Part shown: piece after piece, positions 1 through 51,693 of the stretch
Layout: every line of letters begins with the position of its first letter
How positions within the stretch are numbered: the first letter of the stretch is position 1
NCBI GenBank assembly: GCA_018819925.1
Contig: JAHJPG010000014.1
Span: 1-51,693 of the forward strand
Source of the DNA: Pseudomonadota bacterium
GTDB taxonomy: Bacteria > Desulfobacterota > Desulfarculia > Desulfarculales > Desulfarculaceae
Direction of reading: 5' to 3'
Length of the DNA stretch: 51,693 nucleotides
Translations under genes and position numbers: made by a program
Notes under the pieces: model-generated
The model's database searches: none
Told to the model about the DNA's origin: nothing
What the model saw: the letters and a program-made list of their open reading frames with translations, nothing else

Positions 1-2
1 AC

Positions 3-557
3 AAGGGCGGGGTGGTGGATTTCGCCAAGTCCCTGGCCGATATGGGGGTGACCATCATCTCCACCGGGGGCACCATGAAGGCCATCAAAGACGGCGGCGT
101 GCCGGTGACCGGGGTCAGCGAGATCACCGGATTTCCCGAGATGCTCGACGGCCGGGTCAAGACCCTGCATCCCCGGGTCCACGGCGGCATCCTGGCCCGC
201 CGGGACGACCCCGCCCACCGGGCCCAGTTGGCCGAGCACCACATCGCGCCCATCGACCTGGTGTGCGTGAACCTCTACGCCTTCGAGGCCACGGTGGCCA
301 AGCCCGGCTGCACCTTTGAAGACGCCATCGAGAACATCGACATCGGCGGGCCCTGCCTGATCCGGGCCTCGGCCAAGAACTGCGCCGACGTCACCGTGGT
401 CACCGACCCGGCGGACTACTCTCTGGTAATCGCGGAGATGCAGACCAGCGGCGGCAACACCAGCCTGGCCACCCGGCGCAAGCTGGCGGCCAAGGCCTTC
501 CGCCTGACCAACCGCTACGACGGGGCCATCGCCGACTACCTGGAGAAGCAGGTCTAG
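3..557 (+). CDS. purH: IMP cyclohydrolase (PurH N-terminal domain only), 5' truncated by window edge
   Basis: Catalyses ring closure of FAICAR to IMP, the last step of de novo purine synthesis. The visible 184 residues are the MGS-like fold typical of the PurH N-terminus: TIISTGGT near the start, then [26 protein letters not shown], and the core [16 protein letters not shown]. The frame is open from the first bases, so about 10-15 N-terminal residues lie outside the window. The protein stops right after DYLEKQV, where bifunctional PurH proteins continue for some 300 residues into the AICAR transformylase. This is therefore a stand-alone cyclohydrolase; a separate transformylase gene must exist elsewhere. 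It lies 95 bp upstream of the PurD-PurE fusion in the same direction, probably one operon. Confidence 0.93.
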
Positions 558-652
558 GCAACGGCCTTTGGTTCGGTTTTGCACAACTAAATAGCCTGGG
601 GCCATCAGGCTCCGGGGTGGGGCCGGGCGGCCATAAGGAGGATAGAGGCGAG

Positions 653-2428
653 ATGAAGGTACTGGTCATCGGCAGCGGAGGGCGGGAGCACGCCCTGGTG
701 TGGAAGCTGGCCCAGAGCCCCTCGGTGGAGGAGCTCTACTGCGCTCCGGGCAACCCGGGCATGGCCGGCGAGGCGGTGTGCGTGGACATTAGCTCCGACG
801 ACATCGCCGGGCTCAAGGCCTTCGCCCTGGACAAGGGCATAGACCTGACCGTGGTGGGTCCCGAGGCCCCCCTGGTGGCCGGCATCGCCAACGAGTTCGA
901 GGCCGCCGGCCTCACCGTTGCCGGGCCCAGCGCCCATGCCGCCCAACTGGAGGGCTCCAAGGCCTTCGCCAAGGACGCCATGACCCGCTTCGGGGTGCCC
1001 ACCGCCGGCTACCAGGTCTTCACCGACCCCGCCAAGGCCAAGGCCTACGTGCGCCAGGCCCACCGGCCCCTGGTGGTCAAGGCCGACGGCCTGGCCGCTG
1101 GCAAGGGGGTCATCCTGTGCTGGGACGCCGCCGAGGCCGAGGCGGCGGTGGCCCTGGTCATGGAGCAGCGGGCCTTCGGGGCGGCCGGGGACACCCTGGT
1201 GGTGGAGGAGATGCTCACCGGCGAGGAGGCCAGCTTCCTGGTCTTCACCGACGGCGAGACTATCGTCACCATGCCTTCCTCCCAGGACCACAAGGCGGCG
1301 GGCGAGGGCGACACCGGACCCAACACCGGCGGCATGGGGGCCTACTCCCCGGCCCCGGTGGTCACCCCGGCCATAACCGAGAAGGCCATGGATCAGGTGA
1401 TTAGGCCCATGATCCAGGGCATGGCCAAAGAGGGCCATCCCTTCAAGGGCATTCTCTACGCCGGGCTGATGATTACGCCGGACGGCGAGATGGGGGTTTT
1501 GGAGTTCAACGTGCGCTTCGGCGACCCCGAGGCCCAGCCCCTGTTGGTCCGCCTGGAAAGCGACCTTGCCGACATTTTGCTAAAGCTGGCCCAGGGCAAG
1601 CTGGACCAGGCCGAGGTCCGGTGGTCCGAACAGCCCAGCGTGTGCGTGGTGCTGGCCTCGGGGGGCTACCCCGGCAAGTACGAGACCGGCAAGGCCATAC
1701 GGGGCCTGGAGAACGCGGCCCTGTGCCAGGATGTGACCGTGTTCCACGCCGGCACCAAGTTGGTGGACGGCGAACTGGTCACCGCCGGTGGGCGGGTGCT
1801 GGGAGTCACCGCCCTGGGACGCAACGTGGCCGAGGCCATCGAGCGGGCCTATGAGGCCTGCGACCTCATCTCCTGGGAGGGCAAGTACCTGCGCCGGGAC
1901 ATCGGCCACCGGGCACTGGCCCGGACCTCCTCGGGCGGGCCCCTGGTGGGGGTGGTCATGGGCTCGGCCAGCGACAAGGAGGTCATGGCCGAGACCGGCA
2001 AGGCCCTGCGCGCCCTGGAGGTGCCCTATGAGATGCGGGTGATGAGCGCCCACCGCACCCCGGCCGAGGCGGCGGCCTACGCCCGCGGCGCGGTCGAGCG
2101 GGGGCTGAAGGTGCTGGTGGCCGGGGCGGGATGGGCCGCCCACCTGGCCGGGGCCTTGGCCGCCCAGAGCGACCTGCCGGTGATCGCGGTGCCCATCGAC
2201 TCCAGCCCCCTGAACGGCCTGGACGCCTTGCTGGCCTCGGTGCAGATGCCTGCCGGGGTGCCGGTGGCCACGGTGGCCATAGGCAAGGGCGGGGCCTACA
2301 ACGCCGGGGTGCTGGCCGCCCAGATTTTGGCCCTGAGCGATGTGGATCTGGCCGGGCGTCTGGCCCTCAGGCGGGTGGAGATGGCCGAAAAGGTGAGGAG
2401 GGCCGACCAGGAGCTGACCCAGGGATAG
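653..2428 (+). CDS. purD: Phosphoribosylamine-glycine ligase fused to N5-CAIR mutase (PurD-PurE)
   Basis: A 591-residue fusion. Residues 1-425 are PurD, which joins glycine to phosphoribosylamine with ATP: GSGGREHAL at the N-terminus, VVGPEAPLVAG, the ATP-grasp segment VKADGLAAGKGV, and NVRFGDPEAQP with metal-binding residues. Residues from about 428 on are PurE, with MGSASD, MSAHRTP, an AAHLAG loop and the QMPAGVPVATVAIG stretch ending in NAGVLAAQIL. PurE converts N5-CAIR to CAIR, a later step of the same pathway. The ATG at 653 was chosen over an upstream in-frame codon because AAGGAGGA lies about 10 bases before it and the protein then begins MKVLVIGSGG as in the family. The downstream hairpin at 2523 probably ends the operon. 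The fusion is seen directly; efficiency gain from it is inference. Confidence 0.95.
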   Translation: MKVLVIGSGGREHALVWKLAQSPSVEELYCAPGNPGMAGEAVCVDISSDDIAGLKAFALDKGIDLTVVGPEAPLVAGIANEFEAAGLTVAGPSAHAAQLEGSKAFAKDAMTRFGVPTAGYQVFTDPAKAKAYVRQAHRPLVVKADGLAAGKGVILCWDAAEAEAAVALVMEQRAFGAAGDTLVVEEMLTGEEASFLVFTDGETIVTMPSSQDHKAAGEGDTGPNTGGMGAYSPAPVVTPAITEKAMDQVIRPMIQGMAKEGHPFKGILYAGLMITPDGEMGVLEFNVRFGDPEAQPLLVRLESDLADILLKLAQGKLDQAEVRWSEQPSVCVVLASGGYPGKYETGKAIRGLENAALCQDVTVFHAGTKLVDGELVTAGGRVLGVTALGRNVAEAIERAYEACDLISWEGKYLRRDIGHRALARTSSGGPLVGVVMGSASDKEVMAETGKALRALEVPYEMRVMSAHRTPAEAAAYARGAVERGLKVLVAGAGWAAHLAGALAAQSDLPVIAVPIDSSPLNGLDALLASVQMPAGVPVATVAIGKGGAYNAGVLAAQILALSDVDLAGRLALRRVEMAEKVRRADQELTQG

Positions 2429-2522
2429 CTGGCGGGCGGGCGGCACAGCCATCTGCCCGTGGGCCGCTTTGGCGGTGTCGCCTGGCTGTGCCGGGCAAGA
2501 AAAAACTTGATTGGAACGCGAC

Positions 2523-2557
2523 ACGGCCAGCCCCCAAGGGGGTTGGCCGTTTCAATT
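2523..2557 (+). terminator. Rho-independent terminator after purDE
   Basis: A 13-bp stem (one G-T pair) with arms 2523-2535 and 2538-2550 and a very short loop is followed by TTCAATTT. It sits 95 bp after the purDE stop and 16 bp before the end of the convergent membrane-protein gene. Confidence 0.75.
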
Positions 2558-2572
2558 TAGGCCGGGTGGCTT

Positions 2573-2854
2573 CTAGGCCCTGGCCACGAGTAACCAGACG
2601 ATCATGACCACCAGCACGTGGGTGATGGTGGGAAACACTCCCCACACGTGCCACAGGTGCTGGTCCTTTTCATCGCCCTGGCGGGCGTGGCTGGTGGGGG
2701 AAAAGGCGAAGAAGATGGGAGCGAAGATGCCGGCCATGAGGCTGATGCAAAAGCCCCGGCTGAAATAGTCGCCCTTGCGCCTGGCCATCAGGCCCCCCAA
2801 CAAACAGCAGACCAACAAATACACGCCCCCGGCATAAGCAACCGTGTGGTTCAT
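2573..2854 (-). CDS. Small integral membrane protein, unknown function
   Basis: A 93-residue hydrophobic protein with three likely membrane segments: residues about 5-22 (YAGGVYLLVCCLLGGLM), about 32-50 (GFCISLMAGIFAPIFFAF) and about 70-92 (VFPTITHVLVVMIVWLLVA). A charged ARRKGDY loop follows the first. The ATG is preceded on the minus strand by GGGAGGGG at good spacing, which supports this reading over the overlapping plus-strand frame, whose product is charged and low-complexity. I do not recognise the family. It stands alone, convergent with purDE and divergent from the RRM gene. Confidence 0.7.
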   Translation of the reverse strand: MNHTVAYAGGVYLLVCCLLGGLMARRKGDYFSRGFCISLMAGIFAPIFFAFSPTSHARQGDEKDQHLWHVWGVFPTITHVLVVMIVWLLVARA

Positions 2855-2997
2855 GAGCCCCTCCCAGGCCGGCCGCCCGCAGCGTTCCGGCTAAAGTAAG
2901 ACCTGATCACCATAAAGGAATTGTAACAAATCCCCGGGGTGAGGATAAAGCCCAGTTTTCGGGGGGGAAATATTTTGCCCATGATAAGAGTGGTTTG

Positions 2998-3033
2998 TTG
3001 ACAATGCCTCGGGGCTAAACGAGAATTTATAAT
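2998..3033 (+). promoter_or_regulatory. Possible promoter of the RRM gene
   Basis: A perfect TTGACA (2998-3003) and a perfect TATAAT (3028-3033) precede the RRM gene by about 90 bp in an AT-rich pocket. The spacer is 24 bp, too long for an ordinary sigma-70 promoter, so at most one of the two boxes may be used, for example with GAGAAT at 3021 as -10. The roughly 90-nt leader left for the gene would suit cold-shock style control, but that is inference. Confidence 0.35.
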
Positions 3034-3124
3034 ATAGACGGTCGGGGCCCAGGTCCGGGCCAGCGATGCCGCCGAGGGCTAGTTCGGCGGCGCAGAGAGT
3101 ACCATGTTAAGGAGTTGCAGAGAC

Positions 3125-3382
3125 ATGGCCAAGAAGATTTTTGTCGGTAACCTTCCCTTTAGCCTTACGTCCGAAGAGCTTGGCGAAACCTTTGCCGCCT
3201 ACGGCGAGGTGCTTTCGGCCAACGTGGTTACCGACCGCGCCACCGGCAGGTCGCGGGGCTTTGGGTTCGTGGAGATGGAATCCGCCGGAGCCGACGCGGC
3301 CATTAGGGCCCTGAACGGCAAGGAGTTGCAGGGACGCGCCTTGCGGGTGGACGAGGCCAAGGAACGCCGGCCCAGGAATTAA
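3125..3382 (+). CDS. RRM-domain RNA-binding protein
   Basis: An 85-residue single RNA-recognition-motif protein like those of cyanobacteria and many anaerobic proteobacteria. RNP2 is IFVGNL at residues 5-10 and RNP1 is RGFGFVEM at 44-51, so the aromatic RNA-stacking residues F6, F46 and F48 are present. The C-terminus ends in basic residues (KERRPRN) without a glycine-rich tail. The ATG at 3125 is preferred to the one at 3104 because AAGGAG at 3109-3114 lies between them, correctly spaced for 3125. The family is thought to act in RNA chaperoning or cold response; no specific target can be seen here. A terminator follows directly. Confidence 0.92.
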   Translation: MAKKIFVGNLPFSLTSEELGETFAAYGEVLSANVVTDRATGRSRGFGFVEMESAGADAAIRALNGKELQGRALRVDEAKERRPRN

Positions 3383-3421
3383 GATGGTGTTTCGCCCTGG
3401 ACGGCGCCAGGACGAGCCAGC

Positions 3422-3456
3422 AAGGCCCTCCGCTGCGGCGGCGGGGGGCCTTTTTG
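3422..3456 (+). terminator. Rho-independent terminator after RRM gene
   Basis: The left arm AAGGCCCTCCGC pairs imperfectly with the right arm ending GGGGGGCCTT, followed by a T run. It is 40 bp after the RRM stop codon. Confidence 0.7.
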
Positions 3457-3523
3457 CCTTCAGCCGGCCGCCCGAGGGCTTTACATGGGGCGTGGCAGGA
3501 AATTTTCTAACGGGAGCAAGGTG

Positions 3524-3979
3524 ATGTGGAGCGAGTTTAAAAAATTCGCCATGCGCGGCAACGTGGTGGACATGGCAGTGGGCATCATCATCGGCGCGGC
3601 ATTCGGCAGCATCGTCAAGTCCCTGGTGGCCGACGTCATCATGCCCCCCATAGGCTTGATTCTGGGCAACGTGGACTTCTCCAGCCTTTTCGTGGTGCTC
3701 AAAGAGGGCGCCACCGCCGGCCCCTATCTTTCCCTGGAAGCGGCCACCAAGGCCGGGGCGGTGGTCATCGCCTACGGGGCCTTCATCAACACGGTGATCA
3801 GCTTCTTGATCGTGGCCTGGTGCGTGTTCCTCTTGGTGCGGGGCATGAACCGCCTGCAGGGCAAGGACAAGGAGGCCCCGCCCGCCGCGCCCACCAGCAA
3901 GGAGTGCCCCTATTGCCTGTCCCAGGTGCCCCTGAAGGCAACCAAGTGCGCCTTTTGCACCTCGGATTTGCCGGACTGA
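3524..3979 (+). CDS. mscL: Large-conductance mechanosensitive channel MscL with C-terminal zinc ribbon
   Basis: A 151-residue inner-membrane channel that opens under membrane tension to release solutes on hypo-osmotic shock. It has the N-terminal amphipathic segment ([19 protein letters not shown]), TM1 with [23 protein letters not shown], a periplasmic loop, and TM2 at about residues 84-107 ([19 protein letters not shown]). Beyond the usual 136-140 residues it carries [18 protein letters not shown], two CxxC pairs typical of a zinc ribbon, instead of the plain basic helix. The ATG at 3524 was chosen because it gives the family N-terminus and has GGGAGCAAGG just upstream; an in-frame ATG at 3485 would add 13 unmatched residues. 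Confidence 0.93.
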
Positions 3980-4042
3980 GGGGAAGCCGGGGTCTGGCCG
4001 TGCTAGGCTAGGCCCAGGCCCCAATCCCTGAGGAGGCAGCCT

Positions 4043-4651
4043 ATGCCGGTTTTGGTCCTGGACCTGGACCCCCAACGCCCCAACCCGGCCTTTATGGCCC
4101 GGGCCGCCCTGGAGCTTCTGCAGGGCGGCCTGGTCATCTACCCCACCGAAACCCTCTACGGCATCGCGGCGGACTACGCCAACCCGCTGGCCCTGGAGCG
4201 CCTGGCGGCACTCAAGGGCCGGGAGTTGGACAAGCCTTTTGGCCTGATTTTGACCCGGGCCCAGGAGGCCCGGGACCTGGCCCAAGATATAACCTCCGCC
4301 GCCTGGGAACTAATGGCCCGCCACTGGCCTGGGCCCCTGACCGTGGTGCTGGCCGCACGGCCGGGGCTGCACTCCACCCTGGTGAGCCAGGGCGGGGTGG
4401 CCATGCGCTGCTCGCCCCATCCGGTGGCCGCGGGCCTGGCCTTGGCCCTGGGCCGGGCCATCACCGCCACCAGCGCCAACCTGGCCGGCCAGCCGGCCCC
4501 CGACCGGGCGCGGGACCTGGACCCGGCCCTGCTGGACGGCTGCCAGGTGCTCCTGGACGCCGGCCCCACCCCCGGCGGTCCGGCCAGCACGGTGGTGGAC
4601 GCCCGGGTGGACCCGCCGCTGGTGCTGCGGGCGGGGGCTGTGGAGATTTAA
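4043..4651 (+). CDS. tsaC: Threonylcarbamoyl-AMP synthase family protein (Sua5/YciO/YrdC)
   Basis: A 202-residue YrdC-fold protein. Family members make threonylcarbamoyl-AMP from threonine, bicarbonate and ATP for the t6A modification of ANN-decoding tRNAs. Visible motifs are GGLVIYPTETLYGIAADY, LAALKGRELDKPFGLIL with the KGR..KP basic cluster that binds nucleotide, HWPGPLTVVL, AMRCSPHPVA and TATSANLAGQPAP. GAGGAGGC stands 8 bases before the ATG. Length fits the short TsaC/YciO forms rather than the longer Sua5. A YciO-type paralogue of unknown role cannot be excluded without comparing all genome copies. Confidence 0.88.
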   Translation: MPVLVLDLDPQRPNPAFMARAALELLQGGLVIYPTETLYGIAADYANPLALERLAALKGRELDKPFGLILTRAQEARDLAQDITSAAWELMARHWPGPLTVVLAARPGLHSTLVSQGGVAMRCSPHPVAAGLALALGRAITATSANLAGQPAPDRARDLDPALLDGCQVLLDAGPTPGGPASTVVDARVDPPLVLRAGAVEI

Positions 4652-4812
4652 TGATCAATTTTCACCTTGGCGCATGCCCGGCAGCGGGTCCGGGGAAATC
4701 CATCAAAACAATCGGCAGTAAACATTAAATTAAATAAACTGGTTGTCTGGCGCACTAGCGCCGTGCATCGGCCCCAAGGTGCCCCCCCCCCGCCAGCGGC
4801 GGCTTTTTAAGA

Positions 4813-4847
4813 CCGCCAGGGCTTGCCCTGGGGCGGCGTTTGTGTTT
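4813..4847 (+). terminator. Hairpin with T-rich tail upstream of the lipoprotein gene
   Basis: CCGCCAGGG pairs with CCCTGG-GGCGG around a CTTG loop (4813-4836), followed by CGTTTGTGTTT. It lies in the 286-bp space between tsaC and the small lipoprotein gene. The CCGCC arm could instead pair with GGCGG near 4797, so two exclusive folds are possible. The rest of this space (4652-4812) holds an AT-rich stretch near 4715-4740 and no gene that I can see. Confidence 0.5.
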
Positions 4848-4937
4848 GATTAGGAGCCGTGTCCCGCGAACCGCCGGCCCCGGCCCCAGCCGTTCGCGCA
4901 ACTGGAGCCCTCAAGCAGACCCAACGGAGAGAACAAA

Positions 4938-5096
4938 ATGAAGCGTTTGGTGATTGCCGCTCTGCTCTTGTGCCTGTCCAGCTTTGCCTTGACCGGCTGT
5001 TACACCACCGGCAAAGTCGCCGGCGACACGGTGCAAGGCGTGGAATCCGGAGCCAAGGACCTTAAAAAGGGCTACGAGGACGGCAAGAAAAATTAA
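4938..5096 (+). CDS. Tiny lipoprotein, entericidin-like
   Basis: A 52-residue reading frame, too short for ordinary ORF cut-offs. It begins MKRLVIAALLLCLSSFALTG followed by C21, a classic lipoprotein signal with lipobox LTGC. The mature part is only about 32 residues: small, glycine- and lysine-rich, with VAGDTVQGVESGAKDL resembling entericidin-type outer-membrane lipoproteins. ACGGAGAG precedes the ATG with suitable spacing. A 12-bp perfect hairpin follows 20 bases after the stop. Entericidins are linked to programmed lysis and envelope stress in enterobacteria; that role is not shown here. The lipoprotein call is firm, the family call is tentative. Confidence 0.78.
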   Translation: MKRLVIAALLLCLSSFALTGCYTTGKVAGDTVQGVESGAKDLKKGYEDGKKN

Positions 5097-5115
5097 GGCA
5101 GGCCAACGGCGGTCC

Positions 5116-5146
5116 GGGCCTCGGCGGCTCCGGGCCGCCGAGGCCC
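5116..5146 (+). terminator. Strong hairpin after lipoprotein gene
   Basis: A perfect 12-bp GC-rich stem (5116-5127 with 5135-5146, 7-nt loop) begins 20 bases after the lipoprotein stop. There is no T run, so it may end transcription only weakly or protect the 3' end of the mRNA. Confidence 0.5.
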
Positions 5147-5358
5147 GCCGCCACCCGGCATGTCCGCACAACTAGACCGCCCGCCGGGCCGCCAAGAGCC
5201 ATGCGGCAGTTTGCCGTGGCCCAACCTGTCTCGTTGCCAGCCCCCTGTATTCATCGATAATTTTGTCGCGCATTCCTCGCCGTGGCCGGCGTGGGTGCGC
5301 GCGGTGTCGTGGCCCACCCAGGACAGTTGCCGGGCCATGGTCAAGGGGCTATGCGCGT

Positions 5359-5388
5359 TTGACTGGCCCACAAAAAATCCGCTACCAT
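5359..5388 (+). promoter_or_regulatory. Candidate promoter for the 5452 secreted protein
   Basis: TTGACT (5359-5364), an 18-bp spacer and TACCAT (5383-5388) lie about 65 bp before the start codon at 5452. The match is 5/6 and 4/6. The rest of the 355-bp gap after the lipoprotein gene shows no gene. Confidence 0.4.
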
Positions 5389-5451
5389 AGTTAGTATCTA
5401 GGAGTTATTATTACTGCTGTTTTTCCATTATTAATTGCACGGGAGGCCTCA

Positions 5452-5820
5452 ATGAAACGCGTTTGGATTGTCTCACTGGCCTTGGCCCTTTGTCTGTCCC
5501 TGGCGCCGGTTGGGGCCATGGCCGCCAATCAGTTGCCGAGTTGCGGGGACCTGGAGCAGATGGCCGTCACTCTGGATCAAGCCGCCGAGGCCCTGGCCAA
5601 GATAGGCAGTATCGAGCGGGGCAGCGAACTGGACAAGACCCTGGGCCAGTTGATCAACGCCCTGGCCGACATCGCCAACATCGAGCGAAACCAGGATCTG
5701 GCCGACGCGGTGAACCTCATGGGCGACTCCTGGAAAAAGGACGACTGGGAGCCCATGAAAGAAGGCCTGGACGAGGTGATAATAGCCCTGGGCGAGTTGA
5801 TAAAGCGGGACTGCAACTGA
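5452..5820 (+). CDS. Small secreted helical protein, unknown function
   Basis: A 122-residue protein with a clear Sec signal peptide (MKRVWIVSLALALCLSLAP, cleavage likely after AMA at about residue 24). The mature part is acidic and almost wholly helical by composition, with heptad-like repeats such as LDQAAEALAKIGSIERGSELD and LINALADIANIERNQDLAD, the IxxIER element occurring twice. It has two cysteines, C31 near the start and C121 next to the end, that could form a disulfide in the periplasm. GGGAGG lies 5 bases before the ATG. A strong hairpin follows directly. I do not recognise the family. Confidence 0.8.
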   Translation: MKRVWIVSLALALCLSLAPVGAMAANQLPSCGDLEQMAVTLDQAAEALAKIGSIERGSELDKTLGQLINALADIANIERNQDLADAVNLMGDSWKKDDWEPMKEGLDEVIIALGELIKRDCN

Positions 5821-5824
5821 GGAG

Positions 5825-5854
5825 GCGGGCGGGGCGCGCCGCCGCCCCGCCCGC
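5825..5854 (+). terminator. Strong GC hairpin after secreted protein gene
   Basis: A perfect 12-bp stem, 5825-5836 with 5843-5854, 6-nt loop, begins 4 bases after the stop. No T run follows. A second weaker stem (GCCGGAC with GTCCGGC, about 5868-5900) with internal T residues follows. No gene is seen from here to 6043. Confidence 0.5.
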
Positions 5855-6043
5855 TTCCCCATGCCGGGGCCGGACAACCTCGGGTGGTTTTCGTCCGGCC
5901 TCGGCGAAGTAACGCCTCTTGCCGCCACCACGCCGGCCAAGGCATAAAAACACCCCGCATCATCCTGGCCTTGGCCCCGGGGCAATGTTATGGTGATGCC
6001 AATGCGGGAAAAAACTTAGGCCACCCTTCAGCAGGAGCGAAGC

Positions 6044-6865
6044 ATGGGCATCGTCGTCGATCATGAGAAATGCCAAAAGGACGGGCTTTGCGCCCTGGAC
6101 TGCCCCATAGGGATCATCACTATGGATGGGCCGGAGGGCTTCCCCGCCCCGGCGGCCGATTTCGATGAGTTGTGCATCAACTGCGGCCACTGCGTGGCCG
6201 TGTGCCCCCACGAGGCCATGACCCAGGGCGGCATAACCCCCCGCCAGTGCCTGCCTCTGGATGCCGCCGCCGGCCTGAACCCCGAGCAACTGGCCCAGCT
6301 GCTCAAGGGACGCCGCTCCATCCGCCGCTACAAGGACCAACCCCTGGAGCAGAGCACCATACAGCGGCTGCTGGACATGGCCCGCTACGCCCCCAGCGGC
6401 CACAACGTCCAGCCTGTGAAGTGGCTGGTCATCTCCGGGCGGGACAAGCTTTTGCCCCTGGCGGGCATCGTGGTCGACTGGATGCACTACATGATCGCCA
6501 AGCATCCCGAGGTGGCCGTACCCATGCACCTGGATCTGGCGGTGGCCACCTGGGACGCCGGCGAGGACCGCATCCTGCGCGGCGCTCCCCACGTGGTGGT
6601 GGCCTATGGGGAAAAGGACAACCGCATGGTGCCGGTGCCCTGCGCCCTGGCCCTGGGCTATCTGGAGCTGGCCGCCTATTCCCTGGGTCTGGGGGCCTGC
6701 TGGGCCGGATACTTCAACTTCGCGGCCACGGTGTTCCCCCCCATGATCCAGGCCCTGGACCTGCCCCAGGGCATGGCCCCCCATGGCGCGCTGATGCTGG
6801 GGGTGCCCAAATATCGCCACCAGCGCATACCCCCCCGCAAGCCCCTAGAGGTTGTCTGGCGCTAA
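6044..6865 (+). CDS. Ferredoxin-nitroreductase fusion
   Basis: A 273-residue protein with an N-terminal ferredoxin-like domain and a C-terminal FMN-dependent nitroreductase domain. The first cluster motif is irregular (CQKDGLCALDCP); the second is regular (CINCGHCVAVCP). The nitroreductase part starts near residue 85 with RRSIRRYKDQPL, the FMN-phosphate arginines, then MARYAPSGHNVQP, and later LGLGACWAGYF and LMLGVPKY. Such fusions are common in anaerobes, where iron-sulfur clusters are thought to feed electrons to FMN; physiological substrates are mostly unknown. The spaced CAGGAG upstream supports the ATG at 6044. The archease gene follows after 40 bp on the same strand. Confidence 0.9.
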   Translation: MGIVVDHEKCQKDGLCALDCPIGIITMDGPEGFPAPAADFDELCINCGHCVAVCPHEAMTQGGITPRQCLPLDAAAGLNPEQLAQLLKGRRSIRRYKDQPLEQSTIQRLLDMARYAPSGHNVQPVKWLVISGRDKLLPLAGIVVDWMHYMIAKHPEVAVPMHLDLAVATWDAGEDRILRGAPHVVVAYGEKDNRMVPVPCALALGYLELAAYSLGLGACWAGYFNFAATVFPPMIQALDLPQGMAPHGALMLGVPKYRHQRIPPRKPLEVVWR

Positions 6866-6905
6866 CCGGCCGGAAGTTAGAACCTTTACCGCCACGGAGA
6901 CCAAA

Positions 6906-7325
6906 GTGACCAGCGGGTCTGGAACCCTGGAGCACACCGCCGACCTGGGGCTGTGGGTGGAGGCCGACAGCCTGGAGGAGCTATTCGCCAGCGCTCCGGT
7001 GGTCCTGGCCGAGCTGATGGTCGGCGGCCCCCGTGACGGCCAGCTGGCCTGGCTGCCCCTGGAGCTGCAAGGGGTGGATCACGTCGAGCTTTTGGTGCAA
7101 CTGCTCTCCGAGGTGGTCTATCTGTGGGACGCCGAGGGGCTCATTACCGTGGCGGTCAAGGTGGTGGAATTGACTCCGGGCCAACTCACCGCCCGCCTGG
7201 GGGTCATCCCCGCCGACCGTGAGCGGCACCAGCTAAATGAACCTGTTAAAGCGGTGACTTACCACCAAGCCAGCGTGGAGCCCATTGGCAGCCGCTGGCG
7301 GGCCGAGGTGTTTTTGGACGTTTAG
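6906..7325 (+). CDS. Archease, activator of RtcB RNA ligase
   Basis: A 139-residue archease. The family motif LEHTADLGLWVEADSLEELF is at the N-terminus, with acidic metal-binding residues expected from this segment and from the C-terminal end (VFLDV). Other family features are VELLVQLLSEVVYLWD and an internal VKAVTYHQ segment. The chosen start is GTG at 6906, with GGAG about 9 bases upstream. An upstream in-frame TTG at 6852 overlaps the nitroreductase end and would add 18 unmatched residues. It is 12 bp from rtcB and surely co-transcribed. Archease speeds guanylylation of RtcB and allows multiple turnover. Confidence 0.92.
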   Translation: MTSGSGTLEHTADLGLWVEADSLEELFASAPVVLAELMVGGPRDGQLAWLPLELQGVDHVELLVQLLSEVVYLWDAEGLITVAVKVVELTPGQLTARLGVIPADRERHQLNEPVKAVTYHQASVEPIGSRWRAEVFLDV

Positions 7326-7337
7326 CGGGCGCGACCC

Positions 7338-8771
7338 ATGGCCAAGCTGGAGAAGATAGACGACTACCGCTGGCGGCTGCCCCAAGAAGGGGGCATGAAC
7401 TGCCCGGCGGTGATCTACGCCGACGCCGAGCTCATCACCGCCCTGGAGCGCGACGGCACCCTGAACCAGCTCAAGGGCGTGGCCTCCCTGCCCGGCATCG
7501 AGTGCCCGGCCCTGGCCATGCCCGATGCTCACCAGGGCTACGGCTTCCCCATCGGCGGGGTGGGTGCTTTTGACCCACGGGTCGGTATAGTTTTGCCGGG
7601 CGGGGTGGGCTATGACATCAACTGCGGGGTGCGCCTGTTGCGCTCCAAGCTGATGGCCGACGACCTGGGCCAAGGGCGCATCGCCGCCCTGGCCGATGCC
7701 CTGGCCGCCTCGGTGCCCGCCGGGGTGGGGGTGGGCGGCTCGGACCAGCTACAAGATAACGAGCTGAAACGTATACTTGCCCAGGGAGCCGCCTGGGCGG
7801 TGAAGCGGGGCCTGGGCACGATGGCCGACCTGGAGTTTTGCGAGGCCGGGGGAGCCTTGCCCGGGGCCGATCCCCAGGCGGTCAGCCCCCGGGCCCTGCA
7901 ACGGGGCCGGGGCCAGGCCGGCAGCCTGGGGGCGGGCAACCACTTCATCGAGCTGGCCCGGGTCGAGGAGACATATGACCCACGGGTCAGTGAGGTCTTT
8001 GGCCTGAGCCGGGGAATGCTGGTGCTGTGGGTCCACTCCGGCTCCCGTGGCCTGGGCCACCAGGTATGCGACGACTACCTCAAGCGCCTGGCCAAGGACA
8101 AGGACGCCCTGCGCCCCCCGGACCGCCAGCTCATCGCCGCGCCGCCCACCAGCCCGGTGGGCCGAGACTATATGGCCGCCATGGCCGCAGCGGCCAACTT
8201 CGCTTTCAACAACCGCCAGATGCTATCCGAGGCCTGCCGCCAAGTTATAGGCCGCGTCTTGGGCCTGGGGCCCGCCGATCTGGGCATGGGCCTGGTCTAC
8301 GACGTGGCCCACAACGTGGCCAAACGGGAGCTCCACATGGTAAGTGGCAGAGAAAAGGAGCTTATCGTCCACCGCAAGGGCGCGACCCGGGCCCTGGGGC
8401 CGGGCCATGCCGAGCTGCCGGCCCGCTACCGGGCGGTGGGCCAGCCGGTGCTTCTTCCCGGGGACATGGGCACGGCTAGCTACGTGTTGGTGGGCACCGC
8501 CCGGGCCATGGCCGACACCTTCGCCAGCGCGGCCCACGGCGCGGGCCGGGCCATGAGCCGCACCCAGGCCAAAAAGGCCGCCCGGGGCCGGGATCTAAGG
8601 GCCGAGCTGGCCGCCCGCCGGGTGACGGTGCGCGCGGCCAGCGGCAAGACCCTGGCCGAGGAGATGCCCGAGGCCTACAAGGATGTTGACCGGGTGGTCA
8701 ATGTCATGCACGGGGCAGGAATCGCCACTCTGGTGGCCAAGACCAGGCCCCTGGCGGTGATCAAGGGATAA
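7338..8771 (+). CDS. rtcB: RNA-splicing ligase RtcB (3'-phosphate/5'-hydroxyl RNA ligase)
   Basis: A 477-residue protein, the long form typical of archaea and thermophiles rather than the 408-residue E. coli type. It joins RNA 2',3'-cyclic phosphate or 3'-phosphate ends to 5'-OH ends using GTP and Mn2+. Visible motifs are MPDAHQGYGFPIGGVGAFD, GYDINCGVRLL with the metal-binding Cys, GAGNHFIEL, WVHSGSRGLGHQ, HRKGATRALGPG containing the histidine that is guanylylated, GTASYVLVGT, HGAGRAMSR, and the canonical VMHGAGIATLVAKTRPLAVIKG end. The archease gene sits just upstream. In bacteria the pair is regarded as RNA repair, often stress-induced; no RtcR-type regulator or Ro/Y RNA gene is seen next to it. 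Confidence 0.97.
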   Translation: MAKLEKIDDYRWRLPQEGGMNCPAVIYADAELITALERDGTLNQLKGVASLPGIECPALAMPDAHQGYGFPIGGVGAFDPRVGIVLPGGVGYDINCGVRLLRSKLMADDLGQGRIAALADALAASVPAGVGVGGSDQLQDNELKRILAQGAAWAVKRGLGTMADLEFCEAGGALPGADPQAVSPRALQRGRGQAGSLGAGNHFIELARVEETYDPRVSEVFGLSRGMLVLWVHSGSRGLGHQVCDDYLKRLAKDKDALRPPDRQLIAAPPTSPVGRDYMAAMAAAANFAFNNRQMLSEACRQVIGRVLGLGPADLGMGLVYDVAHNVAKRELHMVSGREKELIVHRKGATRALGPGHAELPARYRAVGQPVLLPGDMGTASYVLVGTARAMADTFASAAHGAGRAMSRTQAKKAARGRDLRAELAARRVTVRAASGKTLAEEMPEAYKDVDRVVNVMHGAGIATLVAKTRPLAVIKG

Positions 8772-8778
8772 AATGGCT

Positions 8779-8822
8779 TGTTGAGCTTCGGGCTTCGCCC
8801 GCAACCCAACCTACACGATTCC
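8779..8822 (+). repeat. Short palindromic repeat (GTAGGTTGGGT family)
   Basis: A REP-like palindrome: TTGAGCTTCGGGCTTCGCCC followed by GCAACCCAACCTACACGATT. The same family recurs at 19007, 34275 and 34346. It lies directly after rtcB. The rest of 8823-9007 holds no gene; GGTTAGGAG precedes the next start. Confidence 0.7.
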
Positions 8823-9007
8823 GGTAATTCATCTCAGAAACAGCGCGGGGCCGGTTGAGCAACGGGAAACCAGACATCATATCCCCATGACCGCGCTCAC
8901 TTGATTTACTCGACAACATTATATTAGGGTGGGTGTGACCAAGCCTGGGCAATGCTGCCTTGCGTATCTCCGAAATAAAGGAGTAACTAACGGGTTAGGA
9001 GCTTAAA

Positions 9008-9457
9008 ATGCGGGTGCCAATTCGAGCGGCCTTCCTTTGTCTTCTGGCTTTAACAACTTTGTTTTTCTATGAAACGGCTGATGCGCGCTCTCGCTGCGAC
9101 GAGATGCGCTATCGATATTTACAGGCCCAAAAACAAATAAATACTTACACGTTCTCGTATAAAAGCCTTCATGCGGACTATATCAAACACAGAGCCAGCC
9201 TAAACAAACTCGGTCAAACCATCTCCAGTTTGAAAAAGCAGCTTGTAATATTGAAAAGAAACTATCCCAACGAACCCAAGATGTGGCAGGGCAAGCAAAA
9301 TCGTATAGCTTGGATGGAAAAAGGCTACCGCACCAACCAAAAAAATTTAAAGCTTACCGTTGCGGAATTGCGTAAGTACCAGGGCATCGTCACCAAGAAC
9401 CGGGCGATCTACAATCAAAACTACAAGGCGTGGCTGGAATACGGTTGCAAGCGATAA
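9008..9457 (+). CDS. Secreted coiled-coil protein, lower GC, unknown function
   Basis: A 149-residue protein with a signal peptide (RVPIRAAFLCLLALTTLFF, cleavage probably near ADA at residue 26). The mature part is lysine-, tyrosine- and glutamine-rich with long helical stretches (LNKLGQTISSLKKQLVILKR and similar), suggesting a coiled coil. Two cysteines near its ends, C29 and C147, may be joined in the periplasm. Base composition is clearly lower in GC than the flanking genes and codon use includes many AAA, AAT and ATA codons, a sign of recent acquisition or weak selection. I do not recognise the family. Confidence 0.75.
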   Translation: MRVPIRAAFLCLLALTTLFFYETADARSRCDEMRYRYLQAQKQINTYTFSYKSLHADYIKHRASLNKLGQTISSLKKQLVILKRNYPNEPKMWQGKQNRIAWMEKGYRTNQKNLKLTVAELRKYQGIVTKNRAIYNQNYKAWLEYGCKR

Positions 9458-9496
9458 GGCAAAGTGAAGGTTGCGCTTGGGACATGTTTCGCGAAC

Positions 9497-9606
9497 CAAG
9501 GCATGACCAGGGAAAGGGAAGATTGCCACGGCCGGGCAGGACAGGCGGCCCTGTTCCGCCAAAGCCTTGCCTCTGCCCGGCCTCGCAATGACGACTATTG
9601 GCTGTA
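9497..9606 (-). repeat. Half copy of composite inverted-repeat element
   Basis: Contains GATTGCCACGGCCGGGCAG and ends CTGCCCGGCCTCGCAATGAC then GACTATTGGCTG, the same half-element seen in the full copies at 15664, 15933 and 47281. The orientation matches the copy at 47281. It begins about 40 bp after the coiled-coil gene. Confidence 0.75.
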
Positions 9607-9613
9607 ATTAAAG

Positions 9614-9636
9614 AGGGCGGGGATAAACCCCGCCCT
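9614..9636. terminator. Hairpin in convergent intergenic region
   Basis: A perfect 9-bp stem, AGGGCGGGG with CCCCGCCCT, around ATAAA. It follows the repeat and may stop transcription from either side. Confidence 0.4.
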
Positions 9637-9780
9637 CCCCGATTAGCGGAAACAACCGTCTGAATTTACTCGCGGCACCGCAAGGCGAGCGAGGGACGCG
9701 GGGGTCGCCAGCCTACCCCGAGGATCGAGCGATGTTGACAACGCCGCCATGCGGGGTCTGGCTGTGCCGCCCGGCGCCTT

Positions 9781-9812
9781 AAAAAAAGGGAGCGCCCCTC
9801 AGGGACGCTCCC
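9781..9812 (-). terminator. Rho-independent terminator of the acyl-CoA dehydrogenase gene
   Basis: On the minus strand a GGGAGCG/CGCTCCC stem is followed by seven T residues (A run at 9781-9787 on the plus strand). It is about 100 bp after the acd stop. Between 9637 and 9910 no gene is seen. Confidence 0.75.
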
Positions 9813-9910
9813 GCCTCTCTCTCCTCCCGGCAATGCCGGGGCCAAGCCCGAAGCCCGGCCGCCCGGCGGGCCCGGTCCGGCCCCCTCAGGCCGCCCGGGC
9901 AATCCGTCTG

Positions 9911-11071
9911 CTAGAGCAACCCGCCGATCACCATTTTCTGCACCTGGCTGGTGCCCTCGTATATCTGGGTGATCTTGGCGTCGCGCATCATACGCTCCAC
10001 CGGGTACTCCCGCACGTAGCCGTAGCCGCCCAACACCTGCACCGCGTCGGTGGTCACCTTCATGGCCGTCTCGCCGGCGAAGAGCTTGGCCATGGCCGAC
10101 AGGCGCATGGCCTCCACCGGCACCCGGCTCAGGTCCTTGGGCACCTGCTCGAACACCGCGCAGGTCTTGTAGACCAACTGACGGGCCGCCTCCACCTGGG
10201 TGTCCATGTCCGCCAGCATCCACTGCAGGCCCTGGTTCTTGATGATGGCCTTGCCGAACTGCACCCGCTCCTTGGCGTAATCCACCGCGTAGTCCAAGGC
10301 CCCCTGGGCGATGCCCAAGGCCTGGGCCGCCACGCAGGGCCGGGTGAAGTCCAGGGTCTTCATGAGGATGTGGAAGCCGTCGCCCTCGCTGCCCAGCAGG
10401 TTGGCCGCCGGCACCTCGCAGTCCTCCAAAATCACCTCGCAGGTGGTGGAGCCGTGGATGCCCATCTTGTGCTCTTTTTTGCCGATGCTCAGGCCGGGGG
10501 CGTCCTTTTCCACCACGATGATGCTCTGGGACCCCTTGTGGGGTGCCTTTTCCGGGTCGGTCACCGCGGCTATGCAGATGTACTGGGCCACGTCGGCGTG
10601 GCTGATGAACTGCTTGGTGCCGTTGATGATGTACTTGTCGCCCTTCTTGACCGCGCGGGTGCGCAGCCCGGCAACGTCGCTGCCCGCCCCGGGCTCGGTG
10701 AGGCCGAAGGCCACCAGATGCTCGCCGCTGGCCAGCCCCGGGAACCACTTGGCCTTCTGCTCGGGACTGCCCGCCAGCATCATGGGCATGGAGCCCAACT
10801 CGTGCACCAGCAGAATCACCGAAGAGCTGGCGCAGACCTTGGCCACCTCCTCCACCGCCAGGCAAAAGGCCAACACGCCCATCTGGGCTCCGCCGTACTC
10901 CTCCTTGAAGTCGCAGGCGAACAGGCCGTTCTCCCGGAACACCTCCACCGCGTCCCAGGCAAACTCCTCCTTCTCGTCGCGGGCCGCCGCGCCCGGCAAA
11001 ATCTGCTCCACCGCCAAACGCCGCACCGTGTCGCGCAGCATCAATTGCTCTTCAGTCAGTCCGTACTGCAT
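9911..11071 (-). CDS. Acyl-CoA dehydrogenase (short/medium-chain type)
   Basis: A 386-residue FAD enzyme that makes the trans-2 double bond in acyl-CoA. Motifs: LTEEQLMLRDTVRRLA at the N-terminus, the FAD/substrate signature AFGLTEPGAGSDVAGLRT, KQFISHADVAQY, KMGIHGSTTCEVILEDCEVP, the C-terminal ERVQFGKAI and QVLGGYGYVREYPVERMMRDAKI, and QIYEGTSQVQ with E372 as the expected catalytic base, as in short-chain and butyryl-CoA enzymes. Minus-strand AGGAGGGG precedes the ATG by about 5 bases. Upstream on the same strand is a thiolase, so the two probably serve fatty-acid or aromatic/branched acid beta-oxidation, or its reverse. Four hairpins lie between them. No electron-transfer flavoprotein gene is in the window. 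Confidence 0.94.
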   Translation of the reverse strand: MQYGLTEEQLMLRDTVRRLAVEQILPGAAARDEKEEFAWDAVEVFRENGLFACDFKEEYGGAQMGVLAFCLAVEEVAKVCASSSVILLVHELGSMPMMLAGSPEQKAKWFPGLASGEHLVAFGLTEPGAGSDVAGLRTRAVKKGDKYIINGTKQFISHADVAQYICIAAVTDPEKAPHKGSQSIIVVEKDAPGLSIGKKEHKMGIHGSTTCEVILEDCEVPAANLLGSEGDGFHILMKTLDFTRPCVAAQALGIAQGALDYAVDYAKERVQFGKAIIKNQGLQWMLADMDTQVEAARQLVYKTCAVFEQVPKDLSRVPVEAMRLSAMAKLFAGETAMKVTTDAVQVLGGYGYVREYPVERMMRDAKITQIYEGTSQVQKMVIGGLL

Positions 11072-11090
11072 GTTCCCCTCCTGAAGTGTG

Positions 11091-11322
11091 CCGGGGGACC
11101 TCTTTTTTAAAAAAAGGGGTCCCCCGGAACCCCTACCAAAAAACTTCGCGCATTATCCCCTGCCCGGACCAGCAAAGCTGATCCGGGCAGGGGATAATGC
11201 GGCCGCGTGGTTAAGTTGCATGGCCCTCAAACCCCGGATTGCTTTTGCACGGCAAAAGCAATCCGGAAAGTCTTTTGAAGGGGCGCACGGGGGGAAACTT
11301 TTTTGCAAAAAAGTTTCCCCCC
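11091..11322. repeat. Array of four strong hairpins between thiolase and acyl-CoA dehydrogenase genes
   Basis: Four separate inverted repeats in 232 bp: 11091-11127 (CCGGGGGACC plus T run, pairing across an A run), 11149-11201 (arms of 25 nt with one mismatch and an AAA loop), 11234-11248 with 11252-11266 (15 bp perfect, loop ACG), and 11289-11322 (perfect 34-bp palindrome, GGGGGGAAACTTTTTT with its complement, centre GC). The first and last have T runs on both strands, so they can act as bidirectional terminators. Read from the thiolase side, the 11289 palindrome comes 11 bases after its stop, so it is the thiolase terminator and makes acd likely to have its own promoter inside this space. 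Hairpins of this kind are frequent in Desulfovibrio-type genomes. Confidence 0.85.
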
Positions 11323-11332
11323 GCAGTTCCAT

Positions 11333-12535
11333 TTATTCGTTTTCCACCAGCATGGACATGCCCATGCCGCCGCCCACGCACAGGGTGGCCAGGCCCAGGC
11401 TGTTGCCACGGCGCTTCATCTCGCCCAGCAGGCTGATGACGATGCGCGCCCCGGTGCAGCCCACCGGATGGCCCAGGCCCACGCCGGAGCCGTTGACGTT
11501 GGTGATCTCGCGGTTAAGCTCCAGGCCGCGCTCGCAGGCCAGGTATTGGGCGGCGAAGGCCTCGTTGAGCTCGATTAGCTCGATGTCCTTCAGGCTGACC
11601 CCGGTCTTTTTGAGCAGCTTTTGGGTGGAGGGCACCGGCCCCCAGCCCATGATCTCCGGGGGGCAGCCGGCCACGGCAAAGGAGTGGATCTTGGCCAGGG
11701 GGGCGAGCCCCAGCTCCTCGGCCTTGGCCCGGCTGGCCACCAGGCAGATGGCCGAACCGTCGTTGAGGCCCGACGCGTTGCCCGCGGTCACGGTGCCGTC
11801 CTTGGCGAAGGCCGGTTTCAGGCGGGACAAGTCGCCCATGGTCAGGCCCATGCGCACGTGCTCGTCTGTGTCGAACATCTTGGGGTCGCCCTTGCGCTGG
11901 GGCACGGCGATGGGCACGATCTCGCCGGCGAACTTGCCGCCGGTGATGGCCGCCTCGGCGTTGTTGTGGCTCCTGAGGGCCACCACGTCCTGGTCCTCGC
12001 GGGAAATGGCATATTTGCGGGCCAGGTTTTCGGCGGTCTGGCCCATGATGTAGCCGGGAGGGTCCAACAGCGGTGAGCCGGAGTGCAGCATCTCCCACAT
12101 GGAGTCCTGCAGGCCCTTGTGGGTCAGGCGGGCGCCCCAGCGGGTGTCGTAGCTCACGTAGGGGGCGTTGGACATGGACTCCACGCCGCCGGCCAGGGCC
12201 AGGTCGTATTCGCCGGCCTTGATGTAGGCGGCGGCCATCCCCAAGGCCTGCATGGCGCTAGAGCACTGGCGCTGGATGGTCACCGCCGGCACATCCACCG
12301 GCAGGCCCGCCTTGAGCATGGCGGTCCGGGCGGTGTTGGCCTCGTCGGGGGCCTGCACGCAGTCGCCCAGGATAACGTCGTCCAACAGGGCCGGGTCCAC
12401 CCCGGACTTGTCCAGCACCGCTTTCATCACCTGGGCGGCCAGGTCGTGGGCCCGCACCTTGGCCAGGGAGCCCCCGAAATCACCGATGGCGGTTCGCCCC
12501 ATGGCCACTATCACCGCGTCGCGCTTGTCTTTCAC
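11333..12535 (-). CDS. Acetyl-CoA C-acyltransferase (thiolase)
   Basis: A 400-residue thiolase: joins or cleaves acyl-CoA and acetyl-CoA (3-ketoacyl-CoA or acetoacetyl-CoA). The acylated cysteine is C91 in TIQRQCSSAMQAL; NEAFAAQYL, GLGHPVGCTGAR and LCVGGGMGMSML supply the His and second Cys of the active site. Start chosen at GTG 12535 (VKDKRDAVIV), which has GGGAGG about 6 bases upstream on the minus strand; an upstream in-frame ATG at 12613 would add 26 residues with no family match and would cover the promoter. Acts with the acyl-CoA dehydrogenase downstream. Whether it is biosynthetic or degradative cannot be told from sequence alone. Confidence 0.93.
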   Translation of the reverse strand: MKDKRDAVIVAMGRTAIGDFGGSLAKVRAHDLAAQVMKAVLDKSGVDPALLDDVILGDCVQAPDEANTARTAMLKAGLPVDVPAVTIQRQCSSAMQALGMAAAYIKAGEYDLALAGGVESMSNAPYVSYDTRWGARLTHKGLQDSMWEMLHSGSPLLDPPGYIMGQTAENLARKYAISREDQDVVALRSHNNAEAAITGGKFAGEIVPIAVPQRKGDPKMFDTDEHVRMGLTMGDLSRLKPAFAKDGTVTAGNASGLNDGSAICLVASRAKAEELGLAPLAKIHSFAVAGCPPEIMGWGPVPSTQKLLKKTGVSLKDIELIELNEAFAAQYLACERGLELNREITNVNGSGVGLGHPVGCTGARIVISLLGEMKRRGNSLGLATLCVGGGMGMSMLVENE

Positions 12536-12584
12536 CTTGTTCCTCCCAGGCAATGGCTTGCCAAGTTTGCATAAGTAGAGAGGC

Positions 12585-12613
12585 AGGATAATACAGGGGA
12601 CGCATGGAGTCAA
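12585..12613 (-). promoter_or_regulatory. Candidate sigma-70 promoter of the thiolase gene
   Basis: On the minus strand TTGACT (12613-12608), a 17-bp spacer and TATCCT (12590-12585), giving a leader of about 45 nt before the GTG start at 12535. The space from here to rarD (12614-12832) shows no gene. Confidence 0.45.
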
Positions 12614-12832
12614 GCTATTGTATTCATTGGGTCTATAACCGCGAAAGCCCCTGCAACCCCCTGAAATGAATTATGGTTCAACCAATACGGGCCATGGGGC
12701 CGCCCGGAGGCGCCCAAAAGACCCAACATAACGGCGAGGTAATGGCTGGCGCGGGGACCCGGGGGGACGTAAGCTTGTACAGGCCGCCGCCGGGCCCCTG
12801 GTTCTCCACCCCACTTGGTTGGATGGGAAAAC

Positions 12833-13723
12833 TTGCAGCGCCCTTCCCACACCGCCACGGGCTATCTGCTCTCCCTGGCCGCCTTCGCCTGGTGGGGACT
12901 TTTCCCTCTGTATATAAAGGCGTTAAGCCAGGCCAGCCCCCTGGAGATCTTGGGGCAGCGCATCGTGTGGTCCCTGCCGGTGTGCCTGGCGCTCATCGCC
13001 CTGGGCCGCCAGTGGAGGCCGTTGCGCCAGGCCTTGGCCATCCCCCGGGTGCGTTGGACCTTGCTGGTCAGCGCGGTCCTGGTGGCGGTCAACTGGCTCA
13101 TCTTCATCTACTCGGTGGAAAGCAACCAGGTGCTCTCGGCCAGCCTGGGCTATTTCATCTCGCCCCTGGCTTCCATGGCCCTGGGCATGATCTTCTTGCG
13201 CGAGCGCCCCAGCCGTTTGCAACTGGCGGCCATGGGCCTGGCCGTCCTGGGCACCCTTAACCTGGTGCTGAACCAGGGCGGAGTGCCCTGGATCGCCCTC
13301 AGTCTGGGCTTTAGCTTCAGCATCTACGGCCTGCTGCGCAAGACGGTGAAGGTGGAGGCGGTGGGCGGCCTCCTGGTGGAGACGGCCCTGCTCACCCCCC
13401 TGGCCCTGGCCTGGTTGATTTGGATCGGAGCCCGAGGCGAGCTGATTTTCTGGCGCGGCGGCCCGGAGATCACCCTGCTCTTGGCCTGCGCCGGGGTGGT
13501 CACCGCCCTGCCCCTGATCTGGTTCACCGCCGGGGCCCGGCGCATCCCCCTGCACGCGGTGGGCGCACTGCAATACCTGGGCCCCAGCATCCAGTTCATC
13601 CTGGCGGTGAGCCTGTTCCACGAGACGGTCTCCCCCGCCCGCCTGCTCACCTTCGGCCTGGTGTGGGCCGGGGTGGCCCTGTATCTGCTGGCCTCCAGCC
13701 CCTGGCTGCGCAAGAAAAGCTGA
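12833..13723 (+). CDS. rarD: RarD-like EamA/DMT-family membrane transporter
   Basis: A protein of about 296 residues with ten hydrophobic segments, the drug/metabolite transporter fold of two EamA halves. Features typical of RarD: AFAWWGLFPLYIKAL at the N-terminus, LEILGQRIVWSLP, VNWLIFIYSVESNQVLSASLGYFISPL, LRERPSRLQ, and GALQYLGPSIQFILAVSLFHE in the second half. The substrate is unknown; the name comes from a chloramphenicol-sensitivity locus. No ATG is available at the start: TTG at 12833 with GGATGGG upstream is preferred, TTG at 12815 is an alternative. It is convergent with the SIMPL-domain gene. Confidence 0.88.
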   Translation: MQRPSHTATGYLLSLAAFAWWGLFPLYIKALSQASPLEILGQRIVWSLPVCLALIALGRQWRPLRQALAIPRVRWTLLVSAVLVAVNWLIFIYSVESNQVLSASLGYFISPLASMALGMIFLRERPSRLQLAAMGLAVLGTLNLVLNQGGVPWIALSLGFSFSIYGLLRKTVKVEAVGGLLVETALLTPLALAWLIWIGARGELIFWRGGPEITLLLACAGVVTALPLIWFTAGARRIPLHAVGALQYLGPSIQFILAVSLFHETVSPARLLTFGLVWAGVALYLLASSPWLRKKS

Positions 13724-13774
13724 AAGCCGGGGAAGGGGCCCTGCCGGCTGGCCGGCAGCCCGGATATCTCACCC

Positions 13775-13792
13775 AGGCCGGGCGCCCGGCCT
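13775..13792. terminator. Palindrome between convergent rarD and SIMPL genes
   Basis: A perfect 18-bp palindrome, AGGCCGGGC plus its complement, overlaps the stop codon of the SIMPL gene. A second stem (CTGCCGG with CCGGCAG, 13741-13757) lies 17 bases after the rarD stop. Neither has a T run; weak terminators at most. Confidence 0.4.
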
Positions 13793-14510
13793 AATCAGTG
13801 ACCAAGAAGAAATCCAGGGTGGAAACCACCCGCACGATCTTGATGTCCGGAGTGTTGACGTCGCGGTTGCGGATGGTGAACAGCCCCTGGCTGGCCCGGC
13901 GGATGCCCCCCACCACGCTGCCCGAGTCCCGGGCGAACTGCTCGGCCGCGGCCCGGGCGTTCTTGGTGGCCAGGGCGATCATGGCCGGCTTTATCTGGTT
14001 GAGCCCGGTGAAGAGGAACTCGGCACCGCGTCCGTAGTCGAAACTGAGCACGATGCCGTCCTTGACCAGCTGCCCGCTCTTCTCCATGGCCGCCTTCACC
14101 TGGGCCACCTTGGTGGTGCTCAGGGTGATGGAGGCCTCGATCTTGTAGCGGTTGGGGGGCAGGCGGTTGCCGGTGTAGCCCTGGGCGTAGTAGTCGGTCA
14201 CCCGGGGCGGGGCGTCGGAAAGCTCGGCGGCCTTGAAGCCCAGGCCGGTGAGGAAATCGCGGATGCGCTTCCGGTCCTTCTCCAGGCTGTCGTAGAGCTG
14301 GGGCAGGTTGTTGCCGGCCTGGTTGAAGGTGAGCGGCCAGATGGCCAGATCGGCGGCCACCTCCCGCTCGGCCAGGCCCTTGACGCTCACGAAACGCTCG
14401 GCGGCCTTTACCTTGTACAAGGCCTGGCCCACCGCCAGCCCGGCCACGGCCACCCCCAACCCGATAAGAAGCCCCAACACCAGGGCGGCGGAGAAGGATC
14501 TGTCTTTCAC
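13791..14510 (-). CDS. SIMPL (DUF541) domain protein, membrane-anchored
   Basis: A 239-residue protein with an N-terminal signal anchor (SAALVLGLLIGLGVAVAGLAVG, residues about 7-28) and a periplasmic SIMPL domain: FVSVKGLAEREVAADLAIWPLTF, then LDxxxxxI-type segments and a late PAMIALATKNARAAAEQFARDSG helix ending with VSTLDFFLV. GTG start at 14510 with AAGGAGAG eight bases upstream. SIMPL proteins (the BP26/OMP28 group) form periplasmic or surface assemblies of poorly known role. The gene is divergent from the cyclic-nucleotide-binding protein and shares a 98-bp promoter region with it. Confidence 0.85.
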   Translation of the reverse strand: MKDRSFSAALVLGLLIGLGVAVAGLAVGQALYKVKAAERFVSVKGLAEREVAADLAIWPLTFNQAGNNLPQLYDSLEKDRKRIRDFLTGLGFKAAELSDAPPRVTDYYAQGYTGNRLPPNRYKIEASITLSTTKVAQVKAAMEKSGQLVKDGIVLSFDYGRGAEFLFTGLNQIKPAMIALATKNARAAAEQFARDSGSVVGGIRRASQGLFTIRNRDVNTPDIKIVRVVSTLDFFLVTD

Positions 14511-14541
14511 GCTGCTCTCCTTGCGCTAAGTTCTGCCCCCA

Positions 14542-14591
14542 TTATACCCAAGCCTTGAGCCCCGTGGGCGCCTGGGTATAAACTGGGGCTC
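14542..14591. promoter_or_regulatory. Overlapping inverted repeats in divergent promoter region
   Basis: TTATACCCA (14542-14550) pairs with TGGGTATAA (14573-14581), and GAGCCCC (14557-14563) pairs with GGGGCTC (14585-14591). The stems interlock, so only one can form at a time. They lie between two divergent genes, and the second is 18 bases before the ATG at 14609. This may be an operator, or a switch in the leader of the downstream gene. Confidence 0.35.
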
Positions 14592-14608
14592 CCTTCAAGG
14601 AGAAACGC

Positions 14609-15202
14609 ATGGACCGCCTCGACATCCTGGCCCAGGTGCCGCTTTTCGCCCCCATGAAAAGGCGGGAGCTCAAGGAAATAAACGCAATGGCCGAGGAGCT
14701 GTTGTACGAGCCCGGCGAAATGGTCATCACCGAGGGCGAGCGCGACGGCCGCCTCTTCGTGGTCTTGGAAGGCGAGGTGGAGGTCATCAAGGGCCTGGAG
14801 CAGGGGTCGCCGCGCCTGCTGCGCCGTTTGGGGCAGGGGGCCTATTTCGGGGAGATGGCCGTGCTGGGCGACGCGGTGCGCACCGCCAGCGTCAAGGCCC
14901 TGGGCCAGGCCCGGCTGCTGTGCCTACAGGACTTCAACCTGCGCCAGGCCATGGAGCGCCACCCCTACATCGCCATCGAGCTGTTGCAGACCATGAGCCG
15001 GCGCATGCAGCAGATGGAGCAGCGCCTGCTAAAGGTGCTGGGGGGCCTGGTGCCCATCTGCGCCAGCTGCAAGAGCATCCGCCAGCCCGACGGCTCCTGG
15101 GTGGCGGTGGAGCGCTACGTTCAGGAGCACTCCGAGGCCGACTTCACCCACGGCATCTGCCCGGATTGCATTAAGCGCCTCTATCCAGAGCTGGCGGATT
15201 AG
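14609..15202 (+). CDS. Cyclic-nucleotide-binding domain protein with C-terminal Cys4 motif
   Basis: A 197-residue protein. Residues about 8-125 form a CRP-like cyclic-nucleotide-binding domain with the phosphate cassette FGEMAVLGDAVRTAS, including E82 and R91, so cAMP or cGMP binding is possible. No helix-turn-helix follows. A helix at 115-142 leads into a tail with C151, C154, C184 and C187 (PICASCKSIRQPDGSW, HGICPDC, then LYPEL). This tail is one I know mainly from the C-termini of deltaproteobacterial PAS kinases and response-regulator proteins, where it probably binds a metal. AAGGAG is 7 bases before the ATG. Likely a cytoplasmic signalling or docking protein, not a transcription factor. 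Confidence 0.87.
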   Translation: MDRLDILAQVPLFAPMKRRELKEINAMAEELLYEPGEMVITEGERDGRLFVVLEGEVEVIKGLEQGSPRLLRRLGQGAYFGEMAVLGDAVRTASVKALGQARLLCLQDFNLRQAMERHPYIAIELLQTMSRRMQQMEQRLLKVLGGLVPICASCKSIRQPDGSWVAVERYVQEHSEADFTHGICPDCIKRLYPELAD

Positions 15203-15219
15203 GCCGGCCGCCCACGGGG

Positions 15220-15290
15220 GAAGGCGAAGATCGCCACGCCGCATCTCTTGCCGGGGTGCTCAGCGGGGTGGCGGCTATTGCTGGAGGGCC
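15220..15290 (+). repeat. Half copy of composite inverted-repeat element
   Basis: Degenerate copy of the second half of the element: GGGGGAAGGCGAAGATCGCC, CGCATCTCTTGCCGGGGTGC and a final GCTATTGCTGGAGGG. It lies directly after the cyclic-nucleotide-binding gene, upstream of the end of the GIY-YIG gene. Confidence 0.65.
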
Positions 15291-15308
15291 GAGTGGGGCC
15301 TGCCCTCC

Positions 15309-15608
15309 TCACTCCCAGCCGAACAGCTCTTCGCTCAGGTCCTGCCAGCCGGGATTCATGGCCTCTATCAACTCAACTTTCCTTTTTCGTGGCCCCTTCT
15401 TCAGTTGCTTCTCGCGGGTAATGGCCTTCTCGGGGTCGTCGAACACTTCGTAGTAGACCAAGCGGCCCGCGTTGTAGCGGCTGGTGAATCCTTCGGCCAC
15501 GCCGTTCCTGTGCTCCCAAACCCGGCGCGCCAGGTCGTTGGTCACTCCAATGTAGAGCACCTCGTTGCCCTTGTTGGTCACGATGTAGACATAATATTGT
15601 CGGTTCAT
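15309..15608 (-). CDS. GIY-YIG nuclease family protein
   Basis: A 99-residue single-domain GIY-YIG protein of the UPF0213/UvrC-N type. Seen: YYVYIVTNKGNEVLYIGVTN containing the paired Tyr-Ile-Val and Tyr-Ile-Gly strands, the catalytic Arg in DLARRVWEHR, and the Glu region TREKQLKKGPRKRKVELIE. ATG at 15608 gives the family N-terminus; the frame stays open upstream to 15746 only because it runs into the neighbouring repeat. Small proteins of this type have no proven function; they are often found beside repetitive DNA. It is bracketed here by three repeat copies. Confidence 0.88.
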   Translation of the reverse strand: MNRQYYVYIVTNKGNEVLYIGVTNDLARRVWEHRNGVAEGFTSRYNAGRLVYYEVFDDPEKAITREKQLKKGPRKRKVELIEAMNPGWQDLSEELFGWE

Positions 15609-15663
15609 GGCCCCCCCAGAACTAGCCGTTACGCAAAAGGCATAATATTCAATTATCAAAAAA

Positions 15664-15885
15664 TAGTCGTCATTGCGAGGCCGGGCAGCGACAGGCGCGC
15701 GGGGGAACATGGCGGATCGGTCTGCCCGGCCGTGGCAAACTTCCATTTCCCATCGTCATGCCTTTGCTGAAGAGGCAAGGCCAAACCGCCCTCCAAGCAG
15801 CAACCCCTCCCGCCTGGGGGAAAGCGAAGTTCGCCACGTCGCATCCCTTCCGGGATGCTCCTCGCGATGACAGCTATTGCTGGAG
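15664..15885 (+). repeat. Full composite inverted-repeat element, copy 1
   Basis: About 220 bp. It starts GTCGTCATTGCGAGGC and ends CTCGCGATGACAGCTATTGC, so its ends are inverted repeats of each other. The first half contains a GCCGGGCAG/CTGCCCGGC stem; the second contains GGGGGAAAGCGAAGTTCGCC and a CATCCCTTCCGGGATG hairpin. Copies 15933-16152 (same orientation) and 47281-47514 (opposite) share the whole layout. No coding capacity; MITE-like or BIME-like. Confidence 0.85.
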
Positions 15886-15932
15886 GGGGGGATTAAAGAA
15901 CCTTGGGGCCCGGGCCGTCGTTATCCAGCCCA

Positions 15933-16152
15933 TAGTCGTCATTGCGAGGCTGGGCAGAGGCAAGCGCGCGGAGGGACATGGCCGCCCGGTCTGCCCGGCC
16001 GTGGCAAACTTCCGTTTCCCTTGTCATGCCTTTGCTGAAGAGACAAGGCCGAACCGCCCTCCAAGCAGCAACCCCTCCCGCCTGGGGGAAAGCGAAGTTC
16101 GCCACGTCGCATCTCTTGCGAGATGCTCCTCGCGATGACGTCTATTGTTGGA
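15933..16152 (+). repeat. Full composite inverted-repeat element, copy 2
   Basis: Tandem with copy 1, 48 bp apart and same orientation. It starts AGTCGTCATTGCGAGGC and ends CTCGCGATGACGTCTATTGT. The hairpin in the second half is TCTCTTGCGAGA where copy 1 has a different sequence with compensatory change, so pairing is kept. Confidence 0.85.
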
Positions 16153-16159
16153 TGAAAGC

Positions 16160-16198
16160 AAAACTAAAGCCGCCCGGCCTCTCAGAAACCGGGCGGCT
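16160..16198 (-). terminator. Rho-independent terminator of clpB
   Basis: A 10-bp perfect stem, AGCCGCCCGG with CCGGGCGGCT (16168-16177 and 16189-16198), followed on the minus strand by a T-rich tract. It lies 30 bases after the clpB stop. Confidence 0.8.
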
Positions 16199-16227
16199 GT
16201 CATCTAAACTAGCACTGTCTCCAGCGC

Positions 16228-18804
16228 CTACTTCTTACTAAACACCACCTTGCCCTCTTCCACGTCGGCCACGATGGTGTCGCCGTCGCCGAAGCTGCCG
16301 TCTAAGAGCTTCACGGCCAGCGAGTCCATGACCTGGCTTTGCAGGGCCCGCTTGAGCGGCCGCGCGCCGTAGACCGGGTCGAAGCCCACCTGGGCCAGGT
16401 GGCCCTGGGCCGCGTCGCTGATCTCCAGGGTGATGCCCCGCTGCACCAGCAGCTTGTTGACCCGCTTGAGCTGGATGCCCACGATGCTCTTGATCTGCTC
16501 CAGGGTGAGCGCGTGGAAGATGACCACGTTGTCCACCCGGTTCAAGAACTCGGGCTTGAAGTGGCCGCGCAGGGCGGTCATCACCGCCTCTTCCATCCGC
16601 TCGCGCTGGCCCTCGCCGCTCAGGTCCTGGATGTACTGCGAGCCGATGTTGGAGGTCATGATTATCAGGGTGTTGGAGAAGTCCACCGTGCGGCCCTGGC
16701 CGTCGGTGAGCCGCCCGTCGTCCAATATCTGCAACAGGGCGTTGAACACCTCGGGGTGGGCCTTTTCGATCTCGTCGAAGAGCACCACGCTGTAGGGCTT
16801 GCGGCGCACCGCCTCGGTAAGGTAGCCGCCCTCCTCATAGCCCACGTAGCCCGGAGGCGCGCCGATCAGCCGGCTCACCGCGTGTTTTTCCATGAACTCG
16901 CTCATGTCCAGGCGGACCATGGCCTGCTCGTCGTCGAAGAGGAATTCGGCCAAGGCCCGGGCCAGCTCGGTCTTGCCCACTCCCGTGGGGCCCATGAAGA
17001 TGAAGCTGCCGATGGGCCGGTTGGGGTCTTGCAGGCCGGAGCGGGCCCGGCGCACCGCGTTGGACACGGCCACGATGGCCTCGGTCTGGCCGATGATGCG
17101 CTGGGCGATGCGCTCCTCCATCTGCAAGAGCTTCTCGCGCTCGCCCTCCACCAGCTTGGCCACGGGGATGTTGGTCCAGCGGCTGACCACCTCGGCCACG
17201 TCCTCGCTGTCCACCTCCTCCTTGACCATGGCGCCCTTGTCCTCCAGGCGCTGCTGGCGCTCGGCCATTTCCTTTTCCTGCTCGGGAAGCTGGCCGTAGC
17301 GAATCTCGGCCACCCGGTTGTAGTCGCTGCCCCGCTCGGCCCGGGCCATCTCGGCGTTTAGCTGCTCTATCTTTTCCTTGGCCTGGCGCACGCCTTCGAT
17401 GATGTCCTTGTCCTCCTGCCACTGGGCCCTGAGGGTGTCGCGCTCCTCCTTCAGGTCGGCCAGCTCCTTGCGCACGTTGTCCAGGCGGCGTTTGGAGCCG
17501 TCGTCGGACTCCTTTTTGAGAGCCTCCACCTCCACGGTGAGTTGGGTGATGCGCCGCTCCAGGACGTCCAGCTCCTCGGGCAGGGAGTCGATGTCGATGC
17601 GGAGCTTGCTGCCCGCCTCGTCGATGAGGTCGATGGCCTTGTCGGGCAGAAAGCGGTCGGTGATGTAGCGGTCGCTCAGGGTGGCGGCGGCCACCAGGGC
17701 GCTGTCCTTTATGCGCACCCCGTGGTGAACCTCGTACTTTTCCTTGAGCCCGCGCAGGATGGCGATGGTGTCCTCCACGCTGGGCTCGCCCACCTGCACC
17801 GGGGCGAAGCGCCGCTCCAGGGCGGCGTCCTTCTCTATGTTCTGGCGGTACTCCTTGATGGTGGTGGCGCCCACGCACCTGAGCTCGCCCCGGGCCAGGG
17901 CCGGCTTTAGCATGTTGCTGGCGTCCATGGCCCCCTCGGCCTTGCCCGCGCCCACCAGGGTGTGCATCTCGTCGATGAACAGGATGATGGTGCCGGCGGC
18001 CTCTTCCACCGCCTTTAAGACCGCCTTGAGCCGGTCCTCGAACTCGCCGCGATACTTGGCCCCGGCGATGAGCGATCCCATGTCCAGGCTGACGACTTTC
18101 TTGTCTTTTAGCCCCTCGGGCACGTCGCCGGCCACGATGCGCTGGGCCAGGCCCTCCACGATGGCGGTCTTGCCCACGCCGGGCTCGCCGATCAACACCG
18201 GGTTGTTCTTGGTGCGGCGGCTGAGAATCTGGATGACCCGGCGGATCTCCTCGTCCCGGCCGATCACCGGGTCCAGCTTGCCCTTGGCGGCCAGCTCGGT
18301 GAGGTCGCGGGCGAAGCGCTTGAGGGCCTCGTACTTGTCCTCGGGGTTCTGGTCGGTCACGGTCTGGGAGCCCCGGATGTCCTTGAGCACGCTCAGGATG
18401 CCGTCCACGGTGACGCCCTGGCCCTTGAGTATCTTGCCGGCCGGGGTGTCGGACTCGGCCAGGGCCAGCAGGACGTGCTCCACCGAGACGTACTCGTCGC
18501 GCATCTTCTCGGCCATGTCCTGGGCCTGGTTCAAGACCTGGGTGGCCTCGGAGGAAAGGTGGGCCTGGGCCGTGGCCCCCCGGGCCTGGGGCAGCTTGTC
18601 CAGCGCCTGGGTCACCTCGGCCAACAGGGCGTTGACGTTGGCCCCCACCTTGCCCAGCACCGGGCGGGCGATCTCCTCGCTGACCTCCAGGAGCACGGCC
18701 AACAGGTGCACCGGCTCGATCTGGGGGTTGCCCCGCTTGTCGGCCAGGGACATGGCCCCCTGCAGGATTTCCTGGCTCTTCAAAGTGAACTTGTCGAAAC
18801 GCAT
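16228..18804 (-). CDS. clpB: ClpB disaggregase chaperone
   Basis: An 858-residue AAA+ hexameric chaperone that, with DnaK, pulls polypeptides out of aggregates. Order: Clp N-domain repeats (residues about 1-145), first AAA module with Walker A GEPGVGKT and Walker [10 protein letters not shown], the long coiled-coil middle domain (about 410-525, [21 protein letters not shown] and on), second AAA with [22 protein letters not shown] and sensor TSNIGS, and the C-terminal [11 protein letters not shown] region. The pore loops are seen as KYRG and GYVG. The middle domain separates it from ClpA or ClpC, and full length fits. The leader is AT-rich with only a weak GAGG ribosome-binding site nine bases before the ATG. 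Confidence 0.98.
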
Positions 18805-18851
18805 ATATATAAAACCTCATGTTATATGGGGGATTAACAAAAACCTACCAT

Positions 18852-18879
18852 AAGGTAAGCATTGGAGGGGGTATGTCAA
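18852..18879 (-). promoter_or_regulatory. Candidate promoter of clpB
   Basis: On the minus strand TTGACA (18879-18874), a 16-bp spacer and TACCTT (18857-18852). Downstream CCCCCATAT near 18822-18830 resembles the -10 box of heat-shock sigma-32 promoters but no matching CTTGAA lies at the right distance. In the leader, ATATAA and TTATAT can pair with the weak ribosome-binding site in the loop. Confidence 0.4.
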
Positions 18880-19006
18880 CCCCCCGGCCAGCCTTACGAA
18901 ACGGTTTTTTGGGGGGCCACGGCGAATTTAGGCGCGGCCCCTGGTCCCTGTCTATAGATTGTGGGCCAGGGGAGGGCGGGGAGTCAAAGGGGGGGTGTTT
19001 TCAGGA

Positions 19007-19045
19007 ATAGTGTAGGTTGGGTAGAGCGAAGCGAAACCCAACAAT
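19007..19045. repeat. Short palindromic repeat (GTAGGTTGGGT family)
   Basis: TAGTGTAGGTTGGGTAGAGC followed by GAAGCGAAACCCAACAATT: the arms GTTGGGT/ACCCAAC and GAGCGAAGC pair. Same family as 8779, 34275 and 34346. Confidence 0.75.
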
Positions 19046-19216
19046 TCCCCCAGGCGGGGCGGGGTTGGCATAGCAGACGGCGGCTTGGGATGATCCTCCA
19101 ACGCAAGCATGACGAGGGAAACGGAAGATTGCCACGGCCGGGCAGACCGGACCGCCTTGCCTCGCCGGGCGCTTGCCTCTGCCCGGCCTCGCAACGACAA
19201 ATCGCTTTTGCTGGAT
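19046..19216 (-). repeat. Partial composite inverted-repeat element
   Basis: Aligns by eye with the copy at 47281 from CCCCCAGGCGGG through GATTGCCACGGCCGGGCAG to GGCCTCGCAACGAC and GCTTTTGCTGGA. The outer left quarter is missing and a GTAGGTTGGGT palindrome stands in its place. Between here and 19448 no gene is seen; TTGACC near 19312 could be a promoter box for the H-NOX gene. Confidence 0.7.
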
Positions 19217-19448
19217 GGGGATCCCTCTGGCCTTACCAGTTTTTCCCAATAGCGAGGCAGGATTGAGCGCGGCGAAGCCCAAAAGGCCGCCGATTAGCGC
19301 CAAATGAGAGATTGACCGCAGGAGCGTGAGGAAGGAACAATATATGTACATGTAACGGGTGATTTTAATTGCAAGTCCGTCGTCCGCGATCGAGTCCGGG
19401 GCGATGCTGGCTCAAGTAAACCTGCATGCCATAGAGGAGGGCCTGCCC

Positions 19449-19994
19449 ATGAAAGGCATGGTGTTTACCGAGTTCATGGAACTGGTCGATGAAAAATTAT
19501 CCCCAGAGACCACCGAGAGCCTCCTGGAAATGTCCGATCTGCCCTCGGGAGGGGTCTACACCTCCGTGGGCAATTACGATCCCCAGGAAATGGTCACCCT
19601 GGTAACCAACCTTTCCGGCATGACCGGCACCCCGGTTCCCGACCTGCTCAAAATTTTCGGCCGGCATCTGTTCAAACGATTCTTGGTTTCCTTCCCCGAA
19701 TTCTTCGAGGGGATCACTTCCAGTTTGGAGTTCCTTCCCAGGGTGGATGGGTACGTCCACGTCGAGGTGCGCAAGCTGTACCCGGACGCCGAGTTGCCCG
19801 CCTTCACCTGCGACGTGCCGGAACCGGGGTCCATGACCATGACCTATGAATCCAAGCGCCACTTGGCTCCCCTGGCCGAGGGACTGATACTCGCCTGCAT
19901 AGATCATTACGGAGAGTCGCTGGAGGTGAGCAGCGAAACCATGGCGACCGACCCCCCGGTGACCAGGTTCCTCATTGCGCCGAAGCAGTCCTGA
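19449..19994 (+). CDS. H-NOX heme-binding gas sensor
   Basis: A 181-residue heme-nitric-oxide/oxygen binding protein. The proximal heme ligand is H104 (GYVHVEVRKLYP) and the propionate-binding Y-x-S-x-R motif is Y133, S135, R137 (TYESKR). Both are offset by exactly two from H102 and Y131/S133/R135 of the well-studied Thermoanaerobacter (Caldanaerobacter) protein. The residue at the position of its oxygen-holding Tyr140 is L142, so NO rather than O2 binding is predicted. The ATG at 19449 has GAGGAGGG upstream and gives the standard length; an earlier in-frame start at 19359 adds 30 unmatched residues. The gene ends two bases before the diguanylate cyclase, its probable partner. GC is somewhat lower than in neighbouring genes. 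Confidence 0.92.
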   Translation: MKGMVFTEFMELVDEKLSPETTESLLEMSDLPSGGVYTSVGNYDPQEMVTLVTNLSGMTGTPVPDLLKIFGRHLFKRFLVSFPEFFEGITSSLEFLPRVDGYVHVEVRKLYPDAELPAFTCDVPEPGSMTMTYESKRHLAPLAEGLILACIDHYGESLEVSSETMATDPPVTRFLIAPKQS

Positions 19995-19996
19995 TA

Positions 19997-21175
19997 ATGG
20001 AGAAAAAAGTCGAGCTACTGCAAAAAAGACTCGACCGGGAGCGGCTTGCCAGAAAACAGGCGGAAATAATTATCGAAGAAAAGAGCCGCGAACTTTACTA
20101 CAAAAACCAGGAGTTGGAACGCGCGGTAAAGGCCGAAAACCTTGCTCGCAAAGAAGCGGATATTTTGCACGAAGCGCTTGAATTTTTCACCGCCAAGCTG
20201 GATATCGATGAAATAGCCTCACACCTTAAATCTATTTTGATGCAATTGGTTCCCCATGACCACAGCGCGGTTTATCTCTTCGAGGGCGGGGTGCTGGTTC
20301 CATGCGGCCAAGGGAAAGAGCCCGACACGGGCGGAGACGGTGCGGCGGCGTGCAAGCCCACCATTTCACCAAACGGGGTCAGCCCTCCCGTTCAGCCCAT
20401 CATAATCCCCAACGCAAGTAACGATCCCGAGGCCAAGCCGTGGGGGGTTCATCTTGATAGCCAAACCTTGATGGTGGTGCATCTTTTCGCCCCCGGCCGC
20501 GTGGTCGGCTGCCTTACCCTAGAAAGCCGTGAAGCCGACGCGTTCAGTCCAGCCGCCGCCAAGCTGGCCCAGGCCATCGCCAACGAAGCCTCCATCGCTT
20601 TTGAAAACTCGTTGCTCTATCGGGAAGTGGAAAGGCTTTCAGTGCTGGATGCCCTCACCGGCATAAACAACCGGAGGCAATTCGACCTGCTGGCCGACAG
20701 GGAGTTCCAGCGCGCCGTACGCCACCAGCTTTCGCTTTCGGCCATTATGATGGACCTGGATCACTTCAAGCTGGTGAACGACACCCATGGCCACAGTGTC
20801 GGCGACAAGGTCCTGGTGGCGGTGGCGGATGTCTGCCGGCGCGCACTACGCACCGAGGACATTCTTGCCCGCTACGGTGGCGAGGAGTTCTGCTTCGTCC
20901 TTCCCCAGACGGATGTGAACGGGGCCTATGCCTTTGCCGAGAGAATACGCAAAGACGTCGAGGGCCTTCGCTTCGAAGCAGGTGGCCGCGGTTTCACCGT
21001 GACCGCCAGTTTCGGGGTCTCCGAGCGTCTTGCCGAAGATGATTCGCCGGGCAGCATATTGGAGCGAAGCGATCAGGCGCTTTACGCGGCCAAAGGGGGC
21101 GGCAGGAACAGGGTTGTCATGTGGAAACCCCGAGAGCTTCGAGATGAGGCCTTGACCCACGCCGAGAGCGGCTAG
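19997..21175 (+). CDS. Diguanylate cyclase with coiled coil and GAF-like sensor, H-NOX partner
   Basis: A 392-residue cytoplasmic protein. Residues 1-60 form a charged coiled coil (EKKVELLQKRLDRERLARKQ and on), 65-210 a GAF-like region, and 220-380 a GGDEF domain with LDALTGINNRRQF, DLDHFKLVNDTHGHSVGD and active-site RYGGEEF. RTED five residues before GGEEF is the product-inhibition I-site RxxD. It should make cyclic-di-GMP from two GTP and be subject to feedback. The start lies 2 bp after the H-NOX stop, so the pair is translationally coupled; in Shewanella and Legionella H-NOX controls a linked cyclase in response to NO. The binding of H-NOX probably uses the coiled-coil/GAF part. Confidence 0.94.
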   Translation: MEKKVELLQKRLDRERLARKQAEIIIEEKSRELYYKNQELERAVKAENLARKEADILHEALEFFTAKLDIDEIASHLKSILMQLVPHDHSAVYLFEGGVLVPCGQGKEPDTGGDGAAACKPTISPNGVSPPVQPIIIPNASNDPEAKPWGVHLDSQTLMVVHLFAPGRVVGCLTLESREADAFSPAAAKLAQAIANEASIAFENSLLYREVERLSVLDALTGINNRRQFDLLADREFQRAVRHQLSLSAIMMDLDHFKLVNDTHGHSVGDKVLVAVADVCRRALRTEDILARYGGEEFCFVLPQTDVNGAYAFAERIRKDVEGLRFEAGGRGFTVTASFGVSERLAEDDSPGSILERSDQALYAAKGGGRNRVVMWKPRELRDEALTHAESG

Positions 21176-21187
21176 CCCGGCGTGGGT
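21155..21187 (+). terminator. Hairpin over the stop codon of the diguanylate cyclase gene
   Basis: A perfect 10-bp stem (21155-21164 with 21178-21187) spans the TAG stop. No T run follows. The next gene on the opposite strand ends at 21235. Confidence 0.4.
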
Positions 21188-21234
21188 TGGGCCAGGCCAA
21201 GCCGGTTCCACCGGACTTTAACTAAAACGGCTTG

Positions 21235-21648
21235 CTATCCGCCCGCGCGCTTGAGCTTGGAGAGGTTTTCGCAATTACCGTGCTCCTTGCCGTCCTTGTC
21301 CAGGCAGCAGCCGTCGCGGCCGCTGTCGCATGACCAGCAATTGCCATTGCATTTCAAATACTTGCTGTTGCATCGGCTAACTGGTTCCTTGTCGCCCCAG
21401 CAAAACTCGCAGGCAAAGTCCTTCCAACTCCAGCAGGTGGGGCACTCCGCCTTTCCCAGGTAGGCCCCCTTGCCCGCGTCGGCATAGCATTCCCGGTTCT
21501 CGGTGGGGCAGTCACGCAGGGGTTTGTTTTGGGCAATCTGGATGGGGCTTGGCGCCAGGAAGGAGTCGGCGTCCGGCGGTTGGGCCAGGGCCGGCGCGGC
21601 CAGGGCCAGCAGGCATATGGTGGCAATGACGACGGTTAGCTTGAGCAG
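21235..21648 (-). CDS. Secreted cysteine-rich protein with apparent CTG start
   Basis: A 137-residue reading frame with no ATG, GTG or TTG at its start. An in-frame TAA lies 24 bases upstream; then AAAAAAGGGGAGAAAACC leads into CTG at 21648, correctly spaced from GGGGAG. The product begins with a fine signal peptide (LKLTVVIATICLLALAAPALA, cleavage before QPPD near residue 23). The mature part has 13 cysteines, including three CxxC pairs (CPTC, CEFC, CWSC), CC at 114-115 and single ones at 47, 54, 93, 100 and 126. Such a pattern suggests a disulfide-rich periplasmic or surface domain, or metal binding. Family not recognised. Signal peptide, cysteine pattern and stop position make this real coding sequence; the exact start is the uncertain part. 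Confidence 0.72.
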   Translation of the reverse strand: MLKLTVVIATICLLALAAPALAQPPDADSFLAPSPIQIAQNKPLRDCPTENRECYADAGKGAYLGKAECPTCWSWKDFACEFCWGDKEPVSRCNSKYLKCNGNCWSCDSGRDGCCLDKDGKEHGNCENLSKLKRAGG

Positions 21649-21672
21649 GGTTTTCTCCCCTTTTTTGCCTTA

Positions 21673-21702
21673 ATCCTAAAATATATAGGAACTGCGGGTC
21701 AA
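21673..21702 (-). promoter_or_regulatory. Possible promoter of the Cys-rich protein gene
   Basis: On the minus strand TTGACC (21702-21697), an 18-bp spacer and TAGGAT (21678-21673), about 25 bp before the CTG start. AT-rich TATATAT lies between. The remaining 21703-21851 contains no gene. Confidence 0.3.
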
Positions 21703-21851
21703 GCCGCCGGATCGGGCCGCATTGGTCTGACCCCTCCTTTCCATCCCCCCACCGTCTGTGCCTTAATAAAGGCATACCCGCCCGCCCCCTTGCGTCCCGG
21801 CTTGCCCGGGGGTATAAGAAGGCATCATCAACTTAGTTAGGAGCTATTAAG

Positions 21852-22808
21852 TTGGAGCCCGCCGGCAACCAGGACTTTGGTCACAACCACGAATTCCTGG
21901 GCGTGTCCCAGGAGCGCCACGAGCGCCGCACCCGCCTGGTCATCGCCCTGACCGCGGTGATGATGGTCATCGAGGTGGCCGCCGGGGCGATCTTCGGCTC
22001 CATGGCCCTGTTGGCCGACGGCTGGCACATGGCCAGCCACGCCGCCGCCCTGTCCATCACCGCCCTGGGCTATTGGCTGGCGCGGCGCCACGCGGCCGAC
22101 CCCCGCTTTTGCTTCGGCACCGGCAAGGTGGGCGAGTTGGCCGGCTTCGCCAGCGCCCTGCTGTTGGCCTTCATCGCGGTGTTCATGGCCTACGAGTCGG
22201 TGCTGCGCCTGGTCAACCCGGTGGACATCGCCTTCAACCAGGCCATATGGGTGGCGGCGGTGGGCCTGGTGGTGAACCTGGTCAGCGCCTTGATGCTCAA
22301 GGAGGAGCACCACGGCCACGGCCACGGCCACGATGACCACGACGACCATGACCATGGGCACGATCATTCCCACGACACCGACCACAACCTGAAGAGCGCC
22401 TACATGCACGTGGTGGCCGACGCCCTCACCTCGGTGCTGGCCATCGTGGCCCTTAGCGCGGGCAAGTTCTGGGGCTGGGTGTGGCTGGACCCGGTGATGG
22501 GCATCGTGGGGGCGGCGGTCATCTCCCGCTGGTCCTGGGGCCTGCTGCGCGATACGGGCCGGGTGCTCTTGGACATGAACCTCTCGCCCGAGCTGGAGCA
22601 GCGTATCCGCCGGAGTTTGGAGCAGGGCGGCGACCAGGTGAGCGACCTGCACCTCTGGCGCCTTGGGCCGGGGCATTTGGGGGCCATCGTGTCCATCGTC
22701 AGCGGCCGTCCCCAACCCAACGGCTTTTACCGGGACAAGCTGGCCGCCTTCGGCCAGATATCCCACCTCACGGTGGAGGTCCACCAGCGCAAGGGAGAAG
22801 GGGAATAG
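21852..22808 (+). CDS. Cation diffusion facilitator (DmeF-like Co/Ni/Zn exporter)
   Basis: A 318-residue inner-membrane transporter exporting divalent metals in exchange for protons. Six membrane segments; the A-site is GSMALLADGWHMASHAAAL (TM2, HxxxD-type with D and H) and YMHVVADALTSVLAI (TM5). Between TM4 and TM5 there is a long histidine/aspartate loop, HHGHGHGHDDHDD and on, about 15 His in 28 residues, for metal capture. The order of H and D in TM2 and TM5 is that of the DmeF subgroup, which favours cobalt and nickel. Start is TTG at 21852 with TAGGAG upstream; no ATG is available nearby. No metal-regulator gene is adjacent. Confidence 0.92.
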   Translation: MEPAGNQDFGHNHEFLGVSQERHERRTRLVIALTAVMMVIEVAAGAIFGSMALLADGWHMASHAAALSITALGYWLARRHAADPRFCFGTGKVGELAGFASALLLAFIAVFMAYESVLRLVNPVDIAFNQAIWVAAVGLVVNLVSALMLKEEHHGHGHGHDDHDDHDHGHDHSHDTDHNLKSAYMHVVADALTSVLAIVALSAGKFWGWVWLDPVMGIVGAAVISRWSWGLLRDTGRVLLDMNLSPELEQRIRRSLEQGGDQVSDLHLWRLGPGHLGAIVSIVSGRPQPNGFYRDKLAAFGQISHLTVEVHQRKGEGE

Positions 22809-22849
22809 AGGGAAGGGGGCTCGGCGGCAAGGGTCACTAAAGCGGGCGC

Positions 22850-23614
22850 CTACTTCTTTTCAACCTCCGGCTCCTTCACCTGGCCGGACAGCCAGAGCAT
22901 CTGGCGGGCGATGCCCCGCATGGCCCTGACCTCCCGGGAGCTGGGCCGCCCCCGCTCGATCACGTTCTTGATGGGCCGGTAGAAGTGCTCGGGGTTGTCG
23001 GCCTTCAGGGTGCCGATGGCCACCAGGCCGTCCATGAGGTGGCGATGCAGGCCCATCATCTCGCCGTGGCTGGCCGGGGCGGGGCCGGACCCCGAGGCAA
23101 ACTCCCGCTCCAGGGCGGCCACCCGGAGCTCGTAGGCCATCACCATCACCGCCTGGGCCAGGTTCAGGCTGGAGGCCTGGTCGGTGGGTATGCACACGCT
23201 CAACTGGCAGCGGTCCAGTTGGGCGGTGGTGAGCCCACGGTCCTCGGGCCCGAAAACCAGGGCCACCGGGCCGCCCTGGGCCCAGGCCAAAAGCTCCGGC
23301 GCGGCCCGGCGGGGGCTCAAGAGCTCGCCGCGCTTGTAGCCGGTGCGGGCGGTGGTGGCCGCCGCGCCCACGGTGTCGGCCAGGGCCTTGGCCAGGCTGG
23401 CGTACTGCTCCATGCCATCCAGCACCTCGCGGCCGCAGGTGCTGGCCAGCCGCTGCATGGGCTCGGCCCAGGGCCGCTCGGGCTCCACCACCCTGAGGCC
23501 GCCCAGGCCCATGTTGGCCACCACCCGGGCGGCGGCCCCGATGTTTTCGGGGAAGCGGGGGCGCACCAGCACCACCAGCAGGCGCGAGAGGTCTATGTCT
23601 TTGAGTGACGGCAT
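22850..23614 (-). CDS. trmJ: tRNA (cytidine/uridine-2'-O)-methyltransferase TrmJ
   Basis: A 254-residue SPOUT methyltransferase that 2'-O-methylates nucleotide 32 in tRNA anticodon loops. Motif 1 is VRPRFPENIGAAARVVANMG, motif 2 VALVFGPEDRGLT, and motif 3 with the knot is CIPTDQASSLNLAQAVMVMAYEL. A C-terminal helical extension carries RPIKNVIERGRPSSREVRAMRGIARQ, also typical of TrmJ. The ATG at 23614 gives MPSLKDIDLSRLLVVLV; the frame stays open further upstream without family match. Convergent with the CDF gene. Confidence 0.92.
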   Translation of the reverse strand: MPSLKDIDLSRLLVVLVRPRFPENIGAAARVVANMGLGGLRVVEPERPWAEPMQRLASTCGREVLDGMEQYASLAKALADTVGAAATTARTGYKRGELLSPRRAAPELLAWAQGGPVALVFGPEDRGLTTAQLDRCQLSVCIPTDQASSLNLAQAVMVMAYELRVAALEREFASGSGPAPASHGEMMGLHRHLMDGLVAIGTLKADNPEHFYRPIKNVIERGRPSSREVRAMRGIARQMLWLSGQVKEPEVEKK

Positions 23615-23743
23615 GAATCCCAGCATATCAGAGCGCATGCCGATCGTGTAGCCGTGGCTGCACGCAATGCGGCGTTGATGGCACAATAATTAGATGAGGC
23701 CGTGTTTCGCGGCCGCTTCGGGAAATTATCAAGGAGAGAGACC

Positions 23744-24157
23744 ATGGCCGAGTTTGACGAGGACTTCGTAAATTCCATAAACCGGCCCGGCCGGGTGGGC
23801 GTGCTGGCCACGGCCAGCGCCGACGGCAAGCCCAACGCGGCCTATTTCGGCAGCCCCCGCCTGGACGTGGAGGGCAAGCTGGTGATGGGCATGATGGAAA
23901 ACCGCTCCCTGGCCAACCTGGAGGCCAACCCCTACGCGGTGTTCTTCACCGTGCAGGGAGCGCCGGTTGGCTTCACCACCCCGGGCTGGCGGCTCTATCT
24001 GGAGTGCAAGCAGATCGACCGCGAGGGCGAGGTGCTGGCCCAGGTGAAAAAGGCCATCGCCAAGGCGGCCGGAGAGCAGGCCGCGGCCGGGATCAAGGCC
24101 GGGGTGGTCTTCGAGGTCACCAAGGTGCGGCCCTTGGTGGATATGAGCAAGGGCTAG
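23744..24157 (+). CDS. Pyridoxamine 5'-phosphate oxidase-fold protein
   Basis: A 137-residue split-barrel flavin-binding protein of the PPOX class. Seen: NRPGRVGVLATASADGKPNAAYFGSPRL, then MMENRSLANLEANPYAVFFTV, typical of small FMN-binding members. AAGGAGAGA is 7 bases before the ATG at 23744; an upstream in-frame ATG at 23702 would place the ribosome-binding site inside the gene. Function unknown; family members bind FMN, F420, heme or PLP. Short frames like this occur often in sulfate reducers and methanogens. Confidence 0.87.
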   Translation: MAEFDEDFVNSINRPGRVGVLATASADGKPNAAYFGSPRLDVEGKLVMGMMENRSLANLEANPYAVFFTVQGAPVGFTTPGWRLYLECKQIDREGEVLAQVKKAIAKAAGEQAAAGIKAGVVFEVTKVRPLVDMSKG

Positions 24158-24187
24158 CCGCCCGTCCCTCTGGCCAAGCCGGGGGTT

Positions 24188-24577
24188 CTAGATCAGTGAG
24201 GGCGGAGCGGGCCGGTAAGTGGGGTCTATCTGGCGGTGTTCTTTGATGCTGAACACGAAGTCCACCCGCCCGGTTTCACCGGCTTGCAGCTTCACCTTGC
24301 GGGTCAGCACCCCTTGCGGCCCCAAACTGATCATCACCTCGTAGGTGCCCGGGGTCAACTGGTCTATGCGGTAGGTGCCCTTCTTGTCGGTGAGAGATTC
24401 CACGGTCAAACCGTCATCGAGGTTGGAAACCCTCACCGCCGCCCGGTTGATGGGCTTGCCGTAGCGGTCCAGCACCGAGCCGGTGAGCAGGCCGGAGGCG
24501 GGCTGGGCCCCGGCCAAGGAAACCGTGGCCAGCAAAATCATCAGGATCAAGGGCAGCGACAGCCAAAGGCGAGACAC
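24188..24577 (-). CDS. Secreted protein with carboxypeptidase-regulatory-like (Cna-B type) domain
   Basis: A 129-residue exported protein. GTG start at 24577, preceded by AAAGGAG at good spacing. Signal peptide SRLWLSLPLILMILLATVSLAGA, then a single beta-sandwich: LTGSVLDRYGKPINRAAVRVSNLDDG, SLTDKKGTYRIDQLTPGTYEVMISLGPQG and VKLQAGETGRVDFVF. This is the CarboxypepD_reg pattern (G.V.D..G.P..gA.V, T...G.Y.i..L.pG.Y.v). The frame is open for another 390 codons upstream on this strand, but that part is antisense to the membrane protein gene and has no homology. Likely periplasmic, role unknown. Convergent with the PPOX gene, 30 bp apart. Confidence 0.85.
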   Translation of the reverse strand: MSRLWLSLPLILMILLATVSLAGAQPASGLLTGSVLDRYGKPINRAAVRVSNLDDGLTVESLTDKKGTYRIDQLTPGTYEVMISLGPQGVLTRKVKLQAGETGRVDFVFSIKEHRQIDPTYRPAPPSLI

Positions 24578-24790
24578 GGGCGGCTCCTTTCGTGAATCAA
24601 GCGGCCCAAATCTACTACAATCAGGGCCGTCCGCGCCAGTTTTTCTCTTGGCCCGTCCGGGCCGCCCACCTTGGCTCCCTAAAAAAATAGCCGAGGCCAG
24701 CCGGGGATTAATTTGCAAAACCGCGCCCCCGGCCTTGGCCTGGACCGGGCCCGGGGGGCATAATGAACCTGATTCACGGGGAGGAGACTC

Positions 24791-26953
24791 TTGCCATCTG
24801 TCCCTACCCATAGCCGAGCCCGTCCGCCGGGCTGGGCTTTGGCCTTGGCCCTGTTCGCCGTCTACGCCGCCCTGGCCCTGCTTTGGTTGAGCCCCCTGAG
24901 CCTGAACCTGGCCGGTCACCTCTACGATCCGGGCGACAGCATGATCAATTCCTGGGCCCTGGCCTGGGACTGGCGCGCCTTGACCACGGCCCCCCTGGAA
25001 CTGTTCAACGCCAACCTGTTTTACCCGGCCCGCAACTCCCTGGCCTTCACCGAGCACCTGCTGGTCCCGGCCCTCTTGGCCGCTCCTGTGCTGGCCGCCA
25101 GCCACAACCCCATCCTGGCCCACAACCTGGTGTTGCTTCTCACCTTCCCCCTGAGCGGCCTGGGGGTCTACCTGCTGTGCCGCCGCTTGGGGGCTGGTTT
25201 CTGGGCCGCGGCCCTGGCCGGCTTTTTCTTCGCCTTTTGCCCCTACCGCACCCTGCAGGTCAGCCGCTTGCAGATCGAGGCCGTCATGTGGGCCCCCTAT
25301 GCCTTGCTGTTTTTGCACCGCTGGCTGGCCGGCGGGGCCTGGCGCGACCTGGGGGGCCTGCTGCTGTTTTATGTGCTCCAGGCCCTGTCCTGCGGCTACT
25401 GGGCCTTGTATTTCGGGCTGTGCCTGCTCCTGGCCGGTGCCTGGGGACTGTCCCTGGGGCGGCGCTGGGCCTCGGGGCGGCGCTGGGCCCAAATTGCCCT
25501 GGGGGCCCTGGCCGGGGCGTTGGTGTTGGCCCCGGTGTTCACCCCCTACCTGTCGGCCTGGTCGGACATGGGCTTCCACCGCACCATGGAGGCGGCTGTC
25601 CAGGGCTCCGCCGGCCCCCTGGCCTGGCTGGCCGCGCCCAAGGGCCTGGCCCTGTGGGGCTCCGTATTGGGGGGCTGGGGGCATCAGGAGGCCTACCTCT
25701 TCCCCGGCCTGGCGGTTTTGGCCCTGGCGGCGGCGGGGGTGGCCCTGTACCGGGGCCATGGCCGGCCCGCCCCCCGCTGGCTATATCTGGGCCTGGCCCT
25801 GTTCTCCCTGGCCATGTCCCTGGGCCCGGAGATCAGGCTGGGCGGCCTGGAGCTGGCCGGGCCCTACCGCTTCCTTTACGAGCACGCGCCGGGCTTCGCG
25901 GGCCTGCGCACCGTGGCCCGCTGGGGCATGCTCTACCAGCTTTTCCTGGCGGTGCTGGCCGGGCTGGGCCTGACCGCCCTGCTGGCCCGGGTGCGCCCGG
26001 CCTGGGGCCGGGCGTTGTTGGTGGGCTTGGCGGCCCTGGCCCTGGGGGCGGAGCTTTTCCCCGGCCCCATGCCCAAGTCCGGCCCCCACCCGGTGCCGGG
26101 CAAGCTGCCGCCGATGGTGACCTGGCTGGCCGCCCGGCCCGGCCCCGGAGCGGTTTTGCACCTGCCCATGGATTCGCTTCGGCAAGACGCCTTCTTCCGC
26201 TACCTGTCCGCCTATCACTGGAAGCCCCTGGTCAACGGCTACACCGATCTCCAGGCCCGGGGCCACGCCGCCCTGGCCGTGCTGATGAAAGCTCCCACCC
26301 CGGAGCTGGTTGCGGATTTGGCCCGGGGCGGGGTGGGCTGGGTGCTGGTGCACCGGGCCAAGCTGGACCCCGGCGAGGCCGCGCGGGTCAGCGCCGCCCT
26401 GGAGGCCATGCCCGGCCTGGCCCGCCGGGCGGGGCAGTGGCCCTATTTGGACACCGTGGCTTTCGAGCTGATACCCCCCAGGGCCCCCGCCCCGGCCTTG
26501 CCCCCTGGGCGGCCCCTGCCTCCGGCGGCGCTGGCCGCCAGCCAGTGGCCCCAGGACATGAACCGGGCCCTGGACGGCGATCCGGCCACTGCCTGGGGAA
26601 CCGGCAGGGCCCAGCGGGCGGGCGATTTTTTACAGGCAACCTGGCGGAATTCTTTTGAATTGGGCGGGGTGGAGATGAATCTGGGTTATGAGCCCCAATT
26701 GCTGCCCCGGGGCCTGAGGCTGGAGCTTCTCGACGCTTCGGGCAGCTGGCGCGAGGCTTCCTTCCGGGTCCGCCTGACGCCGCTGATGGCGGTGCTGGCC
26801 CGGCCGGCCCGGGTGCCGGCCCGCTATGTGCTGCGCCTGGAGCGCCCCCAACGGGCCCTGGGCCTGCGCCTGGTCCTGACCCGGGACGGGCCCTGGCCCT
26901 GGGTCGTCGCCGGCCTGACCCTGCTACCCCCCGCCGGGGCCTTGGCCCCCTGA
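24791..26953 (+). CDS. Large polytopic membrane protein, GT-C glycosyltransferase-like, with periplasmic C-terminal part
   Basis: A 720-residue protein with about ten membrane segments in residues 12-450. The first loop has DPGDSMINSWALAWDW and FYPARNSLAFTEH, like the acidic first periplasmic loop of GT-C enzymes that use polyprenyl-phosphate sugars; PYRTLQVSRLQIEAVMWAPYALLFLHRW follows. After residue 450 comes a soluble domain: LPMDSLRQDAFFRYLSAYHWKPLVNGY and VGWVLVHRAKLDPGE. The last 170 residues resemble a discoidin-like sandwich (MNRALDGDPATAWGTG, then beta-rich). TTG start at 24791 with GGGGAGGAG upstream. Probably transfers a sugar or is a YfhO-like accessory factor; the donor and acceptor are unknown, and no polysaccharide genes lie next to it. 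Confidence 0.8.
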   Translation: MPSVPTHSRARPPGWALALALFAVYAALALLWLSPLSLNLAGHLYDPGDSMINSWALAWDWRALTTAPLELFNANLFYPARNSLAFTEHLLVPALLAAPVLAASHNPILAHNLVLLLTFPLSGLGVYLLCRRLGAGFWAAALAGFFFAFCPYRTLQVSRLQIEAVMWAPYALLFLHRWLAGGAWRDLGGLLLFYVLQALSCGYWALYFGLCLLLAGAWGLSLGRRWASGRRWAQIALGALAGALVLAPVFTPYLSAWSDMGFHRTMEAAVQGSAGPLAWLAAPKGLALWGSVLGGWGHQEAYLFPGLAVLALAAAGVALYRGHGRPAPRWLYLGLALFSLAMSLGPEIRLGGLELAGPYRFLYEHAPGFAGLRTVARWGMLYQLFLAVLAGLGLTALLARVRPAWGRALLVGLAALALGAELFPGPMPKSGPHPVPGKLPPMVTWLAARPGPGAVLHLPMDSLRQDAFFRYLSAYHWKPLVNGYTDLQARGHAALAVLMKAPTPELVADLARGGVGWVLVHRAKLDPGEAARVSAALEAMPGLARRAGQWPYLDTVAFELIPPRAPAPALPPGRPLPPAALAASQWPQDMNRALDGDPATAWGTGRAQRAGDFLQATWRNSFELGGVEMNLGYEPQLLPRGLRLELLDASGSWREASFRVRLTPLMAVLARPARVPARYVLRLERPQRALGLRLVLTRDGPWPWVVAGLTLLPPAGALAP

Positions 26954-26966
26954 TCTGCGGATTTTC

Positions 26967-27803
26967 CTAGAAAAAGTCTGCCTGCTCGATGCGCAGGCGA
27001 ATGTAGCAAAACTCCCCTTCGGGCGGCAGCCACGCCGCCTCGCAGCGGGTGGGCACCAGTTTTCCGCCCTGGCGCTCCCACTGGGCGTAGCGGGCCAGCC
27101 AGGGAGTGGGGATGAAAGAGCCGTCCGGCTGTTGGCGGGGCCGGCCCTCTATTTGGCAGCTTAAGGGTAAGCCCTTGGAATCGAAGGAGAACACCGCCTC
27201 CACGGTGTGCTCCCCGCTGGTGAGCACCGCCTTGGCCGAGTCCTGGCCCAGGGCCTCCCAGCGCAGGTCGGCCCCGGGCAGCAGGGCCGGGGGAAACATG
27301 GGCGCCTCGGCCAGCCAGCGTTGCAAAGAGCCCAAATCCAGCTCCGGCGAGGAGGTGGCCCGGGCCAGGGTCAGCCAGCCCCACAGGCGCACCAGCAAGC
27401 CGCCTTGGCCCTTTATGAGGCCGTCTCGGACGTACACCGGCAGCAGGGGCTTGGCGGCCATGCGGGCCGACCAAACAAAGGCCGGCGGGTCCAGGCACCA
27501 CACCTGGCGGCCGCTCCAGTTTTGCCAGGGGCGCTCCGGCCCCTGGCGAAGTTGGCCCTCCATGCGGGCCCGGGTCATTCTGAGCGGCCCCCCGGCGGGG
27601 GGCAGGGCCTGGCTCAGGTAGCGGGCCACCGGCTCGGGCAGGCCCTCAAAATCGCCGGGAGCCCAACCGCGAGGCTGGGCCACCCGCTCCAGGGTGGCCT
27701 GGGCCTCCCGGCCCTGGCGGGCGAAGCGGAACGAACCCCACCAGGCCAGCCCGGCCAAGAGCGCGGCCAGGGCGGCGATGATTATCAAGATTGTGTAGAG
27801 CAA
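26967..27803 (-). CDS. DUF6544/DUF6920-type membrane-anchored protein
   Basis: A 278-residue protein with an N-terminal anchor (YTILIIIAALAALLAGLAWWG). The body matches a family I recall as uncharacterised DUF6544 or DUF6920: LPEPVARYLSQAL, VWCLDPPAFVWSARM, LLPVYVRDGLIKGQGGLLVRLWG, SPELDLGSLQRWLAEAPMFPPALLPG, LRWEALGQDSAKAVL and PPEGEFCYIRLRIEQ at the end. No catalytic residues are known. The start is TTG at 27803 with GGGGGC upstream. Its neighbour upstream on the same strand is an isochorismatase-like gene, 28 bp away, so both may be in one transcript. Confidence 0.75.
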   Translation of the reverse strand: MLYTILIIIAALAALLAGLAWWGSFRFARQGREAQATLERVAQPRGWAPGDFEGLPEPVARYLSQALPPAGGPLRMTRARMEGQLRQGPERPWQNWSGRQVWCLDPPAFVWSARMAAKPLLPVYVRDGLIKGQGGLLVRLWGWLTLARATSSPELDLGSLQRWLAEAPMFPPALLPGADLRWEALGQDSAKAVLTSGEHTVEAVFSFDSKGLPLSCQIEGRPRQQPDGSFIPTPWLARYAQWERQGGKLVPTRCEAAWLPPEGEFCYIRLRIEQADFF

Positions 27804-27831
27804 TTTGCCCCCGCTTCCGGGTTGGGGTGCG

Positions 27832-28383
27832 TCAAGAGGCCAGGGAGGCGATCCACTCCCCGGTGGTTAGCACCGTGGCGAAGCGGGCCGCCTGGGTCAC
27901 CAAGATGGCCCGGTGCAACTCCTCGGCGCCCACCTGGCCGGCGCTGGTCTTCATGTCCAGGGTGCCGGTGGCGTCACTGAGAAACTCCACCCCCAGGCCC
28001 TGGTGAAAGGCCTGGCGGGAGGTGGTGTCGCAGCACATCTGGGTCATGTAGCCGCAGATGGCCACCGTGTCCGCTCCCACCTCTTGCAGCCAGGGCCCCA
28101 ACTCCGTACCGGTGAAAGAGCCGGGCAGTTGCTTGGGGATAAGGATGTCCCGGGGACGCTGGCCCACATCCGGGTGTAGCTTCCAGGTTGGGCCGCCCGG
28201 GGGGAAAAGCGGGGCTGGGGACGAGGCCGCCGCGTGCTGGATCACCGCCACCGGCACCGCGTGGGCGCTGGCCGCGTCCATGGCCGCCAGGATGCGCTCC
28301 AGGCTGCCGGGGGGGTAGCTCACCGGCAGGGCGCCGTTGAAATACTCCATCTGCACGTCAATGACCAAAAGGGCTCGAGGCAT
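27832..28383 (-). CDS. Cysteine hydrolase of the isochorismatase superfamily
   Basis: A 183-residue alpha/beta hydrolase. The catalytic triad is visible: Asp9 in [11 protein letters not shown], Lys in [15 protein letters not shown] and Cys in [18 protein letters not shown]. Members hydrolyse isochorismate, nicotinamide, N-carbamoyl compounds and others; nothing here selects one. The ATG at 28383 is chosen because AAGGAG lies just before it; the in-frame ATG 30 bases upstream would place the ribosome-binding site in the coding part. It is close to, and co-oriented with, the DUF6544-type gene. Confidence 0.9.
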
Positions 28384-28741
28384 GGCCGGCTCCTTAGTTG
28401 GGAATTGGTTCAAGGTTAGCAGAGCCGGCCGGCCGGGGCCAGGTAAACAGGGGGCGGCGGGCTAACGGGCGGGCCATTTGCCCCAATATAATCAAAAATG
28501 GTGCATCCTGGCTGTAATTTTGATTGACAGGGGAAAGGAAATTATGTGGTATTTAAATTACCTGTCGGTTTCCTCTTTTTAACCTTGGCGATCTGCTTGG
28601 AGAGAAGGAGGATCTGAACATGCCCTTCTTCCACCATGCATGCCCATCGGGATTGAATACGCGCCCCTGCTGAAAAGACAGCAAGGGGAAGGTCCATGAT
28701 TTCTGCCAGGCTTTCCTTTTTTTGCAAAGGAGGAGTTGGGA
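28384..28741. other. Intergenic region, no gene seen
   Basis: A 358-bp space between divergent genes. It has a lower-GC centre (28480-28580) with TTGATTGACAGG followed by TATGTGGTAT, which could hold a promoter for the two small membrane proteins, and AAAGGAGGA just before 28742. Short frames on the minus strand in 28542-28926 are rich in basic residues and unconvincing. Confidence 0.5.
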
Positions 28742-28954
28742 ATGAGAGGTGATTTATCTGATTTTTTGACGGGTCCCTTGCCCGCACTGATCTTAATGAT
28801 GTTTATATTACTTCCCCCCGCCTGGGCGATCTGCCGAAAAGCGGGATTTCCCTCTGCCTTGTCCCTGTTGGTCATAATCCCATATTTAGGCACCCTCACC
28901 CTGGCCATAGTGCTGGCCTTCGTCACTTGGCCGATAGCCAGGCCAAGGAATTAA
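28742..28954 (+). CDS. Small membrane protein, paralogue of next gene
   Basis: A 70-residue protein with two membrane segments: GPLPALILMMFILLPPAWAI and ALSLLVIIPYLGTLTLAIVLAFVTWPIA, separated by CRKAGFPS. The pattern lys-x-gly-phe/tyr, then a long hydrophobic stretch ending phe-x-x-trp-pro, is shared with the next gene, so the two look like tandem duplicates. Start ATG at 28742 has AAGGAGG 8 bases upstream. It ends 12 bp before the next start, so both are surely co-expressed. Confidence 0.8.
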   Translation: MRGDLSDFLTGPLPALILMMFILLPPAWAICRKAGFPSALSLLVIIPYLGTLTLAIVLAFVTWPIARPRN

Positions 28955-28966
28955 GGAGAATTCGTT

Positions 28967-29287
28967 ATGGGTGGCGTAGGGTTACCTGAACTGATCGTGT
29001 TGTTGGTTGTGATCGTGGTCGTGGTGGCATCAATATGGCTTTCCGTAAAAATATTGAAAAAGGCTGGCTACTCCCCATGGTGGGCAGTAACCATGTTGGT
29101 GCCGCTGGTCAATATAATATTTGTATACGTATTCGCCTTTTCCAAGTGGCCAGCGTTGGCATCGGCAGGGAGCGCTATTACGTGTCCCTATTGCTCCGCC
29201 AGCATCCCAGCCCAAGCGCTTAAATGCCAACATTGCGGAGAGTGGATTACCCGTCAAAACGCCGGAGAAATCACGCCGGCAGGTTAA
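28967..29287 (+). CDS. Small membrane protein with C-terminal zinc ribbon
   Basis: A 106-residue protein with TM1 (ELIVLLVVIVVVVASIWLSV), the link KILKKAGYSPWW, and TM2 (AVTMLVPLVNIIFVYVFAFS) ending in KWPAL. The cytoplasmic tail carries ITCPYCSASIPAQALKCQHCGEW, a two-CxxC zinc ribbon similar to that on MscL at 3524. TAAGGAG lies 7 bases before the ATG. The first 60 residues parallel the previous gene, which lacks the ribbon. Function unknown; zinc-ribbon tails on short membrane proteins suggest a protein-binding or regulatory role. Confidence 0.85.
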   Translation: MGGVGLPELIVLLVVIVVVVASIWLSVKILKKAGYSPWWAVTMLVPLVNIIFVYVFAFSKWPALASAGSAITCPYCSASIPAQALKCQHCGEWITRQNAGEITPAG

Positions 29288-29371
29288 AACATCTTGGGAT
29301 TTTCTCGCCGCCGGTATTTTCAACTGCCTCGCATTGGCCCATCTTGGCTTCCATGATGGTTGCGCGTCTAT

Positions 29372-31201
29372 CTAGATATTCTTCCTGGCGCCGCCCAGCT
29401 TCAACTCGCCCTTTTTGCGCAGCCGGATGGACTTGGGGGTCACCTCCACCAACTCGTCCTCGTTGATGTAGTCCATGGCCTGCTCCAGGGTGAATCGCCG
29501 GGGCGGGATGAGGCGCAGGGCCTCGTCGCTGGCCGAGGCCCGGATGTTGGTGAGCTTCTTTTCCTTGGTGATGTTCACCGCGATGTCCACCGGGCGCGAG
29601 TTTTGGCCCACGATGAGTCCGGGATAGGAGGGGTCGCCCGGCTCCACGAAGATGGAGCCCCGGGGCTGGAGGTGGAAGATGGCGTAAGCCACCGCCTTGC
29701 CCATGCGGTCGCTGACCAACGAGCCGTTGGTGCGCCCGGGGATATCCCCGGCGTAGCGGACGTGGCCGATGACCAGGGTGGTGAGGATGCCGGTGCCCCG
29801 GGTGTCGGTGAGGAACTGGGAGCGGTAGCCGATGAGCCCCCGGGTGGGGATCTCGAACTCCAGGCGCACCCGGCCCTTGCCGTTGTTGAGCATCTTGCTC
29901 ATCTTGCCGCGGCGGGCCGAGAGCTTTTCGGTGACCACCCCCACGTACTCGTCGGGCACGTCCACCACGGCCAGCTCCAGGGGCTCGCTTAACACCCCGT
30001 CCACCGTCTTGGTGATGATCTGGGGCTTGGACAGCGACAGCTCGAAGCCCTCCCGGCGCATGGTTTCCACCAGCACAGCCAGTTGCAGCTCCCCCCGGGC
30101 GCTCACCTTGAAAGAGTCGGTGGTGGGCTTGGCTTCCACCCGAATGGAGACGTTGTACAGGGTCTCTTTTTCCAGGCGGGCCCTTATCTGGCGGGTGGTG
30201 ACTTGCTTGCCCTCGCGCCCGGCCAGGGGCGAGGTGTTCAGGGAGAAGTCCATGGACATGGTGGGCTCTTCCACGCTGATGACCGGCAGGGGGCGGGGGT
30301 CGTCGGGGTCGGCCAGGGTGTCGCCGATAAAGGCGTCTTCCACTCCGGCCACCGCCGCGATGTCCCCGGCCAGCACCTCCTCCACCGAGAGCCGTTGCAG
30401 GCCCTGGTAGGTGTAGAGTTGGCTCAGGCCGAAGTGCCCGGCGGCCTCGCCTTTCTTGAGCAGGGCGATCTGTTCGCCCGCCCGAAGCACCCCGCTGACC
30501 ACCTTGCCCACCGCGATGCGCCCCACGTAGTCGGAATAATCCAGGTTGGTCACCAAAAATTGCAGCGGCGCGTCTTCCCGGTAGGTGGGCGCGGGGATGT
30601 GGTCCAGGATGGCCTCGAACAACAGCGTGAGGTTTTCGCCCTCGCCGTCGGGAGAGCTCAGGGCGATGCCCGCCTTGGCGTTGGTGTAGAGGATGGGGAA
30701 CTCCAACTGCTCGTCGTTGGCCCCCAGATCGATGAGCAGATCGTAAAGCTCGTCTTCCACTTCGGCGATGCGCCGGTCCGGGCGGTCGATCTTGTTTATA
30801 ACCGCGATGAGCGGCAGGCCCCGCTCCAGGGACTTGGAGAGCACGAAGCGGGTCTGGGGCAGGGGCCCCTCCGAGGCGTCCACCAACAGCATCACCCCGT
30901 CCACCATGTTCAGGGTGCGCTCCACCTCGCCGCCGAAGTCGGCGTGGCCCGGGGTGTCCACGATGTTGAGCTTCACCCCTTGGTAGACGATGGCCGTGTT
31001 CTTGGCCATGATGGTGATGCCCTTTTCGCGCTCCAGGTCCATGGAGTCCATCACCCGCTCGGCCACCTGTTCGTTGGAGCGGAACACCCCGCTCTGCCAG
31101 AGCATGGCGTCCACCAGGGTGGTCTTGCCGTGGTCCACGTGGGCCACGATGGCCAGGTTTCGCAGGTCGTCCCGCGTCTTTTTGATGCTGCTCATTGCCA
31201 T
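29372..31201 (-). CDS. typA: Ribosome-binding GTPase TypA/BipA
   Basis: A 609-residue translational GTPase that helps large-subunit assembly and is needed at low temperature and under stress. G1 is AHVDHGKTT, switch region [13 protein letters not shown]3 [15 protein letters not shown]4 NKIDRP, and G5 NAKAGIA. Then come beta-barrel domain II ([11 protein letters not shown]), EF-G-like domains ([20 protein letters not shown] and [13 protein letters not shown]), and the TypA-specific C-terminal domain with [29 protein letters not shown]. Full family length. Two ATGs (31201 and 31195) could start it; neither has a clear ribosome-binding site. A small AU-rich stem lies directly upstream. Confidence 0.97.
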
Positions 31202-31206
31202 ATGCA

Positions 31207-31233
31207 GGCGGAATTTATATATAAAATCCCGCC
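31207..31233 (-). promoter_or_regulatory. AU-rich stem just upstream of typA
   Basis: GGCGG-AATTT (31207-31216) pairs with AAAAT-CCCGCC with one wobble and a loop of A/T residues, so a stem of about 10 bp ends 5 bases before the start codon, over the place where a ribosome-binding site would be. It could slow translation at low temperature, but this is only a possibility. Confidence 0.3.
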
Positions 31234-31331
31234 GTTCCTCCTATGTGCGTAAGTTGCCCGTGAATGGACTGTTTAATATCAGATAGCGGGCCCCCGCGCC
31301 CCTGGATTCGGCCATTTGCCCAAGAATATTG

Positions 31332-31375
31332 CAAAAAAGCCAGCCGCGCCCCGGAGGGGGCCTGGCGGGGCGCGG
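31332..31375 (-). terminator. Hairpin with T run on the minus strand, upstream of typA
   Basis: CCGCGCCCC (31344-31352) pairs with GGGGCGCGG (31367-31375); on the minus strand six T residues follow (A run at 31333-31338). It is 130 bases before the typA start, so it could shield typA from read-through, or act as an attenuator if the promoter is further right. The rest of 31234-31453 shows no gene. Confidence 0.45.
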
Positions 31376-31453
31376 GAGGGCCGCCGGGGCCATTTCGTTT
31401 ATTGAACTAACCGCCCTGGATGGAATACTCTATTTATATGCATGTGAAACCAA

Positions 31454-34270
31454 ATGGATAAGCCCGGCCAAATAATCCTGCCGGCCTCCTGGGCGCGAGT
31501 GGCCGCCTGGGGCGGCGGCCTTGCCGCGGCCCTGGGCCTGGCCGGGTACGGCGCCTGGATCGTGGGAGAGCCGTTTTGGGGCAGCCTGGGGCAGGGCTAC
31601 ATCCCCATGGCCTCCCTCACCGCCTTCCAGTTCATCATCATGGGGGCCGGCCTGTGGGCCTTGTCCCGCCAGGACCGCCGGGGCCCGGTGCGCGTGGCGG
31701 CCGGGCTGCTGGTGGCCGCTTGTATCGCACTCAGCCTGCTGTCCTTGGTCTCCCAACTGATCGCCTGGGAGATCAACCCCGAGGATGTCCTCTTCTCCTC
31801 CAAGGGCTTGCTGGGAAAATTCGAGCTGAACCGCATGTCCCCCATGACCGCCGCCCTGTTCGCGCTGGCCGGAGCCGCCCTGTTGCTGTTCATGCACGGC
31901 AACCGGGGCGGGGCGGCCACCCAAGCGGCGGGCTCCTTGGCCGCCCTGGTGGCCGGGGGGGGCGCGGTGGGGGCCATGGGCTACCTTTTCGGCACGCCCC
32001 TGCTCTACGGCGGCCATTTCATCCCCATGGCGGCCACCACCTCGGCGGCCTTTCTTTTTCTGGGCTGCGGCCTGGTGGCCCTGAACGGCCCGGCCTTTTT
32101 CGTGCTGCGGCCCCTGAAGGGCTCCTCGCCCCGGGCCCGCATCCTGCGGGCCTTTCTGCCCCTGTCCCTCATCCTCATTCTGGCGCACGGCTACATCCAG
32201 TACCAATGGCATGAAAGCTCCGTGCTGCCCGCCGCCATGTTTTCGGCCCTGGCGGCCATCGCCCTGTCGGTCATAACGGTGCTGGTGGCCCTCAGGGTGT
32301 CGGGCATTATCGGCAAGGGCATAGAGCGCACCCAAAACCAACTGCGCGAGAGCCGGCAGGAGGCCAAGTTTCTGGCCGACGTGATGGATCGCTCGTCCCA
32401 ACCCTGGACAGTGGGCAATCTTGACGGCACCCTGGGCCGCTGCAACCAGGCTTTTTGCCGGCTGGTGGGTTACAGCCAACAGGAGCTGAAAAGCATCGAC
32501 TGGGTCAAGGGCCTCACCCCGCTCCGGTGGCGCGATGAAGAGTCCGCCCGGCTTGCCAAGCTGCGCCAAACCGGAAAGCCGGTGCGCTATGAAAAGCAAT
32601 ACATAAAAAAGGACGGCTCCCTGGTGCCGGTCGAGCTGTTCGTGGACTGCGCCAGGGATGAGCAGGGAGAGCTGCAATATTACTGCGCCTTCGTCTCCGA
32701 CATCACCGAGCGCAAGCTTGCCGAGGAGCGGTTCCGTATCTTGGCCGAGGATGCCCCTTTCTCCATCATGCAGTTCGACCATGAGGGGCGGGTCACCTAT
32801 GTCAACAAGTGGCACCTGGATGTGTTCGCCAAGGGGAAGCTGGGGCGGGGGTTCTTTTTAGGCAAGCTGGTTTTCGAGCTGCCGGGCATTGCCGAGGCGG
32901 GCGTTGGCCAACAGGTCGAGAAGATATTGAAAGGGGAAACTGTTTATCTGGAGGAGGTCTATTTCCCGCGCTTCGCGGCGGGGCACTCGGGATACCAGAG
33001 GATTCACGGTATGCCCTTCTACCAGGATGGGCGGCTGTTGGGGGGCTTCCTGATCCGGGAGGACATAACCCAAAAGAAACAAGAGGACAATAAAAGAGAG
33101 AACCTGGAACAAGCGCTGCGCCAGTCCCAAAAGATGGAGGCCTTGGGCACCTTGGCCGGGGGCATCGCCCACGACTTCAACAACATGCTGGCCTCGGTGA
33201 TCGGCAATGCCGAACTGGGCCAGGTGGACCTGCCCCCGGAGCATCCGGTGCAGGCCTACCTTGGCCAAATCCTGGAAGCCGGTCAACGGGGCACCGACCT
33301 GATCCGCCAAATCCTCGGCTTCAGCCGGTCCCAGGAATACGAACCAAGGCCCATGCGCTTGGCCCCGGCGATCGAAAACGGCCTCAAGCTGCTGCGCTCC
33401 TCCATTTCCCGGAGCGTGGAGATCAGGGAAAACCTCGCCGCCCGAGACGAGAGAATCCTGGGAGACGTGACCCAGATGCAGCAGGTGCTCATGAACCTGT
33501 GCACCAACGCGGCCCAGGCCATGGAAGGCGGGGGAGTCATGCAGGTGGCCCTGGAGAGGTTCGAGGTGGATGGCGGCCAAGCCCTGGCCATATCGCCGGA
33601 AATGCGCCAGGGGGCATACCTGCGCCTAAGCGTGCAAGACACCGGAACGGGCATAAGCAAAGAAATCCTGCCGCGCATCTTCGACCCCTTTTTCACCACC
33701 AAGGAGGTGGGCAAGGGCACGGGCATGGGCCTGTCGGTGGCGCACGGCCTGGTGCGGGCCCACAGCGGATTCATAACCGCCGAGAGCCAAAAGGGCGCGG
33801 GTTCTCGGTTCTCGGTGTATCTGCCTATTATCGATGCCGAGCTCCAGGAAGAGGCCCCGGAGGAAACCGCGAATCTGCCCCGGGGCCGGGAGAGGGTGCT
33901 TTTCGTGGACGACGAAGAGGCCATCGCGCACCTGGGCCGACAAATACTGAGCCGCCTGGGCTACCAGGTCACGGCGGCCACTTCCAGCACCCGGGCCCTG
34001 GAGATTTACCGACAAGATCCGGGGAGCTACGATCTGGTCATCACCGACTACGCCATGCCCGATATGAACGGGGACCGGTTGGCCCGGGAGATGCTGTCCA
34101 TCAGCCCGGAGCTGCCCGTCATCGTTTGCACCGGCTTCACCGAACGCATGGACGCGGCCAAGGCCCGGGATCTGGGGGTGCGCGGATTTGTGCTCAAGCC
34201 GCTCAATGTGAAGGATCTGGCCCAACTGGTGCGCCGGGTGCTGGACGGCGGGGAGGCTCCGCAGGCGTGA
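31454..34270 (+). CDS. Hybrid sensor histidine kinase with MASE-like membrane domain, two PAS domains and receiver
   Basis: A 938-residue protein. Residues about 10-285 form seven or eight membrane segments. PAS1 (about 305-420: FLADVMDRSSQPW, GRCNQAFCRLVGYSQQEL, KDGSLVPVELFV, SDITERK) and PAS2 (about 425-545) follow. The kinase core has H-box LGTLAGGIAHDFNNML, N-box LMNLCTNAAQAM, G1 DTGTGI, F-box FDPFFTTK and G2 GKGTGMGLSVAHG. The receiver (about 815-930) has the acidic pair in FVDDEEAI, phospho-acceptor Asp in VITDYAMPD, T in VCTGFT and K in VLKPLN. A separate phosphotransfer protein or regulator is likely needed; none is next to it. Only a weak ribosome-binding site precedes the ATG. Confidence 0.94.
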   Translation: MDKPGQIILPASWARVAAWGGGLAAALGLAGYGAWIVGEPFWGSLGQGYIPMASLTAFQFIIMGAGLWALSRQDRRGPVRVAAGLLVAACIALSLLSLVSQLIAWEINPEDVLFSSKGLLGKFELNRMSPMTAALFALAGAALLLFMHGNRGGAATQAAGSLAALVAGGGAVGAMGYLFGTPLLYGGHFIPMAATTSAAFLFLGCGLVALNGPAFFVLRPLKGSSPRARILRAFLPLSLILILAHGYIQYQWHESSVLPAAMFSALAAIALSVITVLVALRVSGIIGKGIERTQNQLRESRQEAKFLADVMDRSSQPWTVGNLDGTLGRCNQAFCRLVGYSQQELKSIDWVKGLTPLRWRDEESARLAKLRQTGKPVRYEKQYIKKDGSLVPVELFVDCARDEQGELQYYCAFVSDITERKLAEERFRILAEDAPFSIMQFDHEGRVTYVNKWHLDVFAKGKLGRGFFLGKLVFELPGIAEAGVGQQVEKILKGETVYLEEVYFPRFAAGHSGYQRIHGMPFYQDGRLLGGFLIREDITQKKQEDNKRENLEQALRQSQKMEALGTLAGGIAHDFNNMLASVIGNAELGQVDLPPEHPVQAYLGQILEAGQRGTDLIRQILGFSRSQEYEPRPMRLAPAIENGLKLLRSSISRSVEIRENLAARDERILGDVTQMQQVLMNLCTNAAQAMEGGGVMQVALERFEVDGGQALAISPEMRQGAYLRLSVQDTGTGISKEILPRIFDPFFTTKEVGKGTGMGLSVAHGLVRAHSGFITAESQKGAGSRFSVYLPIIDAELQEEAPEETANLPRGRERVLFVDDEEAIAHLGRQILSRLGYQVTAATSSTRALEIYRQDPGSYDLVITDYAMPDMNGDRLAREMLSISPELPVIVCTGFTERMDAAKARDLGVRGFVLKPLNVKDLAQLVRRVLDGGEAPQA

Positions 34271-34274
34271 TTGG

Positions 34275-34308
34275 ATTGTTGGGTTTCGCTCCGCTCTACC
34301 CAACCAAC
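34275..34308. repeat. Short palindromic repeat (GTAGGTTGGGT family)
   Basis: TTGTTGGGTTTCGCTCCGCT followed by CTACCCAACCAACG. It begins five bases after the histidine kinase stop and is the inverse orientation of the copy at 19007. Confidence 0.75.
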
Positions 34309-34345
34309 GCTATTGCTGATAATTGGTGCGCGGAGGCCGGTTCTG

Positions 34346-34393
34346 GAATCGTGTAGGCTGGGCCGGGGGCGAAGCCCGAAACCCGGTGATTCC
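34346..34393. repeat. Short palindromic repeat, divergent copy
   Basis: GAATCGTGTAGGCTGGGCC, then GGGGGCGAAGCCCGAAACCC and GGTGATTCC. The outer GAATC/GATTC and inner GGGC-GAAGCCC parts pair. Related to the copy at 8779. Confidence 0.65.
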
Positions 34394-34435
34394 ACATCAG
34401 CCACGCGCCTTCTTTTTTCATGCAATAGGGGCTTG

Positions 34436-34611
34436 TCATCGCGAGGACGGGCAGCGGCAAGGGCTTGGGGGGACAGGGCCGTCCGGTCTGCCCGGCCGTG
34501 GCGAACTTCCGTTTCCCTGGTCATGCCTGTGTAGCCAAGACCAAGGAAAACCAAGACCGCCGCGCCCCGTCTCTTGCCGGGACGCGGCTGGCGATCACGC
34601 CTATCGCCGGG
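34436..34611 (+). repeat. Degenerate composite inverted-repeat element
   Basis: GTCATCGCGAGGACGGGCAG, GGTCTGCCCGGCCGTGGCG, AACTTCCGTTTCCCTGGTC and a final CTGGCGATCACGCCTATCGC. It has the same orientation as the copies at 15664 and 15933, with a shortened second half. No gene is seen from 34271 to 34722 apart from repeats. Confidence 0.75.
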
Positions 34612-34722
34612 TTTTTTATACCCGAACTTGCAACAGGCCTATCCACGTTTTATTTTAAGTTCGCCGGCCAAAGCCGATCCTGGCCCAAAAGCCGGTGAAA
34701 CATTTTTCAGAGAGGGGAATTA

Positions 34723-35112
34723 ATGAAAAGCTTGATACTCGCGCTGCTTTGCGGGGCGGTTCTGCTGCTTGCGGGCTCGGCCCACGCCTTTGCCATCTAC
34801 AACCATGTGGGCCACGAGGTCTGCGCCCAGAAAAAGCTGGACGTCCTGGTGGGGAGCTGCTCCTTTATGATCCCGCCCAACGGCCACCACAATGGAGCCC
34901 ATGGCTCGGGGTGGAGCGGGGGCCGGGTGGTCTGGGCTACCGGCAGCGATAGTTGCCGGGGCACCGACTACTTCGACATCCCCGACGGCGGCTACGCCCG
35001 CATCTACAACGGCGAGGTCAAGATCTACAAGCACGACGACAAGCAGGTGGGCAGCAGGGACGTGAGCGGCTGCGATTGCCCGGACCCGGGGCCGGACAAG
35101 AAAAAGCCCTAA
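34723..35112 (+). CDS. Small exported protein, unknown function
   Basis: A 129-residue protein with a clear signal peptide (KSLILALLCGAVLLLAGSAHA, cleavage near residue 22). The mature part has YNHVGHEVCAQKKLDVLVGSCSFMIPPNGHHNGAHGSGW, GTDYFDIPDGGYARIYNGEVKIY and a final CDCPDPGP with basic end; five cysteines in all. The sequence suggests a small beta-rich periplasmic domain. GAGGGG lies 7 bases before the ATG. I do not recognise the family with certainty. A 27-bp hairpin follows and separates it from the convergent CoA-transferase gene. Confidence 0.8.
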   Translation: MKSLILALLCGAVLLLAGSAHAFAIYNHVGHEVCAQKKLDVLVGSCSFMIPPNGHHNGAHGSGWSGGRVVWATGSDSCRGTDYFDIPDGGYARIYNGEVKIYKHDDKQVGSRDVSGCDCPDPGPDKKKP

Positions 35113-35129
35113 CCCAACCCCGAGGCGGG

Positions 35130-35156
35130 GCCGGAGATCAGGTTCGCTTCTCCGGC
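35130..35156. terminator. Hairpin between convergent genes
   Basis: An 8-bp perfect stem, GCCGGAGA with TCTCCGGC, 11-nt loop; no T run. It may act for both strands. Confidence 0.45.
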
Positions 35157-35175
35157 TCCTCCTCGAACCACCTCC

Positions 35176-37038
35176 CTATGCCTCGCCCCCGTCGAACCAG
35201 TGCTCCACCCGCCACACCCCGGGCTCGATTATGGTGCGGGTGTAGGGTCCCAGCTTGCCGAAGACCTTGAGCATGGCCTTGTTGGAGCCGAAGGACACCG
35301 CCCAGAAACCGGGCACCCCCTTATTTTTGGCATAAGTGGTCAGATGCTCCTGGAGCACCGAGCCCAGGCCGGTGCCCTGGAAGTGGTCATGCACGGTGTA
35401 GGCCACCTCGGCCAGGCCGGTGGGGTCGCCCAGGCTGTAGCGGCCCACTCCCATGATCTTTTCCTGACCGATGGGCCCGGTGGTGGCCACCAGGGCCATC
35501 TGCTCGGTGTAGTCCAGGTTCACCAGGTCCTGGGCCATGGTGTGGGGCAGGGCACGCACCGGGCGAAAGTAGCGGTTGAAGATGGTCTCGTCGCTGTGGG
35601 AGTAGAACAGCTCCTGCATCAGCACCTCGTCGGTGGGCTTCACCGGCCGGATATGCACCGACACCCCGCCCCTGAGGGCGGCCTCGCCCTCGGCCCACTC
35701 GGGATAGAGGTCCACGTCGGAGATGTGCAGCACCTGGTCCGGGTAGAGGTAGGCGTTGGCCTTGGCCTGCCTGAGCAGCTCTCCCCGGTGGCGGGGGTGG
35801 GCGATGTTGATCAGCGCCAGGGCCCGCTCGCGGATGGAGCGGCCGTGCAAATAGGCCACCCCGTATTCGGTGACCACGTAGTCCACGTCGCCCCGGGTGG
35901 CGATGACCCCGGCCCCCTCGGCCAGGTGGTGCACGATGCTGCTGGTGGCCCCGTCCTTGGTGGTGCTGGGCAAGACGATGATGGAGCGCCCGCCCTTGCT
36001 CATGGCCGCGCCGCGTAAAAAGTCCAGCCGCCCGCCGATGCCCGAATAGAAGTGGTAGCCCGCCGCCTCCGAGGAAACCTGGCCGGAGAGGTCCACCTGC
36101 AGGGCGCTGCCTATGGAGACCATGTTGTCGTTCTTGGCGATCTCCAGGGGGTTGTAGACCTGGTCGCTGGGCAGAAACAAAAAGTTGGGGTTCAGGTCCA
36201 CGTAGTCGTACATGGCCCGGGTGCCGATGCAAAACGAGCACACCGAGCGGCCGGGCAAGTGGTTCTTGGCCTGGTTGGTGATGACCCCCTGGTCGATGAG
36301 TTCGATCATGGCGTCGGATACCACCTCGGTGTGCAGGCCCAGTTTTCTCTTGTCCTTCAGGTGGCCCAGCACTCCATAAGGAATGTGGCCGTAGCCGATG
36401 TGCAAGGTGTCGCCGTCCTTGATAAGGCGGGCTACGCTGGCCGCGATCCTCTCGCCCACCTCGTCCAGGGGCGGGTAGGGGAACTCCATCAACTCCTGGT
36501 CCATCTCCACGAACACGTCGATGTCGCTCACCCTGAGAAAGGTGTTGCCCATGGTGCGGGGCATGCGCCGGTTCACCTGGGCTATGACCAGATCGGCGCT
36601 TTCGGCCGCCGCCCGGGACACGTCCACCCCGATGCCCAGGGATACGTAGCCGTGGCTGTCCGGCGGGCTCACCTGGATCAGGGCCACGTCCAGGTCCACT
36701 TGGTGGGAGCGGAACAGCTGCGGAATTTGGTGCATGAACACCGGGGTGTAGTCGGCCCGGGCCGAGGCCACCGCCTGGCGGGTGGAGTGGCCGATGAAAA
36801 AGGCGTTGTGGCGGAAGCGGCGGTCAAAGCGCCGGTCGGTGTACTCGGCCTTGTCCAGGGTCACGAAGTGCAATATCTGCACGTCGTGCAGCTCGTCGGC
36901 CCGCGCCATGAGGGCGCTTACCAGGCCCCGGGGCTCGGCGCAGGCCGAGCCCACGAAGACCCGCTGCCCCCGCTTGATGGGCTTCACCGCCCGGGCCGGG
37001 TCCTTCAAGCGCTTCCGGTAAATTTCCTTCCAGGACAT
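35176..37038 (-). CDS. Acetyl-CoA hydrolase/transferase fused to GNAT acetyltransferase
   Basis: A 620-residue fusion. The first 430 residues are a CoA-transferase of the acetyl-CoA hydrolase / 4-hydroxybutyrate CoA-transferase family: RGQRVFVGSACAEP, FIGHSTRQAV, VSPPDSHGYVSLGIGVD, GYGHIPYGVL, LGLHTEVVSDAMIEL (with the Glu I expect to be catalytic) and VVTEYGVAYLHGRSIRERALALINIAHP. From about residue 460 a GNAT domain follows: VHIRPVKPTDEVLM, VGRYSLGDPTGLAEVAYTVHDHFQGTGLGSVL with the acetyl-CoA-binding GTGLG, and KLGPYTR. The fusion is known in deltaproteobacteria. The ATG at 37038 is chosen because GATGAGG lies just before; an ATG 18 bases upstream has none. It may use acyl-CoA both for transfer and for lysine acetylation control, but this is inference. 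Confidence 0.93.
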   Translation of the reverse strand: MSWKEIYRKRLKDPARAVKPIKRGQRVFVGSACAEPRGLVSALMARADELHDVQILHFVTLDKAEYTDRRFDRRFRHNAFFIGHSTRQAVASARADYTPVFMHQIPQLFRSHQVDLDVALIQVSPPDSHGYVSLGIGVDVSRAAAESADLVIAQVNRRMPRTMGNTFLRVSDIDVFVEMDQELMEFPYPPLDEVGERIAASVARLIKDGDTLHIGYGHIPYGVLGHLKDKRKLGLHTEVVSDAMIELIDQGVITNQAKNHLPGRSVCSFCIGTRAMYDYVDLNPNFLFLPSDQVYNPLEIAKNDNMVSIGSALQVDLSGQVSSEAAGYHFYSGIGGRLDFLRGAAMSKGGRSIIVLPSTTKDGATSSIVHHLAEGAGVIATRGDVDYVVTEYGVAYLHGRSIRERALALINIAHPRHRGELLRQAKANAYLYPDQVLHISDVDLYPEWAEGEAALRGGVSVHIRPVKPTDEVLMQELFYSHSDETIFNRYFRPVRALPHTMAQDLVNLDYTEQMALVATTGPIGQEKIMGVGRYSLGDPTGLAEVAYTVHDHFQGTGLGSVLQEHLTTYAKNKGVPGFWAVSFGSNKAMLKVFGKLGPYTRTIIEPGVWRVEHWFDGGEA

Positions 37039-37116
37039 CGCCTCATCCCCGTGCATGATTTGTCTTTTAAAACTAGCACGCCATGGACGCGGGGTAAACG
37101 GGCGGCCATGGAAGGG

Positions 37117-37146
37117 CCGCCGGCCCGGGCTAGAGCGGGCCGGCGG
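37117..37146 (-). terminator. Strong hairpin after the tail-like gene cassette
   Basis: A perfect 11-bp GC stem (37117-37127 with 37136-37146, 8-nt loop) lies 51 bases after the last gene of the cassette and before the CoA-transferase start, on the strand of both. No T run. Confidence 0.5.
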
Positions 37147-37196
37147 CGGGGGAAAGGAGGGGCAAGGCGTGGCGGCCGCCCGGCGGCGGCGAAGGG

Positions 37197-37400
37197 TCAG
37201 TTGGAAAGCAGGCGGGCGAAAATATCCTGCAATATCTTTTTTCCCTGCTGCCAGTTGCCGGCCTTCTCCAGGGCGGCGCTCACCGCCTGGGGGCTGACCG
37301 GGTCGCTGGCCACCCAGCGGCTCTGGTCCTTGGCCACAGAGAGCCGGGCCTGTTCCCTGGCCGCCTGGGTTTGCCGGGCCGCGGCCCTAAAGCTGGACAT
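37197..37400 (-). CDS. Small protein, last gene of tail-like cassette
   Basis: A 67-residue helical, basic protein (SSFRAAARQTQAAREQARL; later WQQGKKILQDIFARLL). Start ATG at 37400 overlaps the end of the upstream gene by 14 bases; a TTG two codons earlier is possible. No homology recognised. Its overlap with the preceding tail-like gene is the reason for grouping it with the cassette. A chaperone or tail-completion role would be a guess. Confidence 0.6.
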   Translation of the reverse strand: MSSFRAAARQTQAAREQARLSVAKDQSRWVASDPVSPQAVSAALEKAGNWQQGKKILQDIFARLLSN

Positions 37401-37833
37401 CTTCAACCGCCACGATGTTCACCGGATCGCACCGGTAGGTGATGGAATCGGCCACGGCCACCTGCAACGTGCAGGGGGTGAGGGCGCTGACGGGGCTCAG
37501 GGCCCCGGCCCCGCCGGCCAGGGCCACGGTTTCGCTCTGGTTGCCCACCATGATCTCCAGGGAGGCGGGCGGGTCCTGGCCCAAAACCGTCACCGCCACC
37601 ACCGCCTGGTCCACTCCGTCGGCAATGATCTCGCTTTTGTCCGGGGTCAGCTCCACCACCGTCTTGGCCACCACCTGGCCCTCCGCCACCCGGTGGGTGT
37701 CCAGGTTCGTCTCGTCAGGCCCGTCGATGGCGTTCAGGCCCTGGGCCTGCCAGGCCATGACTTGCGGGGGGGCCAGGCAAATGCCCCGGATTTCGCCGGT
37801 AAGCGGGTCATACGCGATCATTTTGGGTTGCAT
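37387..37833 (-). CDS. Phage-tail-associated protein with Ig-like domain (cassette gene 5)
   Basis: A 148-residue protein. The N-terminal half (MIAYDPLTGEIRGICLAPPQ, VMAWQAQGLNAIDGPDETNL) followed by a beta-rich part LTPDKSEIIADGVDQAVVAVTVLG, a pattern frequent in proteins near phage tail fibres (K.eI.ADGvD.avvtV). GATAAGGAGGTTTAC gives a strong ribosome-binding site before the ATG at 37833. The gene lies 10 bp after the tail-fibre-like gene stop. No signal peptide. Function unknown; fibre assembly or decoration is plausible. Confidence 0.72.
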   Translation of the reverse strand: MQPKMIAYDPLTGEIRGICLAPPQVMAWQAQGLNAIDGPDETNLDTHRVAEGQVVAKTVVELTPDKSEIIADGVDQAVVAVTVLGQDPPASLEIMVGNQSETVALAGGAGALSPVSALTPCTLQVAVADSITYRCDPVNIVAVEDVQL

Positions 37834-37843
37834 GTAAACCTCC

Positions 37844-38812
37844 TTATCTTGCCATGCCGGCGGGCAGGGCAAAGCCTCGGCAGTGAATCTGTAGTGAGCC
37901 GCTCCCCGACCAAAAAACGTGGTAGTAAACGTTCCCCGATGCATTGGACATCATGGAAAACGGCGTGACGTATTCTCCTGGAGCGTTCTGCTTGGCGATT
38001 GCTCCAGCCGCTGACCCTTCAGTCCCATCGGAGCCCATATAGACCCAGTAGGTCTGCGCGTTGGCCTGGTTCAAATAAGCCTGCCCATACCACCAAAGAC
38101 GGCCCAGGGCGGGCAGGCCCACGCTCAGGGCAGTGGCCGTGGTGGCGGGCGAGCTGGTTGACAGCGCAAATATCGAGGTGGTGGATAGCTGGAAAATTTT
38201 GCCGTCACAGGAGAAGGCGGCCAGGCCGCCCGATCCGTCGCTGCGCATGACCCCAACCACCCGCTCCGTACCGATGTACCAGGCCTTGTAGGCGTCGCTC
38301 CATTGGGGGGTGGTGGCGTCCAGGGCGACGGCGGCCGCATCGATCTCATTCCCGGAGGCCGGCGCGTACACCTTGAGATAGAGCCAGGTGTTGGCCGCGA
38401 ACCCGCTCTGGCCGGTCTTGGTGATGGCGCCGGGGATCTCGAACAGGCTCCCGCCGATATCCAGCGCGCCGCTGCCCAGGGTGAAGGCGCTGGCCGAAGA
38501 CCAGGCGGGCAGGCAGCCGGTGATTGCCGCCGGCGCTCCGGCGCTGACTGCACCGGCCTTGGTGAGCTGGAGCACCTCCCCGCCACCGGCCCCCCGGAAA
38601 AAAAGCTCGGCCAGGCCGCCGCTTTCTTTGGTGTACAGGGCCGCCTGCCCGGCTCCGGTGTCCGGGTCCGCGCCCTGCACCACCAGGGTGGCCCGCTGGT
38701 GCAGGCCCGCGCTGTCGTGCTCGGCCAGCATCAGGCGGTTGAGGGTGTCCTCCTTGGTGGGGTGGTCCGCGCCGACCATCTCCTCGTCGTATTGGATTCT
38801 CAGGTCCGACAT
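37844..38812 (-). CDS. Tail-fibre-like protein (cassette gene 4)
   Basis: A 322-residue protein. The N-terminal third has MSDLRIQYDEEMVGADHPTKEDTLNRL and AALYTKESGGLAELFFRGAGGGEVLQLT, the 'alytkd.g.tELfyrd..G.viqlT' pattern that recurs in phage fibre and neck proteins. The rest is a Ser/Thr/Ala/Gly-rich beta-type sequence (ALSTSSPATTATALSVGLPALGRLWWYGQAYLNQ) with a C-terminal receptor-like part (VYYHVFWSGSGSLQIHCRGF). The ATG at 38812 has TAGGAG eight bases upstream, inside the stop of the previous gene. No signal peptide or membrane segment. Confidence 0.75.
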   Translation of the reverse strand: MSDLRIQYDEEMVGADHPTKEDTLNRLMLAEHDSAGLHQRATLVVQGADPDTGAGQAALYTKESGGLAELFFRGAGGGEVLQLTKAGAVSAGAPAAITGCLPAWSSASAFTLGSGALDIGGSLFEIPGAITKTGQSGFAANTWLYLKVYAPASGNEIDAAAVALDATTPQWSDAYKAWYIGTERVVGVMRSDGSGGLAAFSCDGKIFQLSTTSIFALSTSSPATTATALSVGLPALGRLWWYGQAYLNQANAQTYWVYMGSDGTEGSAAGAIAKQNAPGEYVTPFSMMSNASGNVYYHVFWSGSGSLQIHCRGFALPAGMAR

Positions 38813-38822
38813 TCTTTATCTC

Positions 38823-40028
38823 CTAGTAGTCGTTGCGGTCCCGGCCGCCGCCGGCCAACAGGCTGCCGTCGGCCAGGCCCTGCCCGTCGGCCGGGGCGGC
38901 CAGGGTTTTATAAAGGCCGCTGTCCAAGAGGGTGTAGCCCATGCCCCCGGCGTCCAGGTCCGGCTCCAGGCCCAGCACGCGCACGATCTGGTTTTTCAGC
39001 GGGCGGCCCTGGGGGTCTTGCAGCCAGGACAGGCTGATGAGCACCGCGTCGCCCTTTTCCAGGGGAAGGTTGGCCAGCGAGTTCTCCCGGCAAGAGATCA
39101 CCCGGCGGGGGCGGCCCAACAGCCCCACCAGGCGCCCGGACACGGTGCGGGCCACCGAGGGCAGGCGCACCCAGGCCAGCTCCAGGGTGGCGGAGGCCAG
39201 CCCGTGCATGCCCTGGGCCCGCAAATCCTGGCCATCCAGGCCGTCGAAGAAGTCTTCGTACTCCTGGGTGGCGAAGTTGTAGGCAAAGCGGGCCGGGGCC
39301 CGGTTGACCATCTCCGCCAGGCGGGCCTCCACGCTCACCCCGCTCAGGTCGCCCTGGCGCAGGCAGGCGGCGATTTCGCTCTCGCTTAGCGATCCGGCCC
39401 CCAGGTCCAGGAACACCTTGAGCCGCCCGGCGCCGTCGCGCCACCAGGAGCCCAGGAAGTCGGACAACAGGCCGGTGAGCAGGCTGCCCAGGGTGGCCTG
39501 CTTGCTTATCACCCCGGCGGCGGCGTAGCCCAGGGCCTCGGCCCGGGCCCTGGCCCGGCCGAAGGAGGCGCTCTCCAGTTCGTCGGGCGCGGCCCCGGCC
39601 AGGTTCAAGAAAAGGTCTCGGGCCACATCCACCGGGTTGGCTATCAGCCCGCCCTCGCCGTCGGCCCGGCCCTGGGCCCGCACGGTGATGGGCTCCAAGG
39701 ACTTGGCGTCCTCGCCAAAGGTGGCGGTGGCGATGACCCCCCGGCCCTCGAAGTCGTGGGCCAGGTCCAGGGTGTAGGCGGCAGGATCGATCACCTGGCC
39801 GCCGCCGCCGTACAGGCCCACCGCGTTGCCCGCGGCCAGGGGACGCAAGGCGTGCCCGGCCAGGGCGTAGACAAAGGCGTCCTGGTCCAGACACACCGCC
39901 GGCCACAGACCTCCGCTGCCGCCGAAGGTGAGGTCGCCGTAGACCACCGGCAGCAGGGCCCCCGGCCGGCGGGGGTTGGAATATGACCCGGCCCGCTTCA
40001 GCTCCAGGGTGGCGCCCAGGTCGATCAT
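38823..40028 (-). CDS. Tail-hub/baseplate-like protein (cassette gene 3)
   Basis: A 401-residue protein. PRRPGALLPVVYGDLTFGG resembles the 'PvvYG' entry of phage J-like tail hub proteins, and ANPVDVARDLFLNLAG the segment 'NP..i..dLL'. The middle has GSWWRDGAGRLKVFLDLGAG and a beta-rich part VNRAPARFAYNFATQEYEDFF, then GDAVLISLSWLQDPQGRPL, consistent with repeated hub domains. Its start forms TGATG with the stop of the previous gene, giving tight translational coupling; a GTG 3 bases earlier is possible. Homology is weak by eye, so the assignment rests partly on context. Confidence 0.65.
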   Translation of the reverse strand: MIDLGATLELKRAGSYSNPRRPGALLPVVYGDLTFGGSGGLWPAVCLDQDAFVYALAGHALRPLAAGNAVGLYGGGGQVIDPAAYTLDLAHDFEGRGVIATATFGEDAKSLEPITVRAQGRADGEGGLIANPVDVARDLFLNLAGAAPDELESASFGRARARAEALGYAAAGVISKQATLGSLLTGLLSDFLGSWWRDGAGRLKVFLDLGAGSLSESEIAACLRQGDLSGVSVEARLAEMVNRAPARFAYNFATQEYEDFFDGLDGQDLRAQGMHGLASATLELAWVRLPSVARTVSGRLVGLLGRPRRVISCRENSLANLPLEKGDAVLISLSWLQDPQGRPLKNQIVRVLGLEPDLDAGGMGYTLLDSGLYKTLAAPADGQGLADGSLLAGGGRDRNDY

Positions 40029-40549
40029 CACAGGGCCTGCAGGGTTAGGGTGAGCTTGTCTTCTTCCAGGCGGTAGGCGCTCACCCGGCCCCGGAAGCGG
40101 CGCAGGTAGTCCCGGGCCGGCACCTCGGGCCAGCCCACCAACAGCTCGCCCACCGCGCCCAGGATGTTTTCCCGGGCCTCCAGGCGGCTGAAGGGGCGGC
40201 TGCCCCCTTGGTTGGCCAGCACCACCCCCAGGCTGCCCGCCTCCTCTTGGCGCAGGCTGGCCAACACCTCGCCGCTTTGGGCGGTGAGGGTTTCGCGCAG
40301 GCGGCCGAAGGAAAGCACCCGGGCCCCCCGCTCCAACAGGCTCAGGCTGCCCTGGCCGGCCAGGCGGGAGCCGTCGGCAAAAAACTGGCCGTCGGCCCGG
40401 GTGGGCGCGGCCAGGCCCAGCTCGGCGTCGCCGGGGTGGCGGGCGGCGTAGACCCGCTGGCCGAAGGCGTTGACCAGGTTGAACAAGAGCACCGGCTTTT
40501 GGCCCCGCGCCTTGCGGGCTTGGTTGAACTTCTGGCTGATCTCAAACAT
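40028..40549 (-). CDS. Phage tail-associated protein (cassette gene 2)
   Basis: A 173-residue protein, MFEISQKFNQARKARGQKPV at the N-terminus, then VLLFNLVNAFGQRVYAARHP and a C-terminal VGWPEVPARDYLRRFRGRVSAYRLEEDKLTLTLQ. It has the beta-rich layout of distal-tail proteins but no motif I can name. It overlaps the previous gene by 8 bases and the next by one. The upstream part of the open frame is antisense-like and low-complexity and was left out; the ATG at 40549 starts the protein-like part. Confidence 0.62.
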   Translation of the reverse strand: MFEISQKFNQARKARGQKPVLLFNLVNAFGQRVYAARHPGDAELGLAAPTRADGQFFADGSRLAGQGSLSLLERGARVLSFGRLRETLTAQSGEVLASLRQEEAGSLGVVLANQGGSRPFSRLEARENILGAVGELLVGWPEVPARDYLRRFRGRVSAYRLEEDKLTLTLQAL

Positions 40550-42833
40550 CGGTGCGCACCACTTCCTCCAGGCGCAGGCCCAGGTCCCAGCGCCCTCCCG
40601 GGGCCTGTTGCCGGGCCAACTCCGCCCCGGGCAGGCAGTACAGGGTTTGGCCGGGGTCGTCGCTGAAGGGCGTGAAGTACAGGGGGCGCAGGCCGCCATC
40701 CCCTCCGGAGTGGGCCGAGGCCAGCATCTGCTCGAAGCTTGCGGCGTCTTCGGCGCTCAGGCGGGCGAACTCAAGCTGGTAGTAGGCGGCCAGGGCCCCG
40801 GCGCTGCCGGCCAGCTTGCCCCCGCCGCTGGCGGTGAGCTTGCGGGTGGCCACGGTGCCCCGGCCATAGCCGGCGCGGAAGCCCCGCTGGGGCTCGAAGC
40901 AGCCGCCCAGGTAGAACAGGCTGGCCCGCAGCAGGCCCTCGGGGTTGTCCGGGTCGTCCAACTCCAACCGCCAGTAGCGATAGGTTTGATCCAAAAAGCT
41001 GGTCAGGTGGGGCCGGGTGATGGCAAGGGCTTGGCTGTGGGCGGGATATTCCCAGGGGTCCATGATCGTCCGGGGATCGGCCTCCAGGTGGCTGTCCCAT
41101 ATTTTCACCCGCCCCAGGCGCATGGGGAAAACGGCCCCTAGGCCCAGGCTGATGCGCCCGGCGCTCAGGTTGAAGCTGCCCTCGTAGAGTTTTTCCGTGC
41201 CCCAGGCCTCGCCGCAACCCACCTGGAAGTCGCCGCCGCCCAGCCAGCGCAAGGCGATGGCGTAGGTTTGACCGGCCGCGAAATCCACGAAGGCGTCGGT
41301 GCGCCGCAAGCGCGACTGGTCATAGGACGACACGCGCGCGCCCAACGCGTTGCGGTAGAGGTACAGGGGAAGGAAGTCATAGCCGGACTCGCCGGAAGTG
41401 GACACCAAGCCCTGGGTGGTGTCCATGGTGAAATCGCCGTGGTCCAGGCCCGGGGTCCACTCCAGGGCCAGGCAGCCCTCGCCCCCCTCGGACATGGCCG
41501 CTTGGACGGCGGGGGTCAGGGGGAAGCTCACCTCGTCGGCGGCGCGGCTGGCCGTGCCGGCGGTGGTGGGGATGTAGGCTGTGGCCACGGAGCCCCTCTC
41601 CAGTTGCGCGCCCCAGGCATACACGCCACTGGAGCCGTCGCCCAAGTAGCTGTTGACGCCGTTAGCGGAGGCCAGGCCGAAATAAATCTGGGGCAACGTC
41701 GCCCCACTGGCCATATCGTGGGCAACCCAAATCCGATACCAATCTGTAGACCCGAGCCGCGCAATTCCGGCGTTTCCGTGCCCTTGCGTCCCTATGGCTC
41801 CCGCGCCCGACAGGTCGAAATAGGTTCTTACGATGGCATTCGCCTTGGTGCGACAGGTCAACAGGCACCAAGTGCGCCCATTGGGCCTGACGAATATGGA
41901 CCAGGCATGCACCGTGTCGTCGGCCAGGCCGGTCACGCCGGAAGTGCCGAAATAGTGCTCCCCGGAGGCGGCGGTCTCGGCCAGCAGATTGGCGGTGATT
42001 GCTCCATCGGGAGCCGCCCCGGCGGCGGTGGCCACGGCCAGGCGGTCCGTGAACCAAGGTGGGTTCTGGTCGAACTGCTCAGAGCGGGCGATCAGGTTGA
42101 CTGCCGCCGGCTGGATGGAGAGGAGCCCGTCCTCGAAACAACTCGCGCCCGCCTCGGCGTATTGCAGCACCCCGCCGCCGATGTAGGTGCGGCCGGTGGC
42201 CCGGCCGTTGGTTCCGGCCTGGCCCAGGCTGTCGATCAGTTGGCCCTGGCCGGGATCGAAGCTCCACGCCGGTTCGGGGGCCACGGGGCTGCCCTTGAGG
42301 GTGGCCGTGGCCCCCTCGCCCAGGTTGTGGTCGGCCAAGACCAGGGCCCGCACCCGCTGGGCCTGGCCCAGGTCCGCGCCGAGCCACTGCCCGGCGCACT
42401 CTTCCGAACGCCAGCAGGTGTCCCGGTCGCGGTCCATGAGCGCCTGGGGTCCCTGGCGGCCGGTGGCCAATATGCTCCAGCGGTCGCCCTTGTAAAGCTC
42501 CTGGTCCGGGCCGGGCGCCCACTTCACGCCCACCCCGCCGGCCAGGAGGGTCAGGGTGGTGGTGGTTGGCACCCCGCTTGCCTCCCAGGCCCCGGCGCTC
42601 TCGCGCTTCCAGCGGAAGGTGGCCAGGCCCACCTCCGTGCCCGCCTCCACCGAGTCGATCTCCACCACCAGCATCTGGTCCAGGTCGCCGGTATGCTCCC
42701 CGGCGGCCAGGCAGGTGGCCGAGCCCAGGGCCTCGGCCGCCGGCGAGCCCACCATGCCCGGCCGGGCCGAGGACACGCCCAGGGCCTCGGGCCCGGTGAT
42801 GAAGTTGTTGAACATAAATCGGCAAGTGCTCAT
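40542..42833 (-). CDS. Large tail protein with concanavalin-like/discoidin-like domains (cassette gene 1)
   Basis: A 763-residue protein, first gene of the cassette. The N-terminus (FMFNNFITGPEALGVSSARPGM) leads to a F5/8C-like region with ALMDRDRDTCWRSEECAGQWLGADLGQAQRVRALVLADHNLG. After that the phage-type 'carbohydrate-binding' segment NLIARSEQFDQNPPWF, VHAWSIFVRPNGRTWC, TDWYRIWVAHDMASG, and YAWGAQLERGSVATAYIPTTAG, all familiar from tail and spike proteins. The C-terminal part has AAYYQLEFARLSAEDAASFE and PLYFTPFSDDPGQTLYCLPG. The ATG at 42833 has GGAGGA upstream; the frame is open 38 codons further without homology. It probably binds surface glycans. Confidence 0.75.
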   Translation of the reverse strand: MSTCRFMFNNFITGPEALGVSSARPGMVGSPAAEALGSATCLAAGEHTGDLDQMLVVEIDSVEAGTEVGLATFRWKRESAGAWEASGVPTTTTLTLLAGGVGVKWAPGPDQELYKGDRWSILATGRQGPQALMDRDRDTCWRSEECAGQWLGADLGQAQRVRALVLADHNLGEGATATLKGSPVAPEPAWSFDPGQGQLIDSLGQAGTNGRATGRTYIGGGVLQYAEAGASCFEDGLLSIQPAAVNLIARSEQFDQNPPWFTDRLAVATAAGAAPDGAITANLLAETAASGEHYFGTSGVTGLADDTVHAWSIFVRPNGRTWCLLTCRTKANAIVRTYFDLSGAGAIGTQGHGNAGIARLGSTDWYRIWVAHDMASGATLPQIYFGLASANGVNSYLGDGSSGVYAWGAQLERGSVATAYIPTTAGTASRAADEVSFPLTPAVQAAMSEGGEGCLALEWTPGLDHGDFTMDTTQGLVSTSGESGYDFLPLYLYRNALGARVSSYDQSRLRRTDAFVDFAAGQTYAIALRWLGGGDFQVGCGEAWGTEKLYEGSFNLSAGRISLGLGAVFPMRLGRVKIWDSHLEADPRTIMDPWEYPAHSQALAITRPHLTSFLDQTYRYWRLELDDPDNPEGLLRASLFYLGGCFEPQRGFRAGYGRGTVATRKLTASGGGKLAGSAGALAAYYQLEFARLSAEDAASFEQMLASAHSGGDGGLRPLYFTPFSDDPGQTLYCLPGAELARQQAPGGRWDLGLRLEEVVRTDV

Positions 42834-43013
42834 GGGGTCCTCCGCGCATCGGGGCGATGGCCGGTTGCATCCTGGTCCCGAGCTTAGGGGCGTCGGCGGC
42901 GCGCGCCCAATGCGCCGATGCACAAAAGTATTTCCCCACAGCGCCACGGTGGTTTGCGCGGGCCGGGCGGCGGCGCTAAGATAGGTTTTTATTTGCCAAA
43001 AAGGAGCGGGTTC

Positions 43014-43265
43014 ATGGCCGGAGAAAAGGCGGTGACCATCTTCAGCACCCCCGGCTGCGGCCGCTGCCGGGCGGCCAAGGAATATTTCACGGTCCGGGGG
43101 TTCAGCATCGAGGAGGTGGACGTGAGCGCTTCCATGAGCGCCAAGCGGCGCATGGCCCGCCTGGCCCCCGGGGCCCGGGTGGTGCCGGTGATCGCCTTTG
43201 ACGACGAGGTGGAGGTGGGCTGGCGTCCCGAGTATTGGGCCAAGCGTCTGGGAGGTGCTTCATGA
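43014..43265 (+). CDS. Glutaredoxin-like protein
   Basis: An 83-residue thioredoxin-fold protein: VTIFSTPGCGRCRAAKEYF, with redox pair C15/C18 (CGRC), then FSIEEVDVSASMSAKRRMARLAPGARVVPVIAF with the cis-proline VVP, and VGWRPEYWAKRL. This is the NrdH/Grx-like uncharacterised group found in anaerobes. Start ATG at 43014 with AAGGAG 10 bases before; a start 32 codons further upstream has no family match. Its stop overlaps the pdxA start as ATGA, so the two are translationally coupled. Confidence 0.9.
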   Translation: MAGEKAVTIFSTPGCGRCRAAKEYFTVRGFSIEEVDVSASMSAKRRMARLAPGARVVPVIAFDDEVEVGWRPEYWAKRLGGAS

Positions 43266-44206
43266 AGCCGCGCATTGCCGTAACCATGGGCGACCCCGCC
43301 GGGGTGGGGCCGGAGATAGTGGCCCGCCTCTGCGCCCATCCCCCCATCCGGGACATGGCCGAGCTGGTCATCGTGGGCCAGCGGGGCCTGTTGGAGGCCG
43401 GGGCGGCAGCCTGCGGCTTGCCCGCCCCCCGGGTGGAGGTGGTGGAGACCGGCGAGGCCGCCGAGATAACTCCCGGCCAGCCCAGCCAGGCCAGCGGACG
43501 CCTGGCCGGGGCCTTCGTGGAAAAGGCCCTGGAGCTGGTGCAGGCGGGGCAGGCGGCGGCCATGGCCACCGCGCCCATCAGCAAGGAGGCCCTCAAGGCG
43601 GCGGGCTATCCCGACACCGGGCACACCACCCTTTTGGCCCGGCGCACCGGCACCGAGCGCCCGGTGATGATGCTGGCCGGCGAGCGCCTCAAGGTGGTGC
43701 TGGTCACCATCCACAAGGCCCTGCGCGAGGTGCCGGACCTGCTCACCGTGGATGGCATCGTGCATACCGCCCAGGTCACCCACGACTCCCTCAAGCGCTA
43801 CTGGGGCCTGGACGCGCCGCTCCTGGCGGTGTGCGGCCTGAATCCCCACGCCGGGGAGCACGGCCTGTTCGGCGACGAGGAGGAGCACATCATCGCCCCG
43901 GCGGTGGAAGAGCTCAAGGCCCAGGGCATTCTGGCCGAGGGCCCGCTGCCCCCGGACACCGTGTTCTGGCGGGCCACCCGGGGCCACTTCGACGCGGTGG
44001 TGTGCATGTACCACGACCAGGGGCTCATCCCCCTGAAGCTCTTGCACTTCGACGACGGGGTCAACGTGAGCCTGGGCCTGCCCATCATCCGCACCAGCGT
44101 GGACCACGGCACGGCCTACGACTTGGCCGGCACCGGCCAGGCCAACCCGGCCTCCCTGATCGCGGCGGTGAAGCTGGCCGCCTTGATGGCGGGAGCGGGG
44201 GAGTAA
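43262..44206 (+). CDS. pdxA: 4-Hydroxythreonine-4-phosphate dehydrogenase PdxA
   Basis: A 314-residue enzyme of the DXP-dependent vitamin B6 pathway: oxidises 4-phosphohydroxy-threonine, giving 3-amino-2-oxopropyl phosphate. Seen: IAVTMGDPAGVGPEIVARL, MATAPISKEALKAAGYPDTGHT, CGLNPHAGEHGLFGDEE (metal and substrate), VVCMYHDQGLIPLKLLHFDDGVNVSLGLPIIRTSVDHGTAYDLAG, the family's strongest signature, and a C-terminal helix. The ATG at 43262 overlaps the preceding glutaredoxin stop and has GGGAGG upstream. PdxA2-type relatives act on other substrates, but length and motifs match PdxA. Confidence 0.95.
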   Translation: MKPRIAVTMGDPAGVGPEIVARLCAHPPIRDMAELVIVGQRGLLEAGAAACGLPAPRVEVVETGEAAEITPGQPSQASGRLAGAFVEKALELVQAGQAAAMATAPISKEALKAAGYPDTGHTTLLARRTGTERPVMMLAGERLKVVLVTIHKALREVPDLLTVDGIVHTAQVTHDSLKRYWGLDAPLLAVCGLNPHAGEHGLFGDEEEHIIAPAVEELKAQGILAEGPLPPDTVFWRATRGHFDAVVCMYHDQGLIPLKLLHFDDGVNVSLGLPIIRTSVDHGTAYDLAGTGQANPASLIAAVKLAALMAGAGE

Positions 44207-44307
44207 AGAAGATAGGGGGGGATATAAGATCGGAAAAGGCTTTAAGGGAGAGAAAGACAATACGAGAATAAAGGCACTAACTAGTTCGAATAGCTAATTA
44301 TTCTGCT

Positions 44308-44480
44308 TTAGATGCCAAGAAGATTGATGTCTGAGGCTTCCATGCCCCCGTACTTGGATTTCCACTTGTAGTAGGTGGCACTGCTGATTCCATATTCCCG
44401 GCAGACCTGGCGGTCCTGCCTGCTTACACTTCTTTCAAAACCTTGACGATCCGACTGTCGCTAAACTTGGTCTTGCGCAT
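44308..44480 (-). pseudogene. IS3-family transposase OrfA remnant
   Basis: The minus strand begins MRKTKFSDSRIVKVLKEV, the N-terminus of IS3-group OrfA, with AAGGAGG upstream of its ATG at 44480. A TAA stop follows at codon 19. A shifted frame then gives DRQVCREYGISSATYYKWKS and KYGGMEASDINLLGI before another stop. About eight residues of helix-turn-helix 1 are missing between the parts and the remainder (helix 3, leucine zipper and all of OrfB) is gone. A decayed copy, not functional. Confidence 0.85.
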
Positions 44481-44563
44481 CGTGAAGAGTCCTCCTTGCA
44501 GACCGTAGTCTGCCAGAAGTCTCCACCTGAAGCTGGACCTATTTTAAGGGAGGGTTACACTTT
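44481..44563 (-). mobile_element. Probable end of the decayed IS3-family element
   Basis: Between the OrfA start and 44563 is the untranslated end. On the minus strand it runs TGTAACCCTCCCTTAAAATA, then AGGTCCAGCTTCAGG, and continues to AAGGAGGACTC before ATG. TGTAACCC is a likely outer terminal repeat. Together with 44308-44480 it borders asnB on its downstream side. Confidence 0.5.
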
Positions 44564-44586
44564 CGTTTTCAACGGACAGCGGGCCT

Positions 44587-46455
44587 TTAAACACTAAAAT
44601 TTGGTTCGTGTCTTTGGAGCCACAGTTCCAGAATCAGCAGTCCCCAAAGTCTGAAGCTGTGGTTCTTTCTTCCAGACATGTGCTCGTCAATGAGGCGGAC
44701 GACCGGCTTTTCCTGGAATAGGTTACGCCGCCGAATTTGTTCCGGAGCCAGGCATTGGGTCAACCGATCCGCCAAATCGTGCATCAACCATTCCTTGACC
44801 GGCATGATGAACCCCTGTTTGGGGCGGTAAACTATGTCCCGAGGCAGGTAACGCTCTGCCAGCCTTTTGAGTATGTACTTGGTCGTATTCCCGTTTTGTT
44901 TCAGATCGGGGTGTAACTTGGAGACGAAATCCACGAAACCGTGATCCAAATAGGGAACCCGCGCTTCCAGAGAATGGGCCATTGTGGCGCAATCGACTTT
45001 AGTCAGCAGATCGTCGGGCAGCCAGAGTTTCGAATCCACATACATTAAGTGATCTAGATAGTACGGGGAATCGCATTCATCATAAAAAAAAGCTGAAAAA
45101 TCTGACATTTGTAGCCGTATTTTACTTAAAAACATTTTTGAAAACATGGACGGTTTGATCGCCTGGTGAAACAGGCTGGGGATGGTGACGTATCGACGAG
45201 ATTTAGGTTGGGACAGCGCCCATAAATGCCGGTCCTTTCGCCATCGGGAGGGGAGCCTGCGAATGACGCCGGGTAGCGGCGACCAGGGTTTGGACCAAGC
45301 GGCCAATCGGGTTTCGTCGCGCAACCGCTTTCGGTAATTTCCGTAGCCGCTGAAAATTTCGTCCGCTCCTTCACCGGTCAGGACGACAGCGACATGCTTT
45401 CGCGTCTGTTTTGAGAGAAGCATGACCGGTATGGCCGCTGTATCGGCGAAAGGTTCGTCCATGATATCCATCCAGGAATCGAGACTGTCGAGCAACGTTC
45501 CGGGATCGACCATGATGGTATGATGTCGACTTCCGATATGGGCGGACACTGCTTCCGCTTCCAAGTGTTCGCTTTTGGCCCCATGGGTTTCATTGAACCC
45601 CAGATTAAAGGTTTCCACCGGTTTTTGAAGACAGTCCGTCATTACGGCGGCTATGAGGCCGGAATCAATTCCCCCGGATATGAAGGCGCCCAATGGAACG
45701 TCTGAAACCAGCATGGATTTAACGGATCTTTTCAACTCAACGTCCAAACGATCCAGGGCTTCCTCTTCCGTCCACTCATACTTGGGACAGTGTCCGGCGC
45801 GCCAGTAGGAATGGAGGGTCAACTGCTTGTTTTTGAATATCAGGTAATGCGCGGCAGGGAGCTTCTTGATGGATTTATAGATTGACAACGGGCTGGGAAT
45901 AAATTGGGATTCCAAGAATAAATTAACGGCTTCCAGATCGATTTCCCTTGAGACGCCCGGATGTTGCAGTATGGCTTTCAGTTCCGAACCGAATACGAAT
46001 ATGCGGCCGTTATCCATATAATATAATGGCTTTATGCCCATTTGATCGCGAGCGATGAAAAGCAAGGCCTTTGCATCGTCCCATATGGCAAAGCTGAACA
46101 TGCCGGAGAGGCGATCAAGCATTTTCACACCGAACTCCTCATAGGCGTGAATAAGCACTTCGGAATCGCCGTCCGTGTTGAAAGTATGCCCCGAACGGAG
46201 CAACTCATCCCTTAGCGTTTTGAAATTATATATCTCTCCATTACAGACTAGAGCGATGGATCGATCCTCGTTAAAAAGCGGCTGACGGCTGCCTTGAAGG
46301 TCGATAATGCTCAAACGGCGATGCCCCAAATGAATGGGACCTTTCGAATAATAACCTTCATCATCCGGCCCTCTGTGGGCCAGTGATGATGTCATATTCT
46401 GGATGACCCGCTCATTGGTTGGTTCAGAACTATAAAATCCGCAAATGCCACACAT
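44587..46455 (-). CDS. asnB: Asparagine synthetase B (glutamine-hydrolysing)
   Basis: A 622-residue enzyme. N-terminal glutaminase: MCGICGFYS with nucleophile Cys2, SLAHRGPDDEG, NGEIYNFK, GDSEVLIHAYEE; C-terminal synthetase: FISGGIDSGLIAAV with the SGGxDS pyrophosphate loop, VLTGEGADEIFSGYGNY, LDHLMYVDSKLWLPDDLLTKVDCATMAHSLEARVP. The start is at 46455, because Cys must follow Met; an upstream in-frame start gives a tail with no function. GC (about half) and A/T-ending codons differ strongly from neighbours. It is of the length and type often used in exopolysaccharide or O-antigen loci as well as amino-acid supply. Both flanks are IS remnants. Confidence 0.95.
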   Translation of the reverse strand: MCGICGFYSSEPTNERVIQNMTSSLAHRGPDDEGYYSKGPIHLGHRRLSIIDLQGSRQPLFNEDRSIALVCNGEIYNFKTLRDELLRSGHTFNTDGDSEVLIHAYEEFGVKMLDRLSGMFSFAIWDDAKALLFIARDQMGIKPLYYMDNGRIFVFGSELKAILQHPGVSREIDLEAVNLFLESQFIPSPLSIYKSIKKLPAAHYLIFKNKQLTLHSYWRAGHCPKYEWTEEEALDRLDVELKRSVKSMLVSDVPLGAFISGGIDSGLIAAVMTDCLQKPVETFNLGFNETHGAKSEHLEAEAVSAHIGSRHHTIMVDPGTLLDSLDSWMDIMDEPFADTAAIPVMLLSKQTRKHVAVVLTGEGADEIFSGYGNYRKRLRDETRLAAWSKPWSPLPGVIRRLPSRWRKDRHLWALSQPKSRRYVTIPSLFHQAIKPSMFSKMFLSKIRLQMSDFSAFFYDECDSPYYLDHLMYVDSKLWLPDDLLTKVDCATMAHSLEARVPYLDHGFVDFVSKLHPDLKQNGNTTKYILKRLAERYLPRDIVYRPKQGFIMPVKEWLMHDLADRLTQCLAPEQIRRRNLFQEKPVVRLIDEHMSGRKNHSFRLWGLLILELWLQRHEPNFSV

Positions 46456-46567
46456 GCCAACCTCGATTCTACTGCCGACCGACATTGCAAGTTGACTCAG
46501 TATGGGCGTCGAAAATTGACGCGCCTACCCAAATTCAGCAGCGGGTCGGGGTTCCGCCTGGTTTTTT

Positions 46568-46640
46568 TCAATAGCTACGCACCAGTTCCGCAGCCTCCTC
46601 GTGGGGCCAGGGCTGGTCGTTGGCCTCCATGACCATCCCA
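46568..46640 (-). pseudogene. 3' fragment of an interrupted host gene
   Basis: A short minus-strand frame reads DTSFGMVMEANDQPWPHEEA, then AELVRSY and stops. Its GC-rich codons match the host, not asnB. It is cut off on its 5' side exactly at the GGTGTCCC sequence that seems to be an IS end. Probably the tail of a host gene split by insertion; which gene I cannot say. Confidence 0.4.
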
Positions 46641-46922
46641 AAGGAGGTGTCCCAAAATCCCAACTTAAAAAATGGACCGGTTTAAGGGGGGCAGGTCAGT
46701 CACCTCGGACGTCTAAACCGAGATTATGCGGCAGTCGCCGCGTTTCACTCGTTTTTAGCCTTCTGACGCTCCTGACGCACTAGTTCCTTCGTTGGGCAGC
46801 CACCAAGGGCTTCTGGATCTCTCTGCCAAACCGAGTTCTCACTGAAAGCCCAGCGGTAATCGCTATCCTCCTTGTTTAGAGCACGTTACCCCTCTCGGTG
46901 ACGCAAATCAAGCGACTCCACC
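46641..46922. mobile_element. IS end and unassigned low-GC sequence
   Basis: Starts GGTGTCCCAAAATCCCAACT, then TTAAAAAATGGACCGG and a run of G: the look of a terminal sequence of an IS element, though I cannot name it. The rest has no reading frame that I believe. It lies between the gene fragment at 46568 and the IS1380-like remnant. Confidence 0.4.
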
Positions 46923-47280
46923 TCAGTCTGCGCCAAGGACCTCCCGGTACTGGTGAGCCAAGGGAAACGACGACGCCACATTCACTCACCCGCGGCGGCC
47001 ATGGTAGGAGATGCGCGAAGCCGCCTTGATGATCCGCCGAATCAACCACTCCATGGACCGTTTCACATCCTCGCCCGTGAGGTGGAACTCCCTGATCATG
47101 TGCAGCAGGTTGTAGGCCAAGGCACCCATTTTCAGCCTTGCCTGGTTGGCCTCGAGGCGATGGCAACTGGTCTTGTCCCAGCGCAGGGTGTTCTTGGCCT
47201 CCTTGATCCGGTTCTCCACGCAATGACGTCCATACGCCAACAATATAAACGGCTCGAACCACACGGCTCTTGATTTCCCC
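46923..47280 (-). pseudogene. IS1380-family transposase C-terminal remnant
   Basis: Minus-strand residues ENRIKEAKNTLRWDKTSCH, then RLEANQARLKMGALAYNLLH and KRSMEWLIRRIIKAASRISY, ending HGRRG. These are the conserved end of IS1380-type DDE transposases including the catalytic Glu region (ENRIKE). An in-frame TGA at 46986 replaces the Trp after HGRR; the same frame then continues VNVASSFPLAHQYREVLGAD to a stop at 46923. The N-terminal two-thirds is missing: the repeat element at 47281 takes its place. Confidence 0.85.
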
Positions 47281-47514
47281 CTCCAGCAATAGCCGTCATC
47301 GCGAGGAGCATCTCTGGGGAGATGCGACGTGGCGAACTTCGACTTCCCCCAGGCGGGAGGGGTTGTGGCTTGGAGGGTGGTTTGTCCTTGGCTTTCCGAC
47401 AAAGGCATGACAAGGGAAATGGAAGTTTGCCACGGCCGGGCAGACCGAACCGCCTTGTCCCTCCATGCGCTGGCCGCTGCCCGGCCTCGCAATGACAAAT
47501 CGCTATTGGCTGTA
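47281..47514 (-). repeat. Full composite inverted-repeat element, copy 3
   Basis: Begins CTCCAGCAATAGCCGTCATC and GCGAGGAGCATCTC, ends GGCCTCGCAATGAC, AAATCGCTATTGGCTG. It is the reverse orientation of copies 1 and 2 and carries the same inner parts (CTTCCCCCAGGCGGG, GTTTGCCACGGCCGGGCAG). The left end directly abuts the transposase fragment. Confidence 0.85.
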
Positions 47515-47828
47515 AAAAGGGAGGGCGGGCCCTTAGCTTCAACCTCCATCGCTCCCACGACACGATTTATTTAACAACAAACGTTGAGTAAGGCGCCTTT
47601 GTAGTCCATAATACCCCTGAGCGGCGGCGTAGCGCCCGCGCCCCCAAAATGGCCGCAACCTATTGATTTTTCTCCAAGCCGCTCTAAAATGGCCACCAAT
47701 CTCGTAAAATTTGGGGGTGCGCATCCGCCTTGGCGGCCTTAATCTTTATACATTCGCCCCGCCCAGGGGAACGGCCCCGGCGGCGGCATGTTTAATGTAA
47801 TCGCGAGGAATCGGCACAGGCCCTATAC
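47515..47828. other. Region upstream of uvrA, no gene seen
   Basis: A 314-bp gap. A few short frames exist, one of 61 codons on the minus strand, but their composition is not protein-like. TTTAATGTAATCGCGAGGAA near 47790-47810 might hold the uvrA promoter region. I see no CTG-N10-CAG-type LexA box there. Confidence 0.5.
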
Positions 47829-50666
<2,838 letters not shown>

Positions 50667-50727
50667 CAGAAACGGGGCATTGCGGGCTTACTGGCCTTTG
50701 GCGGCAATATTTAACCCAGGCCCGAGC

Positions 50728-51432
50728 ATGCCCGAATACAGCATCTTCATACCGGTCTACAACGAACAGGCCGTCATCACCGGCAACACCCGCAGGCTCT
50801 GCGCCTATCTGGACCACCTGGGCATCAGCTACGAGGTCATAATCGGCAGCAACGGCAGCAACGACCGCACCCAGGAGCTGGGGGCGGCCCTGGCCGCCGA
50901 CCTGCCCCGGGTGATCTTTTTCCACCTGCCCGTCAAGGGCCCCGGCTACGCCTTTGCCCACGCGCTGCGGCTGTTCAAGGGCCGCTCGCTCATCACCCTG
51001 GACATGGATCTGGCCGTGGAACTGGAGTTCGTGCCCCAGGCGTTGGAGCTTTTGCGGCGCTATCAGGTGGTGGTGGGCTCCAAGCGCCAGGGCCGCCAGG
51101 AGCGCAGCGCCACCCGCATCCTGGGCAGCGGCATGTTCATCGCCGCCGCCCGCCTGCTGCTGGGCCTGCCCTTCGAGGACTACAGCCTGGGGGCCAAGGC
51201 CTTCAGCCGCGAGGTGCTGAAGCGCTTCGCCGGGGCGGTGGACACCCACACCAGCTACACCACCAACCTGATGTTCTGCGCCCGGCGGGCCCGCCTGCCC
51301 ATGGTGGAGCTGGCCGTGCTCTGCTCCGACCGCCGGGCCAGCCGCTTCAACCTGGGCCATGAGGCGGCCTACCGCCTGGCCTGGGTGGTGCGGTTGTTCG
51401 TGCAGGGGCGGCTGCTCAAGCGCTTTCCGTAA
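50728..51432 (+). CDS. Family 2 glycosyltransferase (dolichol-phosphate-mannose-synthase-like)
   Basis: A 234-residue GT-A enzyme. Seen: YSIFIPVYNEQAVITGNTRRL, EVIIGSNGSNDRTQELG, then LPVKGPGYAFAHALRLFKG, the DxD motif in ITLDMDLAVE, RYQVVVGSKRQGRQERSATRIL, and YSLGAKAFSREVLKRF. No membrane segment except perhaps at AARLLLGLPFE. Members move a sugar from a nucleotide donor to a polyprenyl phosphate or glycolipid. The ATG at 50728 is the family start; an in-frame ATG 48 bases upstream has no ribosome-binding site. It shares direction with uvrA and could provide the lipid-linked sugar for the GT-C-like protein at 24791, but that is a guess. Confidence 0.88.
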   Translation: MPEYSIFIPVYNEQAVITGNTRRLCAYLDHLGISYEVIIGSNGSNDRTQELGAALAADLPRVIFFHLPVKGPGYAFAHALRLFKGRSLITLDMDLAVELEFVPQALELLRRYQVVVGSKRQGRQERSATRILGSGMFIAAARLLLGLPFEDYSLGAKAFSREVLKRFAGAVDTHTSYTTNLMFCARRARLPMVELAVLCSDRRASRFNLGHEAAYRLAWVVRLFVQGRLLKRFP

Positions 51433-51463
51433 GGCCTGCCGCCTTAAACAACCCCCCGGTTTA

Positions 51464-51693
51464 TTACCCTGAAATTCGGTAGCTCACGTATTCGTGGGTG
51501 CATGGATTGCCCGCGGCCACCAGCATGACCCCTTGCGCCGGTAGCACAATAAATGATCCCAAAGACTCGGCCCGCAGCCCCAGCGGCACGGCTGGGTCGG
51601 GGTGGCGGCAGATGGAATTGGGGTGGCCCTCATGGTCGGTCAAGGCTTGGCCCAGGGTCTGGGGGGTCAGGCGGCCGGTGAGACCCTCGGCCT
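51464..51693 (-). CDS. C45-type acyltransferase/hydrolase, 3' part only
   Basis: The frame is open to the window edge on the minus strand and ends with TAATAA. The visible 75 residues include LTPQTLGQALTDHEGHPNSICRHP, SLGSFIVLPAQGVMLVAAGNPC, and THEYVSYRISG. The 'L.DH...P.SICRHP' segment followed by 'G.M.va.G.PC...Y' is the end pattern of the carcinine hydrolase / isopenicillin-N acyltransferase (C45) family; members self-cleave before an N-terminal Cys, which would lie beyond the window. 31 bp from the GT2 gene, convergent. Confidence 0.78.
   Translation of the reverse strand, partial: AEGLTGRLTPQTLGQALTDHEGHPNSICRHPDPAVPLGLRAESLGSFIVLPAQGVMLVAAGNPCTHEYVSYRISG

Follow-up and report, generated by a model that had tools for sequence, protein, structure and literature searches.

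A phage tail-tip cassette in Desulfarculaceae as the likely adsorption tip of a dispersed gene-transfer-agent-like particle

The window analysed here, a stretch of 51,693 nucleotides from a Desulfarculaceae genome (contig JAHJPG010000014.1), carries at positions 37197-42833 the six open reading frames of a tail-tip cassette, all on the minus strand and all with intact frames. The genes, the promoter in front of them and the surrounding features are listed below.

40542..42833, minus strand: P0001, 763 aa, Dit-like distal tail protein (weak fold match)
40028..40549, minus strand: P0002, 173 aa, inferred N-terminal part of the tail hub
38823..40031, minus strand: P0003, 402 aa, predicted tail hub protein
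37844..38812, minus strand: P0004, 322 aa, tail fibre
37387..37833, minus strand: P0005, 148 aa, Ig-like accessory tip protein (weak Big_1)
37197..37406, minus strand: P0006, 69 aa, small partner with a TTG start and an internal ATG at 37400
42905..42930, minus strand: upstream half of the shared late promoter (TACTTTTGTGCATCGGCGCATTGGGC), supported by PWM tests and alignment
42881..42887, minus strand: -10-like half of the promoter (CTAAGCT), 17 nt downstream of the upstream half
35176-37056: acetyl-CoA hydrolase and GNAT, housekeeping genes bordering the cassette
43015-43265: glutaredoxin, housekeeping gene bordering the cassette
43262-44206: PdxA, housekeeping gene bordering the cassette
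47829-50666: UvrA, housekeeping gene bordering the cassette
46986-47558: transposase remnant

An earlier note on the window had described an intact six-gene cassette with housekeeping genes at both ends and no other phage structural gene, and these claims held; among the ORFs scanned we found no further structural phage genes, only the one transposase remnant. The overlaps measure 8, 4 and 20 bp, the last (P0005/P0006) shrinking to 14 bp if P0006 begins at its internal ATG, and the 10 bp spacing was confirmed for both gaps. The statement that GC equals that of the host is only roughly right (0.691 in the cassette, 0.647 in the window); GC3 is 0.81-0.92 against 0.92-0.94 in the flanks, and the coding statistics match those of the flanks.

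P0001 matches the PHROG families phrog_5939 ("tail protein", 4.7e-27) and phrog_8610 (1e-12), and combines a CBM32/F5-8C galactose-binding-like domain (residues ~8-190 and 596-645) with a tube/Dit-like ring domain at the C-terminus. The lectin-like insert between them (~200-590) is swappable and is missing from orthologues of 356-363 aa. The tblastn matches of P0001 to the phage collection are confined to this insert. In the AlphaFold2 model, in which the insert has low confidence, the CBM32 part finds structural matches at Z 15 and the ring finds weak Dit and tail-tube matches, including SPP1 Dit and RcGTA (E>0.01). Since the Pfam F5/8C matches fall under the curated cut-offs, the carbohydrate-binding assignment depends on the fold, and a Dit-like ring protein bearing such a domain is a prediction of the model, with a weak match on the Dit side. 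P0003 is likewise a model-based prediction: its AlphaFold2 model (pLDDT 70) matches the tail tips of Sf11 and T5 (Z 17), lambda gpJ (Z 13.8) and RcGTA chain 6tba_8A (Z 12.5), indicating a tail hub with the fold seen in T5, lambda and RcGTA. This hub prediction was among the checks that the earlier note had proposed. Orthologues of P0003 occur across the family; tblastn against the phage collection gave no match.

P0002 has no Pfam or PHROG match. It is 52% identical to a phage protein encoded immediately 3' of the tape measure, homologues of P0002 and P0003 are fused in a single ORF in L029 (567 aa), and the hub ORF of L142 is likewise long (745 aa); we infer that P0002 is the N-terminal part of the hub. 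The fibre P0004 consists of a constant N-terminal anchor of ~85 aa, common to family and phage fibres (50-75% identity over 24-103 aa), and a tip that varies from genome to genome. P0005 has a Pfam Big_1 match under cut-off and orthologues in several genus genomes, and P0006 has weak orthologues in G001, G002 and G006. With a hub fold, a Dit-type ring (weak fold match) and genes that directly follow the tape measure in phages, the criteria for a siphophage tail tip are satisfied. The six genes thus probably encode the receptor-binding end of a phage-like particle, an adsorption tip made of a Dit-like ring, the hub, the fibre and accessory proteins, the particle itself being inferred.

A further proposed check, a search for the same gene order without phage genes in other genomes, found the cassette with intact frames at the same site, between acetyl-CoA hydrolase and PdxA-UvrA, in 8/8 sampled genus genomes and most of the family. 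The orthologues there are 46-79% identical, and this conservation is well above chance expectation. Among 148 sampled relatives, no hub orthologue was found outside the family, save for distant homologues in four genomes. Genome G000 has a single orthologue each of hub, portal and capsid.

The remainder of a particle is encoded elsewhere in the same genomes, which the earlier note had allowed for in suggesting that the receptor-binding genes might serve a tail apparatus encoded at another site; the whole dispersed head-and-tail system was not foreseen. A head module adjoins dnaA and comprises a late activator (Pfam Mor, 1e-14; phrog_836, 2.8e-18), a holin-like gene, TerS, TerL, portal, S78 protease, HK97 capsid, adaptor, neck, terminator and major tail protein, with identical flanks throughout the genus; in G003 it ends after capsid residue 198. 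A third locus, two tail chaperone genes, is present in all searched genomes with tip and portal except G000, where we infer a contig break. The fourth is the tape measure, standing alone and not found in G003 or G011; our first tape-measure profile (A1) had no match in G000, and PF10145 had none there and scattered matches in relatives. We rejected a 1002-aa coiled-coil transglycosylase encoded next to the chaperones as a tape-measure candidate, since G008 and G020 carry it but lack the system and G005 does not have it. In the single-contig genome G005 (4.479 Mb) the tip lies at 0.119 Mb, the tape measure at 3.916, the portal at 4.112 and the chaperones at 4.361, the four loci being spread across ~0.7 Mb. 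With the structural loci hundreds of kb apart, they could not all fit on one packaged DNA fragment of ordinary length, although the capacity of the head is unknown. The tip accompanies the head genes in 16 of the 17 family genomes carrying the capsid, and is missing in G008 and G012, where the head is also missing.

These loci share a bipartite promoter, TTTGYGCGC-N9-CTGGGC-N17-CTAGGCT, found upstream of the tip, head and chaperone loci, where the -10-like half aligns with CTAGGCT/CTATGCT at fixed spacing (26 aligned). A matrix trained without the head sites recovered the head site in 8/8 genomes at 28-42 bits, the best control reaching 13.0. The upstream half is also found 5' of the tape measure in two genomes (G000, G004), there without a clear -10, and was not convincingly present at the tape measures of G001 and G006. 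A promoter match further led to P0007, a candidate fifth locus in G001, whose Cys-motif has a counterpart between chaperone and tape measure in phage contig L269. Other pattern matches in G000 were intragenic where their surroundings were examined (contigs C3, C22, C82 and C102 not included). The upstream half also precedes dnaA in five genomes, with no conserved ORF in the interval between motif and gene, so that it may not be specific to this system. One could imagine, as the earlier note did, that the six genes on their own form a cell-surface adhesin, given the carbohydrate-binding fold of P0001 and the isolated position of the cassette. This is not supported and we regard it as very improbable: the promoter is common to the capsid, chaperone and tape-measure loci, the hub and Dit folds speak against it, and the tip is absent where the head is absent.

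The scattered loci descend from one siphophage, because L269 (IMGVR_UViG_3300022177_000057) carries homologues of capsid, adaptor, neck, terminator, MTP, chaperone, tape measure, P0002, P0003, Dit and P0004 side by side; the tail genes of L142 are contiguous in like manner. Tip and head trees share 4/4 splits and have the topology of a 7-taxon pdxA tree, a uvrA+pdxA tree (6 taxa) differing at one node, so the parts have been inherited together. A headless, tailocin-like tail is therefore hardly tenable: the cassette does stand alone in the window, and hub and Dit folds are common to tailocins, but the defining feature, a tail without head genes, is not met, the head genes being co-inherited with the tip under the same promoter.

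The dN/dS comparison, also suggested beforehand, gave values <1 in nearly all comparisons, similar to the flanking genes, the tape measure of G000-G006 being at ~1; terminase, portal, protease and capsid are under constraint equal to or stronger than that of the tail genes. Absolute NG86 values are probably inflated by the strong GC3 bias and are read only relative to flanking genes, where they show purifying selection. A decaying prophage broken by rearrangement, with the cassette as a functionless relic, is consistent with the phage origin of every part, the truncated capsid of G003 and the failure to find integrase, replication and endolysin genes in the loci. It is nonetheless unlikely, given frames intact at the same sites across the family, dN/dS values like those of flanking genes, matching tip and head trees, and a common promoter retained at fixed spacing at separate sites. 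A complete prophage, with contiguous structural, lysogeny and replication genes, does not match the separate structural loci; we recognised no integrase or replication genes beside them and identified no endolysin. The earlier note's reading would have been refuted by homologues confined to complete prophages or by frames in decay, and neither was observed: family homologues are intact and lie outside prophages, and the distant homologues that do occur in phages reveal ancestry. Its "old, domesticated tail tip" thus held, supported by conserved site and intact frames, and the apparatus-elsewhere reading is backed by promoter and tree.

We therefore consider it likely that the cassette encodes the adsorption tip of a particle that resembles a gene transfer agent (GTA), is inherited vertically and has its genes dispersed, with DNA packaging and transfer inferred. 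By the definition in PMC9662315, caudoviricete-derived proteins are met by sequence similarity (terminase, portal, capsid, neck, tube, tape measure, hub), the particles themselves being inferred; endogenisation, often over multiple loci, by the four loci in G005 and the candidate fifth in G001; and mostly vertical inheritance with host co-diversification by the same flanks and agreeing trees. It remains conceivable that the domesticated particle, head and tail included, serves some other purpose, for instance killing relatives or carrying protein, as DNA transfer has not been shown and the variable glycan-binding insert and fibre tips resemble a targeting repertoire. We find it unlikely, since the constrained head genes would be superfluous for a pure killing tail and no toxin gene was recognised in the loci.

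In the GTA model, the ancestor would be a single siphophage that carried a late activator of Mu type, and its genes would have been split up and fixed at different places on the chromosome before diversification of the family. The activator beside dnaA would be switched on in some cells and, directly or through a factor under its control, turn on the shared promoter at the head, tip, chaperone and tape-measure loci. The terminase would fill the HK97-type head with DNA, the tail would be assembled on a tape measure of ~620 aa, and the tip would close the tail and bind recipient glycans. Activator binding to the promoter, particle formation, and carriage and delivery of host DNA are all inferred from sequence alone. 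One could also speculate, more boldly, that the whole structural gene set of a GTA, not just accessory genes, is spread over at least five sites as one regulon under a Mu-type late activator, and that the element in front of dnaA couples the making of particles to the initiation of replication.

Detecting GTAs is difficult, as they resemble phage remnants and are broken up into loci down to one or two genes (PMC11841831), and the literature that we searched contained nothing on GTAs in Desulfarculaceae. In this case a six-gene "remnant" was the starting point for finding a dispersed system present across the family, whose promoter can be used to locate missing parts, as done for P0007. The evidence points to a previously undescribed GTA in a family of sulfate-reducing bacteria, with no particle, packaged DNA or transfer shown; if true, it adds a lineage of GTAs from sulfate reducers and shows to what extent a domesticated phage can be dismantled and yet stay under common control.

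Among known systems, RcGTA and the other rhodogtaviriformids of alphaproteobacteria likewise have head and tail genes of siphovirus-like type that have been domesticated, are passed on vertically, occupy several loci and answer to a dedicated activator; chain 6tba_8A of RcGTA has the fold of the P0003 hub. RcGTA, however, retains a core head-tail cluster plus accessory loci (PMC11841831), whereas in the present system the tube, the tape measure, the chaperones and the tip have themselves been parted from one another, and its regulator is of the Mor/C type, GafA being that of RcGTA. BhGTA/VSH-1 of Brachyspira, like the present system, lies outside the alphaproteobacteria and has genes described as likely dispersed over loci, but has a 16.3 kb structural cluster (PMC9662315) and hosts unrelated to Desulfarculaceae. 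Dd1 of Desulfovibrio desulfuricans, which is a GTA known from sulfate reducers (PMC11841831), shares the type of host but not its class. Phage Mu uses one Mor/C-family late activator for several late promoters, an arrangement matched here (the family by profile), although our promoter motif is different, unlike a Mor/C dyad site, and the late operons lie at separate chromosomal sites. Among uncultivated siphophages the nearest counterpart, L269, shares homologues from capsid to fibre, contiguous in the phage and at separate chromosomal sites in the host family.

On the minus strand, from 42833 to 37197, the window carries six co-directional ORFs (P0001-P0006) separated by few-base overlaps or 10-bp gaps, bordered by an acetyl-CoA hydrolase/GNAT gene on one side and a glutaredoxin-PdxA-UvrA block on the other. 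P0001 matches phage tail families; in its model, one domain is of CBM32 type (Z 15), and another, a ring domain, weakly matches Dit and tail-tube proteins. The model of P0003 matches tail hubs from Sf11, T5, lambda and RcGTA. Since a P0002 homologue is fused with the hub in a single ORF at one locus (L029), and the hub ORF of a phage-side locus, L142, is long enough for both together, the best interpretation of P0002 and P0003 is a hub split in two. Between PdxA and UvrA (44587-47558), an asparagine synthase gene in a stretch of 50-53% GC is followed by a transposase remnant (46986-47558; phrog_11704, 5.8e-17), and this stretch has the look of a recent acquisition.

The genome of the window (G000; 4.03 Mb in 145 contigs, the window being C5) shares this tip locus with its relatives. 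All 8 genus members sampled have an orthologue of P0003, as does most of the family, usually in a single copy, and where flanks are readable the site is constant, adjoining PdxA and, in the genus, acetyl-CoA hydrolase. P0001 orthologues measure 356-363 aa without the insert and 720-1164 aa with it, while those of P0004, the fibre, keep about 85 N-terminal residues and change the tip; a fixed base with exchanged ends is what receptor-binding apparatuses usually show. One genome holds a second, more diverged tip copy away from the usual site (G016:C108, L036; hub 39%). Before it stands a 487-aa ORF that is still open where the contig stops, and the tip copy probably belongs to a related prophage.

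A portal gene is found exactly once in G000, on contig C49, and in 6 of 7 sampled congeners, and twice in G007. Where readable, the head locus is flanked in the genus by dnaA and QueH.

Gene order of the head locus (G000, contig C49)
Up to the portal: Mor/C-type late activator, holin-like gene, coiled-coil gene, small gene, TerS, TerL, portal
After the portal: protease, capsid, adaptor, neck, terminator, major tail protein

The holin-like gene, which encodes a short membrane protein, has no family match and is only tentatively labelled. Divergent from the late activator lies a conserved gene (L062 11264-11635 and orthologues) with a proline-rich lipoprotein-like N-terminus and a TM segment, whose product may be a spanin-like lysis protein. 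In G003 (C248, L067 11550-12137) the capsid gene stops after ~198 residues and the remaining head locus does not follow, which might reflect disruption or an assembly fault.

When the same 148 genomes were scanned for capsid and tip, 17 family members proved to have a close capsid orthologue, and 16 of the 17 also a tip orthologue, in one case only as a fragment match; G014 (71% complete) has the capsid without the tip, and G008, G012 and G019 have neither. The association within the family has a Fisher p of 0.0035, uncorrected for shared descent.

Two small chaperone-like genes form a separate locus; PHROG supports them only weakly (E 0.23 for one member), and the assignment rests on where they match L142 and the IMG/VR siphophage contig L269, namely at the chaperone position. 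With a profile built from phage tape measures we located the tape measure as a lone 624-aa gene (G000:C81) with orthologues in the genus, PHROG tape-measure matches, and 40% identity to that of L269 over the C-terminus. At two loci (L154 6712-7056, L156 3208-6424), partial copies of its N-terminus (~100-155 aa) lie beside the intact gene, alternating with copies of a ~257-aa putatively secreted gene.

When 507 genes were ranked by a matrix trained only on tip upstream regions, the upstream regions of most chaperone genes and of the G000 and G004 tape measures came out near the top; the element that the matrix describes also stands before the head operon. In alignment, the sites of tip, head and chaperone loci read TTTGYGCGC-N9-CTGGGC-N17-CTAGGCT with nearly fixed spacing. 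In leave-one-locus-out tests, held-out head sites scored 28-42 bits in 8/8 genomes, where the best control reached 13.0. Tip sites did less well when held out, the window's own scoring 18.0 against one control at 18.5 and that of G002 falling under the listed range. A whole-genome pattern search recovered the known sites and additional ones, among them, in G001, a match 31 nt upstream of P0007 with a correctly spaced -10. Because P0007, found by the motif, matches L269 between chaperone and tape measure (27 aa, E 2.7e-5), the motif appears to predict particle membership. A good promoter match of 19-32 bits also precedes a 219-aa ORF (G006:C8, L260 1556-2380) that contains the motif PPLHPNCGC and weakly matches a minor head protein (phrog_19443, E 0.006). 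In five genomes of the genus the upstream promoter half is also present ~400 nt ahead of dnaA (L063 2578, L065 2937, L068 16295, L064 17123, L069 2685), where the stretch up to dnaA holds conserved blocks and no conserved ORF; this element possibly links the particle regulon to replication initiation.

In L269, homologues of these scattered genes are contiguous: capsid (58%), adaptor (49%), neck, terminator, major tail protein (42%), chaperone, the P0007-like Cys motif, tape measure, P0002 (52%), P0003 (52%), Dit (44-47%) and fibre base (51%). The phage-side loci L138-L142 place the tip genes after the tape measure, and L142 additionally carries major tail protein and chaperone homologues; together with the L269 run, this shows common ancestry of the loci. 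Dit is present in 40 IMG/VR loci. The 7.6-kb contig L143, filed as viral in IMG/VR, is a head locus encoded by the host, from a close relative (capsid 94%); the particle system is thus being binned as virus.

Almost every comparison gave a dN/dS (NG86) below 1, at levels similar to those of flanking genes (hub 0.34-0.58, TerL 0.10-0.35, capsid 0.18-0.38, flanking pdxA 0.22-0.44), the exception being the tape measure between G000 and G006 (1.0). The tip (908 sites) and head (1224 sites) trees have 4/4 splits in common, and the pdxA tree agrees with both on the 7-taxon set; a uvrA+pdxA tree (6 taxa) departs in one node, and a 10-taxon pdxA tree shares 4/7 splits with the tip tree.

The simplest account, which we consider likely, is a domesticated siphophage dismantled along the chromosome, its dispersed loci kept under one promoter type, on which the late activator is inferred to act. 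Since the loci are dispersed, ordinary phage propagation as one piece is ruled out. That the particle packages and delivers random DNA is only an inference, a possibility requiring experiments; measured against the six-criterion definition of gene transfer agents (PMC9662315), the system meets three of the six by sequence.
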